The position numbers and the translations under genes are program-made. A stretch of 54,006 nucleotides of DNA. Source: an uncultured Bacteroidia bacterium (GTDB lineage: Bacteria; Bacteroidota; Bacteroidia; Bacteroidales; UBA932). The notes under the pieces are model-generated. The model was given only the letters and a program-made list of their open reading frames with translations. It searched no databases and had not been told where the DNA came from. Of this stretch, positions 1-54,006 are shown in pieces. Each line of letters begins with the position of its first letter. Positions within the stretch are counted from its first letter, which is position 1. The stretch covers positions 1-54,006 of the forward strand of contig CACYWN010000019.1 of the NCBI GenBank assembly GCA_902778105.1, in the 5' to 3' direction.

Positions 1-7
1 GAAAACC

Positions 8-571
8 TTACTTCACGCGCTGGCCGTAGGAACGGTCGGTGGTGTTGACAGTGATGACTTCGCCGGTCTCGATGAAGAGGGGAACCATGATCTTGGCGCC
101 GGTCTCCAGGGTGACTTCCTTCAGGGCGGAAGTGGAGGCGGTGTTGCCCTTCACGGCGGGCTCGCTGTAGGTGACTTCGAGGGTCACGTAGGTGGGGAGC
201 TCGCAGGTGAGGCAGCGCTCCTCGGGTTCAGTGAGGAACATCATCTCCACGCGCTGGCCTTCTTTCATGAGGTCGGCGTTCTCCACGACGTCGTGGGGGA
301 GGGTGATCTGCTCGTAGGTCTCTTCGTGCATGAAGTTGAAGGCCTCGCCGTCATCGTAAAGGTACTGGTAGGGACGGCGTTCGACGGTGATGGTGTCGAG
401 TTTGACACCGGCGGTGAAGGTGTTTTCGAGGATGCGGCCGTTTTCGAGGTTGCGGAGCTTCGTCTTGACGAAGGCGGGACCCTTGCCGGGTTTCACGTGC
501 TGGAAATACACCACGACGCAGGGCTTGCCGTTGAACATGATGTACATTCCGTTCTTGATAAAAATATCAAT
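8..571 (-). CDS. efp: Elongation factor P
   Basis: EF-P binds the ribosome between the P and E sites and relieves stalling at polyproline stretches. The protein has the N-terminal KOW-like domain with the conserved VKPGKGPAF segment, whose lysine is the usual modification site, then two OB-type domains ending in a TTDRSYGQRVK tail typical of the family. The first ATG is at 547 and gives 179 residues. The family N-terminus (DIKNG-like) continues upstream as IDIFIKNG with no ATG before the in-frame stop at 578-580. An ATT start at 571 would give 187 residues, the usual length, so I place the start there tentatively; 547 is the conservative alternative. A consensus promoter lies at 598-629. Identity is certain, start is not. 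Confidence 0.93.
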   Translation of the reverse strand: MDIFIKNGMYIMFNGKPCVVVYFQHVKPGKGPAFVKTKLRNLENGRILENTFTAGVKLDTITVERRPYQYLYDDGEAFNFMHEETYEQITLPHDVVENADLMKEGQRVEMMFLTEPEERCLTCELPTYVTLEVTYSEPAVKGNTASTSALKEVTLETGAKIMVPLFIETGEVITVNTTDRSYGQRVK

Positions 572-597
572 TAATCGTTATTTCGCGGTTCAGCACG

Positions 598-629
598 CAA
601 AAATAACGATTTGCCTGATTTTATGCAAA
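598..629 (-). promoter_or_regulatory. Bacteroidota-type promoter of efp
   Basis: On the minus strand TTTG (626-629) is followed after 20 bases by TATTTTTG (598-605). This matches the phylum's -33/-7 consensus. The predicted transcript start near 590 leaves about 20 bases before the possible ATT start and about 43 before the ATG. Confidence 0.7.
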
Positions 630-634
630 TTTAG

Positions 635-1048
635 TTAATAGACCGCCGTCTGCCGGTCGATCTTCAGCTGCTGGATCTGGTAGGTGCCGTCGGCCTTTGA
701 GGAGACGAAGATGGTGACGATGAACACTTCGCCGCCGGCATTCAGCTGGCCCAGCGCATACTTCATGTTGGACCGGGAGGCACGGTGGGAGATGTCGAAG
801 GAGCGGGGCGTGTAGGTGTCGAAGAAGGACTTGACGATCTGGCGGGCCTGGGTGCGGGAGCAGTTGCGGGTGGAGGAGATGATGGAAACCTCAAGGTTCT
901 CGGAGAACCAGGCGGAAAGGCTGGACGCATCGCCCTGGGCGATGTATTTGCCGATGGGGACAAAGACGTCATAGCCTTTGTCCTGGGCGGACAGTCCTGT
1001 CACGGTAAGCAGCAGGAGCGCTGCAAGCGTCATCAAAATCCGTTTCAT
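635..1048 (-). CDS. Secreted DUF4783 family protein
   Basis: 137 residues from the ATG at 1048; a longer in-frame start at 1078 would put a charged stretch before the signal peptide, so I reject it. The N-terminus MKRILMTLAALLLLTVTGLSA is a signal peptide with a likely cleavage site before QDKGYD. The mature part, with Y/F-rich strands and a helix (QARQIVKSFFDTY), matches the DUF4783 pattern of Bacteroidota, a small NTF2-like fold of unknown function. It lies between efp and the divergent rlmH. No promoter of its own is evident on the minus strand. Periplasmic or cell-surface location is inferred from the signal peptide only. Confidence 0.75.
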   Translation of the reverse strand: MKRILMTLAALLLLTVTGLSAQDKGYDVFVPIGKYIAQGDASSLSAWFSENLEVSIISSTRNCSRTQARQIVKSFFDTYTPRSFDISHRASRSNMKYALGQLNAGGEVFIVTIFVSSKADGTYQIQQLKIDRQTAVY

Positions 1049-1072
1049 AACCGATTCATCGCTCCGTCTTTC

Positions 1073-1103
1073 TTGCAAATACCGAGCCGAAAGATTAACT
1101 TTG
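1073..1103 (+). promoter_or_regulatory. Promoter of rlmH and the sensor kinase
   Basis: TTG at 1073-1075, 20-base spacer, TAACTTTG at 1096-1103. The rlmH ATG is only nine bases after the box, so the mRNA would be nearly leaderless. Confidence 0.65.
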
Positions 1104-1112
1104 CGGAGAAAG

Positions 1113-1586
1113 ATGGAAGTGAAGCTCGTAACCGTCGGAAAGACCGACGTGCCCTGGGTGAGGGAGGGCCTGGACCTGTATGTGTCCCGGCTCCGGCACT
1201 ATGTGCCCTTTACCCTCGTGGAGATTCCCCAACTCAAGAACGTATCGGCCTTTTCGCAGGAACAGATCAAGGAGAAGGAAGGGGAACTCATCCTGAAACA
1301 GGTCGCTCCCGGCGAAACCGTCATCCTCCTGGACGAGCGAGGAAGACAGTACCGGTCCGTCGAATGGGCCGACTGGATCCAGCGACAGCTCTCCTTGGGC
1401 GGGAAAGGACTCGTGTTCGTCGTCGGCGGAGCCTATGGGTTCTCGCAGAAGGTCTACGACCGTGCCAACGGGCTGGTGTCCCTTTCGAAAATGACCTTTT
1501 CCCACCAGATGGTGAGAACGGTTTTTGCAGAGCAGCTGTACCGGGCTTTCACCATCATCCGGGGAGAGCCTTATCACCATGAGTAA
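1113..1586 (+). CDS. rlmH: 23S rRNA pseudouridine-1915 N3-methyltransferase
   Basis: RlmH is the SPOUT methyltransferase that methylates pseudouridine 1915 in helix 69 of 23S rRNA, using S-adenosylmethionine, on assembled 70S ribosomes. The 157 residues match the family length. Visible signatures are the MEVKLVTVGK start, the SAM-binding trefoil-knot segment LVFVVGGAYGFS, the KMTFSHQMVRTVFAEQLYRA helix and the C-terminal EPYHHE. The start at 1113 is set by the family N-terminus; an upstream in-frame ATG at 978 lies inside the divergent gene. The stop overlaps the next gene by eight bases, which suggests translational coupling. Confidence 0.95.
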   Translation: MEVKLVTVGKTDVPWVREGLDLYVSRLRHYVPFTLVEIPQLKNVSAFSQEQIKEKEGELILKQVAPGETVILLDERGRQYRSVEWADWIQRQLSLGGKGLVFVVGGAYGFSQKVYDRANGLVSLSKMTFSHQMVRTVFAEQLYRAFTIIRGEPYHHE

Positions 1587-4500
1587 GATCAGGCACATAC
1601 GGTTCTGGTCCGGGGTGACAGTCCTTTCCGCCGCCCTCATCCTGCTGGTGGCCTCGTTCCTGACGAACCTGCCGTATCCGGACACCGCCTCCGCGGCCAG
1701 CGACTTGGGCATGCGGGTCGAGCGGCGGATGGACGTGCTGGACACGTATGTGGACCAGGCCCTTTCCGCCGATCCGGACGCCTGGCTCCGCCTGGAGGAC
1801 CTTCCGGAGGACATGGTGGTATACCGGTACCGCGAGGACACCCTCCTATCCTGGACGCATCAGTTTCCCATCCGTAACGACGACATCCGTTCCCGGACCT
1901 ATGTCCAGCGGCTCGGCGATGCCCGCAGCAACGCCTCTTCACCGTTGTCCCAGTTGTCCTCGAGCCTGTCCTTCGTGAATTACGGACCCAAGTGGTACCT
2001 GGCCAAGTCGGTCCGGAAGGACGACCTCACCGTCATCGCCGGACTGGAAATGGTCAACGAACTCAAGGCCAGTTCGTTCAATGGAATCAACCCACAATTC
2101 CGCCTGGGTGACCGCTATACCCTGCAGCCGCTTACCGCCTCCACCGGCGTCCCCGTGGAAGTGAGCGGCTCGCCGGTGCTCAAGATCACTTCCGAGAGCG
2201 TTTCGGTTCCGGGCCGGTACAATGCCATCCTGTTCTGGCTGGGCATTATCTTCTCCTTTGCGGGAGTGCTGCTCCTGCTGGCGGCCCGTCCCACCCTGCT
2301 TTCCGCTGCTGCCGCCATCGGCGTGGAGACCCTTTTCGCCGCCGGCATGTATTTCTACGGGCGGCGTCTCGGTGCGGTATCCCAGCTGTTCTCGCCGCTC
2401 CTGTATGCCGACGGACCGGTCCTCTATTCCCTCGGGGCCGTGGTAATCTTCAACCTGCTGGTGTGTTCCATCGTCCTGAGCCTGTACATGACGAGGAAGT
2501 CCTTGCTGCGCCAGTCCATGAAATGGTCCAGATGGACGAAAGCGGGGGCGGCCCTGGCCATCATCGCCGTGATCCTGCTGGTCTGCCTGTATATCCACCA
2601 CACCTTCCGGAGCATCGTGTTCAATTCCGGCATCTGCCTGGAACTGTACAAGATGAACCTGCTGGACCGCTATACGGCCGTCGTCTATGTGTCTTTCCTG
2701 CTTCTCTCGCTCACGCTCCTGCTGCTGGCGCATCTGCTTTCCCCGCTCATACGGGACCTCTTCGGCCTGCGCTACAACGTATTCTCCCGCATCGGACGGC
2801 TGGTGTTCGCCGTCCTGACTGCGGCGTATTTCGTGAGCGTTTCCTCCCTGCTGGGCTTCCAGAAGGAACAGAACCGGGTGGAGGTCTGGGCGAACCGCCT
2901 GGCGATGGACCGGGACATCTCGCTGGAGATCCAGCTGCGGGCGGCGGAGGCCTCCATCGCCTCGGATCCGGTCATCGGTTCCCTGTCGGTCCTGGAGAAC
3001 AGCAACGAGATCATCCGCGGCCGGTTGGTGAATTCCTACATGACGCGGCTGTCGCAGGATTATGACATATCGGTGCTGCTGCCCACGCCTTCGGCCGCGA
3101 TGGACGCCCTGTTCAACGAGCGGATCCGCAGCGGCGTGCGCCTGGCCGACAATTCCCACTTCTTCTACAGTACCGGGACCAGCGGACGGGCCCGCTACTC
3201 GGGCATGTTCACCTATTATACGCCGAACTACGGCGCCTCGTCGGTCCTCGTGCTCGTCGAATCGAAGGCCAACCGGGAAGACCGCGGCTACCTGAGCCTG
3301 CTGGGCTTTTCTGAACCGGGGCGCGTGTCGCTTCCCGCGGTCTATTCCTATGCGAAGTACGTGACGGAGCGCCTGGTCCTGTATAAGGGCGATTTCGCCT
3401 ATCCCACCCTGGTTTCCGACCGCCTGGGCCGTCTCGCGAAGGATCATCCCAACGGCCATCTGGTCCTGGAGGACTACATGCATTTCGTCCAGAACATCTC
3501 GGACGAAGAGATGATCGTGGTATCCCGTCCCAAGACCGAGATGCTCAACTATGTGGTGGAAGGGGTGCTCTTCGCCATTGTCGCTTACGTGCTGGCGAGC
3601 ATCCTGGGTTTCCGCCGGAGGCGTCGCAGCGGAGAGAGGAACTACTACCGGACGAGGATCAGCGTGGTCCTGTATGTGTCCCTGATCGCGACGCTGGTCG
3701 CCATGGCTGCATTCAGCGTGTACTTCGTGTACCGGCGAAACAACGCCGATCTCCAGAGCATCATGACCTCCCGGATCACGGCGCTCCAGTCCATGCTGCA
3801 GTCCAGCCTGCGCGGGGCCCGTACCGAGGAGGACCTCCGTTCCCAGGTGGCGAAAGCGGCGGTGGAGGCGGCCGGTAACGACCTCAAGTGTGATGTCACC
3901 CTGTTCACGCCTGACGGGAGGATGGTCCTTTCCACCACCCCGGAGGTTTACGACCGGATGGTGACGGGCTGCCGGCTCGCGGAAGAGGCCTATTACAGCA
4001 TCGTATTGAACCACAGGAGATTCAGCATCCAGCGGGAGCGGCTCGGCCCGCGCCGCTACTATGCCCTGTATGCGCCGGTCATCGGTGATGAAGGCGAAAT
4101 GACCGCCATCGTGTCTTCCCCCTATACCGACCAGAGTTCTGATTTCGAGGACGAGGCCCTGATGCATATCGCTTCCATCATCACGGTGTTCATCCTCCTG
4201 CTGATGTTCGCCCGGGTGGTGACGGAGGAGGTGATCGGCCGGATGTTCCGCCCGCTCAGCGAAATGGGCCGGAAGATGAAGGTGTCCGACGTGGACCATC
4301 TGGAATACATCGTCTACGACCAGGAGGACGAGATTTCCTCCCTGGTGCGTGCCTACAACCTCATGGTACACGACCTGTCGGATTCCACCCGGCAGCTGGC
4401 CCAGGCCGAGCGCGACAAGGCCTGGAGCGCGATGGCACGGCAGGTGGCCCATGAGATCAAGAACCCGCTCACGCCCATCAAGCTCAAGCTCCAGATGCTC

Positions 4501-5088
4501 ATCCGGATGAAGCAGACCGGCAATCCCGCCTGGGAGGAGAAGTTCGACGAAGTGTCCGCCGCCGTCCTCGAGCATATCGACATCCTGGCCGACACGGCCA
4601 ACGAATTCTCCACCTTCGCCAAACTCTATTCCGAGGAGCCGGTCCGGATCGACCTGGACGCCCTGGTCCGGGAGGAAGTGTCGATGTTCGACGCCCGGGA
4701 CGACGTGTCCTTCGCGTACTACGGACTGGAGGGAGCGGAGGTCATGGGCCCGAAACCGCAGCTGACACGGGTCCTGGTGAACCTTGTGACCAATGCCGTC
4801 CAGGCGCTTGAAGGCCGTGAGGGCGGGAAGGTGGTCGTTTCGCTCCGCCATTCCACGAAGGAGGGTTTCTACGACATCGTCGTGGAGGATAACGGTCCCG
4901 GCGTGAAGGAGGAGAACCGCACCAAGCTGTTCACGCCCGATTTCACCACCAAGTCGCACGGGACCGGTCTGGGACTCGCCATCTGCCGCAATATCGTGGA
5001 ACGTTGCGGAGGCGAAATCGGCTATTCGAAATCTTTTTCCCTGGGAGGCGCCTGTTTCACGGTGCGGTACCCGAAATTGTCGAAATAA
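1579..5088 (+). CDS. Large membrane sensor histidine kinase (NtrY-like)
   Basis: 1169 residues, start chosen at 1579 just before the first membrane helix. Order: helix (about 8-30), extracytoplasmic domain (30-210), a group of membrane helices (215-430), a second extracytoplasmic domain (430-655), helices near 660 and 695, a third sensor-like domain (720-860), a helix near 870, HAMP (about 880-930), then the kinase core. The phospho-acceptor is His958 in VAHEIKNPLTP; the ATP-binding domain has NLVTNAVQAL (N box), DNGPG (G1) and GTGLGLAIC (G2). It overlaps rlmH by eight bases. No response regulator is encoded nearby, so the partner is unknown. The helix-rich middle resembles the large NtrY-type kinases of Bacteroidota; the ligand cannot be inferred. 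Confidence 0.9.
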   Translation: MSKIRHIRFWSGVTVLSAALILLVASFLTNLPYPDTASAASDLGMRVERRMDVLDTYVDQALSADPDAWLRLEDLPEDMVVYRYREDTLLSWTHQFPIRNDDIRSRTYVQRLGDARSNASSPLSQLSSSLSFVNYGPKWYLAKSVRKDDLTVIAGLEMVNELKASSFNGINPQFRLGDRYTLQPLTASTGVPVEVSGSPVLKITSESVSVPGRYNAILFWLGIIFSFAGVLLLLAARPTLLSAAAAIGVETLFAAGMYFYGRRLGAVSQLFSPLLYADGPVLYSLGAVVIFNLLVCSIVLSLYMTRKSLLRQSMKWSRWTKAGAALAIIAVILLVCLYIHHTFRSIVFNSGICLELYKMNLLDRYTAVVYVSFLLLSLTLLLLAHLLSPLIRDLFGLRYNVFSRIGRLVFAVLTAAYFVSVSSLLGFQKEQNRVEVWANRLAMDRDISLEIQLRAAEASIASDPVIGSLSVLENSNEIIRGRLVNSYMTRLSQDYDISVLLPTPSAAMDALFNERIRSGVRLADNSHFFYSTGTSGRARYSGMFTYYTPNYGASSVLVLVESKANREDRGYLSLLGFSEPGRVSLPAVYSYAKYVTERLVLYKGDFAYPTLVSDRLGRLAKDHPNGHLVLEDYMHFVQNISDEEMIVVSRPKTEMLNYVVEGVLFAIVAYVLASILGFRRRRRSGERNYYRTRISVVLYVSLIATLVAMAAFSVYFVYRRNNADLQSIMTSRITALQSMLQSSLRGARTEEDLRSQVAKAAVEAAGNDLKCDVTLFTPDGRMVLSTTPEVYDRMVTGCRLAEEAYYSIVLNHRRFSIQRERLGPRRYYALYAPVIGDEGEMTAIVSSPYTDQSSDFEDEALMHIASIITVFILLLMFARVVTEEVIGRMFRPLSEMGRKMKVSDVDHLEYIVYDQEDEISSLVRAYNLMVHDLSDSTRQLAQAERDKAWSAMARQVAHEIKNPLTPIKLKLQMLIRMKQTGNPAWEEKFDEVSAAVLEHIDILADTANEFSTFAKLYSEEPVRIDLDALVREEVSMFDARDDVSFAYYGLEGAEVMGPKPQLTRVLVNLVTNAVQALEGREGGKVVVSLRHSTKEGFYDIVVEDNGPGVKEENRTKLFTPDFTTKSHGTGLGLAICRNIVERCGGEIGYSKSFSLGGACFTVRYPKLSK

Positions 5089-5093
5089 TTTCC

Positions 5094-5101
5094 TATCTTT
5101 G
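5094..5101 (+). promoter_or_regulatory. -7 box upstream of engB
   Basis: TATCTTTG 23 bases before the engB start and just after the kinase stop. No good -33 element is at the right distance. Confidence 0.5.
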
Positions 5102-5124
5102 TCCTGGCAATCCAGCGAGGGTCC

Positions 5125-5721
5125 ATGAAAGTCAAGACAGCCATATTTTCCGGCAGCAGCACGCGGGTGGAACAGAAGCCTGCACGAAAGCTGCCCGAAT
5201 TCGCATTCATCGGCCGTTCCAATGTCGGGAAATCCTCGCTCATCAACGCCCTGACGGGTAATTCCAAGCTGGCCAAGACCTCCCAGACGCCCGGAAAGAC
5301 CCAGCTCGTGAACCACTTCCTCATCAACGACAACTGGTATCTCGTGGACCTTCCGGGGTACGGTTATGCGCGCCTGCCGGACAAGGAGCGGGCGAAGCTC
5401 CGTCACATCATCTGGGATTATGTGAACCGCAGCGAAGAGCTGGTCATGCTGTTCGTCCTCCTGGATTCCCGGCACGACATGCAGGAAGTGGACCTGCGCT
5501 TCATCGCCGAACTGGGGGAGAAGGGGATTCCCTTCGGCCTTATCTTCACCAAGGCCGACAAGCAGGGTCCCACCGTCACGGCGGCGCAGGTGGAGAAGAA
5601 CAAGGCCAGGCTGCTGGAGGAATGGGAGGAACTTCCGCCCGTATTCGTGAGCTCCTCGGTCAGCGGGCTGGGAAAGGAAGAGATTCTCAACTATATCGGA
5701 ACCGTACTCCAGAACTTATGA
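5125..5721 (+). CDS. engB: Ribosome biogenesis GTPase EngB/YsxC
   Basis: EngB is an essential TRAFAC GTPase needed for late 50S subunit assembly. The 198 residues contain all G motifs: G1 GRSNVGKS (30-37), a switch I Thr in KTSQTPGKT, G3 DLPGYG (75-80), G4 TKAD (142-145) and G5 SSVSG near residue 178. The length is usual. It sits 36 bases after the sensor kinase with its own -7 box, and its stop overlaps the prs start as ATGA, so prs is probably translationally coupled to it. Confidence 0.96.
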   Translation: MKVKTAIFSGSSTRVEQKPARKLPEFAFIGRSNVGKSSLINALTGNSKLAKTSQTPGKTQLVNHFLINDNWYLVDLPGYGYARLPDKERAKLRHIIWDYVNRSEELVMLFVLLDSRHDMQEVDLRFIAELGEKGIPFGLIFTKADKQGPTVTAAQVEKNKARLLEEWEELPPVFVSSSVSGLGKEEILNYIGTVLQNL

Positions 5722-6713
5722 TAAACGATGTTCACAAGCACAGGATGGCCATTTTTACCTGTGAAGCCACTCGGTATTTCGCCGAAAAGGTGGTTGCGGC
5801 CATGAACCGGATGAAGAGCCCTGAGGAACCGGACGTCGTGCTCGGTCCGCTCGAGGTTACCCACTTCAGCGATGGCGAGTTCGTGCCTTTCTTCGCGGAA
5901 AGCGTGCGCGGCGCCACCTGTTTCATTCTCCAGTCCACCTTCCCGCCAACGGACAACCTGATGGAACTTCTCCTGGCGATCGACGCCGCGAAGCGGGCTT
6001 CCGCCAACAAGGTGATAGCCGTTCTCCCGTATTTCGGATGGGCCCGCCAGGACCGCAAGGACAAGCCGCGCGTTTCAATCGGCGCCAAGCTGGTGGCCAA
6101 CATGCTCAAGACCGCCGGCACGGACGCCTTGATGACCTGTGACCTCCACGCCGACCAGATCCAGGGTTTCTTCGACCTGCCGGTGAACCACCTGTACGCC
6201 AGCTATGACTTCCTGGACATCCTCCGCAAGATGCAGAAGGCCGATCCGGACCGCTTCACCATCGCCGCGCCCGACATGGGCGGCGCGAAGCGCGCCAATG
6301 CCTATGCGAAGAACCTTCACTGCCCGGTGGTGATCTGTCACAAGACCCGTGCGAAGGCCAACGTCGTGGAGCGCATCGTCCCCATCGGCGACGTCGAGGG
6401 ACGGGACATCGTCATCATCGACGACATCATCGACACGGCCGGCACCCTGACCGCCGCGGCGAACGAGCTCGTGAAGCGGGGTGCCCGCAGCGTCCGTGCC
6501 TTCGCCACCCATGCCGTCCTGTCCGGTCCCGCCTATGAACGGATCGACTCCTCCGCCCTGTCCGAGGTGTATGTGACCGATACCATTCCGCTCGATCCCG
6601 CGAAGAAGGCCCTCCAGGGCAAGATCCGCGTAGTCTCCCTGGCCGAGACTTTTGCCCGGATGATCCTCAGGGTCTATAACTACGAACCGATTTCCTCCGA
6701 ATTCCCGCTGTAA
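5718..6713 (+). CDS. prs: Ribose-phosphate pyrophosphokinase
   Basis: Makes PRPP from ribose 5-phosphate and ATP for purine, pyrimidine, NAD, His and Trp synthesis; cytosolic. 331 residues from the ATG overlapping the engB stop; a second Met at 5745 is an alternative start. Motifs: the flexible YFGWARQDRKD loop, the CDLHADQIQGFF metal/ATP segment, and the PRPP-binding VIIDDIIDTAGTL around residues 231-244. The final part, AETFARMILRVY, matches the end of class I enzymes. Similar in size to the E. coli enzyme with slight extensions. Confidence 0.96.
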   Translation: MINDVHKHRMAIFTCEATRYFAEKVVAAMNRMKSPEEPDVVLGPLEVTHFSDGEFVPFFAESVRGATCFILQSTFPPTDNLMELLLAIDAAKRASANKVIAVLPYFGWARQDRKDKPRVSIGAKLVANMLKTAGTDALMTCDLHADQIQGFFDLPVNHLYASYDFLDILRKMQKADPDRFTIAAPDMGGAKRANAYAKNLHCPVVICHKTRAKANVVERIVPIGDVEGRDIVIIDDIIDTAGTLTAAANELVKRGARSVRAFATHAVLSGPAYERIDSSALSEVYVTDTIPLDPAKKALQGKIRVVSLAETFARMILRVYNYEPISSEFPL

Positions 6714-6719
6714 AGTCCG

Positions 6720-6968
6720 ATGAAAGTATTTCTCGCCGCCATTGTCTTCGTGGGCCTCGCCGTGCTGCTGCTCGGGGTCAATATCTTCTTTTTCAACCGT
6801 CCCTTCCCGGACGGGGAGATATCGACCAATCCGGAGATGCGCAAGCGGGGGATCAAGTGCGCGAAGCAGGAAGAGCTGGAAATGCTGGCTGCGCAGAAGG
6901 GGAAGAAGGTGTGCAGCGGAAACTATTCCGATGCCTGCACCTCCTGCTCCCTGTTCGGAAAGGAATAA
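6720..6968 (+). CDS. Small Cys-rich single-pass membrane protein
   Basis: 82 residues beginning six bases after the prs stop. One hydrophobic helix (residues 4-25) is followed by a polar domain with EMRKRGIKC and a C-terminal cluster of Cys (VCSGNYSDACTSCSLFGKE). Similar short proteins with one helix and conserved cysteines occur widely in Bacteroidota. The Cys spacing suggests metal binding or disulfides, loosely like NqrM maturation factors, but I cannot assign a function. The helix near the N-terminus suggests the cysteine domain faces the cytoplasm or periplasm; topology is undecided. Confidence 0.7.
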   Translation: MKVFLAAIVFVGLAVLLLGVNIFFFNRPFPDGEISTNPEMRKRGIKCAKQEELEMLAAQKGKKVCSGNYSDACTSCSLFGKE

Positions 6969-6978
6969 TGCAACCACT

Positions 6979-8211
6979 ATGAAATCAATCGCTTCCAGAG
7001 ATGCGAAACCATTGGGCAGGCTCCTTCGGGGCCTGCTCAAGGTTCTCGTCAGTATCCTGTTCCTGCTGCTGCTTGCCATTCTGGTGACAGGCGTGAGCCC
7101 GATCTATGATTTCCGGGCTCCCGCACCCTTTGCCGGCGCTGACATCTACAATCCTTACCGGGACCTGGATACGGCCTGTTGCTGGAAGCGGGCGAGTCTC
7201 CACACCCACACGCGGGTCAAGGGCCCCTTCCCGCCCAACGAGAGCGAGGCCTGGCCACAGGAGGTGTATGACGCCTACCGGAAACTGGGTTACGACATCG
7301 TCACCTTCTCCAACCACAACGAAATCACGGCCCATCCGTTCGACTCCACGCTCCAGGTCAATGTGTACGAGCAGGGCTACAGCCCGTTCAAGTTCCACAA
7401 ACTGGTGTTCGGAAGCGACCGGGTGAAGCACTGGGATCCGCTCCTCCCGCTGCTGGCCTCCCAGAAGCAGTTCGAACTGGACCGTCTGGCCGAAGGGGCG
7501 GATATCGTCCAGATCAACCATCCCTACCGGACCGTGGGCATGTCGGAGGACCTCATGGCGAAGCTCTCCGGGTACGAACTCACCGAACTGGACACCCACA
7601 TCGGCACGGAGAACGAGTACTGGGACTGGGCGCTCAGCGCCGGGCACTACAGCTACGGCGTGGCGAACGACGACCTCCATCATCCGCAGAACCATTGGCA
7701 GATCGGCATCCGCTGCAACTTCCTGTGTACGCCGTCGGGCCGGTACGAGGACATCCTGGCGAACCTTCGCAACGGGTGCTTCTACTCCATGCGGGTCCCC
7801 GATTACGGAAACGGTGACTGGGAGGTCAAGTATGCGAAGAACCGGGAGTTGCCCTTCATCGAGGACATCGGCCTGAACCGCGACACGGTGTATATGAAGC
7901 TTTCGGCCCCGGCCGACAGCATCCGCGTGAACGGGCAGGACCACCGGACGCTCGCCCTCGTGGAAAGGACGGACAGCATCGCCTATGTTTTCCGGCCGGA
8001 GGACCATTTCGCGCGCCTGACCGCCTTCTTCCCGGACGGTGCGGTCATCTACACGAACCCCTTCGCCCGCTATGATGCATCGGCGCAGGAGAGTCCTTTC
8101 AGCGATGAGCCGCAGCCCATCGACTGGCTCCTGACCATCCTGTACAACCTGCTGACCCTCGCGCTCATCGTGGCGACGCTCGGTCAGTGGCGCAAGCTCC
8201 TGAAACTATGA
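6979..8211 (+). CDS. Membrane-anchored PHP-type phosphoesterase
   Basis: 410 residues. An N-terminal helix (about 17-40) anchors a PHP-like domain beginning at SLHTHTRVKG (HTH at 75-77), with TFSNHNEI and later QINHPY and NDDLHHP as further metal-ligand candidates. PHP domains are trinuclear metal phosphoesterases. A second helix near the C-terminus (WLLTILYNLLTLALIVATL) would give two anchors with the catalytic domain outside the cytoplasm. The substrate is unknown. The stop overlaps the next gene by four bases (ATGA), a phosphoethanolamine transferase-like gene, so a joint role in envelope phospho-modification is plausible but inferred. Confidence 0.78.
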   Translation: MKSIASRDAKPLGRLLRGLLKVLVSILFLLLLAILVTGVSPIYDFRAPAPFAGADIYNPYRDLDTACCWKRASLHTHTRVKGPFPPNESEAWPQEVYDAYRKLGYDIVTFSNHNEITAHPFDSTLQVNVYEQGYSPFKFHKLVFGSDRVKHWDPLLPLLASQKQFELDRLAEGADIVQINHPYRTVGMSEDLMAKLSGYELTELDTHIGTENEYWDWALSAGHYSYGVANDDLHHPQNHWQIGIRCNFLCTPSGRYEDILANLRNGCFYSMRVPDYGNGDWEVKYAKNRELPFIEDIGLNRDTVYMKLSAPADSIRVNGQDHRTLALVERTDSIAYVFRPEDHFARLTAFFPDGAVIYTNPFARYDASAQESPFSDEPQPIDWLLTILYNLLTLALIVATLGQWRKLLKL

Positions 8212-9725
8212 CATTTCCATCCAAGAAAGCACCGCTGGCGGCCTACTGCGCCATCCTGGCCCTGTTTACGCTCGTGGCGTTCCATATGCCTTTTTTCCGG
8301 CGTGTCCTCGAGAACATCGAGGGGGGATTCAACGGGATCGTGATCGTCGTGACGGCGGTTCTCCTGCTGCTGGTGCTGGATTTCCTGCTGTACTACGCGC
8401 TGGTCTGGCTGCTGCGCGGACTCGGCAGGTTCCTGGTGGCCTTCACCCTCGTCGGTGACGCCATCATGCTTTATTTCGTGAACACCTATGATGTGCTGGT
8501 GACGGACGAGATGATGGGGAACGTGTTCCGGACCCAATACTCCGAGGCGTCGGGATTCTTCTCTTTCTCGTTCGTGCTCTACGTCCTGCTGCTGGGCATC
8601 CTGCCGTCGATATATGTGTTCCGCCGGAAGGTGGACTACGGCTCGTGGAAGCGCTTTCTCTCCTGGCTGGGAGGATGCGTGGCGGCGCTCCTGGTCCTGG
8701 TGTTCGGCAACATGAAGAACTGGCCCTGGATCGACCGCAATTCCACGGAACTCGGCAGCCTCCTGATGCCCTGGTCCTACATCGTCAATTCCTTCCGGTA
8801 CCGGGCGGCGGAAAAACGGAAGAACGTCGAGGAGATTCCGCTGCCCGACGCGACGCTGACCACGGACAGCCGGGATGTCTGCGTGCTGGTCATCGGCGAA
8901 TCCGCCCGCCGCGACCGTTTCTCCCTGTATGGCTACGGGAAGGAGACCAACCCTTATACGGTGAAGGACAGCGTCAAAGCCTATGTTGCCAACGCCTCGG
9001 CCACCTATACTGCCGCGGGCGTGAAGGCGATCCTGGAATACAAGGATACGGATGAACTGTACGAGATCCTCCCGAACTACCTGTACCGGACCGGGATCGA
9101 TGTCTTCTGGCGCACCAGCAACTGGGGAGAACCGCCGGTCCATGTGCGGTCCTATGAGACCGTCAGCGAGATCCGGGACCGTTATCCGGAAGCGGACCGC
9201 CGCCACGACGGTGCCCTGCTCGCCGGCCTGAAGGAGGAACTGGAGGCCGGCGGCAAGGACAAGGTATTCGCCGTCCTGCATACCTACACGAACCACGGGC
9301 CGGCGTACAATACCAATTATCCGCCTGAGTTCGAGGTGTTTACGCCTGTGAGCAATACGGTGGAGATGTCCAAGGTGAGCCAGCTGGAACTGGACAATGC
9401 CTATGACAACAGCATCGTCTATACCGACTGGCTCGTCCACCAGGTCATCGGGATCGTGCGGGAAACCGGCCGGCGCGGCTGCGTGCTGTTCGTCTCGGAC
9501 CATGGCGAGTCCCTCGGCGAAAACAACCTGTACATGCACGGCGTTCCCTTCTCCATGGCTCCGCGGGAGCAGATCGAGATTCCCTTCATCGTATGGACCT
9601 CCGACCGGTCGCTCCGCCTGAAGGACCTCCCCGAGGTGGGGCAGCATCATGTGTTCCATTCGGTCCTGGATTTCTTCGGCGTGGACAGTCCGGTCTTCGA
9701 CGAATCTTTGAGTGTATTCGAATAA
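8208..9725 (+). CDS. EptA-like phosphoethanolamine transferase (sulfatase fold)
   Basis: 505 residues from the ATG overlapping the previous stop; a start at 8187 is possible but lies inside the upstream gene. About five membrane helices (10-170) precede a periplasmic alkaline-phosphatase/sulfatase domain. VIGESARRDRFSLYGYG (from about 225) holds the first metal ligand, Glu; NASATYTAAG near 265 carries the likely Thr nucleophile; VSDHGESLGENNLYMHG (about 430) has the Asp/His metal ligands. Family members move phosphoethanolamine from phosphatidylethanolamine to lipid A or other glycans, which can affect cationic peptide resistance. The acceptor here is not predictable. Confidence 0.85.
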   Translation: MTFPSKKAPLAAYCAILALFTLVAFHMPFFRRVLENIEGGFNGIVIVVTAVLLLLVLDFLLYYALVWLLRGLGRFLVAFTLVGDAIMLYFVNTYDVLVTDEMMGNVFRTQYSEASGFFSFSFVLYVLLLGILPSIYVFRRKVDYGSWKRFLSWLGGCVAALLVLVFGNMKNWPWIDRNSTELGSLLMPWSYIVNSFRYRAAEKRKNVEEIPLPDATLTTDSRDVCVLVIGESARRDRFSLYGYGKETNPYTVKDSVKAYVANASATYTAAGVKAILEYKDTDELYEILPNYLYRTGIDVFWRTSNWGEPPVHVRSYETVSEIRDRYPEADRRHDGALLAGLKEELEAGGKDKVFAVLHTYTNHGPAYNTNYPPEFEVFTPVSNTVEMSKVSQLELDNAYDNSIVYTDWLVHQVIGIVRETGRRGCVLFVSDHGESLGENNLYMHGVPFSMAPREQIEIPFIVWTSDRSLRLKDLPEVGQHHVFHSVLDFFGVDSPVFDESLSVFE

Positions 9726-9738
9726 ATTGGTATCTTTG
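9707..9738 (+). promoter_or_regulatory. Consensus promoter of der
   Basis: TTTG (9707-9710), exactly 20 bases, TATCTTTG (9731-9738): one of the best consensus promoters in the window. The -33 element lies inside the end of the upstream coding region. Leader about 18 bases. Confidence 0.75.
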
Positions 9739-9761
9739 CACTTTCTAAACTGAAGATATTT

Positions 9762-11069
9762 ATGGCATTGGTAGCGATAGTCGGGAGACCGAACGTAGGA
9801 AAATCTACGCTTTTCAACCGCCTCGTGGGGATGCGTCAGGCGATTGTCGACGGAACCGCGGGCGTGACCCGGGACCGCCATTACGGCAAATGTGAATGGT
9901 GCGGCACCGAATTCTCCGTGGTGGACACGGGCGGTTACACCACCAATTCGGACGATGTGTTCGAGGAGGCGATCCGCCGCCAGGTGGTCATCGCCGTGGA
10001 GGAGGCCGACGTGATCCTGTTCATGTGCGAGGCCGCCACCGGCATCACGGACTACGATGCGGAGATCGCCGACCTTCTGCGCCGCTCCAAGAAGCCGGTG
10101 GTCCTTTGCGTGAACAAGGTCGATTCGGGCGAGAAGATGTACGACGCCTTCGACTTCTACGGCCTGGGCCTGGGCGAGGTGTGGAGCATCTCCGCCGCCA
10201 ACGGTTCCGGTACCGGCGACCTCCTGGACGAGATCGTCCGCGTGCTTCCGGAGGATTCAGTGGCGGAGGACGACCATGCCGATGTCCCGCACATCGCCAT
10301 CGTGGGCCGTCCGAACGTAGGCAAGTCGTCCCTGACGAACGCCCTGCTGGGCGAGGAAAGGAACATCGTCACGCCCGTGGCTGGAACCACCCGTGACTCC
10401 ATTTCCACCTACTACAACAAGTTCGGCCACGAATTCGTGCTCGTGGATACGGCCGGTATGCGGCGGAAGGCGAAGGTCACCGAGGACCTGGAGTTCTACT
10501 CCGTCCTCCGCGCCATGCGCACCATCGAACACAGCGACGTGTGCATCCTGATGATCGATGCCACGCTCGGGATGGAGGCGCAGGATATGAATATCTTCAA
10601 CGTCATCCAAAAGAACCGCAAGGGCTGCGTCATCGTCGTGAACAAGTGGGACCTCTTCGAGAAGGAGCCGAACACCATGCGCGACTACACCGAGGCCCTG
10701 AAGGCCCGCCTGGCCCCGTTCAACGACATCCCCATCGTGTTTACCTCCGTCATCAACAAGCAGCGCATCCTGGAGGTGCTGAATGCCGCCGCACACGTGG
10801 CGGAGAACATGAAGCGCCGCATCTCCACTTCCGAACTCAACGATGCGATGCTGCCGGAGATCGAGAACTATCCGCCGCCGGCCTGGAAGGGCAAGTACAT
10901 CAAGATCAAGTATGTGACCCAGCTTCCGACCCGCACCCCGCAGTTCGCCTTCTTCTGCAACCTGCCCCAGTGGGTGAAGGATCCGTACAAGCGTTTCCTG
11001 GAGAACAAGCTGCGTGAGCATTTCGATTTCACCGGCTGTCCCATCCAAGTCTATACAAGAGCCAAATAG
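9762..11069 (+). CDS. der: Ribosome-associated double GTPase Der/EngA
   Basis: Der has two tandem GTPase domains and a C-terminal KH-like domain and is needed for 50S assembly. In the 435 residues the first P-loop GRPNVGKS is at 8-15 and the second begins near 181; each domain has its DTAG or DTGG switch and an NKVD or NKWD specificity motif. The KH-like part (from about 355) ends [15 protein letters not shown], as in the family. It has its own strong promoter and nadE follows by one base. Confidence 0.97.
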
Positions 11070-11070
11070 T

Positions 11071-11808
11071 ATGTTTGATGCAAGGAAAGTGAAGGACGCG
11101 TGCGTCCAGTGGATCCGGGACTGGTTCGCGGAGAACGGCCCGGGCTGCAATGCCGTGATCGGCATTTCCGGCGGCAAGGACAGTTCCGTCGTGGCCGGCC
11201 TCTGCGTGGAGGCCCTCGGGGTGGACCGTGTGATCGGTGTGACCATGCCCAACGGCGTCCAGCCGGACATCGAGGATTCGATCAAGCTTATCAACCATCT
11301 GGGGATCAAGCGGTACGACGTGAATATCGGTGCTTCCTTCGACGCCCTGATGGCGGAAGTGGAGGCGAAACTGGGACATGAGGCATCGGCCCAGACCCGC
11401 ATCAACATGGCCCCGCGCCTCAGGATGACGGCATTATACGCCATCTCCCAGTCCAACAACGGCCGGGTGGCCAACACCTGCAACCTCTCCGAGGACTGGG
11501 TGGGCTACAGCACCCGCTACGGCGATGCCGCGGGCGATTTCTCGCCCCTTGGCGGTCTCACCGTGCAGGAAGTCGTTGCCGTCGGCAAGGTCCTCGGGCT
11601 GCCTGTGGATCTCGTGGAGAAAACCCCGTCCGACGGCCTCTGCGGCAAGACGGACGAGGACAACCTGGGCTTCACCTATGCCGTCCTGGACCGTTACATC
11701 CGTACCGGCGTGTGCGAGGACCCGGCGACGAAGGCCCTCATCGACCGCAAGCACGTGATGAACCTCTTCAAGCTCAAGCCCATCCCGCACTTCGATCCTC
11801 AGCTGTAA
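11071..11808 (+). CDS. nadE: NH3-dependent NAD+ synthetase
   Basis: Converts nicotinate adenine dinucleotide to NAD+ using ATP and ammonia. 245 residues, the short ammonia-dependent form with no glutaminase domain. The ATP pyrophosphatase loop SGGKDSS is at 33-39; NTCNLSEDWVGYSTRYGD and the TPSDGLCGKTDEDNLGFTY segment are family signatures. The start at 11071 directly follows the der stop. A longer in-frame start at 11014 lies inside der and is rejected. The stop overlaps the acyltransferase start (TAATG). Confidence 0.95.
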   Translation: MFDARKVKDACVQWIRDWFAENGPGCNAVIGISGGKDSSVVAGLCVEALGVDRVIGVTMPNGVQPDIEDSIKLINHLGIKRYDVNIGASFDALMAEVEAKLGHEASAQTRINMAPRLRMTALYAISQSNNGRVANTCNLSEDWVGYSTRYGDAAGDFSPLGGLTVQEVVAVGKVLGLPVDLVEKTPSDGLCGKTDEDNLGFTYAVLDRYIRTGVCEDPATKALIDRKHVMNLFKLKPIPHFDPQL

Positions 11809-12971
11809 TGGAGGCCAGGCGGGAGATATGGGTAGACTGGATGCGGGTCGTTGCCTGTTTCCTGGTCATCCTGACGCACAGCTGCGAGCCTTTTTACCTG
11901 GGCGGCGAGGGATCGTTGATTCTCACGAAGTCCGATGCCGTCTGGGTGTCGGTCCTGAATGTGATTCCCCGGGCGGCGGTTGCCCTTTTCATCGTGGCCT
12001 CCAGCTATTTGCAGTTTCCCCTGCATTATCCGACCGGTGAGTTCTTCCGCCGGAGAGCGGCCCGGGTCTTGATTCCCTTCCTCATCTGGACCCTCGTTTA
12101 TGCCCTTGTATGGGGTGATCCTGTCCAGAATTTCAAGGACCTGCTGCTCAACTTCAATTATGCGGCCGGGCATCTGTGGTTCGTCTATATGCTGGTGGGC
12201 GTATACCTTGTCATGCCGCTGCTTTCTCCCTGGGCGGAAAAAGTGGGGAAGAGGGAACTTCTGTTTTATCTGGGAATCTGGCTTTTCACAACCATCATTC
12301 CTTTCATCCGCCAATGGGCGGGCGGACCGGCGCCTGTGATGTACGGTCCATCCGGGATCCCGAATCCGGCGAAGTACCCGCTGTGGGGCGAAGCCAGTTG
12401 GAACGCGTACGGCGTATTCTATTACTTGAGCGGCTTTATCGGCTATCTTCTCCTGGGCCTGTATTTCCGTAAATTCGTCGGACGTCTTTCCTGGGGGCGG
12501 ACCCTATGCCTGGCCATCCCGCTGTTCCTTTGCGGCTTCGCCATCTGCAATGCCGGCTTCCTGACCCGCGTATGGGCCGATTCCAAGGGAGTCTTTCCGA
12601 TAGAAGGACCCGTAGGCCTGGCTGCCCTCTGGGAAGGCCCCTGGCTGAACGACACCTTCGGCGTGGCCTTGATGACCATCGCCTGGATTCTCCTGTTCCG
12701 CAAGATTGAAAGGACCGACCGCTTCTACGACCATGTCCTTCTCCCGGTTTCCAAGGCCAGCTACGGTATGTATCTGTCGCATCTGCTCCTTCTGGGGTTT
12801 GTTTCCGGTTGGATCCGTAACGCCCTTGGCCTTGGTGGAAACGGTGTGCTGGGTATCTGGACAACCCCTGTCCAGATGCTTTCCATCGCCATTGTTACGT
12901 TCGTGGTCATCGCCTTCCTCTGTGTCCAGGTCCGCCGGATCCCCAGGGTTGGGAAATGGCTGGTGGGGTAG
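11808..12971 (+). CDS. Acyltransferase family 3 membrane protein
   Basis: 387 residues with about ten hydrophobic helices and the family-3 start: WVDWMRVVACFLVILTHS, with the conserved His near residue 24, then FFRRRAARVLIPFLIW with the conserved Arg. Such OafA/WecH-like enzymes move acetyl or other acyl groups from the cytoplasm onto sugars or polymers outside the membrane. The start shares one base with the nadE stop. Its substrate is unknown; no polysaccharide genes are adjacent, so it may be an orphan decorating enzyme. Confidence 0.85.
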   Translation: MEARREIWVDWMRVVACFLVILTHSCEPFYLGGEGSLILTKSDAVWVSVLNVIPRAAVALFIVASSYLQFPLHYPTGEFFRRRAARVLIPFLIWTLVYALVWGDPVQNFKDLLLNFNYAAGHLWFVYMLVGVYLVMPLLSPWAEKVGKRELLFYLGIWLFTTIIPFIRQWAGGPAPVMYGPSGIPNPAKYPLWGEASWNAYGVFYYLSGFIGYLLLGLYFRKFVGRLSWGRTLCLAIPLFLCGFAICNAGFLTRVWADSKGVFPIEGPVGLAALWEGPWLNDTFGVALMTIAWILLFRKIERTDRFYDHVLLPVSKASYGMYLSHLLLLGFVSGWIRNALGLGGNGVLGIWTTPVQMLSIAIVTFVVIAFLCVQVRRIPRVGKWLVG

Positions 12972-12988
12972 GGGTAATTATAGCGAAG

Positions 12989-13036
12989 ATTCCGAAAACA
13001 AGAATTTTTTATATAGATAGTTTTTTGTTTCGGAAT
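12989..13036. repeat. Imperfect inverted repeat upstream of higBA
   Basis: ATTCCGAAA (12989-12997) and TTTCGGAAT (13028-13036) form a perfect 9-bp inverted repeat separated by 30 AT-rich bases, just before the -7 box at 13045. It could be an operator for the HigA-type repressor or part of the terminator of the upstream operon (T-rich stretch inside). Confidence 0.45.
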
Positions 13037-13044
13037 TTTTGTTT

Positions 13045-13052
13045 TATCTTTG
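13045..13052 (+). promoter_or_regulatory. -7 box of the higBA operon
   Basis: TATCTTTG, 22 bases before the toxin start. A TTTG at 13024-13027 is 17 bases upstream, shorter than the usual spacing. Confidence 0.5.
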
Positions 13053-13074
13053 TTCTTGGAAACAGTGTTGACGG

Positions 13075-13374
13075 ATGAGGATTGTATCGCACAGGAAGTT
13101 GAAGGAGTTTTATGAAACTCCGGGAAGGGAGGATGCGGAAGTCGCCCTTGAAAGATGGTATGAGGTTGTGGAGGCGGCTCAGTGGAACACCTTTGCCGAT
13201 ATCCGTGCCGACTTCGGGTCCGTCGATTCGGTGGGAAACCAGCATTATATATTCAATATCCGGGGAAACCGGTACCGGCTGGTTGTCGTCGTCAAGTTTG
13301 TGATGGGTTATGTGTTCATCCGTTTTGTCGGAACACATGAGGAATATGACAAGATCAATGCTTCAACGATATGA
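13075..13374 (+). CDS. higB: HigB-type mRNA interferase toxin
   Basis: 99 residues matching the HigB toxin family (RelE-like ribosome-dependent mRNase). Visible hallmarks: MRIVSHRKLKEFYE at the start, ALERWYEVVEAAQWNTFADI, GNQHYIFNIRGNRYRLVV and the C-terminal FVMGYVFIRFVGTHEEYDKI. The TH-EYD motif near the end is characteristic. It precedes its antitoxin with a 4-base ATGA overlap, the usual inverted order of hig loci. An AT-rich promoter region lies upstream. Confidence 0.9.
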   Translation: MRIVSHRKLKEFYETPGREDAEVALERWYEVVEAAQWNTFADIRADFGSVDSVGNQHYIFNIRGNRYRLVVVVKFVMGYVFIRFVGTHEEYDKINASTI

Positions 13375-13736
13375 GAAAGAATCTGGACCAGATGAGATAT
13401 GAGTATGCGCTCACCCGGGTGGAGGCTCTTCTTCCGCTTGTTGGTGAGGATACCCCTGCGAATGATCCGGCGGCCATGGAACTGGCCATCATGTCGGACT
13501 TTGTCATCGCGTATGAAAAGGAGCATTATCCGCTGGGCAAACCGACCGTCGCGCAGTTGATTCAATTGTCTCTGGAAGAAAAAGGCATGACTCAGAAAGA
13601 ACTGGCCCGGGAGATCGGTGTGAGTCCCACCCGCATTAACGACTATGTTTCCGGCAGGGCAGAACCGACCTTGAAGGTGGCCCGACTGTTATGCACGGCG
13701 CTTGGAATCGCACCGGCGCTGCTTTTGGGATTGTAA
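13371..13736 (+). CDS. higA: HigA-type antitoxin (XRE HTH)
   Basis: 121 residues. The N-terminal half is the toxin-neutralising part. The C-terminal half (about 62-120) is an XRE helix-turn-helix: LIQLSLEEKGMTQKELARE, IGVSPTRINDYVSGRAEPTL, then LLCTALGIAPALLLGL. Antitoxins of this type bind the toxin and repress their own promoter. The TTCCG-based inverted repeat at 12989-13036 is a candidate operator. The stop is followed at once by a strong terminator. Confidence 0.9.
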   Translation: MRKNLDQMRYEYALTRVEALLPLVGEDTPANDPAAMELAIMSDFVIAYEKEHYPLGKPTVAQLIQLSLEEKGMTQKELAREIGVSPTRINDYVSGRAEPTLKVARLLCTALGIAPALLLGL

Positions 13737-13742
13737 GTTATT

Positions 13743-13772
13743 CCGCGGAAGTTTTTCCGCGGATTTTGTTTA
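13743..13772 (+). terminator. Rho-independent terminator after higBA
   Basis: CCGCGGAA (13743-13750), 4-base loop, TTCCGCGG (13755-13762), then ATTTTGTTT. A perfect 8-bp GC-rich stem followed by a T-rich tract, seven bases after the higA stop. Confidence 0.8.
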
Positions 13773-13778
13773 TATTTG
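13771..13778 (+). promoter_or_regulatory. -7 box of the xseA-glycogen operon
   Basis: TATATTTG 21 bases before xseA, starting right at the end of the higBA terminator. No clear -33 element is seen because the terminator hairpin occupies that position. Confidence 0.5.
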
Positions 13779-13799
13779 TAAGGTGCTAAAGACCGGCCT

Positions 13800-15131
13800 A
13801 TGGCAAAGGACTATTGGGAGCTGTCGGAGTTGCTGGCAAGGGTGAAGGAAGGCGTCGCGGACGCTTTTCCGGACAAGTATTGGGTGAAGGGGGAGATCAG
13901 TTCCTGGAGTCCCCGGGCGAACGGCCACTGCTATCTGAACCTGTCTGAGAGCGTGCGGGGAAAGCAGGTGGCCGACATCCGGGCGATGATCTGGAAATGG
14001 CAGTTCCCGCAGCTGAAAGCCTTCTTTGAGCAGGAGACGGGGCAAGCGCTCCAGGCCGGCATCACGGTCCTCGTGCGGGTGCAGGTGAATTTCAGCGAAC
14101 TGTACGGGATTTCCCTTTTCATTGACGACATCGACCCGGCCTTTACGGTAGGGGAGCAGGCGCTGGCGAAGAAGAAAGCCATCGAGAAGCTCACCGCCGG
14201 CGGATACCTGGAAATGCAGCAGGAGTTGGCACTGCCCCGGCTGCCGTACCGGCTGGCTGTCATTACGTCCAAAACCGCTGCGGGATACGGCGATTTCCGG
14301 CGCCATCTGCTGGAGAACGAGGCTGGATATGCCTTTCAGTTAGACCTTTACGAAGCCCTGATGCAGGGGGAATCGGCCCCTGCGTCCATCATTTCTGCCT
14401 TGGCGGAGGCGCAGGAGGAGGCTTATGACGCCATCCTGATCCTGCGCGGCGGCGGCTCGGAGATGGACCTTTCCTGCTTCGACGACTTTGACCTGGCAGT
14501 GGCAATCGCCACCTGCCCGGTACCGGTGATCACCGCCATCGGCCACGACCGTGACTTCCACATTGCGGACCTGGTCGCGAACCGGTATGTGAAGACGCCC
14601 ACGGCCCTGGCCGACCTGTTCCTGGACCTGTACGCGGCGGAAGATGAGCTCCTGGACGATCTGGAAACCCGGGTCCGGAAGGCAGTGGCCGACCGGCTCG
14701 GCGGGATGGGACGGCAGGTGGACGCCCTCGTGGGCCGCATCCGCCTGGGTCTCCTGGACCGGCTCCATACGGAAGAACGGGATGTCCAGGCGCACGCCGG
14801 CCGCATCCGGCTGGGCCTGACCCGGAAATACGCGGACCTGGTCCGGCAATCCGACGCCGCCGTGCACCGCTTGCAGTTCGCCGCGGGTGCCCGGCTCAGC
14901 CAGGAAGTTTCAGCCCTGGCGCTGAAGGAAGCGCTGATCAAATCGTCCGACCCCCGGAACATCCTCTCGCTGGGTTATGTCCTCGTGACCGGCCGGGACA
15001 ACAAGGTGCTCAAGACCGTGGAACGGGTCCGCGTGGGGGACCGGATCGGCGTCCGGTTCTCGGACGGCTCGCTGACGGCGAAGGTGGACGAAGTGTATAC
15101 GGAACACATTGACAAAGAAAACATTGCATAG
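13800..15131 (+). CDS. xseA: Exodeoxyribonuclease VII large subunit
   Basis: Catalytic subunit of ExoVII, which degrades single-stranded DNA from both ends to short oligonucleotides and acts in repair. 443 residues: N-terminal OB fold (about 1-110; YWVKGEISSWSPRANGHCY), then the exonuclease domain with RLAVITSKTAAGYGDF, LILRGGGSEMDLSCFDDFD and ITAIGHDRDFHIADLVA, then a long coiled-coil region (about 280-380) and a C-terminal strand segment (LSLGYVLVT). Two bases separate it from xseB. It is the first gene of the long co-directional run that contains the glycogen genes. Confidence 0.94.
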   Translation: MAKDYWELSELLARVKEGVADAFPDKYWVKGEISSWSPRANGHCYLNLSESVRGKQVADIRAMIWKWQFPQLKAFFEQETGQALQAGITVLVRVQVNFSELYGISLFIDDIDPAFTVGEQALAKKKAIEKLTAGGYLEMQQELALPRLPYRLAVITSKTAAGYGDFRRHLLENEAGYAFQLDLYEALMQGESAPASIISALAEAQEEAYDAILILRGGGSEMDLSCFDDFDLAVAIATCPVPVITAIGHDRDFHIADLVANRYVKTPTALADLFLDLYAAEDELLDDLETRVRKAVADRLGGMGRQVDALVGRIRLGLLDRLHTEERDVQAHAGRIRLGLTRKYADLVRQSDAAVHRLQFAAGARLSQEVSALALKEALIKSSDPRNILSLGYVLVTGRDNKVLKTVERVRVGDRIGVRFSDGSLTAKVDEVYTEHIDKENIA

Positions 15132-15133
15132 CC

Positions 15134-15325
15134 ATGGAAGAGAAGTTTGATTACGCGAAGGCGGTGGAGGAGCTGGAGAAGATCGCCGCCAAGGTGGAGG
15201 ATCCGGCGACCAAACTGGACGACATCGATGCGCTGGTGGGCCGGAGCAATGCGCTCCTGAAGGCCTGCCGGGAATATCTGCGCGGGGTGAAGGAAAAAAT
15301 CGACAAACTGGACAAAGAAATATGA
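15134..15325 (+). CDS. xseB: Exodeoxyribonuclease VII small subunit
   Basis: 63 residues, helical hairpin protein. FDYAKAVEELEKIAAKVEDP and the C-terminal CREYLRGVKEKIDKLDKEI are typical of XseB, which binds the coiled coil of XseA. Its stop overlaps glgB as ATGA, linking DNA repair and glycogen genes in one transcript. Confidence 0.92.
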   Translation: MEEKFDYAKAVEELEKIAAKVEDPATKLDDIDALVGRSNALLKACREYLRGVKEKIDKLDKEI

Positions 15326-17319
15326 AAAAACTTTACGAAACCGACCCGTACCTGCTGCCGTACAAGGACGCCATCGAGGCGCGGCATACGCGTATCCTGG
15401 GGATGAAACGGCACATTGCCGGCGACGGCCTGCTGAAGGATGCCGTGAACAACCACATGTACTACGGCCTGCACCGTTGTGACGATGGTTCGTGGATTTT
15501 CCGCGAGTGGGCGCCGAACGCCACCAAGATCTACCTGGTGGGTGATTTCAACAACTGGAAGCGCACGGACGCCTATGCCCTGAAACCCACGGGCGGCGGC
15601 AACTGGGAGCTTTCCCTCCCGGCGTTTTTCCTGCAGCACGGCGAACTGTACAAACTGTACATCGAATGGCCCGGCGGGGCGGGGGAGCGGCTGCCCTCCT
15701 ATGTCACCCGCGCCGTCCAGGACGAGCATACGAAGGCCTTTGCCGCCCAGGTCTGGGACCCGCCCGTGAAATACGCGTGGAAGCACAAGGGCGCCGGAAA
15801 ACGCCCGCATCCGCTGATCTACGAGTGCCACATCGGCATGTCGTCGGAGCAGGAGAAGGTGGCTTCCTTCGAGGATTTCCGTACGACGGTCCTTCCGAAG
15901 GTGAAAAAGCTGGGTTATGACACCCTCCAGATCATGGCCCTGCAGGAGCATCCCTACTACGGCTCCTTCGGTTACCAGGTGTCCAATTTCTTTGCCCTGA
16001 GTTCCCGTTTCGGCACGCCCGAGGAGTTCAAGCGCCTGGTGGATGACGCCCACGGAAAGGGGATTGCGGTGGTGATGGACATCGTCCACAGCCACAGCGT
16101 GGACAACGAGGCGGAGGGCCTGTCGAACTTCGACGGCACGGACCACCTGTACTTCTATTCCGGTCCGCAGGGCCGCCATCCCGCCTGGGGCTCCCGCTGC
16201 TTCGATTACGGCAAGGACGAGACCAAGTACTTCCTCCTTTCCAACGTGAAATACTGGATGGAGGAATACCATATCGACGGCTTCCGTTTCGACGGGGTCA
16301 CTTCCATGCTGTACTGGGACCATGGCCTGGGAAAGGATTTCATGGGTTATGACAATTATTTCAACCAGGGGGTCGACGAGAACGCGGTGACTTACCTCGC
16401 TCTCGCGAACATCCTTGTGAAGGAGATGGATCCGAACGCCTTCACCATCGCCGAGGACGTGTCCGGCATGGCCGGACTGGCCGCCCCGCTGGAGGCCGGC
16501 GGCGTCGGTTTCGATTTCCGGATGTCCATGGGCGTCGCCGACTACTGGATCAAGATCGTCAAGGAACGCACCGACGAGCAGTGGAGCGTGGGCGACATCT
16601 GGTGGAACCTCACCAACAAGCGCGCCGACGAGAAGACCATCTCCTACGCCGAGTGCCACGACCAGGCGCTGGTGGGTGACAAGACGCTCATTTTCAGGTT
16701 GATGGACAAGGAGATGTATTTCTCCATGAATACGGAGTCGCAGAACCCCGTCGTGGACCGGGGCATCGCCCTCCACAAGATGATCCGCCTGGTGACGGCC
16801 GCCACCGCCGGCGACGGCTACCTGAACTTCATGGGCAACGAGTTCGGCCATCCCGAGTGGATCGACTTCCCGCGCGAGGGGAACGGCTGGTCCTACAAGC
16901 ACGCCCGGCGGCAGTGGTCCCTGGCCGAACCGGACTATCTCCGGTACGGCTTCCTCCGGAATTTCGACGAGGCGATGGTCCACCTTCTCCGGAAAGAGAA
17001 CATCCTTTCCGGCAGGCCGGAACTGCTCGTGCAGGATGAGGAGAAGAAAATCTTGATTTTCATGCGTAAAAACTGTATCTTTGCGCTGAATTTCTCGGCG
17101 ACAGGTTCCTATGCGGATTACGGGTTCGCAGCGCCTGGGGGAGAATGGGTGGATGCCCTCGACACCGATGAGGCCCGTTTCAACGGGTTCGCTCGGATGG
17201 TGCCCGGGGAGCACCATTTTACCGTGCCCGAGAAATCGCCGAACGGCAACCCGCGTTACGGAGATACGTTGTATCTCTACCTCCCCGCCCGCAGCGCTGT
17301 CGTCCTGAAGAAAATATAA
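15322..17319 (+). CDS. glgB: 1,4-alpha-glucan branching enzyme (GH13)
   Basis: Adds alpha-1,6 branches to glycogen. 665 residues: a CBM48-type N-terminal domain (about 45-150, IFREWAPNATKIYLVGDFNNW) and the GH13 catalytic barrel. Catalytic residues: nucleophile Asp324 in DGFRFDGVTSMLY, acid/base Glu378 in TIAEDVSG, and Asp447 in ECHDQ. It is the shorter, eukaryote-like type common in Bacteroidota. It overlaps xseB by four bases and the debranching gene by one. A promoter-like sequence lies inside its 3' end (17052-17083). Confidence 0.95.
   Translation: MKKLYETDPYLLPYKDAIEARHTRILGMKRHIAGDGLLKDAVNNHMYYGLHRCDDGSWIFREWAPNATKIYLVGDFNNWKRTDAYALKPTGGGNWELSLPAFFLQHGELYKLYIEWPGGAGERLPSYVTRAVQDEHTKAFAAQVWDPPVKYAWKHKGAGKRPHPLIYECHIGMSSEQEKVASFEDFRTTVLPKVKKLGYDTLQIMALQEHPYYGSFGYQVSNFFALSSRFGTPEEFKRLVDDAHGKGIAVVMDIVHSHSVDNEAEGLSNFDGTDHLYFYSGPQGRHPAWGSRCFDYGKDETKYFLLSNVKYWMEEYHIDGFRFDGVTSMLYWDHGLGKDFMGYDNYFNQGVDENAVTYLALANILVKEMDPNAFTIAEDVSGMAGLAAPLEAGGVGFDFRMSMGVADYWIKIVKERTDEQWSVGDIWWNLTNKRADEKTISYAECHDQALVGDKTLIFRLMDKEMYFSMNTESQNPVVDRGIALHKMIRLVTAATAGDGYLNFMGNEFGHPEWIDFPREGNGWSYKHARRQWSLAEPDYLRYGFLRNFDEAMVHLLRKENILSGRPELLVQDEEKKILIFMRKNCIFALNFSATGSYADYGFAAPGGEWVDALDTDEARFNGFARMVPGEHHFTVPEKSPNGNPRYGDTLYLYLPARSAVVLKKI
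17052..17083 (+). promoter_or_regulatory. Possible internal promoter within glgB
   Basis: CTTG (17052-17055), 20-base spacer, TATCTTTG (17076-17083), an exact consensus match inside the coding sequence. It could drive the debranching gene and the rest of the glycogen run independently of xseAB. It may also be a chance result of the encoded residues CIFAL. Confidence 0.4.
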
Positions 17320-19268
17320 TGCAGACGCATATGGCTTTTTTGAAATTCAACAAGTCTGAGCTCGTCAACCTGTCTTACTCGCTCAAGCGGGAAATCCTGC
17401 TGGCAAGCAAGACGGGCGCGTATTGCAACACTTCCATCGTCACGTGCAACACGCGCCGCTACCACGGCCTCCTGGCCGTTCCGGTGGAAAAGTTCGGAGG
17501 ATACAGGTACATGCTCCTGTCCTCCCTGGACGAGAGCCTTACGCTCAGAGGCAAGCGGTTCAACCTGGGCATCCATTGCTACGGGGACGTTTACGAGCCG
17601 CGCGGACACAAGTACATCGTGGACTTCGATGCCGATCCGGTCCCGATGGTCACCTACAAGATCGGCGAAATCGTTTTCCGCAAGAGTTTCGTCCTTCCGC
17701 GGGAAAACAACCAGTTGCTCATCAAGTATGAACTGGTGAACGCCCCTGCGAAGGTCAAGCTCGAACTCAAGCCGTTCCTGTCCTTCCGCCGGGTCCATGA
17801 CCTGACCCAGCAGAACGGCGAAGCCCGCACGGGTGCCCGGGAAATCGAAGGAGGCGTCTCCTTCAACCTGTACGAGGGATTCCCGGACCTGGACCTGCAG
17901 GTCAGCGGTGCTTATGCTTTCAAGTCCGCCCCCTGCTGGTACAACGGCGTCACCTATTCCGACGAGATGCGCCGCGGCTTCGACTGCCGCGAGGACCTGT
18001 TCGTCCCGGGTTCCTTCGAACTGGAACTGAAGCCGGGCGAGTCGGTGGTGTTCTCCGCCAGCGCGGACGGCCCTGTCGCGCCGGCCGGCCTCAAGCGCAA
18101 GTTCACTTCCGCCGTGGGCAAGATCGGGCCCATCACCTCGTTCCACGACCAGCTCGTCCGTCAGGCGGACCTGCTGATCCGTGACCGGGGCGGCAAGAAG
18201 CAGGTCGTCGCCGGTTATTCTTGGCTCCTGACCGGCCTCCTGCGGGAGACGCTGTACTCCCTCGCCGGCCTTACCCTGTACGGGAAGGACGACCCGAAGG
18301 AATTCGAGGAGATCCTGGACAACCTCATCGCCGATGAGCAGGAGCGCCTGTTCCACCGCACCACGCAGGTGGAGGCCCCGCTCTTCATGACGGTCACCCT
18401 CCAGCAATATATCGCCTATACCGGCAACGAGAAGCACGCTTGGACCAAATACGGCGAAACCCTCAAGGGTATCCTGGAGAGCTATCTGCCGGGTCGGCGG
18501 ACCGAGGTGGTGATGCACCCCAACGGCCTCCTCTGGGCCCAGGTGGACGGCGTCGCCCTGTCCTGGATGAATGCCTATATCAACGGCCGGGCCGTCACCG
18601 AACGGCCGGGTTATCAGGTGGAGACGAACGCCCTCTGGTACAACGCCATCTGCTTCGCCCTGGATATGGAGGCGAAATACGGCCCCAAGGACAGCCCGTT
18701 CGTGAAGCAGTGGACGCCGGTGCGCGACCTGGTGCTCCGGAACTTCCAGCCGACCTTCTGGAATGCGGACTTCGGCTTCCTGGCCGACTACGTGGACGGC
18801 TATGGCCAGAACCTGGACCTTCGTCCGAATCAGCTCTGGGCCGTCTCCCTGGACTACAAGCCCGTTTCCGACGAGGTGATCGGCGCCGTGATGCGCGTGG
18901 TGAACAATGAACTGGTCACCCGCCGCGGCATCCGCACCCTCTCCCCGCGCGACAATAAGTACAAGGGCGTGTATGAGGGCAACCAGATCGAGCGCGACCT
19001 CGCCTACAACAACGGTTGCGCCTGGACCTTCCTGCTGGCCCAGTACTGCTATGCGAGCTTCAACATGATGGGCAGGAACTTCGTGAAGCGTGCCGAGTGG
19101 CTCACCGAGGGTTTCTATGAGGACCTCTCCAAGCACGGCGTGGGCTGCTTCTCGGAACTTTACGACGGTGATCCGCCCCATGAGCCGCACGGAGCCATCT
19201 CTTCGGCGACGGCGACATCGGCCCTTCTGAATATCAATTGGTTGATCGACAAATACAAGGAGGAATAG
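17319..19268 (+). CDS. Glycogen debranching enzyme (amylo-alpha-1,6-glucosidase)
   Basis: 649 residues. The N-terminal domain (about 4-225, with CNTRRYHGLLAVPVEKFGGYRYMLLSSLDE) is the bacterial/archaeal GDE N-terminal domain; the C-terminal (alpha/alpha)6 domain (about 285-645) has the usual TLQQYIAYTGNEKHAW, GLLWAQVDGVALSWMNAYING and RPNQLWAVSLDY segments, with the general acid and base among the conserved Asp/Glu. It removes alpha-1,6 branch stubs. A second in-frame Met (MAFLKF) at 17331 may be the true start. It shares one base with the glgB stop. Confidence 0.92.
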   Translation: MQTHMAFLKFNKSELVNLSYSLKREILLASKTGAYCNTSIVTCNTRRYHGLLAVPVEKFGGYRYMLLSSLDESLTLRGKRFNLGIHCYGDVYEPRGHKYIVDFDADPVPMVTYKIGEIVFRKSFVLPRENNQLLIKYELVNAPAKVKLELKPFLSFRRVHDLTQQNGEARTGAREIEGGVSFNLYEGFPDLDLQVSGAYAFKSAPCWYNGVTYSDEMRRGFDCREDLFVPGSFELELKPGESVVFSASADGPVAPAGLKRKFTSAVGKIGPITSFHDQLVRQADLLIRDRGGKKQVVAGYSWLLTGLLRETLYSLAGLTLYGKDDPKEFEEILDNLIADEQERLFHRTTQVEAPLFMTVTLQQYIAYTGNEKHAWTKYGETLKGILESYLPGRRTEVVMHPNGLLWAQVDGVALSWMNAYINGRAVTERPGYQVETNALWYNAICFALDMEAKYGPKDSPFVKQWTPVRDLVLRNFQPTFWNADFGFLADYVDGYGQNLDLRPNQLWAVSLDYKPVSDEVIGAVMRVVNNELVTRRGIRTLSPRDNKYKGVYEGNQIERDLAYNNGCAWTFLLAQYCYASFNMMGRNFVKRAEWLTEGFYEDLSKHGVGCFSELYDGDPPHEPHGAISSATATSALLNINWLIDKYKEE

Positions 19269-19271
19269 ACG

Positions 19272-20561
19272 ATGAGAGTGCTTATGTTCGGCTGGGAATT
19301 CCCTCCCCATATCGCGGGCGGTCTGGGTACGGCCTGCGAGGGTATCGTCAAGGGCCTGGCGTACAACGGCGTCGAGACCCTCTTCGTGATGCCGTCCGCC
19401 TCCGGTGACGAAGACCAGAGCGCGACGACCATCATCAACGCCAGCGACGTTGCCGTGGACACGGTCTCCGAGAGCGTCGAGGAATACCTCGACAAGGTCA
19501 AGTTCATCCACATCGGCACCAATATGGTCCCTTACGCCGACCCGGAGGAGTTCTCCCGCCTGGTCGATGAGGACCGCCGGCGCCAGGTGAAGGATTTCTC
19601 CATCAGCTACGGCCAGAAATACAAGTTCTCCGGAAAGTACGGCGCGAACCTGATGGAAGAGGTCGCCCGCTATGCGATGGTGGGCGGCACGATCGCCCTC
19701 CAGCGCAAGGACGAGTTCGACGTCATCCACGCGCACGACTGGCTCACCTACTATGCCGGCATCGCCGCCAAGGAACTGACCGGCAAGCCGCTCGTCATCC
19801 ACGTGCACGCCACCTCCTTCGACCGCGGCAGCGTGGACAATATCGACACGCGCGTGTTTGCGATCGAACAGCGGGGAATGCAGATGGCCGACCGCGTGGT
19901 CACCGTCTCCAACCTTACCCGCAACATCGTCATCAACCGGTACGGCATCGATCCCGGCAAGGTGGTCACCGTCCACAATGCCGTGGATTTCAGCGGCCGC
20001 GAGAACCTGGTCGTCGAGCGCGGCGTCAAGGAGAAGGTCGTCACCTTCCTTGGGCGCATCACTTACCAGAAGGGTCCGGAGTACTTCATCGAAGCCGCCG
20101 CGAAGGTCCTGAAGCGCACCAAGAACGTCCGCTTCGTGATGGCCGGCAGCGGCGATATGATGAACCGCTGCATCCGGCATGTCGCCCGCCTGGGCATTTC
20201 CGACCGTTTCCACTTCACGGGCTTCCTCCGCGGAGCGGACGTGCAGAAGATGTTCGCCCTGTCCGACGTCTATATCATGCCTTCCATCTCCGAGCCGTTC
20301 GGTATCTCGCCCCTGGAGGCGATGCGTACCGGCGTCCCGTCCATCATCTCCAAGCAGTCCGGCGCCGCCGAAGTGCTCAGGTACGCCTTCAAGGTGGACT
20401 TCTGGGACGTGGACGCGATGGCCGACGAGATTTACGCCCTGCTCCACTATCCCGCCCTGGCGCGTTTCTCCGCCCGGGCCGGATACGATGAGGTGAACGC
20501 CCTCAAGTGGAACGGCGCCGCGGCCAAACTCAAGAAAGTGTACGAATCAGTAGTAAAGTAA
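19272..20561 (+). CDS. GT4-type glycosyltransferase of the glycogen cluster
   Basis: 429 residues with a GT-B fold. The start MRVLMFGWEFPPHIAGGLG resembles glycogen synthase-like GT4 enzymes, with the glycine-rich donor or acceptor loop; DVIHAHDWLTY and the second half VTFLGRITYQKGPEYFIEAA and SISEPFGISPLEAMRTG (the E-x7-E pair) are typical. Such genes sit between debranching enzyme and GH57 amylase in glycogen clusters of Bacteroidota. It may make or extend alpha-glucan primers, but donor and acceptor are not known. Three bases separate it from the preceding gene. Confidence 0.87.
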   Translation: MRVLMFGWEFPPHIAGGLGTACEGIVKGLAYNGVETLFVMPSASGDEDQSATTIINASDVAVDTVSESVEEYLDKVKFIHIGTNMVPYADPEEFSRLVDEDRRRQVKDFSISYGQKYKFSGKYGANLMEEVARYAMVGGTIALQRKDEFDVIHAHDWLTYYAGIAAKELTGKPLVIHVHATSFDRGSVDNIDTRVFAIEQRGMQMADRVVTVSNLTRNIVINRYGIDPGKVVTVHNAVDFSGRENLVVERGVKEKVVTFLGRITYQKGPEYFIEAAAKVLKRTKNVRFVMAGSGDMMNRCIRHVARLGISDRFHFTGFLRGADVQKMFALSDVYIMPSISEPFGISPLEAMRTGVPSIISKQSGAAEVLRYAFKVDFWDVDAMADEIYALLHYPALARFSARAGYDEVNALKWNGAAAKLKKVYESVVK

Positions 20562-20569
20562 AAAACAAT

Positions 20570-21853
20570 ATGGCATCCAAAAGTATCTGCCTGTATTTCC
20601 AGGTCCATCAGCCTACCCGGCTACGGCTTTACAGATTCTTCGATATCGGCAAGGACTCGCACTATTATGACGACTTCGCCAACCGGACCATCCTTCGGCG
20701 CATCGCGCAGAAGTGCTACCTCCCGATGAACGCCCAGTTGCTTGAGCAGATCAAGGCGGCGAAGGGCAAGTTCAAGGTGGCGTTCTCCATCTCCGGATCC
20801 GCCCTGGAGCAGTTCCAGCGCTTTGCTCCCGATGTGATCGAGAGTTTCCGCGCCCTGGCCCAGACCGGCTGTGTGGAGTTCCTGTGCGAAACCTACTATC
20901 ATTCCCTCGCTTCGCTGGCCTCCGAGTCCGAGTTCACCCACCAGGTGCTCAAGCACAAGAAGGCCGTCGAGGACCTGTTCGGCGTCACGCCCACCGCGTT
21001 CCGCAACACGGAACTCATCTACTCCAATGCCATCGGCGAAATGGTCTATGGCCTGGGGTTCAAGACGATGCTCACCGAAGGCGCCCGACACATCATGGGC
21101 TGGCAGAGCCCGAATTTCGTGTACGGCTGCGACACCCAGCCGAAGCTGAAACTCCTTCTCCGCAACGCCGGCCTGTCCGACGATATCGCCTTCCGCTTCT
21201 CCAACCGGGGCTGGGACATGTGGCCCCTGACCGCAGACAAGTATCTCGCCTGGGTGAAGGAATCGGCCAAGGACGACGAAATCGTGAACCTGTTCATGGA
21301 CTATGAGACTTTCGGCGAGCACCAGAGCGCTGCCAGCGGAATCTTCGACTTCATGAAGGCCCTTCCGGAAGCCGTCCTTGCGGACGGTACCTTCTCCTTC
21401 GTCACCCCTTCCGAGGCTGTGCGCAAGCACAAGCCGGTGGCAGACCTCGACGTTCCGGATGCGATCTCCTGGGCCGACGAGGAGCGCGACGTCACGGCCT
21501 GGCTGGGCAATGAACTGCAGCAGGAGGCGTTCAACAAGGTCTATGCGATGACCGAGAAGCTCTCCATCGTGGGCGATCCCGAACTGTGGGAAGACTTCGG
21601 TCACCTGCAGGAAAGCGACCATTTCTACTACATGTGCACCAAATTCTTCTCCGACGGGGAAGTGCACAAGTACTTCAATCCGTATGATACGCCCTACGAG
21701 GCGTTCATCAACTACATGAACGTCCTGTCCGACTTCCAGATCCGGCTCGATGAGAAGCGCGCCGCCCTGGATGTGAAGGAAACGGCCGTGCAGGAAGTGG
21801 CCGCCCCCGTGAAGAAGAAGCCCGTCACCCGAAAAACCGTCAAGAAGAAATAA
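20570..21853 (+). CDS. GH57 family alpha-amylase / glucanotransferase
   Basis: 427 residues, start at 20570 eight bases after the GT4 stop. Conserved regions of GH57 are visible: FQVHQPTRL near the start (region 1), LCETYYHS (region 2), the nucleophile Glu148 in FRNTELIYSN (region 3) and the acid Asp244 in MDYETFGEH (region 4). It acts on alpha-1,4-glucan by a retaining mechanism, as amylase or 4-alpha-glucanotransferase. No signal peptide, so intracellular glycogen or maltodextrin is the likely substrate. The C-terminus is a Lys-rich tail. The next gene starts at the following base. Confidence 0.9.
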   Translation: MASKSICLYFQVHQPTRLRLYRFFDIGKDSHYYDDFANRTILRRIAQKCYLPMNAQLLEQIKAAKGKFKVAFSISGSALEQFQRFAPDVIESFRALAQTGCVEFLCETYYHSLASLASESEFTHQVLKHKKAVEDLFGVTPTAFRNTELIYSNAIGEMVYGLGFKTMLTEGARHIMGWQSPNFVYGCDTQPKLKLLLRNAGLSDDIAFRFSNRGWDMWPLTADKYLAWVKESAKDDEIVNLFMDYETFGEHQSAASGIFDFMKALPEAVLADGTFSFVTPSEAVRKHKPVADLDVPDAISWADEERDVTAWLGNELQQEAFNKVYAMTEKLSIVGDPELWEDFGHLQESDHFYYMCTKFFSDGEVHKYFNPYDTPYEAFINYMNVLSDFQIRLDEKRAALDVKETAVQEVAAPVKKKPVTRKTVKKK

Positions 21854-24800
21854 ATGGACAAACATATTCTTAATCCGGACTACCTGTTCGAGGTCAGCTG
21901 GGAGGTTTGCAACAAGGTCGGCGGCATCTATACCGTCGTTGCAACGAAGGCCCTCTACCTGAAGTCCCAGCTGGGACGTCATCATATCCTCATCGGACCG
22001 GATGTCTGGATGCACCGGGCGAGCAATCCCGATTTCATCGAGGATCCGCTCTTGTTCCGGTCTTGGAAGCAGCAGGCGGCCGCCGAAGGTCTCCGGCTGC
22101 GCGTAGGAAAGTGGAACATACCCGGTACCCCCGTCGCCGTGCTGGTGGATTACAAGACCTTCCTCCCGCAGGCCGACGGGATCCTGACGGATTTCTGGAA
22201 CGCCTTCGGGGTGGATTCCCTGACCGGCAACTGGGATTACAAGGAAGCGGCCGTGTTCGGCTATGCCGCCGGCAAGGTCATCGAGAGCTTCTACAACTAC
22301 AATCTCTCTTCCGCCGATCACGCCGTGGCCCAGTTCCACGAGTGGCAGACCGGTGCGGGCATCCTGCAGCTCAAGCGGAGCCGTGTGCCCGTGGCCACCG
22401 TGTTCACCACCCACGCTACGGTCATGGGCCGTTGCCTGGCCGGCAACAACCTGCGGCTTTACGATGACATGGCGTCCTTCAACGGTGACGAGATGGCGCA
22501 GCGTTTCAATGTCATCGCCCTCCATTCCCTGGAGAAGATGGCCGCCCGCGAGGCCGATGTGTTCACTACCGTGAGCGAGATCACCGCCAAGGAGTGTGCC
22601 CAGTTCCTGGGGCGTCCGGTGGACGTGGTCACTCCCAACGGTTTCGAGAACAGTTTTACACCCGCATCGGACGAGGAGTATTCGCAGCTGCATGACGCCG
22701 CCCGCCGCCGCCTTATCGAGGTCGCCACGGCGATGTCCGCCGAGCAGGTTCCCTCCAACGCCGTATTCATCGGCATCGGAGGCCGTTACGAGTTCCGCAA
22801 CAAGGGTATCGACGTGTTCATCGACGCCCTGGACCGGCTCAACCGCTCCGATTATGACGGGCGTCCGGTCCACGCCTTCATCATGATCCCTTCCGGCCAT
22901 CACGGTCCGGACCGGGGACTGGTGGCGAAGCTTTCCGGTGAAGGGGACGCGCAGTACCAGACCCAGACGACCCACTATCTGATGAATGCCGAATACGACA
23001 TCATCACCCGCCGTTTCCGGGAAACCGGTCTCGTGAACTCGCTGGGCGACAAGGTCAAGGTGTATTTCGTTCCGTCCTACCTGAACGGCAACGACGGCGT
23101 GTTCAACATGAAGTACTACGACCTGCTGTGCGGCCTGGACCTCGCCTTGTTCCCGTCCTATTATGAACCCTGGGGCTACACGCCGCTGGAGGCGCTGGCT
23201 TTCCGGATTCCCACCCTCACGACGAGCCTGGCCGGTTTCGGCCTCTGGGTGCGGGACCATTACCAGGGAGACCATCCGGGCATCACCGTGCTGGACCGGG
23301 ACGATTCCAACTATCACGAAGTCGTGGACGGGGTCGTGGCCCGTATCCGGGAGATTGCTGCCCTGCATCTCGAGACCCGGGATGTCTATCGGAACAATGC
23401 CCGTGAAGTCGCGCAGATCGCCCTGTGGGACCATCAGATCGTTTATTATCAGAAGGCCTATTCCATGGCACTCGGGAAACTGCAGGAAGCGCTCCCGACT
23501 TACAAGACTAAAGAAAAGACAATCCAATACATGAAATCCGAACTCAACAATCCGAGCTGGCGGACCGTCTTGGTGACGCGCCACCTGCCCGCAAAGCTTT
23601 CTCCCCTGGAAAGGCTTTCCAAGAACCTCTGGTGGTGCTGGAACGAAAGCGCCAAGGAACTGTTCCACGCCATCGACCCCGAGGTCTGGCACGCGTCCGG
23701 CCATAACCCGCTGGCGCTGCTGGACACGGTGAGCATCAAGCGTTTCCACCAACTTTCCCAGGACGATGCCTTCGTCGAGAAGATGAACGCCGTCCTCGCC
23801 GAATTCGATGCCTACATGGCTGAGAAGGTCAAGCGTACCGACCCTTCCATCGCCTATTTCTGCATGGAATACGGTCTGGACACTTCCCTGAAGATCTACT
23901 CCGGCGGTCTGGGTATCCTGGCCGGCGACTACCTGAAGGAGACTTCTGACATGAACGTGAACCTCGTCGCCGTGGGCTTCCTGTACCGTTTCGGCTATTT
24001 CACCCAGGTGATTTCCGGACAGGGCTACCAGGTGGCGAACTACGACGCCCAGGACTTCCTGAAGATTCCCGCGACGCCCGTGATGGACGCCGACGGCAAC
24101 TGGGTGACCGCCAGCGTGGCTTTCCCGGGCCGCACCATCACCGCCCGCGTATGGAAGGTGGAAGTGGGCCGTACCGACCTCTACCTGCTGGATACCGATT
24201 ATGAAGCCAACATCCCCGAGGACCGTGAGGTGACCTATCACCTGTACGGTGGCGACTGGGAGAACCGGCTCAAGCAGGAACTCCTGCTGGGTGTCGGCGG
24301 CATCCGTGCGCTCCGCAAGCTGGGTATCGACACCCAGGTGTACCACTGCAATGAGGGCCACGCCGCTTTCATCGGCCTGGAACGTCTCCGCGAGTATATC
24401 GAGAAGGACAACCTCGACTTCTCCGAAGCCCTTGAGGTAGTCCGCGCTTCCTCCCTTTTCACGACGCATACGCCGGTTCCCGCCGGTCACGACGCTTTCG
24501 AGGAAGGGATGCTCCGCAAGTATATCGGCCACTATCCCGGCCGCCTCAAGGTGGACTGGGAGACGCTGATGTCTCTCGGAAAGGACAACCCGCTGGATCC
24601 CAACGAGAAATTCTCCATGTCCAACCTCGCCGCCAACATCTCCCAGAACGTCAACGGCGTTTCGATGCTGCACGGCAAGGTGAGCCAGGACATCTTCTCC
24701 CATATGTATCCTGGCTATCTTCCGGAGGAGCTCTTCGTGAGCTATGTCACCAACGGTGTCCATTATCCCACCTGGTGCGCTCCCGAGTGGAAGCCCGTGC

Positions 24801-26086
24801 ATGCCAAGGTGTTCGGTCCTGATTTCCAGACCCATCACTACGACAAGCGCTGCTTCGAGGGAATCTATGAGGTGTCCGACCAGGAGGTCTGGGATACGAA
24901 GAAGGCCCTCAAGAAGAAGCTCTTTGCCTTCCTTCGCGAACGCCTGCAGGACAAGAGCATTTCCAACCACTATTCCCCGTCCGAGCTGGTGACCATCCTG
25001 GAAACCCTCCGGGACGATGTCCTGACGATCGGCTTTGCCCGCCGGTTCGCCACCTATAAGCGGGCCACCCTGCTGTTCCGTGACCTGGACCGCCTGGACG
25101 CCATTGTGAACAATCCGCACCGTCCGGTTCAGTTCCTGTTCGCCGGCAAGGCCCACCCGGCCGACAAGGCGGGCCAGGACCTGATCAAGCAGATCGTGGA
25201 CATCTCCAAGGATCCGCGTTTCATCGGCAAGATCGTTTTCATCCCGGGGTACGACATCACCCTCGCCAAGCGGATGGTCCAGGGTGTGGACGTGTGGATG
25301 AACAATCCGACCCGTCCGCTGGAGGCCTCCGGTACGTCCGGCGAGAAGGCCGCGATGAACGGTACCATGCATTTCTCCGTCCTAGACGGCTGGTGGGTGG
25401 AAGGTTACAAGGAAGGCGCCGGCTGGGCCCTTCCGCTCGAACGCACCTATGACGACCAGGGCTTCCAGAACGAACTGGATGCCGCCACGATCTACCAGAT
25501 CCTGGAGAACGACATCGCCCCTGCCTACTACAATGTGGACAGTACGACGGGCCGTTCCCATGAGTGGATCGGGTATATCAAGAACACCATCGCCCAGGTT
25601 GCCTGCGACTTCACGACGAACCGGATGCTCACCGACTATATCAACCAGTATTACGCACCGCAGTGTGAGCGTGCGAAGCTGGTGAAGGAGAATGATTTCA
25701 AGGTGGCCCGCGAAATCGCCGCCTGGAAGAAGCACGTCCGCCGCAGCTGGGAGGACGTCCAGGTGATTTCCCGCACCGAGCCGCAGGCGGCCTATGACAT
25801 CTCCGAGAAGAGCCCTCTCCACAGCGAGATCGTCCTCAATCTCGGTGACCTCCGGCCCGAGAATGTCGGTGTGGAAGTGGTCTTTGCCCAGACCGACATC
25901 CACGGACAGCTCCACATCGACCAGGTGAATGAGCTCAAGGTCGTCGATTATCAGGATGGTGCCTGCCGTTATGCGGTGGACATCATGCCGGGTACGACCG
26001 GCGCCTACCAGGTGTGCATGCGCATCTTCGCGAAGCATCCGCTTCTCCCGCACCGTCAGGATTTCGAGTGCGTCAGATGGATATAG
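21854..26086 (+). CDS. Fusion of GT3 glycogen synthase and GT35 glucan phosphorylase
   Basis: 1410 residues. Part 1 (about 1-545) is a GT3, eukaryote-like glycogen synthase: FEVSWEVCNKVGGIYTVVAT at the start, FTTHATVMGRCLAGNN, VTPNGFEN, and the E-x7-E pair Glu438/Glu446 in YYEPWGYTPLEAL. Part 2 (560-1410) is an alpha-glucan phosphorylase: NLWWCWNE, FCMEYGLDTSLKIYSGGLGILAGDYLK, YVTNGVHYPTW, RFATYKRA, NNPTRPLEASGTSGEKAAMNG with the pyridoxal-phosphate Lys1165. The join is a short linker ending in an ATG at 23531 (Met560), which coincides with the start expected for a stand-alone phosphorylase. All visible motifs of both enzymes are intact. The GT3 type implies UDP-glucose as donor, fitting the absence of glgC and glgA. 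Confidence 0.93.
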   Translation: MDKHILNPDYLFEVSWEVCNKVGGIYTVVATKALYLKSQLGRHHILIGPDVWMHRASNPDFIEDPLLFRSWKQQAAAEGLRLRVGKWNIPGTPVAVLVDYKTFLPQADGILTDFWNAFGVDSLTGNWDYKEAAVFGYAAGKVIESFYNYNLSSADHAVAQFHEWQTGAGILQLKRSRVPVATVFTTHATVMGRCLAGNNLRLYDDMASFNGDEMAQRFNVIALHSLEKMAAREADVFTTVSEITAKECAQFLGRPVDVVTPNGFENSFTPASDEEYSQLHDAARRRLIEVATAMSAEQVPSNAVFIGIGGRYEFRNKGIDVFIDALDRLNRSDYDGRPVHAFIMIPSGHHGPDRGLVAKLSGEGDAQYQTQTTHYLMNAEYDIITRRFRETGLVNSLGDKVKVYFVPSYLNGNDGVFNMKYYDLLCGLDLALFPSYYEPWGYTPLEALAFRIPTLTTSLAGFGLWVRDHYQGDHPGITVLDRDDSNYHEVVDGVVARIREIAALHLETRDVYRNNAREVAQIALWDHQIVYYQKAYSMALGKLQEALPTYKTKEKTIQYMKSELNNPSWRTVLVTRHLPAKLSPLERLSKNLWWCWNESAKELFHAIDPEVWHASGHNPLALLDTVSIKRFHQLSQDDAFVEKMNAVLAEFDAYMAEKVKRTDPSIAYFCMEYGLDTSLKIYSGGLGILAGDYLKETSDMNVNLVAVGFLYRFGYFTQVISGQGYQVANYDAQDFLKIPATPVMDADGNWVTASVAFPGRTITARVWKVEVGRTDLYLLDTDYEANIPEDREVTYHLYGGDWENRLKQELLLGVGGIRALRKLGIDTQVYHCNEGHAAFIGLERLREYIEKDNLDFSEALEVVRASSLFTTHTPVPAGHDAFEEGMLRKYIGHYPGRLKVDWETLMSLGKDNPLDPNEKFSMSNLAANISQNVNGVSMLHGKVSQDIFSHMYPGYLPEELFVSYVTNGVHYPTWCAPEWKPVHAKVFGPDFQTHHYDKRCFEGIYEVSDQEVWDTKKALKKKLFAFLRERLQDKSISNHYSPSELVTILETLRDDVLTIGFARRFATYKRATLLFRDLDRLDAIVNNPHRPVQFLFAGKAHPADKAGQDLIKQIVDISKDPRFIGKIVFIPGYDITLAKRMVQGVDVWMNNPTRPLEASGTSGEKAAMNGTMHFSVLDGWWVEGYKEGAGWALPLERTYDDQGFQNELDAATIYQILENDIAPAYYNVDSTTGRSHEWIGYIKNTIAQVACDFTTNRMLTDYINQYYAPQCERAKLVKENDFKVAREIAAWKKHVRRSWEDVQVISRTEPQAAYDISEKSPLHSEIVLNLGDLRPENVGVEVVFAQTDIHGQLHIDQVNELKVVDYQDGACRYAVDIMPGTTGAYQVCMRIFAKHPLLPHRQDFECVRWI

Positions 26087-26087
26087 G

Positions 26088-27062
26088 ATGATTGCGACCA
26101 CAGGCTTTTTCGACGGTGTCCACTGCGGGCACCGTCTTGTGATTGACCGGCTTGTCTCCCTGGCCCATGAGCGGGGAGACGAGTCTCTGGTCGTCACCTT
26201 CTGGCCGCATCCGCGGGCCGTCCTTCAGGACGGGGCCCGGGAGCTTCGGCTCCTGACGTCGCTGGAAGAGAAAAAAGCCTTGCTGACCGCCTTGGGCGTG
26301 GACCGGATCGAGGTCCTCGGTTTTACCCGGGAATTTGCGGCCCTCACGGCGGAAAGATACCTTCGCGAGGTGCTCCGGGACCGGTTCGGTGTCACGACGC
26401 TCCTGATGGGCTATGACAACCGTATCGGCTCCGACCGGCTCACGGCCTCTTCCCTCGGCCCCCTCGTTCATCATCTGGGAATGGATATCATTGAGGTTGA
26501 GCCTTTTTCGGGGGAGGCGGATATCCCAAAACCGTCGTCTGCGACGACCCCTCCCATCAAAGATGGGTCCCTCCCTCTTATGCGGCCGAGGGTGGCCACA
26601 GGTTTCGGGATATCTGCCTCCCCCGATAGCGCTGTCTCATCAACAAAGATCAGGAAGGCCCTGGAAGAGGGGAGGATTGACGACGCCAACCGGATGCTGG
26701 GGTACAGGTATTCCTTGCAGGGGGTCGTGGTGGCGGGAAACCGGCTGGGAAGGACCATCGGGTTCCCGACAGCCAACATGAAACTGGTCGAGCCGTTGAA
26801 GCTGGTTCCTGCGTGGGGAGTTTATGCGGTGGACGTGGAGGTGCTCGGAAAGACCTGGCGGGGAATGACCAACATCGGCATGCGTCCCACCGTCGGCGGC
26901 ACTTTCACCACCATCGAGACGAATATTCTGGACTTCGACGAGGACATCTACGGACTTCCGATCCGCATCACCTTCCTCCGCCGCATCCGCGACGAAGTCC
27001 GTTTCCCTTCGCTGGAGGCGCTGAAGGAGCAGTTGGGGAGGGATCGGGAGGCCTGCCGGTAG
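26088..27062 (+). CDS. ribF: Bifunctional riboflavin kinase / FAD synthetase with an inserted segment
   Basis: Makes FMN from riboflavin and FAD from FMN. 324 residues, one base after the previous stop. The N-terminal nucleotidyltransferase domain has TGFFDGVHCGHRLVI (G-H motif), LLMGYDNRIG, and after the insert VSSTKIRKAL; the C-terminal kinase domain starts near 210 with YSLQGVVVAGNRLGRTIGFPTANM and has the IETNILDFDEDIYG catalytic Glu/Asn region. Between VEPF and VSSTKIR there are 42 residues where the family has about five; the extra DNA is a palindromic element (26508-26626). The frame is kept, so the gene is probably functional. No FMN riboswitch is seen. Confidence 0.93.
   Translation: MIATTGFFDGVHCGHRLVIDRLVSLAHERGDESLVVTFWPHPRAVLQDGARELRLLTSLEEKKALLTALGVDRIEVLGFTREFAALTAERYLREVLRDRFGVTTLLMGYDNRIGSDRLTASSLGPLVHHLGMDIIEVEPFSGEADIPKPSSATTPPIKDGSLPLMRPRVATGFGISASPDSAVSSTKIRKALEEGRIDDANRMLGYRYSLQGVVVAGNRLGRTIGFPTANMKLVEPLKLVPAWGVYAVDVEVLGKTWRGMTNIGMRPTVGGTFTTIETNILDFDEDIYGLPIRITFLRRIRDEVRFPSLEALKEQLGRDREACR
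26508..26626. repeat. 119-bp palindromic element inserted in frame in ribF
   Basis: The outer arms (26508-26533 and 26601-26626) are 26-bp inverted repeats with two mismatches. Inside are two smaller hairpins: GTCGTC/GACGAC (26534-26548) and CCCATC/GATGGG separated by AAA. The element encodes about 37 extra residues beginning at SGEADIPKP and ending with GFGISASPDS. The sequence shows a nested palindrome; mobility is inferred. Confidence 0.75.
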
Positions 27063-27598
27063 CAACCTGCGGAGACTTTCTGGGGGGGTGCCGCATGGAA
27101 CCATCTAACCAGCTGATCCATAGTATATTGGGAATTCTGCTGCGGCAAGCCCTTTGCAAAAAGAAGGGTCTTGCCGCAAGTCATTTTGCGACTCGTTGAA
27201 TACCAGCCTTTTATGAAGAATCATGCGGCAGGCATTGACTATAAAAAAACTCTTGGAAGGGTTTATGTTTTAGCTTGTTACAGATCCGGCAACGGCAAGC
27301 ATGTACAAACTTATGCCTAATGTGTTTTGCCATTTGAGAGGGTGTGCAGCGGTAGAGGAGAGACGGTTTCCCGTCAGATCCGCGATGTGGTCGCTTCCCT
27401 TCGCCGGATGCGTTGTAGCAACAGTTTAGGGAAGGACAGGGAAGCGTGTAGGTAGAGTGATTGCCCTTGCCCGAAACAATCATACGGAAAGCGTGCAATT
27501 GAATCGAATCATTTCTTATATTTGTATTAGGCTGGTTATTTGTATTAGGCTGGTTATTCCGGCTGTTTTTTAGGCATTCATTTGTAACGACATTTGCT
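27063..27598. other. AT-richer intergenic stretch with a hairpin and a tandem duplication
   Basis: No gene is supported here. A stable hairpin lies at 27141-27178 (arm TGCGGCAAGCCCTT with a near-complementary arm from 27164, one bulged T). It has no T tract directly after it. An exact tandem duplication of 18 bases lies at 27521-27538 and 27539-27556. A minus-strand open frame in 27211-27786 gives a low-complexity, Cys- and Ser-rich sequence that I do not accept as a gene. Confidence 0.6.
27517..27524 (+). promoter_or_regulatory. -7 box upstream of the subtilase-FISUMP gene
   Basis: TATATTTG about 75 bases before the gene. It overlaps the first copy of the 18-base tandem duplication. No -33 element at the normal distance. 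Confidence 0.4.
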
Positions 27599-29890
27599 AT
27601 GAAAACACGTTTGACAATTTCAATTGTGATTACCTCGTGTATTTGCATGATGCTACTATGTTGCCTTCCGGCCAAGTCGCAGGTGGTCTGCCCGGATGGT
27701 ATCGGCCCAGTCAGAATTGGCGGGACAGTTCGTTCACTTCCAAAGACGGTCGCTGATTTATATGATCGGTTAGAGACGGTCGACACGGAAGATGCTGAAG
27801 ATGGAGAGGTATTTACCTATTCCATATGTAAAGCTTTCATGCATGGAAAGGTTGTGTTTGAATTTTTTCCTGAAGATGGAAAAGTCGACAATATCAGGAT
27901 ACTCTCTTCCAATCTGAAGACGAAACTTGGATTAAGTCTGCAATCGACACCGGCAGATTTGTTTTCTGCGGGCGGCTTTGTCGTAGAGAACAATTCGGGA
28001 GTAGCAGGCGTCTTTTGTGACGGTGCTCTTTTTGTCGATATTCCGATGACTCCTTCCGGCCAGAGTAAGGCGGAACAGTCATACTTGGGTTATACCGTCA
28101 GTTTTGACGTCTCGGATTTCGTCGCTGACATGCATCCTTCGAAAATGATCCTGTCATCATTATACTTCGATTATTGTGAAATCCCCGAGGAGGAGTCGGG
28201 TCGATCGCAGTTGTCATCCAGCCATTTTGTGGAAGACTTTTCTTCGAAAGATTTTGAATTCACGGGAGTTTTTGGTGAAGAAGCTGATATTCGATACGTG
28301 GATTTTGACGGTAAGGAAATGTCCATTTATGGTTTCCCTGGATATGTCCTTGTTCAGATGGACCCCGGAATGCAAGCACGGGATATTTGGGAGGTGATTA
28401 TCGATGCAAAAGGTAGTGTCGTTTCACAGTATCTTGACGCCGGTATTTTCCTGGTTCGGGTAGATGTGGGTACTGAGAGTGAGTTCATCTCAAAGATGCG
28501 TGGGTTCAGAGGGTGTCAACTTGCTTTTCCACTTATACGTTTCGATGGAGATTCCGTGTATTACGTGGACTGGAAGGAACATGCTAAGGATGTAGCTTTC
28601 CAATTGGGCCCCGAGATGAATGCCAAGTATCAGGCTGCAGCCTCCATTAATTCAGATAATTATACTTTATTTTCTATCGGTTGGGGTTTAGCTTCAGCCT
28701 TGAGAAATGATGATTGCGAGATTGTCAATGTTTCTCAAGGACCTCGTTACGACGATGATGATGCCGAACCGCACAAGCATTATGGAGATAATGTGAAAAT
28801 GAATGTCGCTTATGTGACAAAAATGCGGGAATGGTATAATTATATAGGCAATATAATCCGCAACTCCCGGAATACGTCGGCCCCCGTTGTCATTACTGCC
28901 GGGAACCAGTTCATGCATTTTTTCGAGTATGTTATCAATGGTCTTTCTCCTGAGACAAAACAATTGCTCAATTCCCGTTTATTTATTGTTTGTGCGGAGC
29001 AGGCAGGAGTGGTACCTTATTCGAATGCTCTTTCAACTGGTAGAATTCCTGGGGTCATAACGGTCAATATCAACAATGTAACCAATTATCTTGGTCAACC
29101 CTCTGGCGGAACATCTTTGGCAGCGCCACGATTTGTCCGGTATGTCTGGCTGTTGGTGGAAATGTCAAAACTTTCCGGGCACCCGCTTTCCTTCCAGGAA
29201 GCAGCTACCCTTATTTCAGACAGATGGAGGGAAAGTGATTTGTCTTCGATAACGCCTTCTTTCTTTAGCAGTCTTCTTCCAGTCAATTATACAGCTGAAG
29301 CTATTGACCTTGGCCTTTCCGTAAAATGGGCTTCCTATAATGTCGGTGCATCAAGGCCAGAGGAATTCGGTAATTACTTCGCGTGGGGAGAGATTTATCC
29401 TGATGCCAAGCATTCTGCTTCTACTTACAAATTCTACACAAAGGAAATGGGGGCTTTTGGAAGATATAAATGTTCAAAGTACAATTATTCAGACAATGTT
29501 ACGGTACTCGAACTTGATGATGATGCTGCCCGCTTCAATTGGGGCGGAAAATGGCGGATGCCAACCGTTGAAGAGTGGAATGAGTTACTAGACCCTAAAA
29601 ACTGTAAGTGGACGCAAGGGACGCTCAGAGGAGTAGAAGGGTATTTTGTGACTAGCAATAAACCAGGGTATACCGATCGGTCCATCTTTCTTCCAGGTGC
29701 CGGCCGTACTTCTTCCTCAGGTCTGGGTGCTGTAGGACAAGGACATTATTGGTCTTCTTCCTGGTCTACTTCATCGAACAGTACTTCGTCTCAGGATGAA
29801 GCGTACTATATGTATTTCATCGGCAACAGGTATTTAACTGTGCCTTTATATCGTTATTTTGGAAGATCCGTCCGCCCGGTTTGTCCTTAG
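27599..29890 (+). CDS. Secreted subtilase-like protein with C-terminal FISUMP domain
   Basis: 763 residues with an N-terminal signal peptide (hydrophobic core IVITSCICMMLLCC; a Cys there could instead be a lipid site). The middle resembles an S8 subtilase: IVNVSQGP where subtilases have INMSLG, ITAGNQ with the oxyanion Asn436, and SGGTSLAAP with the catalytic-type Ser506. I cannot find the DTG Asp or the HGTH His; the best His candidate is in KEHAKDVA. It is therefore degenerate or strongly diverged. Residues about 568-763 match a FISUMP domain (AIDLGLSVKWASYNVGA, GGKWRMPTVEEWNELL, YYWSSSW-like, GRSVRPV), a C-type-lectin-like module of surface proteins. The gene is clearly AT-richer than its neighbours, which suggests horizontal acquisition. 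Confidence 0.7.
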   Translation: MKTRLTISIVITSCICMMLLCCLPAKSQVVCPDGIGPVRIGGTVRSLPKTVADLYDRLETVDTEDAEDGEVFTYSICKAFMHGKVVFEFFPEDGKVDNIRILSSNLKTKLGLSLQSTPADLFSAGGFVVENNSGVAGVFCDGALFVDIPMTPSGQSKAEQSYLGYTVSFDVSDFVADMHPSKMILSSLYFDYCEIPEEESGRSQLSSSHFVEDFSSKDFEFTGVFGEEADIRYVDFDGKEMSIYGFPGYVLVQMDPGMQARDIWEVIIDAKGSVVSQYLDAGIFLVRVDVGTESEFISKMRGFRGCQLAFPLIRFDGDSVYYVDWKEHAKDVAFQLGPEMNAKYQAAASINSDNYTLFSIGWGLASALRNDDCEIVNVSQGPRYDDDDAEPHKHYGDNVKMNVAYVTKMREWYNYIGNIIRNSRNTSAPVVITAGNQFMHFFEYVINGLSPETKQLLNSRLFIVCAEQAGVVPYSNALSTGRIPGVITVNINNVTNYLGQPSGGTSLAAPRFVRYVWLLVEMSKLSGHPLSFQEAATLISDRWRESDLSSITPSFFSSLLPVNYTAEAIDLGLSVKWASYNVGASRPEEFGNYFAWGEIYPDAKHSASTYKFYTKEMGAFGRYKCSKYNYSDNVTVLELDDDAARFNWGGKWRMPTVEEWNELLDPKNCKWTQGTLRGVEGYFVTSNKPGYTDRSIFLPGAGRTSSSGLGAVGQGHYWSSSWSTSSNSTSSQDEAYYMYFIGNRYLTVPLYRYFGRSVRPVCP

Positions 29891-29995
29891 CACCAAAACC
29901 GGTATCGGACTTAGCTCTAAGGTGTGGTCCGAATCGACGGAGAACGGGTAATCGAGTTTGATATCAGTGATTTCTGATAAGCCGCAGTTTCTTGC

Positions 29996-32900
29996 CTATT
30001 TCAGGGAAGACGGCGCGGGCCGATTCTGAGAAGGGAAAGCCTCCCTGCCTCCGGTGACCGGAACCCAGATGCGGCGGGGAAGGAAGCAGCGGGTAATCAT
30101 CCGCATGTCTCCGATCTGGAACCGGATTCCCTTTTCCGCCATACCGTTAATTATCACCTGTGTACGCCGAATCTGATTCTCGGGATCGGAGAGAGGGTAT
30201 CCTCCGGCCCTCTTGTATTTCCGGGCCAGCGTGATGGCGGTGTATTGGGTGAGGATGGATTCTGCCGGATAGTGCGCCATGGCCCATTCGACCAGGTCCA
30301 GGGCATCAGCCATGGACATCAGGTCCAGGTTGATGGCGGTGCAGAGCAGGTCTCCCTTGTCCTCACGGAGCGGATTCCCTGCATGCAGCAGTTTGTCCCA
30401 AGATGCTTCGACATAGGACCGGACCTCCTCCGGAGTCCGGATGTCCTTCCCGATCAGGACGTGGTATTTCAGGTAGTGGGAATAGTCGAAGACGTCATGG
30501 ATGACGGCCCGCTCCACTCCTTCGAAGGAATCGTCATCTCCTTCGACAAGGCAGCAGAGGATCCCGTCCAGTTCACTGTTGTCGCGGAAACGGGAGCAAG
30601 CGCATTCAATCAAATGGTTGACAAGGTCGACCTGGATGACTCCGCCCCGGGCTTTCAGTTCACACTGGCGGGCGATCCCGAGGACTTCGTCCGGAGATCC
30701 CGCGCATTTGACGACCTGGCACAGAATCAGTTCGTTGTCGGAATTGGCGGGAATCAGCCTTCGCAAGGATGACACGTCGGCGGACGGCTCCAGTTTCAGT
30801 ATTTCATCCATGGCCGTGAACAGGTGCACATGGAACTCGCCATCCGCCTGGATGTCGTATTGTTCCAGCAGTCCGTGCATCTTCCCGGCGAATACCCGGT
30901 AGCACCGGCAGAGCTCCTTCTCCGTTTTCTGCGTTTTCCATTCCGGTAGGATGCGGAGGACCGCTCCGAACAGGGAGTTGACAGAATCGATCTCGCGGGC
31001 ACCGGCAAACAGGAAAGTGTCTTCAAACCGGAGGATCAGTCCGTCGATGCTCTCGGTCGGCGCATCCGTCCATCCGGAGGGGCTGTTTCCCAGCAGGGCG
31101 TTGAACAGTTTCCTGGCGGCTCCGGGGTTTTGTCCCTGACACTGCCTGATCCGGTCCTCCAGGATGGCGGCGATGGCGTCGGCCTCTTCCAGGGACGAGG
31201 AAACCATCTTCGGCGCCAGCCGGAGGGCCAGGATATTGAGGAGCCCGGCCGCGTTCCCGGCCGCTTTCCTCCGTCGGGTATCCGCTTGAAGCCCCGCGGC
31301 CTTTTTCTCCGCTTGCCGATAGATCTCGATGCCGGTCCCAGCTGAAGGACATTGGGCGACAATCTGAAGAAGCGCCGGATCCCGGTCATCATCGGCAATC
31401 CAGCCGTTCGCCAACAGATGCCTGGCCAGGGCGATGAAGAGGGGGGCGGACCGGTCGCCGGGCTTCTTGCCGATCCGGTCAATCAAGGCGCGGAGGTGTC
31501 CCTTGCCGGTGGTCAGGCCATCCTCCCGGAAATCATTCAGCAAGCGGAAGTAATCGGCCATGCCCTCTTCCGAATCCGCCTTGACGGCAAGGCAGCGCCT
31601 ATATTGGGAGAAGGTCTTTTCCAGGTATTCCAGGCGGTCTGTGGCGGATTCGTCCTGTAGCCGTTCCTGAAGGACCAGGTGGAGACTTAGCGCCTCCCGG
31701 ATCCGGTCGGAGTCGTACTTCTTGTCCAGGCGCTCCCGCTGGAGCAGGAAATACAGGTCTTCCTCCAGGCCGTATTCCTCCTTCAGTCCGAGGGCATAAT
31801 CCTGGAGCCGGGCCGTCCCTCGACCTTTGTGCAGGATCACGTGCCGGAGAAGTTCGTTGACAAATGTGATGTCCGGTGTGATGCCTGCCTGGATGAACTG
31901 CCGGCACAGGGACTCCGGATCGGAGACGCGCCCGAGGATGATGCCGATGGTATGGCGGATTTCCCGTTGCACGTCCTTGCCGGCATCCTGGAAGGCGGCC
32001 TTCATTTTGACGGGAACGAGGTGGCCGCGGTCATTCCTTGTGACGAAAAACGCTTGGATGAACCGCTCCGAAATGGCTTCCAGGTGCTCGGGGTATTCAC
32101 TTTTGGCGAGCGTCCTGGCGTAGATGACAGGGTCGTCCGGGGCCATGCCCAGAAGCAGGACTACCTGGTTCCATTCAGCTTCCCGGGTTTCCGCCAGGTA
32201 TTTCATGGCCAGGGCGTCCGGAAAGTCCGTGCCTCGCCAATTCTCTTTGATATGGTTATACAGACCGATGTCGTCAACCTGGACCGAATCCTGCCCCCTG
32301 CGGAACAGACCGGACGAGAACAGGATGTCCAGTTGCGGATCGTTGATTCCCTGCAAGGCGGGAAGCCTTAGGTTTTCCGCTGTCTTGAGGGCTTCGTCTA
32401 GTGCATTGATCTTGTCAAAATCGGCGCCATGGGTTCTCCTGTACTTGGAGAGGATCAGGTGGGAAAGTAAGAAAAGGCGGGCGAGAGCCTGCGCGGAAAT
32501 GCTTTTGGCGCTTTCGCTGAAATACCGGTTCAGGTCAGGAATATATCCGCCGATGACCTTGGCGTAATGGGGTGCCTTGAAATTGGCCACACACCATCGA
32601 TGCACTTCGTCACCTTGCCGGATATCCTTGATTGTCAGTTCCCTGACATTTGAGATGGTCTCGCTTCCCTTGGCTTCATCGTCGCGGACCATGTTGAAGA
32701 AGTCATCCTGCCTTGGAACGTCCCTGGAAATGGTGATGAGGCAGGGAAGGCCCCTTTCGTTGATGGCGGACAGGAGCGGTGCCAGGTCTCCGGGCTCCTT
32801 GAAATGGGCGTTGCTTCTCCAGAACCGGTCGATGTCGTCCAGGACGACGAGGGGAAAGCTACCCGCCACCAGATGGACTTCCTGGACCAGTTCATTCACA

Positions 32901-33298
32901 TCCTTGTTCTGCGATTTCCCTTCGGCGTCCCGATTGGGAAGGAAGATGGATTCAATGTCCTCGTGCCGGCGGATGAATTCCCACACGGAGCGGGTCTTTC
33001 CGCTGGCGTATTTGCCGCTGATAATCACGAGATTCTCCCGGGTCGACTTCCGGAACGTCCAGAATTCGTCCAAACCGCCGTCCACCTCCCCGTTGGCGAG
33101 GCGGGGGAGGTACAGGTCCCTTCTGAAACCGTTCTCCTTCCGGCAGCGGTCCTTTCCGAAAAGCGGTTCGGGATGTTCGAGGATGGACTCCCGGGAAACG
33201 AGCAAGTTCTTTTTCTTGCGCAAACGGGAGAGTTTCTTCTCGGCGGACTCGGCGATTTTCCCGACAAATGGTTCGAGGGCTTTGGAAAGGAGGGACAT
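29996..33298 (-). CDS. Large STAND-like P-loop NTPase of unknown function
   Basis: 1100 residues, start at 33298 (MSLLSKALEP); a start at 33361 would overlap the promoter and is rejected. A basic helical N-terminus (1-35) is followed by a P-loop domain: Walker A GKYASGKT (95-102), Walker B LVVLDDID (150-157), and a sensor-like LPCLITISRDVP near 190. The remaining 800 residues are predominantly helical and may form TPR- or PPR-like repeats. No nuclease, protease or TIR effector motif is visible. This architecture recalls STAND NTPases, several of which act in antiphage defence; that link is only inference. It is convergent with the subtilase-like gene and divergent from greA. Confidence 0.75.
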   Translation of the reverse strand: MSLLSKALEPFVGKIAESAEKKLSRLRKKKNLLVSRESILEHPEPLFGKDRCRKENGFRRDLYLPRLANGEVDGGLDEFWTFRKSTRENLVIISGKYASGKTRSVWEFIRRHEDIESIFLPNRDAEGKSQNKDVNELVQEVHLVAGSFPLVVLDDIDRFWRSNAHFKEPGDLAPLLSAINERGLPCLITISRDVPRQDDFFNMVRDDEAKGSETISNVRELTIKDIRQGDEVHRWCVANFKAPHYAKVIGGYIPDLNRYFSESAKSISAQALARLFLLSHLILSKYRRTHGADFDKINALDEALKTAENLRLPALQGINDPQLDILFSSGLFRRGQDSVQVDDIGLYNHIKENWRGTDFPDALAMKYLAETREAEWNQVVLLLGMAPDDPVIYARTLAKSEYPEHLEAISERFIQAFFVTRNDRGHLVPVKMKAAFQDAGKDVQREIRHTIGIILGRVSDPESLCRQFIQAGITPDITFVNELLRHVILHKGRGTARLQDYALGLKEEYGLEEDLYFLLQRERLDKKYDSDRIREALSLHLVLQERLQDESATDRLEYLEKTFSQYRRCLAVKADSEEGMADYFRLLNDFREDGLTTGKGHLRALIDRIGKKPGDRSAPLFIALARHLLANGWIADDDRDPALLQIVAQCPSAGTGIEIYRQAEKKAAGLQADTRRRKAAGNAAGLLNILALRLAPKMVSSSLEEADAIAAILEDRIRQCQGQNPGAARKLFNALLGNSPSGWTDAPTESIDGLILRFEDTFLFAGAREIDSVNSLFGAVLRILPEWKTQKTEKELCRCYRVFAGKMHGLLEQYDIQADGEFHVHLFTAMDEILKLEPSADVSSLRRLIPANSDNELILCQVVKCAGSPDEVLGIARQCELKARGGVIQVDLVNHLIECACSRFRDNSELDGILCCLVEGDDDSFEGVERAVIHDVFDYSHYLKYHVLIGKDIRTPEEVRSYVEASWDKLLHAGNPLREDKGDLLCTAINLDLMSMADALDLVEWAMAHYPAESILTQYTAITLARKYKRAGGYPLSDPENQIRRTQVIINGMAEKGIRFQIGDMRMITRCFLPRRIWVPVTGGREAFPSQNRPAPSSLK

Positions 33299-33322
33299 GG
33301 TGTGGGCTGGAAGATGTTTGTA

Positions 33323-33330
33323 CAAATTTA
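33323..33330 (-). promoter_or_regulatory. -7 box of the NTPase gene
   Basis: Minus-strand TAAATTTG 24 bases before the chosen start. It lies 46 bases from the divergent greA box. Confidence 0.45.
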
Positions 33331-33376
33331 TACAAAAGATGAAAAACGTAAAAGTGCGCAATTGGAAAAATATTGC

Positions 33377-33384
33377 TATCTTTG
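33377..33384 (+). promoter_or_regulatory. -7 box of greA
   Basis: TATCTTTG with about 73 bases of leader before greA; no clear -33 element. Confidence 0.55.
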
Positions 33385-33396
33385 CAATAGGGAAGG

Positions 33397-33419
33397 CGGC
33401 GACCGGTTATCGGTCGTCG
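33397..33419 (+). promoter_or_regulatory. greA: Hairpin in the greA leader
   Basis: A 9-bp stem with one G-T pair (33397-33405 with 33411-33419) and a 5-base loop GTTAT lies between the greA -7 box and the start. It is followed by GCTTCTCTTTAG, weakly T-rich. It could act as an attenuator or pause site. Confidence 0.45.
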
Positions 33420-33464
33420 GCTTCTCTTTAGTTGCATGGAAACAGAATAAACAATAAACTTACT

Positions 33465-33932
33465 ATGGCAATCGAGTATATGACCCAGGCGGGTTATGAC
33501 AAGCTCAAGAAGGACCTGGCCGATGCACTGGCCCAGCGTCCGGTGATCTCCGCGGCGATCGCGGAAGCCCGGGAGAAGGGAGACCTCTCCGAGAATGCGG
33601 AATACGATGCGGCGCGCGATGCGCAGGGACTCCTGGAGGTCAAGATCGCCCGCCTCAAGGAAAAGGTGGCGAATGCCCGCGTCATCGACGAATCCAAACT
33701 TTCGGCCGACACGGTCCAGCTGCTTTCCAAGGTGCAGGTGGAAAACCTCGCGAACAAGATGAAGATGCAGTTCCAGATCGTGGGCGAGTCCGAAGCGGAT
33801 TTCTCCAAGGGGCTGCTTTCCGCATCCACGCCCATCGGAAAGGCCCTCATCGGCCATGCCAAGGGTGAAACCGTGGAGGCGAAGGTGCCGAGCGGCGTCA
33901 TGAAGTTCAAGATCCTGGATATTTCCCTCTAA
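33465..33932 (+). CDS. greA: Transcript cleavage factor GreA
   Basis: GreA enters the secondary channel of RNA polymerase and stimulates cleavage of backtracked RNA. 155 residues: N-terminal coiled coil with the acidic tip (EAREKGDLSENAEYDAARDAQG, where the D-x-x-E-N-A-E-Y residues are functional) and a C-terminal FKBP-like domain (STPIGKALIGHAKGETVEAKVPSG). Start at 33465 matches the family; the upstream in-frame ATG at 33432 is in the leader. hinT follows by three bases. Confidence 0.96.
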   Translation: MAIEYMTQAGYDKLKKDLADALAQRPVISAAIAEAREKGDLSENAEYDAARDAQGLLEVKIARLKEKVANARVIDESKLSADTVQLLSKVQVENLANKMKMQFQIVGESEADFSKGLLSASTPIGKALIGHAKGETVEAKVPSGVMKFKILDISL

Positions 33933-33935
33933 ATT

Positions 33936-34340
33936 ATGGCTACCATCTTTACCCGTATCGCCCAGGGCGAGATCCCTTCCTACAAGTGCGCGGAGAACGA
34001 GGATTTCTACGCTTTCCTCGACATCGCCCCACTTGCCAAGGGCCATACCCTCGTGATTCCCAAGCATGTGGAGGACGACTACATTTTCCATCTGGACGAA
34101 AAGACCTACGAGGGTCTTGTGAAGTTCGCCCGCGAGGTTGCCATCGCCATCAAGCAGGCGGTGCCCTGCAAGCGCGTGGGCGTGGCCGTCCTTGGCATGG
34201 AGGTTCCCCACACGCACATCCATCTTGTTCCCCTTCAGACGGAGGGTGACCTGGATTTCCGGAAACCCAAGCTGGAAGTGGCTCCGGAGGAAATGAAACG
34301 AATCGCCGACGCCATCCTCGCCGCGTATGAGAACCGCTAA
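33936..34340 (+). CDS. hinT: HIT family purine nucleoside phosphoramidase-like protein
   Basis: 134 residues. Begins with the family's ATIFTRIAQGEIPSYK and has the catalytic triad motif HTHIHLVP. The C-terminal ...EEMKRIADAI helix is typical. HIT hydrolases cleave AMP-lysine and nucleoside phosphoramidates. It overlaps the next gene by 14 bases, so the two are translationally coupled. Confidence 0.93.
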   Translation: MATIFTRIAQGEIPSYKCAENEDFYAFLDIAPLAKGHTLVIPKHVEDDYIFHLDEKTYEGLVKFAREVAIAIKQAVPCKRVGVAVLGMEVPHTHIHLVPLQTEGDLDFRKPKLEVAPEEMKRIADAILAAYENR

Positions 34341-35430
34341 GATTTTCGCCGTCTGCGGGACGGCCCTTTTTCTCGCCGCCTGCGGCCCCAAGACCGTCAT
34401 CGAGTGTACCCTGAAGGACAAAGCCGACGCCCCCGTCGTCGTCAAGCTCCTGGATGTCAATAAATACCAGGTTCTGGATACCGTCCGTACCGACGCCTCC
34501 GGCGCTTTCTCCTACAAGCCGGAACTGACCGAAGGTTGCCCGGAATTCATCTATCTGTTCTCTGGTGACAAGAAGGTGGCCTCCCTGCTGCTGAGTGCCG
34601 GCGACCACGTGTCGGTCGTTGCCGATACCCTGGGCAATTATACCGTGGAAGGCTCGGACGAGTCGCTTCTGCTTCAGGAGGTGGAAAACGCCTATGCCCA
34701 GTTCCTCGTGGACATGGACCGGCTGGCCGCCCGGGAGGATGATGCGGAACTCAGCCGCCGCTATGTGGAGTATTACCGCCGCAGCGTGCGGTATGTGGTG
34801 GAGCATTCCAAGTCCCTCACCTCCGTTCCGGTCCTTTTCCAGCGGGTCAATGATGATTTGGGAGTCTTTGACCAGCCTACCGACGGTCTGCTTTTCGCCT
34901 CTGTCTGCGATTCCCTCAAGACGGTCTACCCCGAATCCCGCTATGTCAAGGCGCTGGAGCGGGAAGCCGCCCGCCGGACGAATCTGATGGAGTTGGGCCA
35001 GCGGTTCCGCGAGGCCGACCAGATTGGATTCTTCGACATGAACCTTCCGGGTGTGGACGGAAAATCCATCAAGTTGTCCGACATCCAGTCCAAGGTGGTG
35101 ATGGTCTATTTCTGGGCCTCCACCGCGGAGCAGAAGATGTTCAACCTGGATGCCCTGATCCCGATCTACAATGATTTCCACGGCCGCGGCTTCGAAGTGT
35201 ATGCCGTTTCCCTGGACCAGGACAAGACGGCCTGGGCCTCCGCCGTCCGGAACCAGCGTCTTCCCTGGGTCAATGTCTGCGATACCCGCGGTGCCGACTC
35301 TCCTTATGTGGGCCTGTACGGGGTCACCAGCCTGCCGACGGCCTACTTCCTGCTGGATGGCGAAATCGACGGGACGGCGTCCGTCTCCGACGCTGCCTCC
35401 ATCCGGAAGTATTTGCAGTCCAAGCTTTAA
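34327..35430 (+). CDS. Thioredoxin-fold lipoprotein without CXXC
   Basis: 367 residues. LFLAACGPK is a clear lipobox, so the protein is a lipoprotein. Residues about 22-115 form a beta-rich domain like DUF4369, then a helical linker (120-230), then a TlpA/AhpC-like thioredoxin domain (about 235-367: IGFFDMNLPGVDGKSIKLSDI, VMVYFWAS, VYAVSLDQD, VTSLPTAYFLLDG with the cis-Pro). Where the active-site WCxxC should be, the sequence reads FWASTAEQK, so no redox cysteines. It is probably a non-redox binding or structural member. Its stop overlaps that of convergent tsaB. Confidence 0.85.
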   Translation: MRTAKIFAVCGTALFLAACGPKTVIECTLKDKADAPVVVKLLDVNKYQVLDTVRTDASGAFSYKPELTEGCPEFIYLFSGDKKVASLLLSAGDHVSVVADTLGNYTVEGSDESLLLQEVENAYAQFLVDMDRLAAREDDAELSRRYVEYYRRSVRYVVEHSKSLTSVPVLFQRVNDDLGVFDQPTDGLLFASVCDSLKTVYPESRYVKALEREAARRTNLMELGQRFREADQIGFFDMNLPGVDGKSIKLSDIQSKVVMVYFWASTAEQKMFNLDALIPIYNDFHGRGFEVYAVSLDQDKTAWASAVRNQRLPWVNVCDTRGADSPYVGLYGVTSLPTAYFLLDGEIDGTASVSDAASIRKYLQSKL

Positions 35431-36119
35431 AACAATTTCTTGCGACTGACGGTCGCAACGAAATCCTTCAGATAGAACGGTTCGAAGTACGCTACGTCTT
35501 CGAACCGTTTTTCCGCATAGGCGGCTTCCGCGAGCGGAGCCATCGCGAGGGCGGACGGGAAGGCGTCGGCGAAACGGGCGTTCGGGGAGGTGAGCACCTC
35601 GCGGCATTTGAGCGCGCCGTCACCGATCAGCAGGACAGGGCCTTCGGCGAGTTCGGCGGCGAAACTGCCGGCTTCCACGACAATGGGGCGGGTTTCGGTC
35701 AGCTGCCGGCCATCGGGGGTAAAGACGGCGGTGTAGACCTCCATCCTCCGGGCGTCGACCATCGGCACGATATACCGGCATCCTTCGTGGACGACGCCGA
35801 GGCGGTGGGCTTCCTGGACGAGGATGTCCAGGGTGCCGGCGGAAAGCAGCGGAATCCCGGCGCCGAAGCAGAGTCCCTTGGCCGTGGAAACACCGACCCG
35901 GAGTCCGGTATAGGACCCAGGCCCCTTGCCGACGCAGACGGCATCCAAGTCGCTGGTTTTCAAACCTCTTTCATCCAGCACCTCCTTGACGAAAGGCGCG
36001 GTGAGAGCGGCCTGCATCCGGGGCTCTCCCGAGATGCGGGACGCGGTGACGGTTCCGTCCTCGGAAAGGGCGGTGGAGAGTTGGGCGGTCGAAGTTTCGA
36101 TAAGAAGGATACGGGCCAT
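35427..36119 (-). CDS. tsaB: tRNA threonylcarbamoyladenosine biosynthesis protein TsaB
   Basis: TsaB is the scaffold partner of TsaD in making t6A37 on ANN-decoding tRNAs. 231 residues: ARILLIETSTAQLSTALSEDG at the start, VCVGKGPGSYTGLRVGVSTAKGL (the conserved GPGSFTGLR-type motif) and VDARRMEVYTAVF. The ATG at 36119 is chosen because the homology begins there; the longer open frame upstream runs through cvpA in another frame. It follows cvpA by two bases. Confidence 0.94.
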   Translation of the reverse strand: MARILLIETSTAQLSTALSEDGTVTASRISGEPRMQAALTAPFVKEVLDERGLKTSDLDAVCVGKGPGSYTGLRVGVSTAKGLCFGAGIPLLSAGTLDILVQEAHRLGVVHEGCRYIVPMVDARRMEVYTAVFTPDGRQLTETRPIVVEAGSFAAELAEGPVLLIGDGALKCREVLTSPNARFADAFPSALAMAPLAEAAYAEKRFEDVAYFEPFYLKDFVATVSRKKLF

Positions 36120-36121
36120 GG

Positions 36122-36616
36122 CTATGCTTTGAAGAAGAAGGCTTTCAGGTAAGGGAAGACCAGGTAGGAAAAGTCCTTGAGACCGGTATAGATGAGCGAG
36201 GCGTCCAGGACTTCCGGTTTGACGAGTCCGAACTTGACGTTCAGGGTGTCGAACAGGATGATGAAAACGCCGATGACGAGTGCGTTCAACAACAGGGCGA
36301 AGACCAGGCCAAGGGTCTTGTCCAGCCAGCCGAGCAGGGCCAGTTCCAGGATTTTGGTCAGCAGTTTGGCAAGCAGGAATACGCCCAGGGTGATGACAAC
36401 CAGAATCAGGGCGAAAGATATGACGTGCAGGGTGGTTTCCGAGACGTCCAGGTACGGCTTCAGCCAGGAGCAGACAAGCGTAGAGAACCGGAAAGCGGCC
36501 CATACGCTGAGTACCACACCGACGAGGGCGAGCGCCTGTTCCAGGAACCCCTTCGAGAACCCGCGGATGAGGCCGGGGATGAAGCACAGGAGGAGGATGA
36601 TGTCGAGTGTTGCCAT
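36122..36616 (-). CDS. CvpA family membrane protein
   Basis: 164 residues with four membrane helices: start LDIILLLCFIPGLIRGFSKGFLEQA is the CvpA signature with the Gly-rich turn, followed by ALVGVVLSVWAAFRF and a further helical pair. CvpA proteins are linked to colicin V export and envelope homeostasis; the mechanism is not settled. Operon with tsaB. Confidence 0.85.
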   Translation of the reverse strand: MATLDIILLLCFIPGLIRGFSKGFLEQALALVGVVLSVWAAFRFSTLVCSWLKPYLDVSETTLHVISFALILVVITLGVFLLAKLLTKILELALLGWLDKTLGLVFALLLNALVIGVFIILFDTLNVKFGLVKPEVLDASLIYTGLKDFSYLVFPYLKAFFFKA

Positions 36617-36640
36617 TGTCCTTGAAAATGATTATCTTTG
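36610..36640 (+). promoter_or_regulatory. Promoter of ileS
   Basis: TTG (36610-36612), 20 bases, TATCTTTG (36633-36640), 36 bases before ileS. Its -33 element overlaps the start codon region of divergent cvpA. Confidence 0.7.
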
Positions 36641-36658
36641 CACCCCTAAAAGGGAATG

Positions 36659-36688
36659 CAAAATTAGACAAAAAATATGACATTCAAA
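36659..36688 (-). promoter_or_regulatory. Promoter of cvpA-tsaB
   Basis: Minus-strand TTTG (36685-36688), 18 bases, TAATTTTG (36659-36666). It overlaps the first codons of ileS, so the two divergent transcripts share 5' sequence and polymerase on one could block the other. Confidence 0.55.
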
Positions 36689-39600
36689 GAATACAAGGGC
36701 CTTGATTTGGTCTCGACCGGGAATGCGATCCTCGAGCGGTGGCTCGCAAACCGGGCCTTCGAAAAATCCCTGGAGCTCCGGGAGGGAGCCCCGGAATTCA
36801 TCTTCTTCGAAGGACCGCCGTCGGCCAACGGCATGCCCGGCATCCACCACGTGATGGCACGTTCCATCAAGGATGCCATCTGCCGCTACAAGACCCAGAC
36901 CGGGTTCCAGGTCCATCGCCGCGCCGGTTGGGATACCCACGGCCTGCCGGTGGAACTGGGTGTTGAGAAGAAACTCGGCATCACCAAGGCCGACATCGGC
37001 ACGAAGATTTCCGTCGAGGAGTACAACGCCACCTGCCGCAAGGAGGTGATGAAATACACGAAGGAATGGGAAACCCTCACCCAGCGCATCGGATACTGGG
37101 TGGACATGGACGATCCCTATATCACCTATGACAACCGCTACATCGAGACCCTGTGGTACCTGCTCAAGGATATCTATGACAAGGGCCTCCTGTACAAGGG
37201 ATATACCATCCAGCCCTATTCCCCGACCGACGGTACCGGCCTGAGCTCCCACGAACTCAACCAGCCCGGCTGCTACAAGGACGTGACCGACACCACGGCC
37301 ACCGTCCAGTTCAAAGTGGTCAAGGACAGCCTCTCCCAGCCCCTTTTCGACACGGAGACCCTGCCGGTGTACATGCTGGCCTGGACGACGACGCCGTGGA
37401 CCCTTCCGTCCAATACGGCCCTTTGCGTGGGACCGTCCATCGACTATGTCCGCGTCCTGTCTTTCAATCCCTATACGGGCGAGCCGGCCATCTATGTCCT
37501 CGCGGAGGCCCTGGTCGGCGCCTGGTTCAACCCGAAGGGAGCTGACCTTCCGATGGATTCCTACCAGAAGGGGGATAAGGTGGTCCCTTACAAGGTCCTG
37601 GACGGCAAGTTCAAGGGAACCGACCTTGTCGGCATCCGCTATCAGCAGCTCATTCCGTGGTTCAAGCCGGACGGCGACGCGTTCCGCGTGATCCCCGGCG
37701 ACTACGTGACCGTCGAGGACGGTACCGGTATCGTCCATATCGCTCCTACCTTCGGTGCTGACGACAAGCGCGTGGCCGCCGCTGCCGGCATCGCGGGCAT
37801 CATGCCCGTGGACCGGGACGGCAATCCCCAGGCCCAGGTGGACCGGCAGGGCCGGTTCTATCGCCTGGAGGACCTGGATCCCGCCTATGCCGCCACCGTT
37901 GACCCTTCCTATGCGCCGTATTCCGGCCGCTATGTGAAGAAGGATTTCAAGGAATACTTCGAGGGAGAGACCGAGGAATCCACCCTCGATGTGGACCTTT
38001 GCCTGGAAATGAAGGCCGACGGGCGGCTGTTCAAGATGCAGAAGCATGTCCACAGCTACCCGCACAGCTGGCGGACGGACCGTCCGGTCCTGTACTACCC
38101 GCTGGATTCCTGGTTCATCAGGGCGACCGCCGTGAAGGACCAGATGGTGGAACTGAACAAGCAGATCCGCTGGAAGCCGGAATCCACCGGCACGGGCCGC
38201 TTCGGCGTATGGCTGGAGAACATCCAGGACTGGAACCTCTCCCGCAGCCGTTTCTGGGGGACCCCGCTTCCGATCTGGCGCACCGAGGACGGGAAGGAAG
38301 AGAAGTGCATCGGCACCGTCGCCGAGCTCTATGCGGAACTCGACAAGGCGGTCGCAGCCGGCATCATGGCGTCCAACCCGCTGAGAGACAAGGGATTCGA
38401 TCCTTCCGACATGAGTCTTGACAATTACGGGATGATCGACCTGCACCGTCCGTACGTGGACGATATGTTCCTGGTGTCCGACTCCGGGAAGAAGATGGTC
38501 CGCGAGAGCGACCTTATCGACGTGTGGTTCGACTCCGGTGCCATGCCGTATGCGCAGGAAGGCCTCCGCGGCCTGAACGGCGGCAAGTTCGGCGCCACCG
38601 CCGACTTCATCGCCGAAGGTGTCGACCAGACCCGTGGCTGGTTCTACACCCTCCACGCCATCCATACGATGGTAAGCGGTACGCCGGCCTTCAAGCGCGT
38701 GATCTCCAACGGCCTCGTGCTGGACAAGAACGGCAACAAGATGTCCAAGCGCCTCGGCAACGCCGTGGATCCGTTCTATGCGATGGACAAGTACGGCGCC
38801 GACGCCCTCCGCTGGTACATGCTCACGAACGCCGAGCCCTGGGACAACCTCAAGTTCGACGAGAACGGGGTGGATGAAGTCCGCCGCAAGTTCTTCGGAA
38901 CCCTGTACAATACCTACTCCTTCTTCGCCCTCTACGCGAACATTGAGGGCTGGACACCCTCTGTCACTCCGAGTGCAGTCTCCTCTGTCATTCCGAGCGC
39001 AGCGAAGGAGTCTCTCTCCGAGATCGACCGCTGGATCCTCTCCCGCCTGAACACCCTTATCCGGGAAGTCCGCGCCGCTTACGAGGACTACGACGTCAAG
39101 ACCGCCGGCCGCCTGATTGAAAGCTTCGTGTGCGACCACGTCTCCAACTGGTATGTCCGCCTGAACCGTTCCCGTTTCTGGAACGGCGATCCGCAGGCCT
39201 TCCAGACACTCTACGATGTCCTTCTGGACGTTTCCATCCTCGCCGCCCCCATCGCGCCGTTCTTCATGGATCAGCTCTATCTGGATCTGACCGCTGTCAT
39301 TCCGAGCGGAGCGAAGGAATCTGTCCACTACGTCCTCATGCCCGAGGCCGACGCTTCCGTCATCGACCCGGAACTGGAGGAGCGGATGGAACTTGCCCAG
39401 CAGGCCACTTCGATGGTACTGGCCCTCCGCAAGAAGGTAGGCATCCCTGTGCGCCAGCCGCTCGGGAAACTGCTGGTTCCCGTCATCTCCGATTCGGTCC
39501 GTGCCCGCCTGGAAGCCGTCAAGGACCTCATCCTCACCGAGGTGAACGTGAAAGAGATGGAGTTCGTGGAGGATACCACCGGCATCATCACCAAGAAGAT

Positions 39601-40132
39601 CAAGCCCAATTTCAAGACGCTGGGCAAAGTATATGGGCCGCGGATGAAGGAAATCGCCGCCGCCTTCGGAACCCTGGACCAGGCCACCATCACGGCCATC
39701 CAGAACGCCGAGGCTGCCGGAGCTGCCTACACGCTTGCCCTCCCGGGCGGCGAGGTGGTACTGAATCCTGGCGACTGCCAGATCTCCTCCGAAGACATGC
39801 CTGGCTGGCTGGTTGCCTCCGAAGGCGCCCTGACCGTCGCCCTGGACGTGGAACTGACCGAGGAACTGCGTCAGGAAGGTGTTGCCCGGGAGCTGGTGAA
39901 CCGGATCCAGAACCTCCGCAAGACCACCGGCTTCGAAGTGACCGACCGCATCGATACCGTGATCTTTGCCGATGCTCCTGAAATCGCTTCTGCCCTCGCA
40001 TCCTTCGGCGAGTGGATGGGCGCACAGACCCTCTCCCGCACCGTTGTGCTCCGACCGGCTTCCGAAGCCGGTGCCGACGCCCGTGAGGTGGAGTGGACCG
40101 AAGGAACCATTCAAATCACAGTAAAACGTTAA
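36677..40132 (+). CDS. ileS: Isoleucyl-tRNA synthetase with repeat-derived insertions
   Basis: Class I synthetase charging tRNA-Ile, with an editing domain for valine. 1151 residues, the long type found in Bacteroidota. Motifs: the HIGH equivalent in GMPGIHHVM, editing-domain LAWTTTPWTLPSNTAL, and KMSKR beginning at Lys688. Two segments in the C-terminal half are not part of the normal protein: SVTPSAVSSVIPSAAKES near residue 762 and AVIPSGAKES near 873. Both come from copies of a short DNA repeat read in the same frame. The gene is otherwise intact and presumably essential. Confidence 0.96.
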   Translation: MTFKEYKGLDLVSTGNAILERWLANRAFEKSLELREGAPEFIFFEGPPSANGMPGIHHVMARSIKDAICRYKTQTGFQVHRRAGWDTHGLPVELGVEKKLGITKADIGTKISVEEYNATCRKEVMKYTKEWETLTQRIGYWVDMDDPYITYDNRYIETLWYLLKDIYDKGLLYKGYTIQPYSPTDGTGLSSHELNQPGCYKDVTDTTATVQFKVVKDSLSQPLFDTETLPVYMLAWTTTPWTLPSNTALCVGPSIDYVRVLSFNPYTGEPAIYVLAEALVGAWFNPKGADLPMDSYQKGDKVVPYKVLDGKFKGTDLVGIRYQQLIPWFKPDGDAFRVIPGDYVTVEDGTGIVHIAPTFGADDKRVAAAAGIAGIMPVDRDGNPQAQVDRQGRFYRLEDLDPAYAATVDPSYAPYSGRYVKKDFKEYFEGETEESTLDVDLCLEMKADGRLFKMQKHVHSYPHSWRTDRPVLYYPLDSWFIRATAVKDQMVELNKQIRWKPESTGTGRFGVWLENIQDWNLSRSRFWGTPLPIWRTEDGKEEKCIGTVAELYAELDKAVAAGIMASNPLRDKGFDPSDMSLDNYGMIDLHRPYVDDMFLVSDSGKKMVRESDLIDVWFDSGAMPYAQEGLRGLNGGKFGATADFIAEGVDQTRGWFYTLHAIHTMVSGTPAFKRVISNGLVLDKNGNKMSKRLGNAVDPFYAMDKYGADALRWYMLTNAEPWDNLKFDENGVDEVRRKFFGTLYNTYSFFALYANIEGWTPSVTPSAVSSVIPSAAKESLSEIDRWILSRLNTLIREVRAAYEDYDVKTAGRLIESFVCDHVSNWYVRLNRSRFWNGDPQAFQTLYDVLLDVSILAAPIAPFFMDQLYLDLTAVIPSGAKESVHYVLMPEADASVIDPELEERMELAQQATSMVLALRKKVGIPVRQPLGKLLVPVISDSVRARLEAVKDLILTEVNVKEMEFVEDTTGIITKKIKPNFKTLGKVYGPRMKEIAAAFGTLDQATITAIQNAEAAGAAYTLALPGGEVVLNPGDCQISSEDMPGWLVASEGALTVALDVELTEELRQEGVARELVNRIQNLRKTTGFEVTDRIDTVIFADAPEIASALASFGEWMGAQTLSRTVVLRPASEAGADAREVEWTEGTIQITVKR
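38960..38978 (+). repeat. Degenerate copy A of the ileS-embedded repeat
   Basis: A truncated and diverged copy of the motif present at 38984 and 39294, six bases upstream of copy B. It encodes SVTPSA. Confidence 0.5.
38984..39013 (+). repeat. Copy B of the ileS-embedded repeat
   Basis: 29-30 bases with core CATTCCGAGCGCAGCGAAGG. It encodes SVIPSAAKES. It matches copy C in 27 of 29 positions. Confidence 0.8.
39294..39322 (+). repeat. Copy C of the ileS-embedded repeat
   Basis: 29 bases with core CATTCCGAGCGGAGCGAAGG, read in the same frame as copy B (AVIPSGAKES). It is 281 bases after the end of copy B. Confidence 0.8.
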
Positions 40133-40147
40133 AACGACCTTAATACG

Positions 40148-40549
40148 ATGGAAGAGAACACTAAGACCCGCTATTCTGACGAGGAACTCGAGGAGTTCCG
40201 CGGCATCATCAACGAGATGCTGGACAAGGCCCGTGCAGAGTATGCCACCCTCCGTCAGGCCATCATGCATGCCGGTGGCAACGACATCCTGGACACGGCC
40301 CCGACCTTCAAGACGGTCGAGGATGACGGCGCGTTCCAACTCTCCAAGGAAGAGGCGAGCGCCCTTGCCCAGCGCCAGTACAAGTTCATCCAGAACCTGG
40401 AAGCAGCCCTCGTCCGCATCGAAAACAAGACCTATGGCATCTGCCGTGTGACCGGTAAGCTGATCCCGAAGGAGCGGCTCCGCCTGGTTCCGCATGCCAC
40501 TTTAACGGTGGAAGCCAAGGAAATGCTGGCCAGACAGGGAAAAAACTGA
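40148..40549 (+). CDS. DksA/TraR family protein lacking zinc cysteines
   Basis: 133 residues: a long N-terminal helix/coiled coil (SDEELEEFRGIINEMLDKAR), then the DksA-like C-terminal segment ALVRIENKTYGICRVTGKLIPKERLRLVPHATL. Only one Cys of the usual four-Cys zinc finger is left. Loss of these cysteines is common among Bacteroidota members as I know the family. DksA proteins act in the RNA polymerase secondary channel and modulate rRNA and stringent-response promoters. It follows ileS by 15 bases and precedes lspA by 13. Confidence 0.88.
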   Translation: MEENTKTRYSDEELEEFRGIINEMLDKARAEYATLRQAIMHAGGNDILDTAPTFKTVEDDGAFQLSKEEASALAQRQYKFIQNLEAALVRIENKTYGICRVTGKLIPKERLRLVPHATLTVEAKEMLARQGKN

Positions 40550-40562
40550 TTCCCGGCCGGTC

Positions 40563-41162
40563 ATGAGAATCAGCAAGGGAACCCGCCTCCTCGTCCTCGG
40601 CATCGTCCTCGTGGTCATTGACCAGGTCATCAAGGTCCTGGTCAAGACACATATGTCCATCGGGGAGCATTTCAACGTCCTGGGCGACTGGTTCCAGATC
40701 CTGTTCATCGAGAACAAGGGGATGGCCTTCGGGATGTCCTTCGGGGGCGTGATCGGGAAATATGCCCTGACCGCCTTCCGGATCATCCTTTTCGGCTTCC
40801 TCGTCTGGTGGATATCCAAGCTCCTGAAGCGGGAGAAACCGGTCCCGACAGGCGTGCTCGTCGGCTTGACGCTCATTACAGCGGGAGCCCTCGGCAATAT
40901 TTTTGACTGCCTGTTCTACGGACTGATATTCACGGAATCCGCTCCCGGCGTGGTCGCCACCCTCGGCCACTACGCCCCGTTCATGCAGGGGAAGGTGGTG
41001 GATATGTTCTATTTCCCGCTCTGGACGTGGCCCGACTGGGTCCCGCTGGTGGGCGGAGACATCTTCTTTGAGCCGATCTTCAACTTCGCGGACAGTTGCG
41101 TGACGGTAGGTGCCATCTACCTGATCCTGTTCCAGTGGAAGTTTTTCTCGAAGGAAGAATAA
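40563..41162 (+). CDS. lspA: Lipoprotein signal peptidase
   Basis: Cleaves signal peptides of prolipoproteins; inner-membrane aspartyl protease (signal peptidase II). 199 residues, longer than the E. coli enzyme, with four membrane helices. IDQVIKVLVKTHM and IENKGMAFGM are family motifs; catalytic Asp115 lies in GNIFDCLFYG and Asp177 in FNFADSCVTVGA. The extra loop between the two Asp motifs (about 120-165) is typical for Bacteroidota. It matches the lipoproteins encoded at 34327 and 52098. Confidence 0.95.
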   Translation: MRISKGTRLLVLGIVLVVIDQVIKVLVKTHMSIGEHFNVLGDWFQILFIENKGMAFGMSFGGVIGKYALTAFRIILFGFLVWWISKLLKREKPVPTGVLVGLTLITAGALGNIFDCLFYGLIFTESAPGVVATLGHYAPFMQGKVVDMFYFPLWTWPDWVPLVGGDIFFEPIFNFADSCVTVGAIYLILFQWKFFSKEE

Positions 41163-41163
41163 T

Positions 41164-41194
41164 TTTGGTGTTTGGGCAATTCTCCCTAACTTTG
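41164..41194 (+). promoter_or_regulatory. Promoter of tRNA-Ser(UGA)
   Basis: TTTG (41164-41167), 19 bases, TAACTTTG (41187-41194), ending 11 bases before the mature tRNA. Confidence 0.65.
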
Positions 41195-41205
41195 CCCGAC
41201 ATATT

Positions 41206-41290
41206 GGAGGTGTGGCCGAGTGGTCGATGGCGGCAGTCTTGAAAACTGTTGGGCGGCAACGTCCCGGGGGTTCGAATCCCTCCGCCTCCG
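41206..41290 (+). tRNA. tRNA-Ser, anticodon TGA
   Basis: 85 bases with a 7-bp acceptor stem (GGAGGTG with CGCCTCC, one G-T pair), a class II long variable arm (GGGCGGCAACGTCCCG region), T-arm GGTTCGAATCC and anticodon loop CTTGAAA giving TGA. The CCA end is not encoded. Decodes UCA and UCG. Confidence 0.97.
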
Positions 41291-41296
41291 CAAAAA

Positions 41297-41362
41297 GGAA
41301 TGCATGGTCGCATAAGCGACCGGCTGCATTCCATATCCCCAAACGCCTTCCCTCGGGGAAGG
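41297..41362. repeat. Two adjacent hairpins downstream of tRNA-Ser
   Basis: First hairpin 41297-41332: outer arms GGAATGCA and TGCATTCC, inner arms GGTCGC and GCGACC around ATAA. Second hairpin 41346-41362: CCTTCCC, TCG loop, GGGAAGG. Neither is followed by a T tract. They may be a small palindromic repeat element or tRNA 3' processing/termination signals. The rest of 41363-41400 shows nothing further. Confidence 0.6.
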
Positions 41363-41400
41363 GACTCAGTCGCTACGCACCTACATTTATTGTCGAAAAA

Positions 41401-41432
41401 TTTGGTTTATATTATAAACTTGTTTATATTTG
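41401..41432 (+). promoter_or_regulatory. Promoter of the membrane protein/wHTH pair
   Basis: TTTG (41401-41404), exactly 20 bases, TATATTTG (41425-41432). Leader of about 60 bases. Confidence 0.7.
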
Positions 41433-41497
41433 CAGTGCGGTTGGAGAAGACTGCGCAGCTTCGCTTGATCGCAATAACAAGTTAAATAACTGATACA

Positions 41498-42073
41498 ATG
41501 GAACAAAACAAAGAAATGACGGCTCAGGAGAGCCTTCGGCTCATCACCGAATCCTTCAACAAAAGCAGGAAGGATATTCTCCGGGACAGTGCCAAGTACT
41601 TCATCCTCTGGGGAACGTTGCTTACGGTGACTTCGCTTGTCATCTATCTTTTATGGCATCTTACGGGAAAACCGCAGTGGAACTTCCTGTGGTTTGCCAT
41701 GCCGGTCGTCGGCTATCTCCTCGCTGCATGGTCGGGGAAGTATAATAAGGCCATACCGCAGAACGAAGTGAGCAAGATGCTCAGCGGCGTATGGTCCGTC
41801 TTCGGTGCTTTTTCCGTCACCCTCAGTGCCATCGCGGTCTTCCTGGTCCCGATGCATGTCACGCTGATCATCGTCATCATCATGGGCTTGGCCGAATGCA
41901 TTTCCGGCGTCCTGCTGAAAAACTGGCCAATCATTATCGCCGGTTTCCTGCTGGGTGTCGGCGGTGCCGTATTCGCCATGCTGGTAACGGACGAAGCACA
42001 GCTTCTCATCTTCACGCTGGGCGGTGTCCTGCTGCTTGTGACGGGGCTCATCATGAAACTTCAGTACAGGTAG
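41498..42073 (+). CDS. Multi-pass membrane protein of unknown function
   Basis: 191 residues with a soluble N-terminus (about 1-32: SLRLITESFNKSRKDILRDS) and five to six helices (FILWGTLLTVTSLVIYLLW, FLWFAMPVVGYLLAAW, VFGAFSVTLSAIAVFLV, LIIVIIMGLAECISGV, IIIAGFLLGVGGAVFAML, LLIFTLGGVLLLVTGLI). Similar proteins are commonly found next to a small winged-helix regulator in Bacteroidota, as here (three bases apart). No enzymatic motif is visible; function unknown. Confidence 0.75.
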   Translation: MEQNKEMTAQESLRLITESFNKSRKDILRDSAKYFILWGTLLTVTSLVIYLLWHLTGKPQWNFLWFAMPVVGYLLAAWSGKYNKAIPQNEVSKMLSGVWSVFGAFSVTLSAIAVFLVPMHVTLIIVIIMGLAECISGVLLKNWPIIIAGFLLGVGGAVFAMLVTDEAQLLIFTLGGVLLLVTGLIMKLQYR

Positions 42074-42076
42074 CCC

Positions 42077-42367
42077 ATGTTCCCCAAGTTAGACCCCATC
42101 CTTCATTCGGAGCTCCGGCTGGCGGTGATGTCCATCCTGGCCGGGGCCGATGAAGCCGATTTCACCTATTTGAAGAAGCAGACGGGCGCTACCTCCGGGA
42201 ACCTGAGCGTGCAGATCGACAAACTCACCACGGCAGGCTACATCACGGTGGAGAAAGGCTTCAAGGGCAAGATGCCCCGCACCACCTGCAAGATCACCCC
42301 CGCCGGCCAGGAAGCCTTCGGCAATTACGTGGACGCGCTGAAAGAGTATCTTTCGGCGGGTAAATAA
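42077..42367 (+). CDS. Small winged-helix transcriptional regulator
   Basis: 96 residues that form a single winged-helix domain of the HTH_34/MarR-ArsR-like type: HSELRLAVMSILAGADEADF, TYLKKQTGATSGNLSVQIDKL (recognition helix), GYITVEKGFKGKMPRTTCKIT (wing), then a C-terminal dimer helix. It is co-transcribed with the membrane protein, and autoregulation of this pair is likely but inferred. A repeat array starts eight bases after its stop. Confidence 0.85.
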   Translation: MFPKLDPILHSELRLAVMSILAGADEADFTYLKKQTGATSGNLSVQIDKLTTAGYITVEKGFKGKMPRTTCKITPAGQEAFGNYVDALKEYLSAGK

Positions 42368-42374
42368 CCGCCGC

Positions 42375-42457
42375 TCATCCTCGAAACTGGCCTCCCTTGA
42401 GGATGAACCGGTGCATCCTCGCCGATCATCCTCAGGAGGAGGCTATTTTGAGGATGG
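42375..42457. repeat. REP doublet at the 3' end of the RAYT gene
   Basis: Two palindromes of 32 bp: 42375-42406 and 42426-42457. Each has arms TCATCCTC and GAGGATGA (the second ends in G) around 16 bases containing GGC. The gap is exactly 19 bases. The second palindrome contains the stop codon of the transposase gene (42443-42445). Confidence 0.85.
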
Positions 42458-43456
42458 GGGTTTGGCCGAAAGGGGGAATAGGGCGTTCACAGTAGCGAGG
42501 GGGAGGCCGGTGAAGCGGGCGAGTTGGCCGTTGGAGGCGTGGTAGTCGTATTTGAGTCGTTTGGCCAGGCCGTGCTTCTGTCCTTCGGTGAGTTTCGAGG
42601 GGCCGTTCTGGCCGAACTGCTGTTTGCAGATCCTAAGTGAAACGGTGAGAATCTCGTCGTCCGTAAGGGACAGGCTTTCTCCCAGTCGGAGGGCCGTTTC
42701 CACATGGGCCTCCACGTTCTTGAATACCCAGAACTGGAATTGCCGGCAATCCGGAAACAGCGACTCTACCAGCCTGTAATTCACGAAACTGCCCGGGAAG
42801 ACCATGCCGTCGGCCAGGAACGGCGGAGTCGTCGGCACCGCGTCCCGGGATTGGCCCGGCACGGTCACTACGGTCAGCCCTTTCGGCAGGGGCAGGTCCC
42901 TGGAACAGGTCAATGCCCGTTTTTCCCGCAAGGTCAAAGTCTCTGCGGGCCGCTGCGGAATCAGCGTCAGCAACGGATTGAAATACAGGAAGCCGGAACA
43001 CCAGGGGTAGGCGAATGCATGGACATCCGTCCTGACGACAAAGGGGTTCCGGATGACGTAGGCAACTTCGTCCCGGAGTTGTTTGAGGGTCGTGATCGGC
43101 GTCGGGTCCGGGAGTTCAACAGTCTTCAGTACGCCCGGTCGTCCATGACGCGAGAAATACAGGGATAGTTTTCCGGAAAATCGACCGTAGAACTCCCGGC
43201 ATGCCAGTTCCTCTCCGCGCAGAATAAAATGGAAGTGATTGCTCATCAAGGCATAGGCCAATACTTCCACGCCACTCAAAGCAGCAGCGATGGCCATATA
43301 GACCAGGGCAATCGCCCGTTCCACATCATTTTTGAAAATCACGCCTGTCTCCAAAGGTTTCGTATGAAGATGGAAAAAGGGGCCGCTGTCCCGGAACAAC
43401 CGTTCCGATTCCCACTCGTTGTCCCGACCTTGTGGTCTGCCTGCAAACTGTTTCAT
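42443..43456 (-). CDS. REP-associated tyrosine transposase (RAYT, Y1/HUH)
   Basis: 337 residues. The N-terminal Y1 transposase domain (about 15-150) has the HUH metal site His74-Phe-His76 in LMSNHFHFIL and the likely nucleophile Tyr133 in EVAYVIRNP, where family members read YIHxNP. The C-terminal part carries a probable DNA-binding helical domain (LTDDEILTVSLRICKQQFG... and SNGQLARFTGLPLATVNALF). RAYTs are single-copy, domesticated relatives of IS200/IS605 transposases that bind and cleave REP palindromes. Here palindromes sit on both sides of the gene. Catalytic residues look intact. Confidence 0.88.
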   Translation of the reverse strand: MKQFAGRPQGRDNEWESERLFRDSGPFFHLHTKPLETGVIFKNDVERAIALVYMAIAAALSGVEVLAYALMSNHFHFILRGEELACREFYGRFSGKLSLYFSRHGRPGVLKTVELPDPTPITTLKQLRDEVAYVIRNPFVVRTDVHAFAYPWCSGFLYFNPLLTLIPQRPAETLTLREKRALTCSRDLPLPKGLTVVTVPGQSRDAVPTTPPFLADGMVFPGSFVNYRLVESLFPDCRQFQFWVFKNVEAHVETALRLGESLSLTDDEILTVSLRICKQQFGQNGPSKLTEGQKHGLAKRLKYDYHASNGQLARFTGLPLATVNALFPLSAKPPSSK

Positions 43457-43460
43457 GGGA

Positions 43461-43491
43461 CAAACATACGCGAATGCCCCTGCCCAGGCAA
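43461..43491 (-). promoter_or_regulatory. Possible promoter of the RAYT gene
   Basis: Minus-strand TTG (43489-43491), 20 bases, TATGTTTG (43461-43468). The box ends four bases before the ATG, so the mRNA would be leaderless, or the real promoter is elsewhere. Confidence 0.45.
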
Positions 43492-43612
43492 TACCCGTCC
43501 TGCAACTTTTTATGTTTCCAGTCCATTTTATCGGTTTTCGGTGTTTCCCAAAACAGAAAAAACCTGAAACAACCGAAGGAATCGAAATGATTTTTATCCT
43601 CTTGCGGCCCTT

Positions 43613-43746
43613 TTGTCCGCAAAAAGGCCGGTAGATGAGGACGAGATACCGGTACTGTCAATCTCATCCTCAAGCGGGGCGGCTTATGAGGATGAAAGTG
43701 GGGATAAGGGCAAGTCGTCCTCAAATAGGCCCCATAATGAGGACGA
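43613..43746. repeat. REP triplet upstream of the RAYT gene
   Basis: Three 32-bp palindromes at 43613-43644, 43664-43695 and 43715-43746, separated by exactly 19 bases each (period 51). The middle has arms TCATCCTC/GAGGATGA; the last has TCGTCCTC/GAGGACGA, a compensatory pair change that keeps the stem; the first has a decayed left arm (TTGTCCGC) with GAGGACGA. All have 16-base centres with a GGC or GGCC core. The rest of 43457-43612 and 43747-43822 holds no gene that I can support. Confidence 0.85.
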
Positions 43747-43822
43747 GGGATGCCGATGGACGGAGGACGGTATTTTTCACGGAAAATGTGTATATTTACG
43801 AAAATTTGTCAAAGACAGGACC

Positions 43823-45898
43823 ATGAAACAGACCGTAATCACGCTGGCGTTCGCGCTGACCGCTTTCGCCGCCTCTATCCAGACTGCAGACGCCCAGGGA
43901 AACCGGACGCAGAAGCCCCAGGATTTCAATGAGTTGTATGCCAAGACGGAATTCGCCTATAAAGCGGGCGAAAAAATCTACAACAGTGCCGTCCGTCCGG
44001 TGTGGACCTCGGAGGACACGTTTTACTTCCAGGCCCATGAGGCCGGTGGGGACGCCTGGTACAAGGTGACGGGTACGGAGAAGACCGCCATTGACAAGGA
44101 TGCCTTCGAGGAGGCCGTGAAGTCCGTCCGCCGGAACAGCTATTACGATCCGTCGGACGAGAGCCAGTATGCCGTGCACAGGGAGAAGAAAACGCCTTCG
44201 CCGGACAGTACCCTTACGGCGTATATCCAGGATAACAACGTCTGGGTGAGCGATATCGACGGTAAGAACGCCGCCCAGCTCACCTGTGACGGTACCGATG
44301 GCGATGCCTACACGCGGATTATCTGGTCTCCGGACGGCAAGAAGATCGCCGCCCTGCGGAAGCAGGTGCTCAAGGAGCGTCAGATCATCCTGCGCGATTC
44401 CCGCCCGACGGACCAGGTGCAGCCCAAGTACCGGTACCTGGACTATGCGAAGCCGGGTGACGTGCTGCCCCAGGCGGTGCCCGTGCTCATCGACGTAGCG
44501 GAAAAGAAAGTCATTCCGCTGAGCGAACCCGTGAAGATGGACCAGTATTTCCTGGAACTGGGCCAGTGGGATCCGGATTCCAAATGGTTCACCTTTGAGT
44601 ACAACCAGCGCGGCCACCAGCGCTACCAGCTTTGCGCCGTGGATGCCGCCACGGGCAAGGTCCGTGTCCTGGCCGATGAGAAGAGCAACACCTTCATCTA
44701 CTACTACGACCTCTGGCGCTACCTGATGCCCGACGGCAAGCACATGCTCTGGATCTCCGAACGGGACGACTGGCGCCACCTCTACTGCATCGACACGGAA
44801 ACCGGGAAAATGCAGCAACTCACCAAAGGCGAGTGGAATGTCCGCGAAATCCACCAGGTCACGGACGATTATATCCTGATGAATGTCAATGGTCTCCATG
44901 CCGCGGAAGGGGAGGACCCGTACAACAAGCACGTCGTCCGCCTAGACCTCAAGACCCTGGAAATCAAGGATCTGACCCCGGAGAACGCGAACCACCTCGT
45001 CACCTTCAACAAGGACTTCAGCGCCTTTGTGGACAACTATTCCCGTCCCGACCTGCCCACGACCTCCGTCCTCCGGAGCGCCGCAAACGGCCAAGTCATT
45101 CTGCCCATCCAGAAGCAGGACATCTCGGCCATCCTGAAGGACGGCTACACCCTGCCCGAGGTCTTCAGCGCCAAGGGCCGTGACGGCAAGACCGACATCT
45201 GGGGTACCATCTACCGCCCCTACAAGTTCAACCCCAGGAAGAGTTACCCCGTCGTGGAGTACATCTACGCCGGTCCGCATGACTCGCACGTCACCAAGGA
45301 CTTCATCCCGGCCACGCGCTTCTCCCGTCTGCTGGAGTTGGGCTTCATTGTCGTGACCATCGACGGCATGGGCACGGACAACCGGTCCAAGTCCTTCCAG
45401 GACGTCGCCTGGCGGAACCTCAAGGACGCCGGTTTCCCCGACCGCATCCTCTGGATGCAGGCCGCCGCGAAGAAGTACAAGTACATGAACCTGGACAAGG
45501 TGGGCATCTACGGCTATTCCGCCGGCGGACAGAACACCCTTTCCGCCCTCCTGTTCCACCCCGAGTTCTACAAGGTGGGTGTCGCCCTGTGTGGCTGCCA
45601 TGACAACCGTATGGACAAGATCTGGTGGAACGAGCAGTGGATGGGTTATCCCATCGGTCCCTGGTACAGCGAGAGTTCCAATGTGGACAATGCGTACCGC
45701 CTCGAAGGCAAGCTCCTCATCATCAACGGTGAAATGGATGACAATGTGGACCCGTCCTCCTCGCTCCAGGTGGTTTCCGAACTGGTGAAGCACAACAAGG
45801 ACTTCCAGCAGTACTTCCTCCCCGGCCACACCCACAACCTGGGCGGCGACTGGATCACCAAGCAGGTTTACGAATTCTTCTGGCGCAACTGCAGGTAA
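43823..45898 (+). CDS. Secreted S9 family prolyl oligopeptidase (DPP IV-like)
   Basis: 691 residues with a signal peptide (VITLAFALTAFAASIQTADA). The N-terminal beta-propeller (DPPIV_N, about 60-430) is followed by the alpha/beta-hydrolase domain (about 450-691). Catalytic triad: Ser566 in GYSAGGQ, Asp639 in GEMDDNVDP, His669 in LPGHTHN. Such enzymes release X-Pro or other dipeptides from oligopeptides in the periplasm of Bacteroidota. The chosen start directly precedes the signal peptide; the open frame extends upstream through the REP triplet but without protein-like composition. Confidence 0.92.
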   Translation: MKQTVITLAFALTAFAASIQTADAQGNRTQKPQDFNELYAKTEFAYKAGEKIYNSAVRPVWTSEDTFYFQAHEAGGDAWYKVTGTEKTAIDKDAFEEAVKSVRRNSYYDPSDESQYAVHREKKTPSPDSTLTAYIQDNNVWVSDIDGKNAAQLTCDGTDGDAYTRIIWSPDGKKIAALRKQVLKERQIILRDSRPTDQVQPKYRYLDYAKPGDVLPQAVPVLIDVAEKKVIPLSEPVKMDQYFLELGQWDPDSKWFTFEYNQRGHQRYQLCAVDAATGKVRVLADEKSNTFIYYYDLWRYLMPDGKHMLWISERDDWRHLYCIDTETGKMQQLTKGEWNVREIHQVTDDYILMNVNGLHAAEGEDPYNKHVVRLDLKTLEIKDLTPENANHLVTFNKDFSAFVDNYSRPDLPTTSVLRSAANGQVILPIQKQDISAILKDGYTLPEVFSAKGRDGKTDIWGTIYRPYKFNPRKSYPVVEYIYAGPHDSHVTKDFIPATRFSRLLELGFIVVTIDGMGTDNRSKSFQDVAWRNLKDAGFPDRILWMQAAAKKYKYMNLDKVGIYGYSAGGQNTLSALLFHPEFYKVGVALCGCHDNRMDKIWWNEQWMGYPIGPWYSESSNVDNAYRLEGKLLIINGEMDDNVDPSSSLQVVSELVKHNKDFQQYFLPGHTHNLGGDWITKQVYEFFWRNCR

Positions 45899-45905
45899 TC
45901 GTTCC

Positions 45906-46856
45906 ATGGGCGGCAAAAGGCTTCTGGTAATCCTTCTCCAATTCCTGTCCCTGGCTTCCGGGGCACAGGAACTGGAGAAGTTTGTCTTTTCTCCTTCCTC
46001 TTCGCCGCAGGCGCAGTTCGCCGGTTATTACGTGGCGTTGGAGATGGGCTTTTACCGGGAGGAAGGACTCGATGTGACCATCGTCCATCCCTTTGCCACC
46101 CAGTCCGTCGTAGACAAAGTCCTGGAGGGGGAATGCCAGGCTTCCGTCCTGCCGCTTTCCCTGGCCATGAGGACCGTGGCGGAAAAACTTCCCCTGGTGA
46201 ACATCCTCCAGACCTCGATGAACAGTGCCACCCTCATCATCTCCCGGCTGGGAAATGACCCGCGTTCGCTGCGGGGGGCGAAGGTCGCCGGCTTCCGGGC
46301 TGGATTCGGCCAGCTCGCCCAGAGTTTCGCCGCCCTGGAGAAACTGGATTACCAATGGGTGTATACCTCCTCCTCTTCTGCCGTCAACCTGTTCATCTCC
46401 GGAGCGGTTGACGCCACCCTGGCACGGAGCTATGACGAGTATTACAAGATTCTCCAGTCCGGTCTGGTGGATCCGGAGCAGGGAATCTATCGGTTCGAAG
46501 ACGGGGAATACAACATCCAGCAGGACGGTGTATGGGTGACACGGGATTATTATGATTCCCATCGGAAACAGGCCGACGCCTTCGCCCGTGCCAGCCGCCG
46601 GGGCTGGGAATGGGCGGTGTCCAACCCCAAAATGGCGTTGGATGTGGTGATGCGTTATGTCAAGAGGGACCGGGTCGCCTCCAACCGGACCCTGCAGTGG
46701 CTGATGCTCCGGGAAGTTCTGCGGCTCCAGCTGGATCATGAGTCGGGCTTGCGGGAATTCCGTCTCCGTCCCGATATGGTGCAAAAGGCGGACGAGATGC
46801 TTCTCCTGTCGGGCAGGACGGGAAGGCATGTAACCTGGGAGGAACTGGTGCCATGA
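45906..46856 (+). CDS. NMT1/SsuA-like substrate-binding protein
   Basis: 316 residues with a signal peptide (LLVILLQFLSLASGAQ). FSPSSSPQAQFAGYYVALEMGFYREEGLDVTIV is the typical start of NMT1/THI5-like periplasmic binding proteins, which bind thiamine precursors, taurine or other small molecules. LRGAKVAGFRAGFGQ and FISGAVDATLARSYDEYY are further family features. No ABC permease or ATPase is nearby. It overlaps the next gene, a receptor-type phosphatase, by four bases (ATGA), so it may deliver a ligand signal to it. Confidence 0.85.
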   Translation: MGGKRLLVILLQFLSLASGAQELEKFVFSPSSSPQAQFAGYYVALEMGFYREEGLDVTIVHPFATQSVVDKVLEGECQASVLPLSLAMRTVAEKLPLVNILQTSMNSATLIISRLGNDPRSLRGAKVAGFRAGFGQLAQSFAALEKLDYQWVYTSSSSAVNLFISGAVDATLARSYDEYYKILQSGLVDPEQGIYRFEDGEYNIQQDGVWVTRDYYDSHRKQADAFARASRRGWEWAVSNPKMALDVVMRYVKRDRVASNRTLQWLMLREVLRLQLDHESGLREFRLRPDMVQKADEMLLLSGRTGRHVTWEELVP

Positions 46857-48787
46857 AGCAGCTGTTCGCGTCCTTCCGCCGCTCCTTTTCGGCCCGGTTG
46901 AGCCTCTGGGTCGTCCTGTTCGCGGCCCTGGTATTCCTGGTCTCGCTCGTCTATTCCTCGTTTGTCGCCCGGCGTTACGTGCAAAAGGAAGCGGTCCTCC
47001 GGGCTTCCCAGGTGCTGGAAAACTCGGTCCTCCGGTTGGCGAACATCCTCGAGGACGTCCAGCTCTCGGCCGACTATCTGGAGTGGTTGGTTTACCGTCA
47101 CCTGGATGAACCGGACCTGATGCTGGAGTATTCCCGCAATACGGTACTCGGGACGCCCTCCCTGAACGGTTGTTCGGTTTCTTTCGAACCGGATTTCTTC
47201 CCCGGCCGGCATTATTTTTCCGCGTATTCCGGTTACAAGGACGACGTCATGCAGTCCGTGCAGGAAGGAAGCGAAGATTATCAGTATTTCTACCTGGACT
47301 GGTATCTCCAGCCCAAGTTACTGAATCAGCCTTGCTGGACGGAACCCTATTCCGACTGGGAGTCGGACGACGCCGCGGATCTGCAGACAGAGATGCAGGT
47401 CTCCTATTGCAAGCCCCTGACGGTCGCCGACGGCCGGTATATCGGCTGCATTTCGCTGGACATTTCCTTGAAATGGCTTTCCGAGACGCTTTCTTCGGTC
47501 AAGCCTTATCCGAATTCGTACAGCATCCTTGTCAGCCGGGGCGGAACTTTCCTTGTCCATCCGGATCCCGAGCGTCTTTTCTATGAGACCATTTTTACGC
47601 AGGGGTTGCTGGAGCCCGTTTCGGACCAGACCATCCTGGGCAAGTCGATGCAGGCCCAGGAAACCGGCATGCAGTCGCTGACGATCGGCAACGAGCGCAG
47701 TTACGTATTCTATACCCCGGTTAAAACGACGGGTTGGAGCATGGCTATCGTCTGTCCCGAGAGCGACATTTTCGGCGGTCTTGACCGGTTCCGCTGGGTG
47801 GTGGCCGGTATCGGCCTGCTGGGGCTGCTTCTGTTGTTCTTCACCTGTTTCCGGGTAGTCGGCCGGTCGGTGAAGCCCCTGCGTGAATTGGCCGTCCAAG
47901 CGGAGGACATCGCTTCCGGGCATTTTGACACGGCGCTGCCGGAAGTTACACGCTCGGACGAACTGGGAACCCTGTCCCGTTCTTTCGCCCACATGCAGAC
48001 ATCCCTCGTGTCGTATATGGACGAACTCACCCGGACGACGGCAAGCAGGGTCCGTATTGAAGGAGAACTCCAGATTGCCCGCGAAATCCAGAAGGGGATG
48101 GTTCCCCGGGTGTTCCCTCCCTTCCCTGGCCGGAAGGACATCGACCTGTTCGCTTCCATCGACCCGGCCAAAGAGGTCGGAGGAGACCTGTACGACTATT
48201 TCATCCAGAAGGACAGCCTGTACTTCTGTATCGGGGATGTCAGTGGCAAGGGGATTCCGGCCAGTCTGTTCATGGCGGTGGCACGGACCCTCTTCCGGGT
48301 ACTGGGCCAGCAGCAGCTGCCGGCGGCTGATATGGCACGTCAGATCAATGAAACCCTCTCGGAGGGAAACGACCAGCTGATGTTCGTGACAATGTTCATC
48401 GGCATCGTGAACCTGAAGACGGGCTCCCTGGATTTCTGCAACTGCGGGCACAATCCACCGGTCATCTTCCCGGAAAAAGGCAGGGCCCGTTTCCTGGATT
48501 GCAAGCCCAATGCCGCCATCGGCGCCGTCCCGGGGTATGTCTATGAGGGTGAATCCATCGCGTCGGTCAAGGGTACTCCGCTGTTCCTGTATACCGACGG
48601 CTTGAACGAAGCGGAAAACAGGGCGCAGGCCCAGTTCGGGGAAGATCGTCTGCTCTCCACCCTGAACAGCCATCCTTTCGACGGCGCCGAGGCCGTCGTG
48701 GAACGCATGGGACGTGCCGTCGCCGCGCACGTAGGTGACAACGAGCGCAGCGACGATATGACGATGCTCTGCCTGGCCGTTTCCTGA
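46853..48787 (+). CDS. Membrane receptor with HAMP and PP2C (SpoIIE) phosphatase
   Basis: 644 residues: membrane helix (about 15-40), extracytoplasmic double-Cache-like sensor (45-300; YIGCISLDISLKWL, MAIVCPESDIFG), second helix (about 305-330), HAMP (about 330-385), and a SpoIIE/RsbU-type serine phosphatase (about 400-644). Metal-binding motifs are visible: KEVGGDLYDYF, IGDVSGKGIPASLFMA, LYTDGLNEA, SDDMTML. Such enzymes usually dephosphorylate an anti-sigma-factor antagonist, but no STAS or HATPase partner is encoded here. The paired binding protein suggests small-molecule sensing. Confidence 0.9.
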   Translation: MKQLFASFRRSFSARLSLWVVLFAALVFLVSLVYSSFVARRYVQKEAVLRASQVLENSVLRLANILEDVQLSADYLEWLVYRHLDEPDLMLEYSRNTVLGTPSLNGCSVSFEPDFFPGRHYFSAYSGYKDDVMQSVQEGSEDYQYFYLDWYLQPKLLNQPCWTEPYSDWESDDAADLQTEMQVSYCKPLTVADGRYIGCISLDISLKWLSETLSSVKPYPNSYSILVSRGGTFLVHPDPERLFYETIFTQGLLEPVSDQTILGKSMQAQETGMQSLTIGNERSYVFYTPVKTTGWSMAIVCPESDIFGGLDRFRWVVAGIGLLGLLLLFFTCFRVVGRSVKPLRELAVQAEDIASGHFDTALPEVTRSDELGTLSRSFAHMQTSLVSYMDELTRTTASRVRIEGELQIAREIQKGMVPRVFPPFPGRKDIDLFASIDPAKEVGGDLYDYFIQKDSLYFCIGDVSGKGIPASLFMAVARTLFRVLGQQQLPAADMARQINETLSEGNDQLMFVTMFIGIVNLKTGSLDFCNCGHNPPVIFPEKGRARFLDCKPNAAIGAVPGYVYEGESIASVKGTPLFLYTDGLNEAENRAQAQFGEDRLLSTLNSHPFDGAEAVVERMGRAVAAHVGDNERSDDMTMLCLAVS

Positions 48788-48797
48788 GGAAACAAGA

Positions 48798-48818
48798 AAC
48801 CCCTGCAGTGCAGGGGTT
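48798..48818 (-). terminator. Terminator of tRNA-Ser(CGA)
   Basis: AACCCCTG (48798-48805), 5-base loop, CAGGGGTT (48811-48818). On the minus strand it is followed by TCTTGTTTCC, a moderate T tract, so it serves the tRNA gene rather than the phosphatase gene. Confidence 0.7.
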
Positions 48819-48824
48819 CTGTTG

Positions 48825-48911
48825 CGGTGAGGAAGGGATTCGAACCCCCGGTACGCTCACACGTACACCTGTTTTCGAGGCAGGCTCCTTCAACCACTCG
48901 GACACCTCACC
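48825..48911 (-). tRNA. tRNA-Ser, anticodon CGA
   Basis: 87 bases on the minus strand. Acceptor GGTGAGG with CCTCACC, long variable arm (GTACGTGTGAGCGTAC stem), T-arm GGTTCGAATCC, and anticodon loop CTCGAAA giving CGA. The last anticodon-stem pair (31-39) would be C-A, a mismatch. CCA is not encoded. Decodes UCG. Confidence 0.95.
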
Positions 48912-48963
48912 GTTGGAATTGCAAATTTACGATTAAATTTTCAATTTGCAACCATTTGCCAGG

Positions 48964-49149
48964 CTACTTGAACCACTCGGTGAGATGATCTTTTGCATAG
49001 AGATAGTACACCACGAGTCCGATCACGTTGGTGATGAGCAGGAGCACGATGGAAATGACCTTGCCGACCAGGGAGATCGGTTTCTTGATGATGTCGATGA
49101 TGGCGATGATGCAAAGGATCTCACCGATGAGCCAAATGAGGGATTTCAT
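48964..49149 (-). CDS. Small two-helix membrane protein (PLDc_N-like)
   Basis: 61 residues with two hydrophobic helices: LIWLIGEILCIIAIIDIIKK and ISIVLLLITNVIGLVVYYLY, followed by a short polar end. It resembles the short PLDc_N domain (the N-terminal membrane part of cardiolipin synthases) occurring alone, which in some bacteria is an immunity-like or accessory protein. Function unknown. It has its own promoter at 49186-49216. Confidence 0.65.
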   Translation of the reverse strand: MKSLIWLIGEILCIIAIIDIIKKPISLVGKVISIVLLLITNVIGLVVYYLYAKDHLTEWFK

Positions 49150-49185
49150 GGGTCTTTCTTGTTAAGCGTTGAACTTTCTTTGTTC

Positions 49186-49216
49186 CAAAAATACGAAAAA
49201 GAAGCGGAAAAGCAAG
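49186..49216 (-). promoter_or_regulatory. Promoter of the small membrane protein gene
   Basis: Minus-strand CTTG (49213-49216), TATTTTTG (49186-49193). Divergent from the gtrA -7 box 34 bases away. Confidence 0.6.
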
Positions 49217-49227
49217 CGCAATTTGCT

Positions 49228-49235
49228 TATCTTTG
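49228..49235 (+). promoter_or_regulatory. -7 box of gtrA-like gene
   Basis: TATCTTTG 23 bases before the start; the -33 position is weak. Confidence 0.5.
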
Positions 49236-49258
49236 TGGCGCTGAATCCTGAACAATCC

Positions 49259-49654
49259 ATGAACGAGACCTGGCGTTTTCTCAAATTCGTACTGTTCTCC
49301 GCCAGCGCGGGCATCATCGAACTGGGCAGTTTCGCCCTGCTGAACGAGCTGCTGGACTGGCCGTATTGGCCTTCCTACCTGATCGCCCTGGTCCTGAGCG
49401 TTCTCTGGAACTTCACCCTGAACCGGAAGTTCACGTTCCGGAGCGCAGCGGATGTTCCCCGGGCGATGCTCCTGGTGGCGGCCTACTACGCCGTGTTTAC
49501 ACCTGCCACTACCATTCTGGGCAACTGGCTGGCTGAAGACCTGGGCTGGAACGAATACCTTGTTACCGGCATCAACATGCTTTTGAACGTAACCACGGAA
49601 TTCCTTTTCCAGAAGTACGTCGTCTATCGCGATCAGATCGATACTGCGGTCTGA
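49259..49654 (+). CDS. GtrA family membrane protein
   Basis: 131 residues, start at 49259 after the -7 box; a longer frame from 49169 would begin upstream of the promoter. Four membrane helices in the GtrA/DPMS pattern: FLKFVLFSASAGIIELGSFALLN, YLIALVLSVLWNFTLNRKFTF (N-F-x-x-N-R-x-x-T-F signature), AMLLVAAYYAVFTPAT and a last helix ending EFLFQKYVVYRD. These proteins help flip or move lipid-linked sugars in envelope glycan synthesis. Convergent with nhaC, overlapping by 22 bases. Confidence 0.88.
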   Translation: MNETWRFLKFVLFSASAGIIELGSFALLNELLDWPYWPSYLIALVLSVLWNFTLNRKFTFRSAADVPRAMLLVAAYYAVFTPATTILGNWLAEDLGWNEYLVTGINMLLNVTTEFLFQKYVVYRDQIDTAV

Positions 49655-51108
49655 TCCGGATCCTTTCTCCGTACGATTCTCCATCCGATGGCCGCGATGC
49701 AGATGGACATCAGCGGGCTGATGAGGTTGAAGAAGCAGAAGGGTGCGTAGGCAAGTGTGGGAACGGAGAGGATGGTGGCCTGGGTCATGCCGCAACTGGA
49801 CCAGGGGTAGAGCGGCGAGGTGACAGTGGCAGAATCTTCAGCGGCACGGCTCAGCAGCCGCGCTTCGTAGCCCTCCTTCCGGTAAATCTCTCCAAAGATA
49901 TTGGAAGTCAACAGAATGGAAAGATACTGGTCCGATACGATTCCGTTCAGGGACGTGCCGGTGACAACGGTCGATGCAACCAGTCCTGTCCGGGTGCGGG
50001 TAAATGGGGTGAGGATCTGGGCGAGTTGGACGATCATTCCGCTGGCGCGCATACATCCGCCGAATACCATGGCGCACAGGATGAGGAAAATGGTATCCAT
50101 CATTCCGATCATTCCGCGGGAGGTGATCAAGCCGTCCACTTCCGGATGACCAGTCTCGAGGGAAATCGTGTTGGAGATACTTTCCACGGTGCCGGCAAGC
50201 ATCACTCGGGCGTGGGAACCGGACGTGATCTTTGAGCCGATACTCTCGATGATGTCAGGCTGGGAAACCAGGGCCGTGATGGCGGCCGCAACTATCGAAA
50301 TGGCAAGTACCTGCATGGCCGGCATTTTCCGGGCAATAAGGAGCATCGTGACCAGCGGGACAAGCATCAGCCAGGGGGTAATATGGAATTTCGCAGAAAG
50401 GACCTCCCGGAAAAGGTCGATTTGCGAGGAGTCCGCTTGACTGTGTGAAAGCCCCAGGATGGTGAAAATAATCAGGGTAATGACCATCGTGGGACCGGTG
50501 GTGTACAGCATATACCGGATATGTGTGAACAACGGCACCTGGTTGATGGATGATGCCATTACGGTCGTGTCGGACAACGGAGAAATCTTGTCGCCGAAAT
50601 AGGCGCCGGAGATAATGGCGCCGGCGATCATTCCGTCGGAGAAGCCTTCGGCCTTGCCGATCCCCAGCAGGGCTACGCCGATGGTGGCGATGGTAGTCCA
50701 GGAACTGCCTGTCATCAGGGAAACGACGGCGCAGATGAAACAGGCGGTAAGGAGAAATACCCGCGGGCTGATGAGCTGTACCCCATAATAGATGAAGGCC
50801 GGTACTACGCCGCTCATCGTCCATGTTCCGGAAACGGCGCCGATGAGCAGAAGGATGACGAGCGCGCTGGCAACATCGCTGATATTCCCCTTGATGGCAT
50901 CCTCGAAATCCTTCCAGGGCGTCTTGAAAATCCATGAGGCGAAAAAAACACATACGGCGGAGGCGGCGATGAGAGCCACTTGGCTGGGCCCCAGGATGGA
51001 ATCGCTCCCGAAAATGCTGATATCCAGCGCCAGGAAGACCACAAGCACCGTAATCGGCACCAGCGAAATGAGAATTCTTCCTGCGGACGACTTCATCGAA
51101 GGCTGCAT
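49633..51108 (-). CDS. nhaC: NhaC family Na+/H+ antiporter
   Basis: 491 residues from the ATG at 51108; a further Met at 51096 is an alternative and a TTG at 51117 overlaps the promoter, so I reject it. About 11-12 membrane helices. Family features: SLMTGSSWTTIATIGVALLGIG, GAIISGAYFGDKISPLSDTTVMAS (the GDKxSPLSDTT motif), and GTSLNGIVSDQYLSILLT in the second half. Exchanges cytoplasmic Na+ for protons; malate/lactate exchange is also known in the wider family. It is transcribed alone from a divergent promoter region with the NlpC gene. Confidence 0.9.
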   Translation of the reverse strand: MQPSMKSSAGRILISLVPITVLVVFLALDISIFGSDSILGPSQVALIAASAVCVFFASWIFKTPWKDFEDAIKGNISDVASALVILLLIGAVSGTWTMSGVVPAFIYYGVQLISPRVFLLTACFICAVVSLMTGSSWTTIATIGVALLGIGKAEGFSDGMIAGAIISGAYFGDKISPLSDTTVMASSINQVPLFTHIRYMLYTTGPTMVITLIIFTILGLSHSQADSSQIDLFREVLSAKFHITPWLMLVPLVTMLLIARKMPAMQVLAISIVAAAITALVSQPDIIESIGSKITSGSHARVMLAGTVESISNTISLETGHPEVDGLITSRGMIGMMDTIFLILCAMVFGGCMRASGMIVQLAQILTPFTRTRTGLVASTVVTGTSLNGIVSDQYLSILLTSNIFGEIYRKEGYEARLLSRAAEDSATVTSPLYPWSSCGMTQATILSVPTLAYAPFCFFNLISPLMSICIAAIGWRIVRRKDPDQTAVSI

Positions 51109-51114
51109 TTTTCG

Positions 51115-51122
51115 CAAAGGTA
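51115..51122 (-). promoter_or_regulatory. -7 box of nhaC
   Basis: Minus-strand TACCTTTG, 6 bases before the chosen ATG, so little or no leader. The divergent NlpC box is 12 bases away. Confidence 0.55.
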
Positions 51123-51134
51123 CGAAAAAAAGCG

Positions 51135-51142
51135 TATCTTTG
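51135..51142 (+). promoter_or_regulatory. -7 box of the NlpC/P60-epimerase operon
   Basis: TATCTTTG three bases before the ATG at 51146; the transcript would be leaderless or start inside the first codons. Confidence 0.5.
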
Positions 51143-51145
51143 TTT

Positions 51146-52093
51146 ATGATGAAAAAATGGCTTTCGATCCTTGCTGCCGCCCTGTCGGGGCTGGCTGCTG
51201 CCGCTCAGGAATACGGGGTTGTGGACATTTCCGTCTGCAATCTGCGTGCGACGCCTGATTATGATGCCGAGATGGTGTCCCAGGCCCTTCTCGGAACTCC
51301 GGTGCATATCCTCCAGCTTGCAGACAAGAACGGCTGGCCGCAGGTGCAGACGCCGGACACCTATACCGGCTGGGTCCATAAGGACGGGATCACCCTGCTC
51401 TCCTTTGAGGAGTACCACGCTTGGAACCAGGCGCCGAAGGTCGTCATCACCGCCTTGACGGGGATTGTCCATGCAGGTCCTACCGAGCGTTCGGCCACTG
51501 TTTCCGACGTGGTGGCGGGAGACCGGCTCAAGGATCTGGGCCGGAGCGGATGCTGGCTCAAAGTGGGCTTTCCGGACGGAAGGACCGGTTATGTGCACAA
51601 GGATGTGGGACAACCGGAGGCGTTTTGGCGAAGGAAACTGGAACGCACCCCGGAAGCTATCCTCGAATCGGCCTACTCGATGCTCGGATTCCCGTATATC
51701 TGGGCGGGAATGTCCTCGAAGGGAACGGACTGCAGCGGGTTCGTCCGCGCCGTGCTTTTCATGCATGACATCATCATTCCCCGGGATGCCGGGCCCCAGG
51801 CGCAGACAGGTGAACGTATCTACGGGACCCGGGATCTCCAACCCGGTGACCTGGTCTTTTTCGGCCGGAAAGACACCGCTGCCCCCAGGGTGTCCCATGT
51901 CGGCATCTATATCGGCGACGGACGGTTCATCCATTCGCTGGGACTCGTCAAGATTGCCAGTTTCCGACCGGATGATCCACTCTATGATGCATACAACAGC
52001 GGACGTTATCTGTTCGCCAGCCGTATCCTTCCCTATATCGACAAGGAGGAAGGGCTGAATACGACCCTGACGAACCCTTATTACCTGGAATAG
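51146..52093 (+). CDS. Secreted NlpC/P60 murein peptide hydrolase with SH3 domains
   Basis: 315 residues: signal peptide (WLSILAAALSGLAAAAQ), two SH3-like domains (about 22-90 and 95-155) and an NlpC/P60 domain (about 165-290). Catalytic Cys196 in GTDCSGFVRA, His251 in VSHVGIYIG, and a polar residue in GDGRFIHS. The architecture resembles YkfC, which cleaves the gamma-D-Glu to diaminopimelate bond of murein peptides. The next gene is an L-Ala-D/L-Glu epimerase, so the product L-Ala-D-Glu would be its substrate. Start chosen at the first of two ATG codons. Confidence 0.9.
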   Translation: MMKKWLSILAAALSGLAAAAQEYGVVDISVCNLRATPDYDAEMVSQALLGTPVHILQLADKNGWPQVQTPDTYTGWVHKDGITLLSFEEYHAWNQAPKVVITALTGIVHAGPTERSATVSDVVAGDRLKDLGRSGCWLKVGFPDGRTGYVHKDVGQPEAFWRRKLERTPEAILESAYSMLGFPYIWAGMSSKGTDCSGFVRAVLFMHDIIIPRDAGPQAQTGERIYGTRDLQPGDLVFFGRKDTAAPRVSHVGIYIGDGRFIHSLGLVKIASFRPDDPLYDAYNSGRYLFASRILPYIDKEEGLNTTLTNPYYLE

Positions 52094-52097
52094 TCCC

Positions 52098-53282
52098 ATG
52101 AAGCAGAACAGACGTGATTTCCTGAAAGCCGCGGGTCTGGCCGCGCTGGGAGCCGGACTCGTAATCGGATGCGGGCCCAGGCGAAAGGAGACGGAGGAAC
52201 CGGTAGAGGAACCTGTCGAAGAACCTGTGGCGGAGGAGCCGGTCCAACCGGCCGGTCCCAGCCGGATGGAGTTGGGCTTCGAGCCTTATGAGCTGCAGTT
52301 GCAGCATACCTTTACCGTTTCATCCTACAGCCGGAACACGACGCCGGGTGTCCAGGTGGCGGTTAACTATCAAGGATTTACAGGCTATGGCGAAGCCTCG
52401 ATGCCGCCCTATCTGGGCCAGAGCGTCGAATCCGTGACCGGGTTTCTGAAAAGGGTAAACCTGAAACAGTTCGCCGATCCGTTCTGCCTGGATGACATCC
52501 TCACCTATGTCGACAGCCTCTCCCCGGGCGATTCCGCTGCCAAGGCCGCCGTGGACATCGCCCTGCACGACCTGGTGGGGAAGATGCTCGGCGCTCCCTG
52601 GTACCGGATCTGGGGATATGATCCCGCCAAGGCGCCGGCGACGACCTTCACCATCGGCATCGATACGCCGGAAGTGGTCCGGGAGAAGACGCTGGAGTGC
52701 GCCGGAAAGTTCCGGATCCTGAAAGTGAAGGTAGGCCTGGATACGGACAAGCAGATGATCGAGACCATCCGCAGCGTCACGGACGTCCCGCTCGCCGTGG
52801 ATGCGAACCAGGGCTGGACCGACCGCTTCAAGGCGCTGGATATGATCTACTGGCTCCGGGACCATGGGGTGAAGATGGTGGAGCAACCGCTGCCGGTGGA
52901 TCGGGTGGACGACCAGGCCTGGCTGAACGAGCGCAGTCCGCTGCCGCTCTTTGCCGACGAGTCCATCCAGCGGCTTGCCGACGTTCCACGGATGAAAGGG
53001 CTCTTCTCCGGCATCAATATCAAGCTGATGAAATGCACGGGCATGCGCGAGGCGCACCGGATGGTGGAAGTCGCACGTGCGCTGGACATGCAGGTCATGC
53101 TGGGCTGCATGACCGAGACATCCTGCGGCATTTCCGCCGCCGCCCAACTCTCTCCGGCCGTCGATTTTGCGGACCTGGACGGCAATCTGCTCATTTCCAA
53201 TGACCTCTTCTCCGGAGTAACCGTCGAGCAGGGGCGGCTGGTCCTTCCCGACCGTCCCGGCATCGGGGTGGTGAAGTTGTAG
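52098..53282 (+). CDS. Exported L-Ala-D/L-Glu dipeptide epimerase (Tat lipoprotein)
   Basis: 394 residues. The N-terminus NRRDFLKAAGLAALGAGL is a twin-arginine signal, and VIGCGP is a lipobox, so the protein is probably a Tat-exported lipoprotein. A Glu/Pro repeat linker (EEPVEEPVEEPVAEEP) follows. The enolase-superfamily domain has the catalytic KxK (Lys209, Lys211 in LKVKVG), metal ligands Asp235 (VDANQGW), Glu262 (VEQPLP) and Asp287 (ADES), and Lys309 (NIKLMK). Family enzymes interconvert L-Ala-D-Glu and L-Ala-L-Glu in murein recycling and are normally cytosolic. It is four bases after the NlpC/P60 gene. Confidence 0.9.
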   Translation: MKQNRRDFLKAAGLAALGAGLVIGCGPRRKETEEPVEEPVEEPVAEEPVQPAGPSRMELGFEPYELQLQHTFTVSSYSRNTTPGVQVAVNYQGFTGYGEASMPPYLGQSVESVTGFLKRVNLKQFADPFCLDDILTYVDSLSPGDSAAKAAVDIALHDLVGKMLGAPWYRIWGYDPAKAPATTFTIGIDTPEVVREKTLECAGKFRILKVKVGLDTDKQMIETIRSVTDVPLAVDANQGWTDRFKALDMIYWLRDHGVKMVEQPLPVDRVDDQAWLNERSPLPLFADESIQRLADVPRMKGLFSGINIKLMKCTGMREAHRMVEVARALDMQVMLGCMTETSCGISAAAQLSPAVDFADLDGNLLISNDLFSGVTVEQGRLVLPDRPGIGVVKL

Positions 53283-53299
53283 AACCGGCAATGAGTGTC

Positions 53300-53380
53300 G
53301 GAGATGTCCCGAAAACGCGGACATCTCCGTCAATAACCCGGATAAAATGAAGGAGGTGTCCGCGTTTTCGGGACACCTCC
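53300..53380. repeat. Doublet of 29-bp hairpins between convergent genes
   Basis: Hairpin 1 at 53300-53328: GGAGATGTCC, 9-base loop, GGACATCTCC. Hairpin 2 at 53352-53380: GGAGGTGTCC, 9-base loop, GGACACCTCC. The loops are reverse complements of each other, and the A/T to G/C arm difference is compensatory. The gap is 23 bases. It lies between the epimerase stop and the pnp stop and could act as a bidirectional terminator, though no long T tract follows. Confidence 0.8.
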
Positions 53381-53405
53381 AGCACTTTATCAGGGATGGA
53401 CGCTG

Positions 53406-54006
53406 TTAGAACACGTCCGGCTCGTTGTTCTGCTCGGGAGCGGATTCCTCGAAGCGGGGCTTGCGGGGGGTGTTGCCTTCCCGGCGCGGACCGCGGTCGT
53501 TTCCGCCGTTGCGGTTGCCGTTACGGTCACCTTCGCGGCGCTGGCCACCTTCCCGGCGGGAACTGCGCTCACCGCCTTCGCGGCGAGGTCCGCGGTCGCC
53601 ACCTTCGCGGCGAGGTCCACGCTCGCGCTTGGGCTCCACGTAGCCTTCCGGTTTCTCGGTGAGTGCGCGCATGGACAGGCGCATCTTGCCGGTCTTGGCA
53701 TCGATCTCGAGGAGTTTTACATCCACCTCGTCGCCCACCTTCAGGACGTCCTCGACCTTCTCGGTCTTGTTCCAGGCGATCTCGCTCACGTGCAGAAGGC
53801 CTTCCTTGCCCGGGAGGATCTCGATGAAGGCGCCGAACTCAAGGATCGAGACAACCTTTCCGTGGTAGACCTTACCGGCCTCCGGAACGGCGCAGATATC
53901 CTTGATGCGCTGCAGGGTGGCATCCATCGCGGCCTTGTCCACGCCGAAGATGTCCACGACACCCTTCGTGGTGCCGTCGCCCTTGCCGGCGTCGACTTCC
54001 TCGATG
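53406..54006 (-). CDS. pnp: Polyribonucleotide nucleotidyltransferase, C-terminal part
   Basis: Partial: the 5' end lies beyond the window. PNPase degrades RNA 3' to 5' by phosphorolysis. Visible are the end of the KH domain (VDIFGVDKAAMDATLQRIKDICAVPEAG), the S1 domain (GKVYHGKVVSILEFGAFIEILPGKEGLLHVSEIAW... MRLSMRALTE), and a C-terminal tail of about 70 residues rich in Arg, Gly and Glu (repeats like GPRREGGDR) ending in EQNNEPDVF. The tail is probably disordered and RNA-binding. Reading frame stays open to the window end. Confidence 0.93.
   Translation of the reverse strand, partial: IEEVDAGKGDGTTKGVVDIFGVDKAAMDATLQRIKDICAVPEAGKVYHGKVVSILEFGAFIEILPGKEGLLHVSEIAWNKTEKVEDVLKVGDEVDVKLLEIDAKTGKMRLSMRALTEKPEGYVEPKRERGPRREGGDRGPRREGGERSSRREGGQRREGDRNGNRNGGNDRGPRREGNTPRKPRFEESAPEQNNEPDVF

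Follow-up and report, generated by a model that had tools for sequence, protein, structure and literature searches.

A divergent RAYT-type transposase group of Bacteroidales and its palindromic repeats with a common, helically phased geometry

RAYTs are commonly regarded as single-strand enzymes that read hairpins, and the function of REP arrays is a long-standing question. The association of RAYTs with cognate repeats is itself already known (available parts of PMC3116915 and PMC2817692). In the RAYT (TnpAREP)/REPIN systems of E. coli and Pseudomonas, as far as they are set out in the accessible text of PMC3116915 and PMC8266576, a Y1/HUH gene is flanked by palindromes, doublets are dispersed and have a preferred spacing, and a single genome may have several transposases, each paired with different repeats; the Bacteroidales group described here is similar in all these respects. 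It also resembles the TIRYT/TIRtron elements (Di Nocera 2013, PMC3733652, in part), in which a RAYT-like gene lies between inverted repeats that lack GTAG, are partly self-complementary and may also be present elsewhere as dimers and clusters. A C-terminal helix-turn-helix (HTH), for which the group described here has a modelled candidate, is a feature of TnpAY1 subclass 2.1, for which the part of the account available (PMC6006769) gives no REP-like sequences nearby and leaves open whether the HTH reads flanking repeats. Subclass 2.6 of the same partial account is similar in its occurrence in Bacteroidetes, its atypical secondary structures without GTAG and its copies elsewhere in the genome. 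Tandem palindrome arrays tied to a RAYT system are represented by BIME-2 of E. coli, two arrays of which were compared, and short palindromic repeats lying in frame within genes by the palindromic elements of Rickettsia and REPs inside ORFs (PMC3733652, in part).

The window, i.e. the whole contig of 54,006 bp that was analysed, belongs to a genome of 2.66 Mb, which is 84% complete and consists of 48 contigs. Its minus strand encodes a RAYT-type Y1 transposase of 337 aa (42443-43456, stop codon 42443-42445), identified by the open reading frame, structure model and alignment, with a modelled C-terminal HTH. The motif TCRTCCTC-N16-GAGGAYGA, against which mismatches are counted, was matched by five palindromes at the positions given in the preliminary description, three exactly, one with one mismatch and one with two. 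The 3' array consists of palindromes 1 (42375-42406, exact) and 2 (42426-42457, one mismatch) with a 19-bp linker between them (42407-42425), and the stop codon of the transposase does lie inside palindrome 2, as had been claimed. The 5' array consists of palindromes 3 (43613-43644, two mismatches), 4 (43664-43695, exact) and 5 (43715-43746, exact), with 19-bp linkers at 43645-43663 and 43696-43714. All neighbour distances within both clusters are 51 bp, in agreement with the period originally described. At up to three mismatches the window contains seven matches against 1.22 expected, a number reached by 0/100 shuffles. On the 1-kb flanks of the window locus alone, the lag test for repeats was weak (six pairs at lag 51, matched by 3/100 shuffles), suggesting that this locus is a worn member of its class.

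In an alignment of 17 proteins, His74, His76 and Tyr133 are invariant, forming an HUH motif (His-Phe-His, codons 74-76, 43229-43237, minus strand) followed by a single tyrosine and NP (YVIRNP). Codon 133 (43058-43060, minus strand, in EVAYVIRNP) is presumed to encode the catalytic tyrosine, as assigned via the Y..NP motif of RAYTs. The AlphaFold model of the protein (mean pLDDT 86.5) gave as its top Foldseek match the E. coli RAYT 4er8, solved with a REP hairpin (E 9.5e-4, TM 0.58 on the target); this was the sole match with E <= 0.001, IS200/IS605 transposases coming next at E 0.02 and above. The protein scored below the curated cut-offs of NF047646 (REP_Tyr_transpos, 13.3 bits vs 80) and PF01797 (Y1_Tnp, 13.1 vs 23), and Pfam, NCBIfam and PHROGs gave no above-cut-off match. 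Since the family models are not passed and the homology consists in motif and fold, the protein is called RAYT-type here, a divergent branch. Its C-terminus (ASNGQLARFTGLPLATVNALFP) is predicted in both structure models to form a three-helix HTH-like unit (codons 291-326, 42479-42586, minus strand), in which Gln311 and Arg314 are invariant; this unit had no PDB match at E <= 0.001 and no Pfam HTH match.

Several features separate the group from the systems described above. A GT[AG]G tag was found within 8 nt of the palindrome foot at 3/140 ends, below the rough chance of 0.05 per end, which accords with the consensus of the 17 proteins, where no Trp is conserved in the stretch from the HUH to the Tyr motif. 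Subclasses that have typical REPs conserve W94, Q95 and R104 of the E. coli RAYT; W94 is of unclear function (PMC6006769, in part). Compared with RAYT/REPIN as portrayed in the accessible sources, the group thus lacks the tag, has tens of palindromes instead of hundreds, lies far below the curated RAYT cut-off and carries a long C-terminal HTH-like extension. Absence of the conserved Trp also distinguishes it from TIRYTs and subclass 2.1, and GGGGWSAS, a majority feature of TIRYT repeats, occurred in 0/70 linker readings (35 linkers, both strands). Subclass 2.6 proteins have a median of 179 aa and YIH[QN]NP in the part of PMC6006769 available, in contrast to about 300-340 aa and YVIRNP here. 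Whole-gene mobility of the IS200/IS605 kind was considered and rejected: the other copies in the window genome are at most 51% identical, and the gene of two close relatives (L127, L128) is at the same locus. By sequence, the gene appears to be a RAYT-type Y1/HUH transposase of a divergent group at a fixed chromosomal place. The original designation, a RAYT-type Y1 transposase with REPIN-like doublets, is borne out by the conserved HUH and Tyr residues, the fold match and the doublets.

The window genome contains 12 motif matches at up to one mismatch and none of the reversed pattern. Its 13 palindromes (including that at 43613) form six clusters, of which two lie at the gene and four are doublets dispersed over other contigs, and 13/13 have a neighbour at exactly 51 bp. 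The genome-wide search proposed in the preliminary description therefore finds the motif dispersed; its confinement to this place, the first outcome that had been named as refuting the description, did not come about. The second, relatives with the transposase and without such palindromes, was encountered in part: the genome of L130, whose RAYT is 66% identical, has no match at up to one mismatch, and three inverted half-sites of different sequence lie 51 bp apart beside its gene (lag test not significant). Dispersed doublets at exactly 51 bp are also present in three other genomes (G121, G122, G123). The exact motif was found in 9/121 genomes of the genus and the reversed pattern in 7/121, nearly as many, so that the exact motif alone is weak evidence and it is the partner at 51 bp, present in 9/9 genomes with the exact motif, that discriminates. 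Four of these nine (G003, G005, G064, G082) are without a RAYT at E <= 1e-45, and in G017 the one RAYT found has other repeats.

A doublet comprises 83 bp (palindrome, 19-bp linker, palindrome), and the linker consensus of the dispersed doublets is near GATGGTCATTTTGCCCGTT. Over 76 doublet pairs, identity was 0.85 in the arms, 0.52 in the centre and 0.46 in the linker, compared with 0.29 and 0.28 for shuffled centre and linker. The oriented linker and centre common to doublets argue for descent from one unit, and the 83-bp doublet appears to behave as a copied unit. The 51-bp partners, the common linker and the aroD-aroA difference described below mark it as a putative mobile unit in the sense used for REPINs. 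Of the two roles initially suggested for the array, a mobilisation substrate or a transposase-binding platform, the comparison of relatives supports a copied unit, whereas a protein-binding platform is compatible with it.

A profile built on the 17 proteins (E <= 1e-20) matched 2/198 Bacteroidales genomes sampled, and these two belong to the window's genus (1/150 genera); in the window genome it had 11 matches. Within the genus, a match to the window protein at E <= 1e-45 is present in 21/121 genomes. As far as genomes were sampled, the group hardly occurs outside a single Bacteroidales genus. When named genomes were scanned, 38 loci were obtained, the titles of which are mostly Bacteroidales or Bacteroidia, many from ruminant gut samples; a 50% match in a record titled Fibrobacter sp. 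(L136) and a 29% match in Rikenellaceae (L147) fit this picture poorly. The genomes compared, besides E. coli and a few named isolates, are mostly draft MAGs, judging by title or completeness, and organism names are those of the record titles. The closest relatives are L127 (93%, Bacteroidales bacterium UBA3289) and L128 (87%, RUG12703), where the gene occupies the window's chromosomal place. In the window, L128 and L127, respectively, the 3' array has two, three and 13 palindromes and the 5' array three, two and one, all steps being 51 bp. Variable copy numbers with a constant step suggest growth and shrinkage by whole units.

Recurrence of the period was assessed by a lag test, in which repeated 7-mers in the flanks of the gene (at most 1 kb per side) were counted by distance and compared with 100 Markov shuffles. 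The 61 loci comprised the window, its best paralogue, 24 further loci of the genus search and 35/38 loci of the named-genome scan, three short Flavobacterium/Chryseobacterium matches having been left out. All 100 shuffles were beaten by 49/61 loci, and in 47/49 the top distance was 50-53 bp or its double; among the 26 genus loci, 24 were significant, all with such a distance (24/24). After merging near-identical loci, 55 distinct ones remained, of which 44 were significant and 42/44 lay at 50-53 bp (51 bp in 28, 52 bp in 7, 50 bp in 6 and 53 bp in 1), the other two having 34 and 69 bp; 11/55 had no significant array. At 60 loci of two housekeeping genes, lag 51 (140 pairs) was level with lags 24 (147) and 114 (145), corresponding to 0.5 lag-51 pairs per kb against 8.3 per kb at the 26 transposase loci. 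The 51-bp phasing and the triplet, which had been called unusual, are thus common among relatives and not peculiar to the window locus. In the available descriptions of RAYT/REPIN the spacings are 71 and 110 bp, not 50-53 bp in many families as here. Among 13 distant paralogues of the window genome, outside the 61, the top lag was 51 or 52 in just 3/13, others having 38, 73, 76 and more, and four of the 11 profile matches of this genome (L214, L216, L218, L219) showed no clear array.

The repeats themselves differ between transposases. A 51% paralogue in the window genome has AATTGTGT-N15-ACACAATT, with 31 sites at up to two mismatches and steps of mostly 50 bp. Besides the arrays at the gene of this paralogue, these sites make up one triplet and one quadruplet elsewhere and a small number of singles; half-sites of other transposases are TCGTCGAGG, TCCACAAAA, GGAACAAAC, GGAGATGTCC and GATGGTGGTCC. 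The window's arms are common to relatives at 93, 87, 71 and 67% (L127, L128, L129, L131), absent from those at 66% and 61% and from the 51% paralogue, and present, exactly or as near variants, in five relatives at 34-43% (L051, L053, L058, L062, L064). Arm sequence has no simple dependence on protein similarity, and an attempt to map repeat specificity by C-terminal identity gave no clear signal. Strict palindromy for all families was rejected as well: with 8-of-8 arms no period-recurring dyad was found in 21/37 array loci, which suggests that some arrays are weakly palindromic, although these failures include L051, L128 and L129, whose palindromes are revealed by a looser search. Whole-unit self-complementarity of ten arrays, calculated with no control, was 0.43-0.71.

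A common spacing might be explained by the classical single-strand REPIN model, in which the transposase reads hairpins of the palindrome or doublet, cleaves nearby and moves the doublet, the spacing being inherited and spread by tandem duplication. Linkers of common descent make the spacing within one family inheritable, and Pseudomonas REPINs have preferred spacings of 71 and 110 bp (PMC3116915, in part). One inherited unit, however, leaves the 50-53 bp of sequence-different arrays unexplained, barring an ancestor beyond recognition.

Nor does inheritance explain the distribution of A/T content along the unit. In a non-redundant set of 35 doublets, drawn from 73 in 12 genomes, A/T at the 47 non-arm positions fits a cosine with a best period, among 5 to 30 bp, of 10.2 bp = 51/5 (R2 0.90), while 300 permutations reached 0.35 at most. 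The A/T minimum is at the palindrome centre; half a period further on, in the middle of the linker, the value reaches 100%. R2 was 0.88 for dispersed doublets alone (n=15), 0.86 for array doublets (n=20) and 0.73 for the four dispersed doublets of the window genome (at 10.2 bp; best 10.3); the window's three doublets gave 0.46, and inclusion of the arms (83 positions) gave 0.33 at 10.3 bp. The 42 transposase arrays were reduced to 29 distinct by unit consensus, at least three of which (L127, L064, L053) have the window's arms. In these 29 the fifth harmonic makes up on average 19.7% of A/T variance against 4.0% in permutations (maximum of 2000 replicates 6.3%), and it is the largest of harmonics 1-13 in 19/29. 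The arrays were picked for 50-53-bp periods, so that harmonic five falls at 10.0-10.6 bp by construction, but its dominance does not follow from this choice. Coding loci and distal flanks treated in the same way gave 4.3% and 4.4%, at most 6.9%. Two paralogue arrays of 73-75 bp in the window genome have the seventh harmonic in the top three, with small values (0.05-0.14), and the 38-bp array of another paralogue in this genome peaks at the second harmonic.

Phased A/T content is what wrapping proteins favour, and the arrays could accordingly be host platforms, i.e. wrapping sites for gyrase or a nucleoid protein, with the transposase doing no more than spreading the unit. According to the accessible part of PMC6379681, GC content in the flanks of the E. 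coli gyrase motif varies with a period of 10.75 bp, a pattern that the wrapping domains are proposed to read, and gyrase treats BIME-2 elements as strong sites. This explanation is ranked third and is improbable: the half-sites vary by transposase and sit at its own gene, which a common host protein would not need, and the two E. coli BIME-2 arrays, with a unit of 90-91 bp and best A/T periods of 9.1-9.2 bp, have scant A/T signal at 10.0-10.9 bp (power 1.6 and 3.0, against 20-34 in six Bacteroidales arrays), a rough comparison given the small yardstick and different array lengths. One of the six long arrays, that of L127, has its strongest A/T period at 17.0 bp, not at 10.2.

Whether the palindromes are read as duplex or as hairpin was approached through their base pairing. 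The arms had been said to covary, and this did not hold: in 56 non-redundant palindromes from relatives and the window genome, arm position 3 has AA 15, GG 17, AG 11 and GA 13, so that 32 are matched, compared with a within-genome expectation of 30.5 (p 0.44), and 24/56 have an A/G mismatch between half-sites. A first test of this position in 36 palindromes (p 0.018) lost its significance with the larger set and within-genome shuffles. Two of four arm pairing tests exceed shuffles across genomes (p 0.003), an excess that lineage differences can produce. The linker or centre as a paired stem was rejected, the pairing in 35 doublets being slightly below expectation with no excess. The lack of half-site covariation and of excess centre or linker pairing argues against recognition of a long hairpin. 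When doublets were folded as single strands, 6/6 strands did better than their shuffles (z -4.8 to -6.5), with one long hairpin in 2/6 (one of three doublets), but this is expected of any palindromes, so that folding cannot separate duplex from hairpin reading. With no single long hairpin and no compensatory changes, the doublets are termed REPIN-like and are not filed as REPINs. The hairpin model is in accord with this folding, with the possible recognition of 9-bp arms and with the fact that the window protein model is closest to the E. coli RAYT solved with a REP hairpin; it is ranked second and is considered rather unlikely. On balance, the missing covariation and the helical phasing would favour duplex recognition.

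The explanation ranked first, given a probability of about 0.53, is a RAYT/REPIN-like, REPtron-like element, the repeats of which are read as duplex by the transposase, probably by its C-terminal HTH, on helix-phased DNA. Each palindrome would represent two inverted duplex half-sites TCRTCCTCA, read most simply by the HTH of a transposase dimer, and neighbouring palindromes would be five helical turns apart, so that the bound units would face the same side of DNA bent one way. This nucleoprotein array might be a platform for the HUH domain acting on a single strand, exposed by replication or by the bending, and the 83-bp doublets would be copied to other sites, including coding genes in frame. 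Binding of the half-sites by the HTH, bending of this DNA in vivo and mobilisation of the doublet by the HUH activity are presumed steps of this account. The 11/55 distinct loci without an array, the 13 distant paralogues and the strict-dyad failures count against the duplex-HTH explanation. A tentative extension, held with less confidence, is that the arrays are a wrapping device, in which transposase dimers bound through the HTH would wind the phased DNA into a regular nucleosome-like filament with five turns to each unit, and HUH cleavage would need the wrapped duplex. The unit length would then be set by the helix and not by sequence, leaving transposases free to change the half-site while keeping the geometry.

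RAYTs with cognate repeats being known in kind, it is the common geometry of about 50-53 bp and its helical phasing that seem to be new. Helix-phased arrays of this kind do not appear in the parts of the TIRYT and subclass 2.1 descriptions available, a helix-phased A/T content likewise sets the group apart from RAYT/REPIN in the accessible text, and no report of helix-phased REP arrays was found in the literature searched, which covered few subscription papers. The part available of a 2025 REP survey (PMC12306157) gives no clustering or periodicity of REPs along the genome and does not mention RAYTs. About forty distinct RAYT loci, with mostly different repeats and nearly one geometry, make duplex geometry a testable RAYT determinant and provide many natural transposase-site pairs for mapping DNA specificity.

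A fusion protein of the window genome joins AroD and AroA domains, and one doublet is located in frame in the linker that connects them. Among 30 aroD-aroA loci (the window genome's own and the 29 best among matches from 52/61 genomes), only the window genome's has a doublet in this linker. In G003 (L099), the closest relative searched, the gene lacks the doublet and is 84 bp shorter there on the DNA; thus an empty site, of the kind that the preliminary description had proposed to look for in related strains, was found in a relative, the place being occupied in the window genome. The doublet was not found in the linker of L098. It is also present in UBA3289 and RUG12703, and was therefore probably gained before the split of these two and the window genome. 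Doublets occur next door in 3/30 aroD-aroA loci, which together with G086 account for the four relatives with units in AroB described below. Another in-frame doublet is located in an mtaB-like gene of the window genome, and the corresponding place in G123 is also occupied; no doublet was found in 29 other mtaB loci scanned. The mtaB gene was rejected as a clean empty site, the linker being hypervariable in relatives and the boundary unreadable, and so were the G122 copies as a boundary test, their contexts being repeated over hundreds of bases at contig ends and hence not independent.

In five orthologous doublet pairs the arms differ at 6/180 positions and the centre and linker at 57/235 (p 6e-10); the flanks of four pairs differ at 109/938 (p 4e-4 against the arms). 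Two dependent aroD-aroA pairs were left out (arms 3/36 each, centre and linker 4/47 and 8/47). A first comparison of seven pairs had been discarded (arm conservation against flanks p 0.14, and 0.36 without the two dependent pairs); one of its pairs was misaligned (arms 16/36) and gave 1/36 in an ungapped comparison. Palindrome arms are conserved in orthologous copies. A substitution leaves the base in its A/T or G/C class more often within centre and linker (24/57) than in the flanks (94/341; p 0.029). Arms constrained in dispersed copies would also be expected of operators, i.e. autorepression sites for the transposase and neighbouring genes with incidental mobility, as would the position of the arrays upstream of the gene and overlapping its end; such a role is very improbable in view of the copies within coding genes and the 3' array copy numbers of 2, 3 and 13 at the same locus.

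The duplex-HTH explanation includes copying into genes, and the repeats have been taken up in frame by housekeeping genes. In distinction from the Rickettsia elements and REPs inside ORFs, a single family with its cognate transposase is found here in aroB, aroD-aroA and the mtaB-like gene. AroB of four relatives contains in-frame units at approximately the same place, two in G005 and G038 and three in G037 and G086.

One dispersed doublet, the 83-bp unit of two palindromes, is found in almost the same surroundings in the genome of the window (G000, contig C27, locus L198) and in a related genome (G122, contig C32, locus L188), with 99.8% identity over 3.1 kb, whereas the RAYT regions of these genomes are only about 83% identical. 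The near-identity around the doublet may reflect MAG cross-binning or a recent transfer. In three other loci of G122 (L184, L186 and L187 on contigs C7, C25 and C31) and in one of G000 (L199, contig C45), doublets are embedded in a larger repeat of hundreds of bases, located at contig ends.

The adjacent genes aroB and aroD-aroA, both of the aromatic amino acid pathway, have each acquired in-frame repeat units, in different relatives (G000, G005, G037, G038, G086, G121 and G122). The AroD-AroA linker of another genome, G042 (L103), carries a further repeat-like insert (CHSERS...). The MtaB-like protein, compared across loci L067-L096 (rows L072, L073 and L086 in the wrong frame), has a hypervariable linker preceding STGERTRSF, with unrelated insertions in several relatives; other repeats may be able to land in this linker without harm.

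A transposase with 50% identity comes from a record that bears the name Fibrobacter sp. (L136), which may indicate a mislabelled MAG or a transfer; the repeat-lag test found no significant array in its flanks. Two distant paralogues of G000, L016 (contig C30) and L020 (contig C21), have a common half-site, GAAAAGCG, despite different top repeat lags (38 and 73 bp, respectively); the L016 gene region contains one internal TGA. Near a distant Y1 paralogue (L029, 2858-3147), ACCTGCACC/GGTGCAGGT tandem repeats are present in both orientations with 22-bp spacing.
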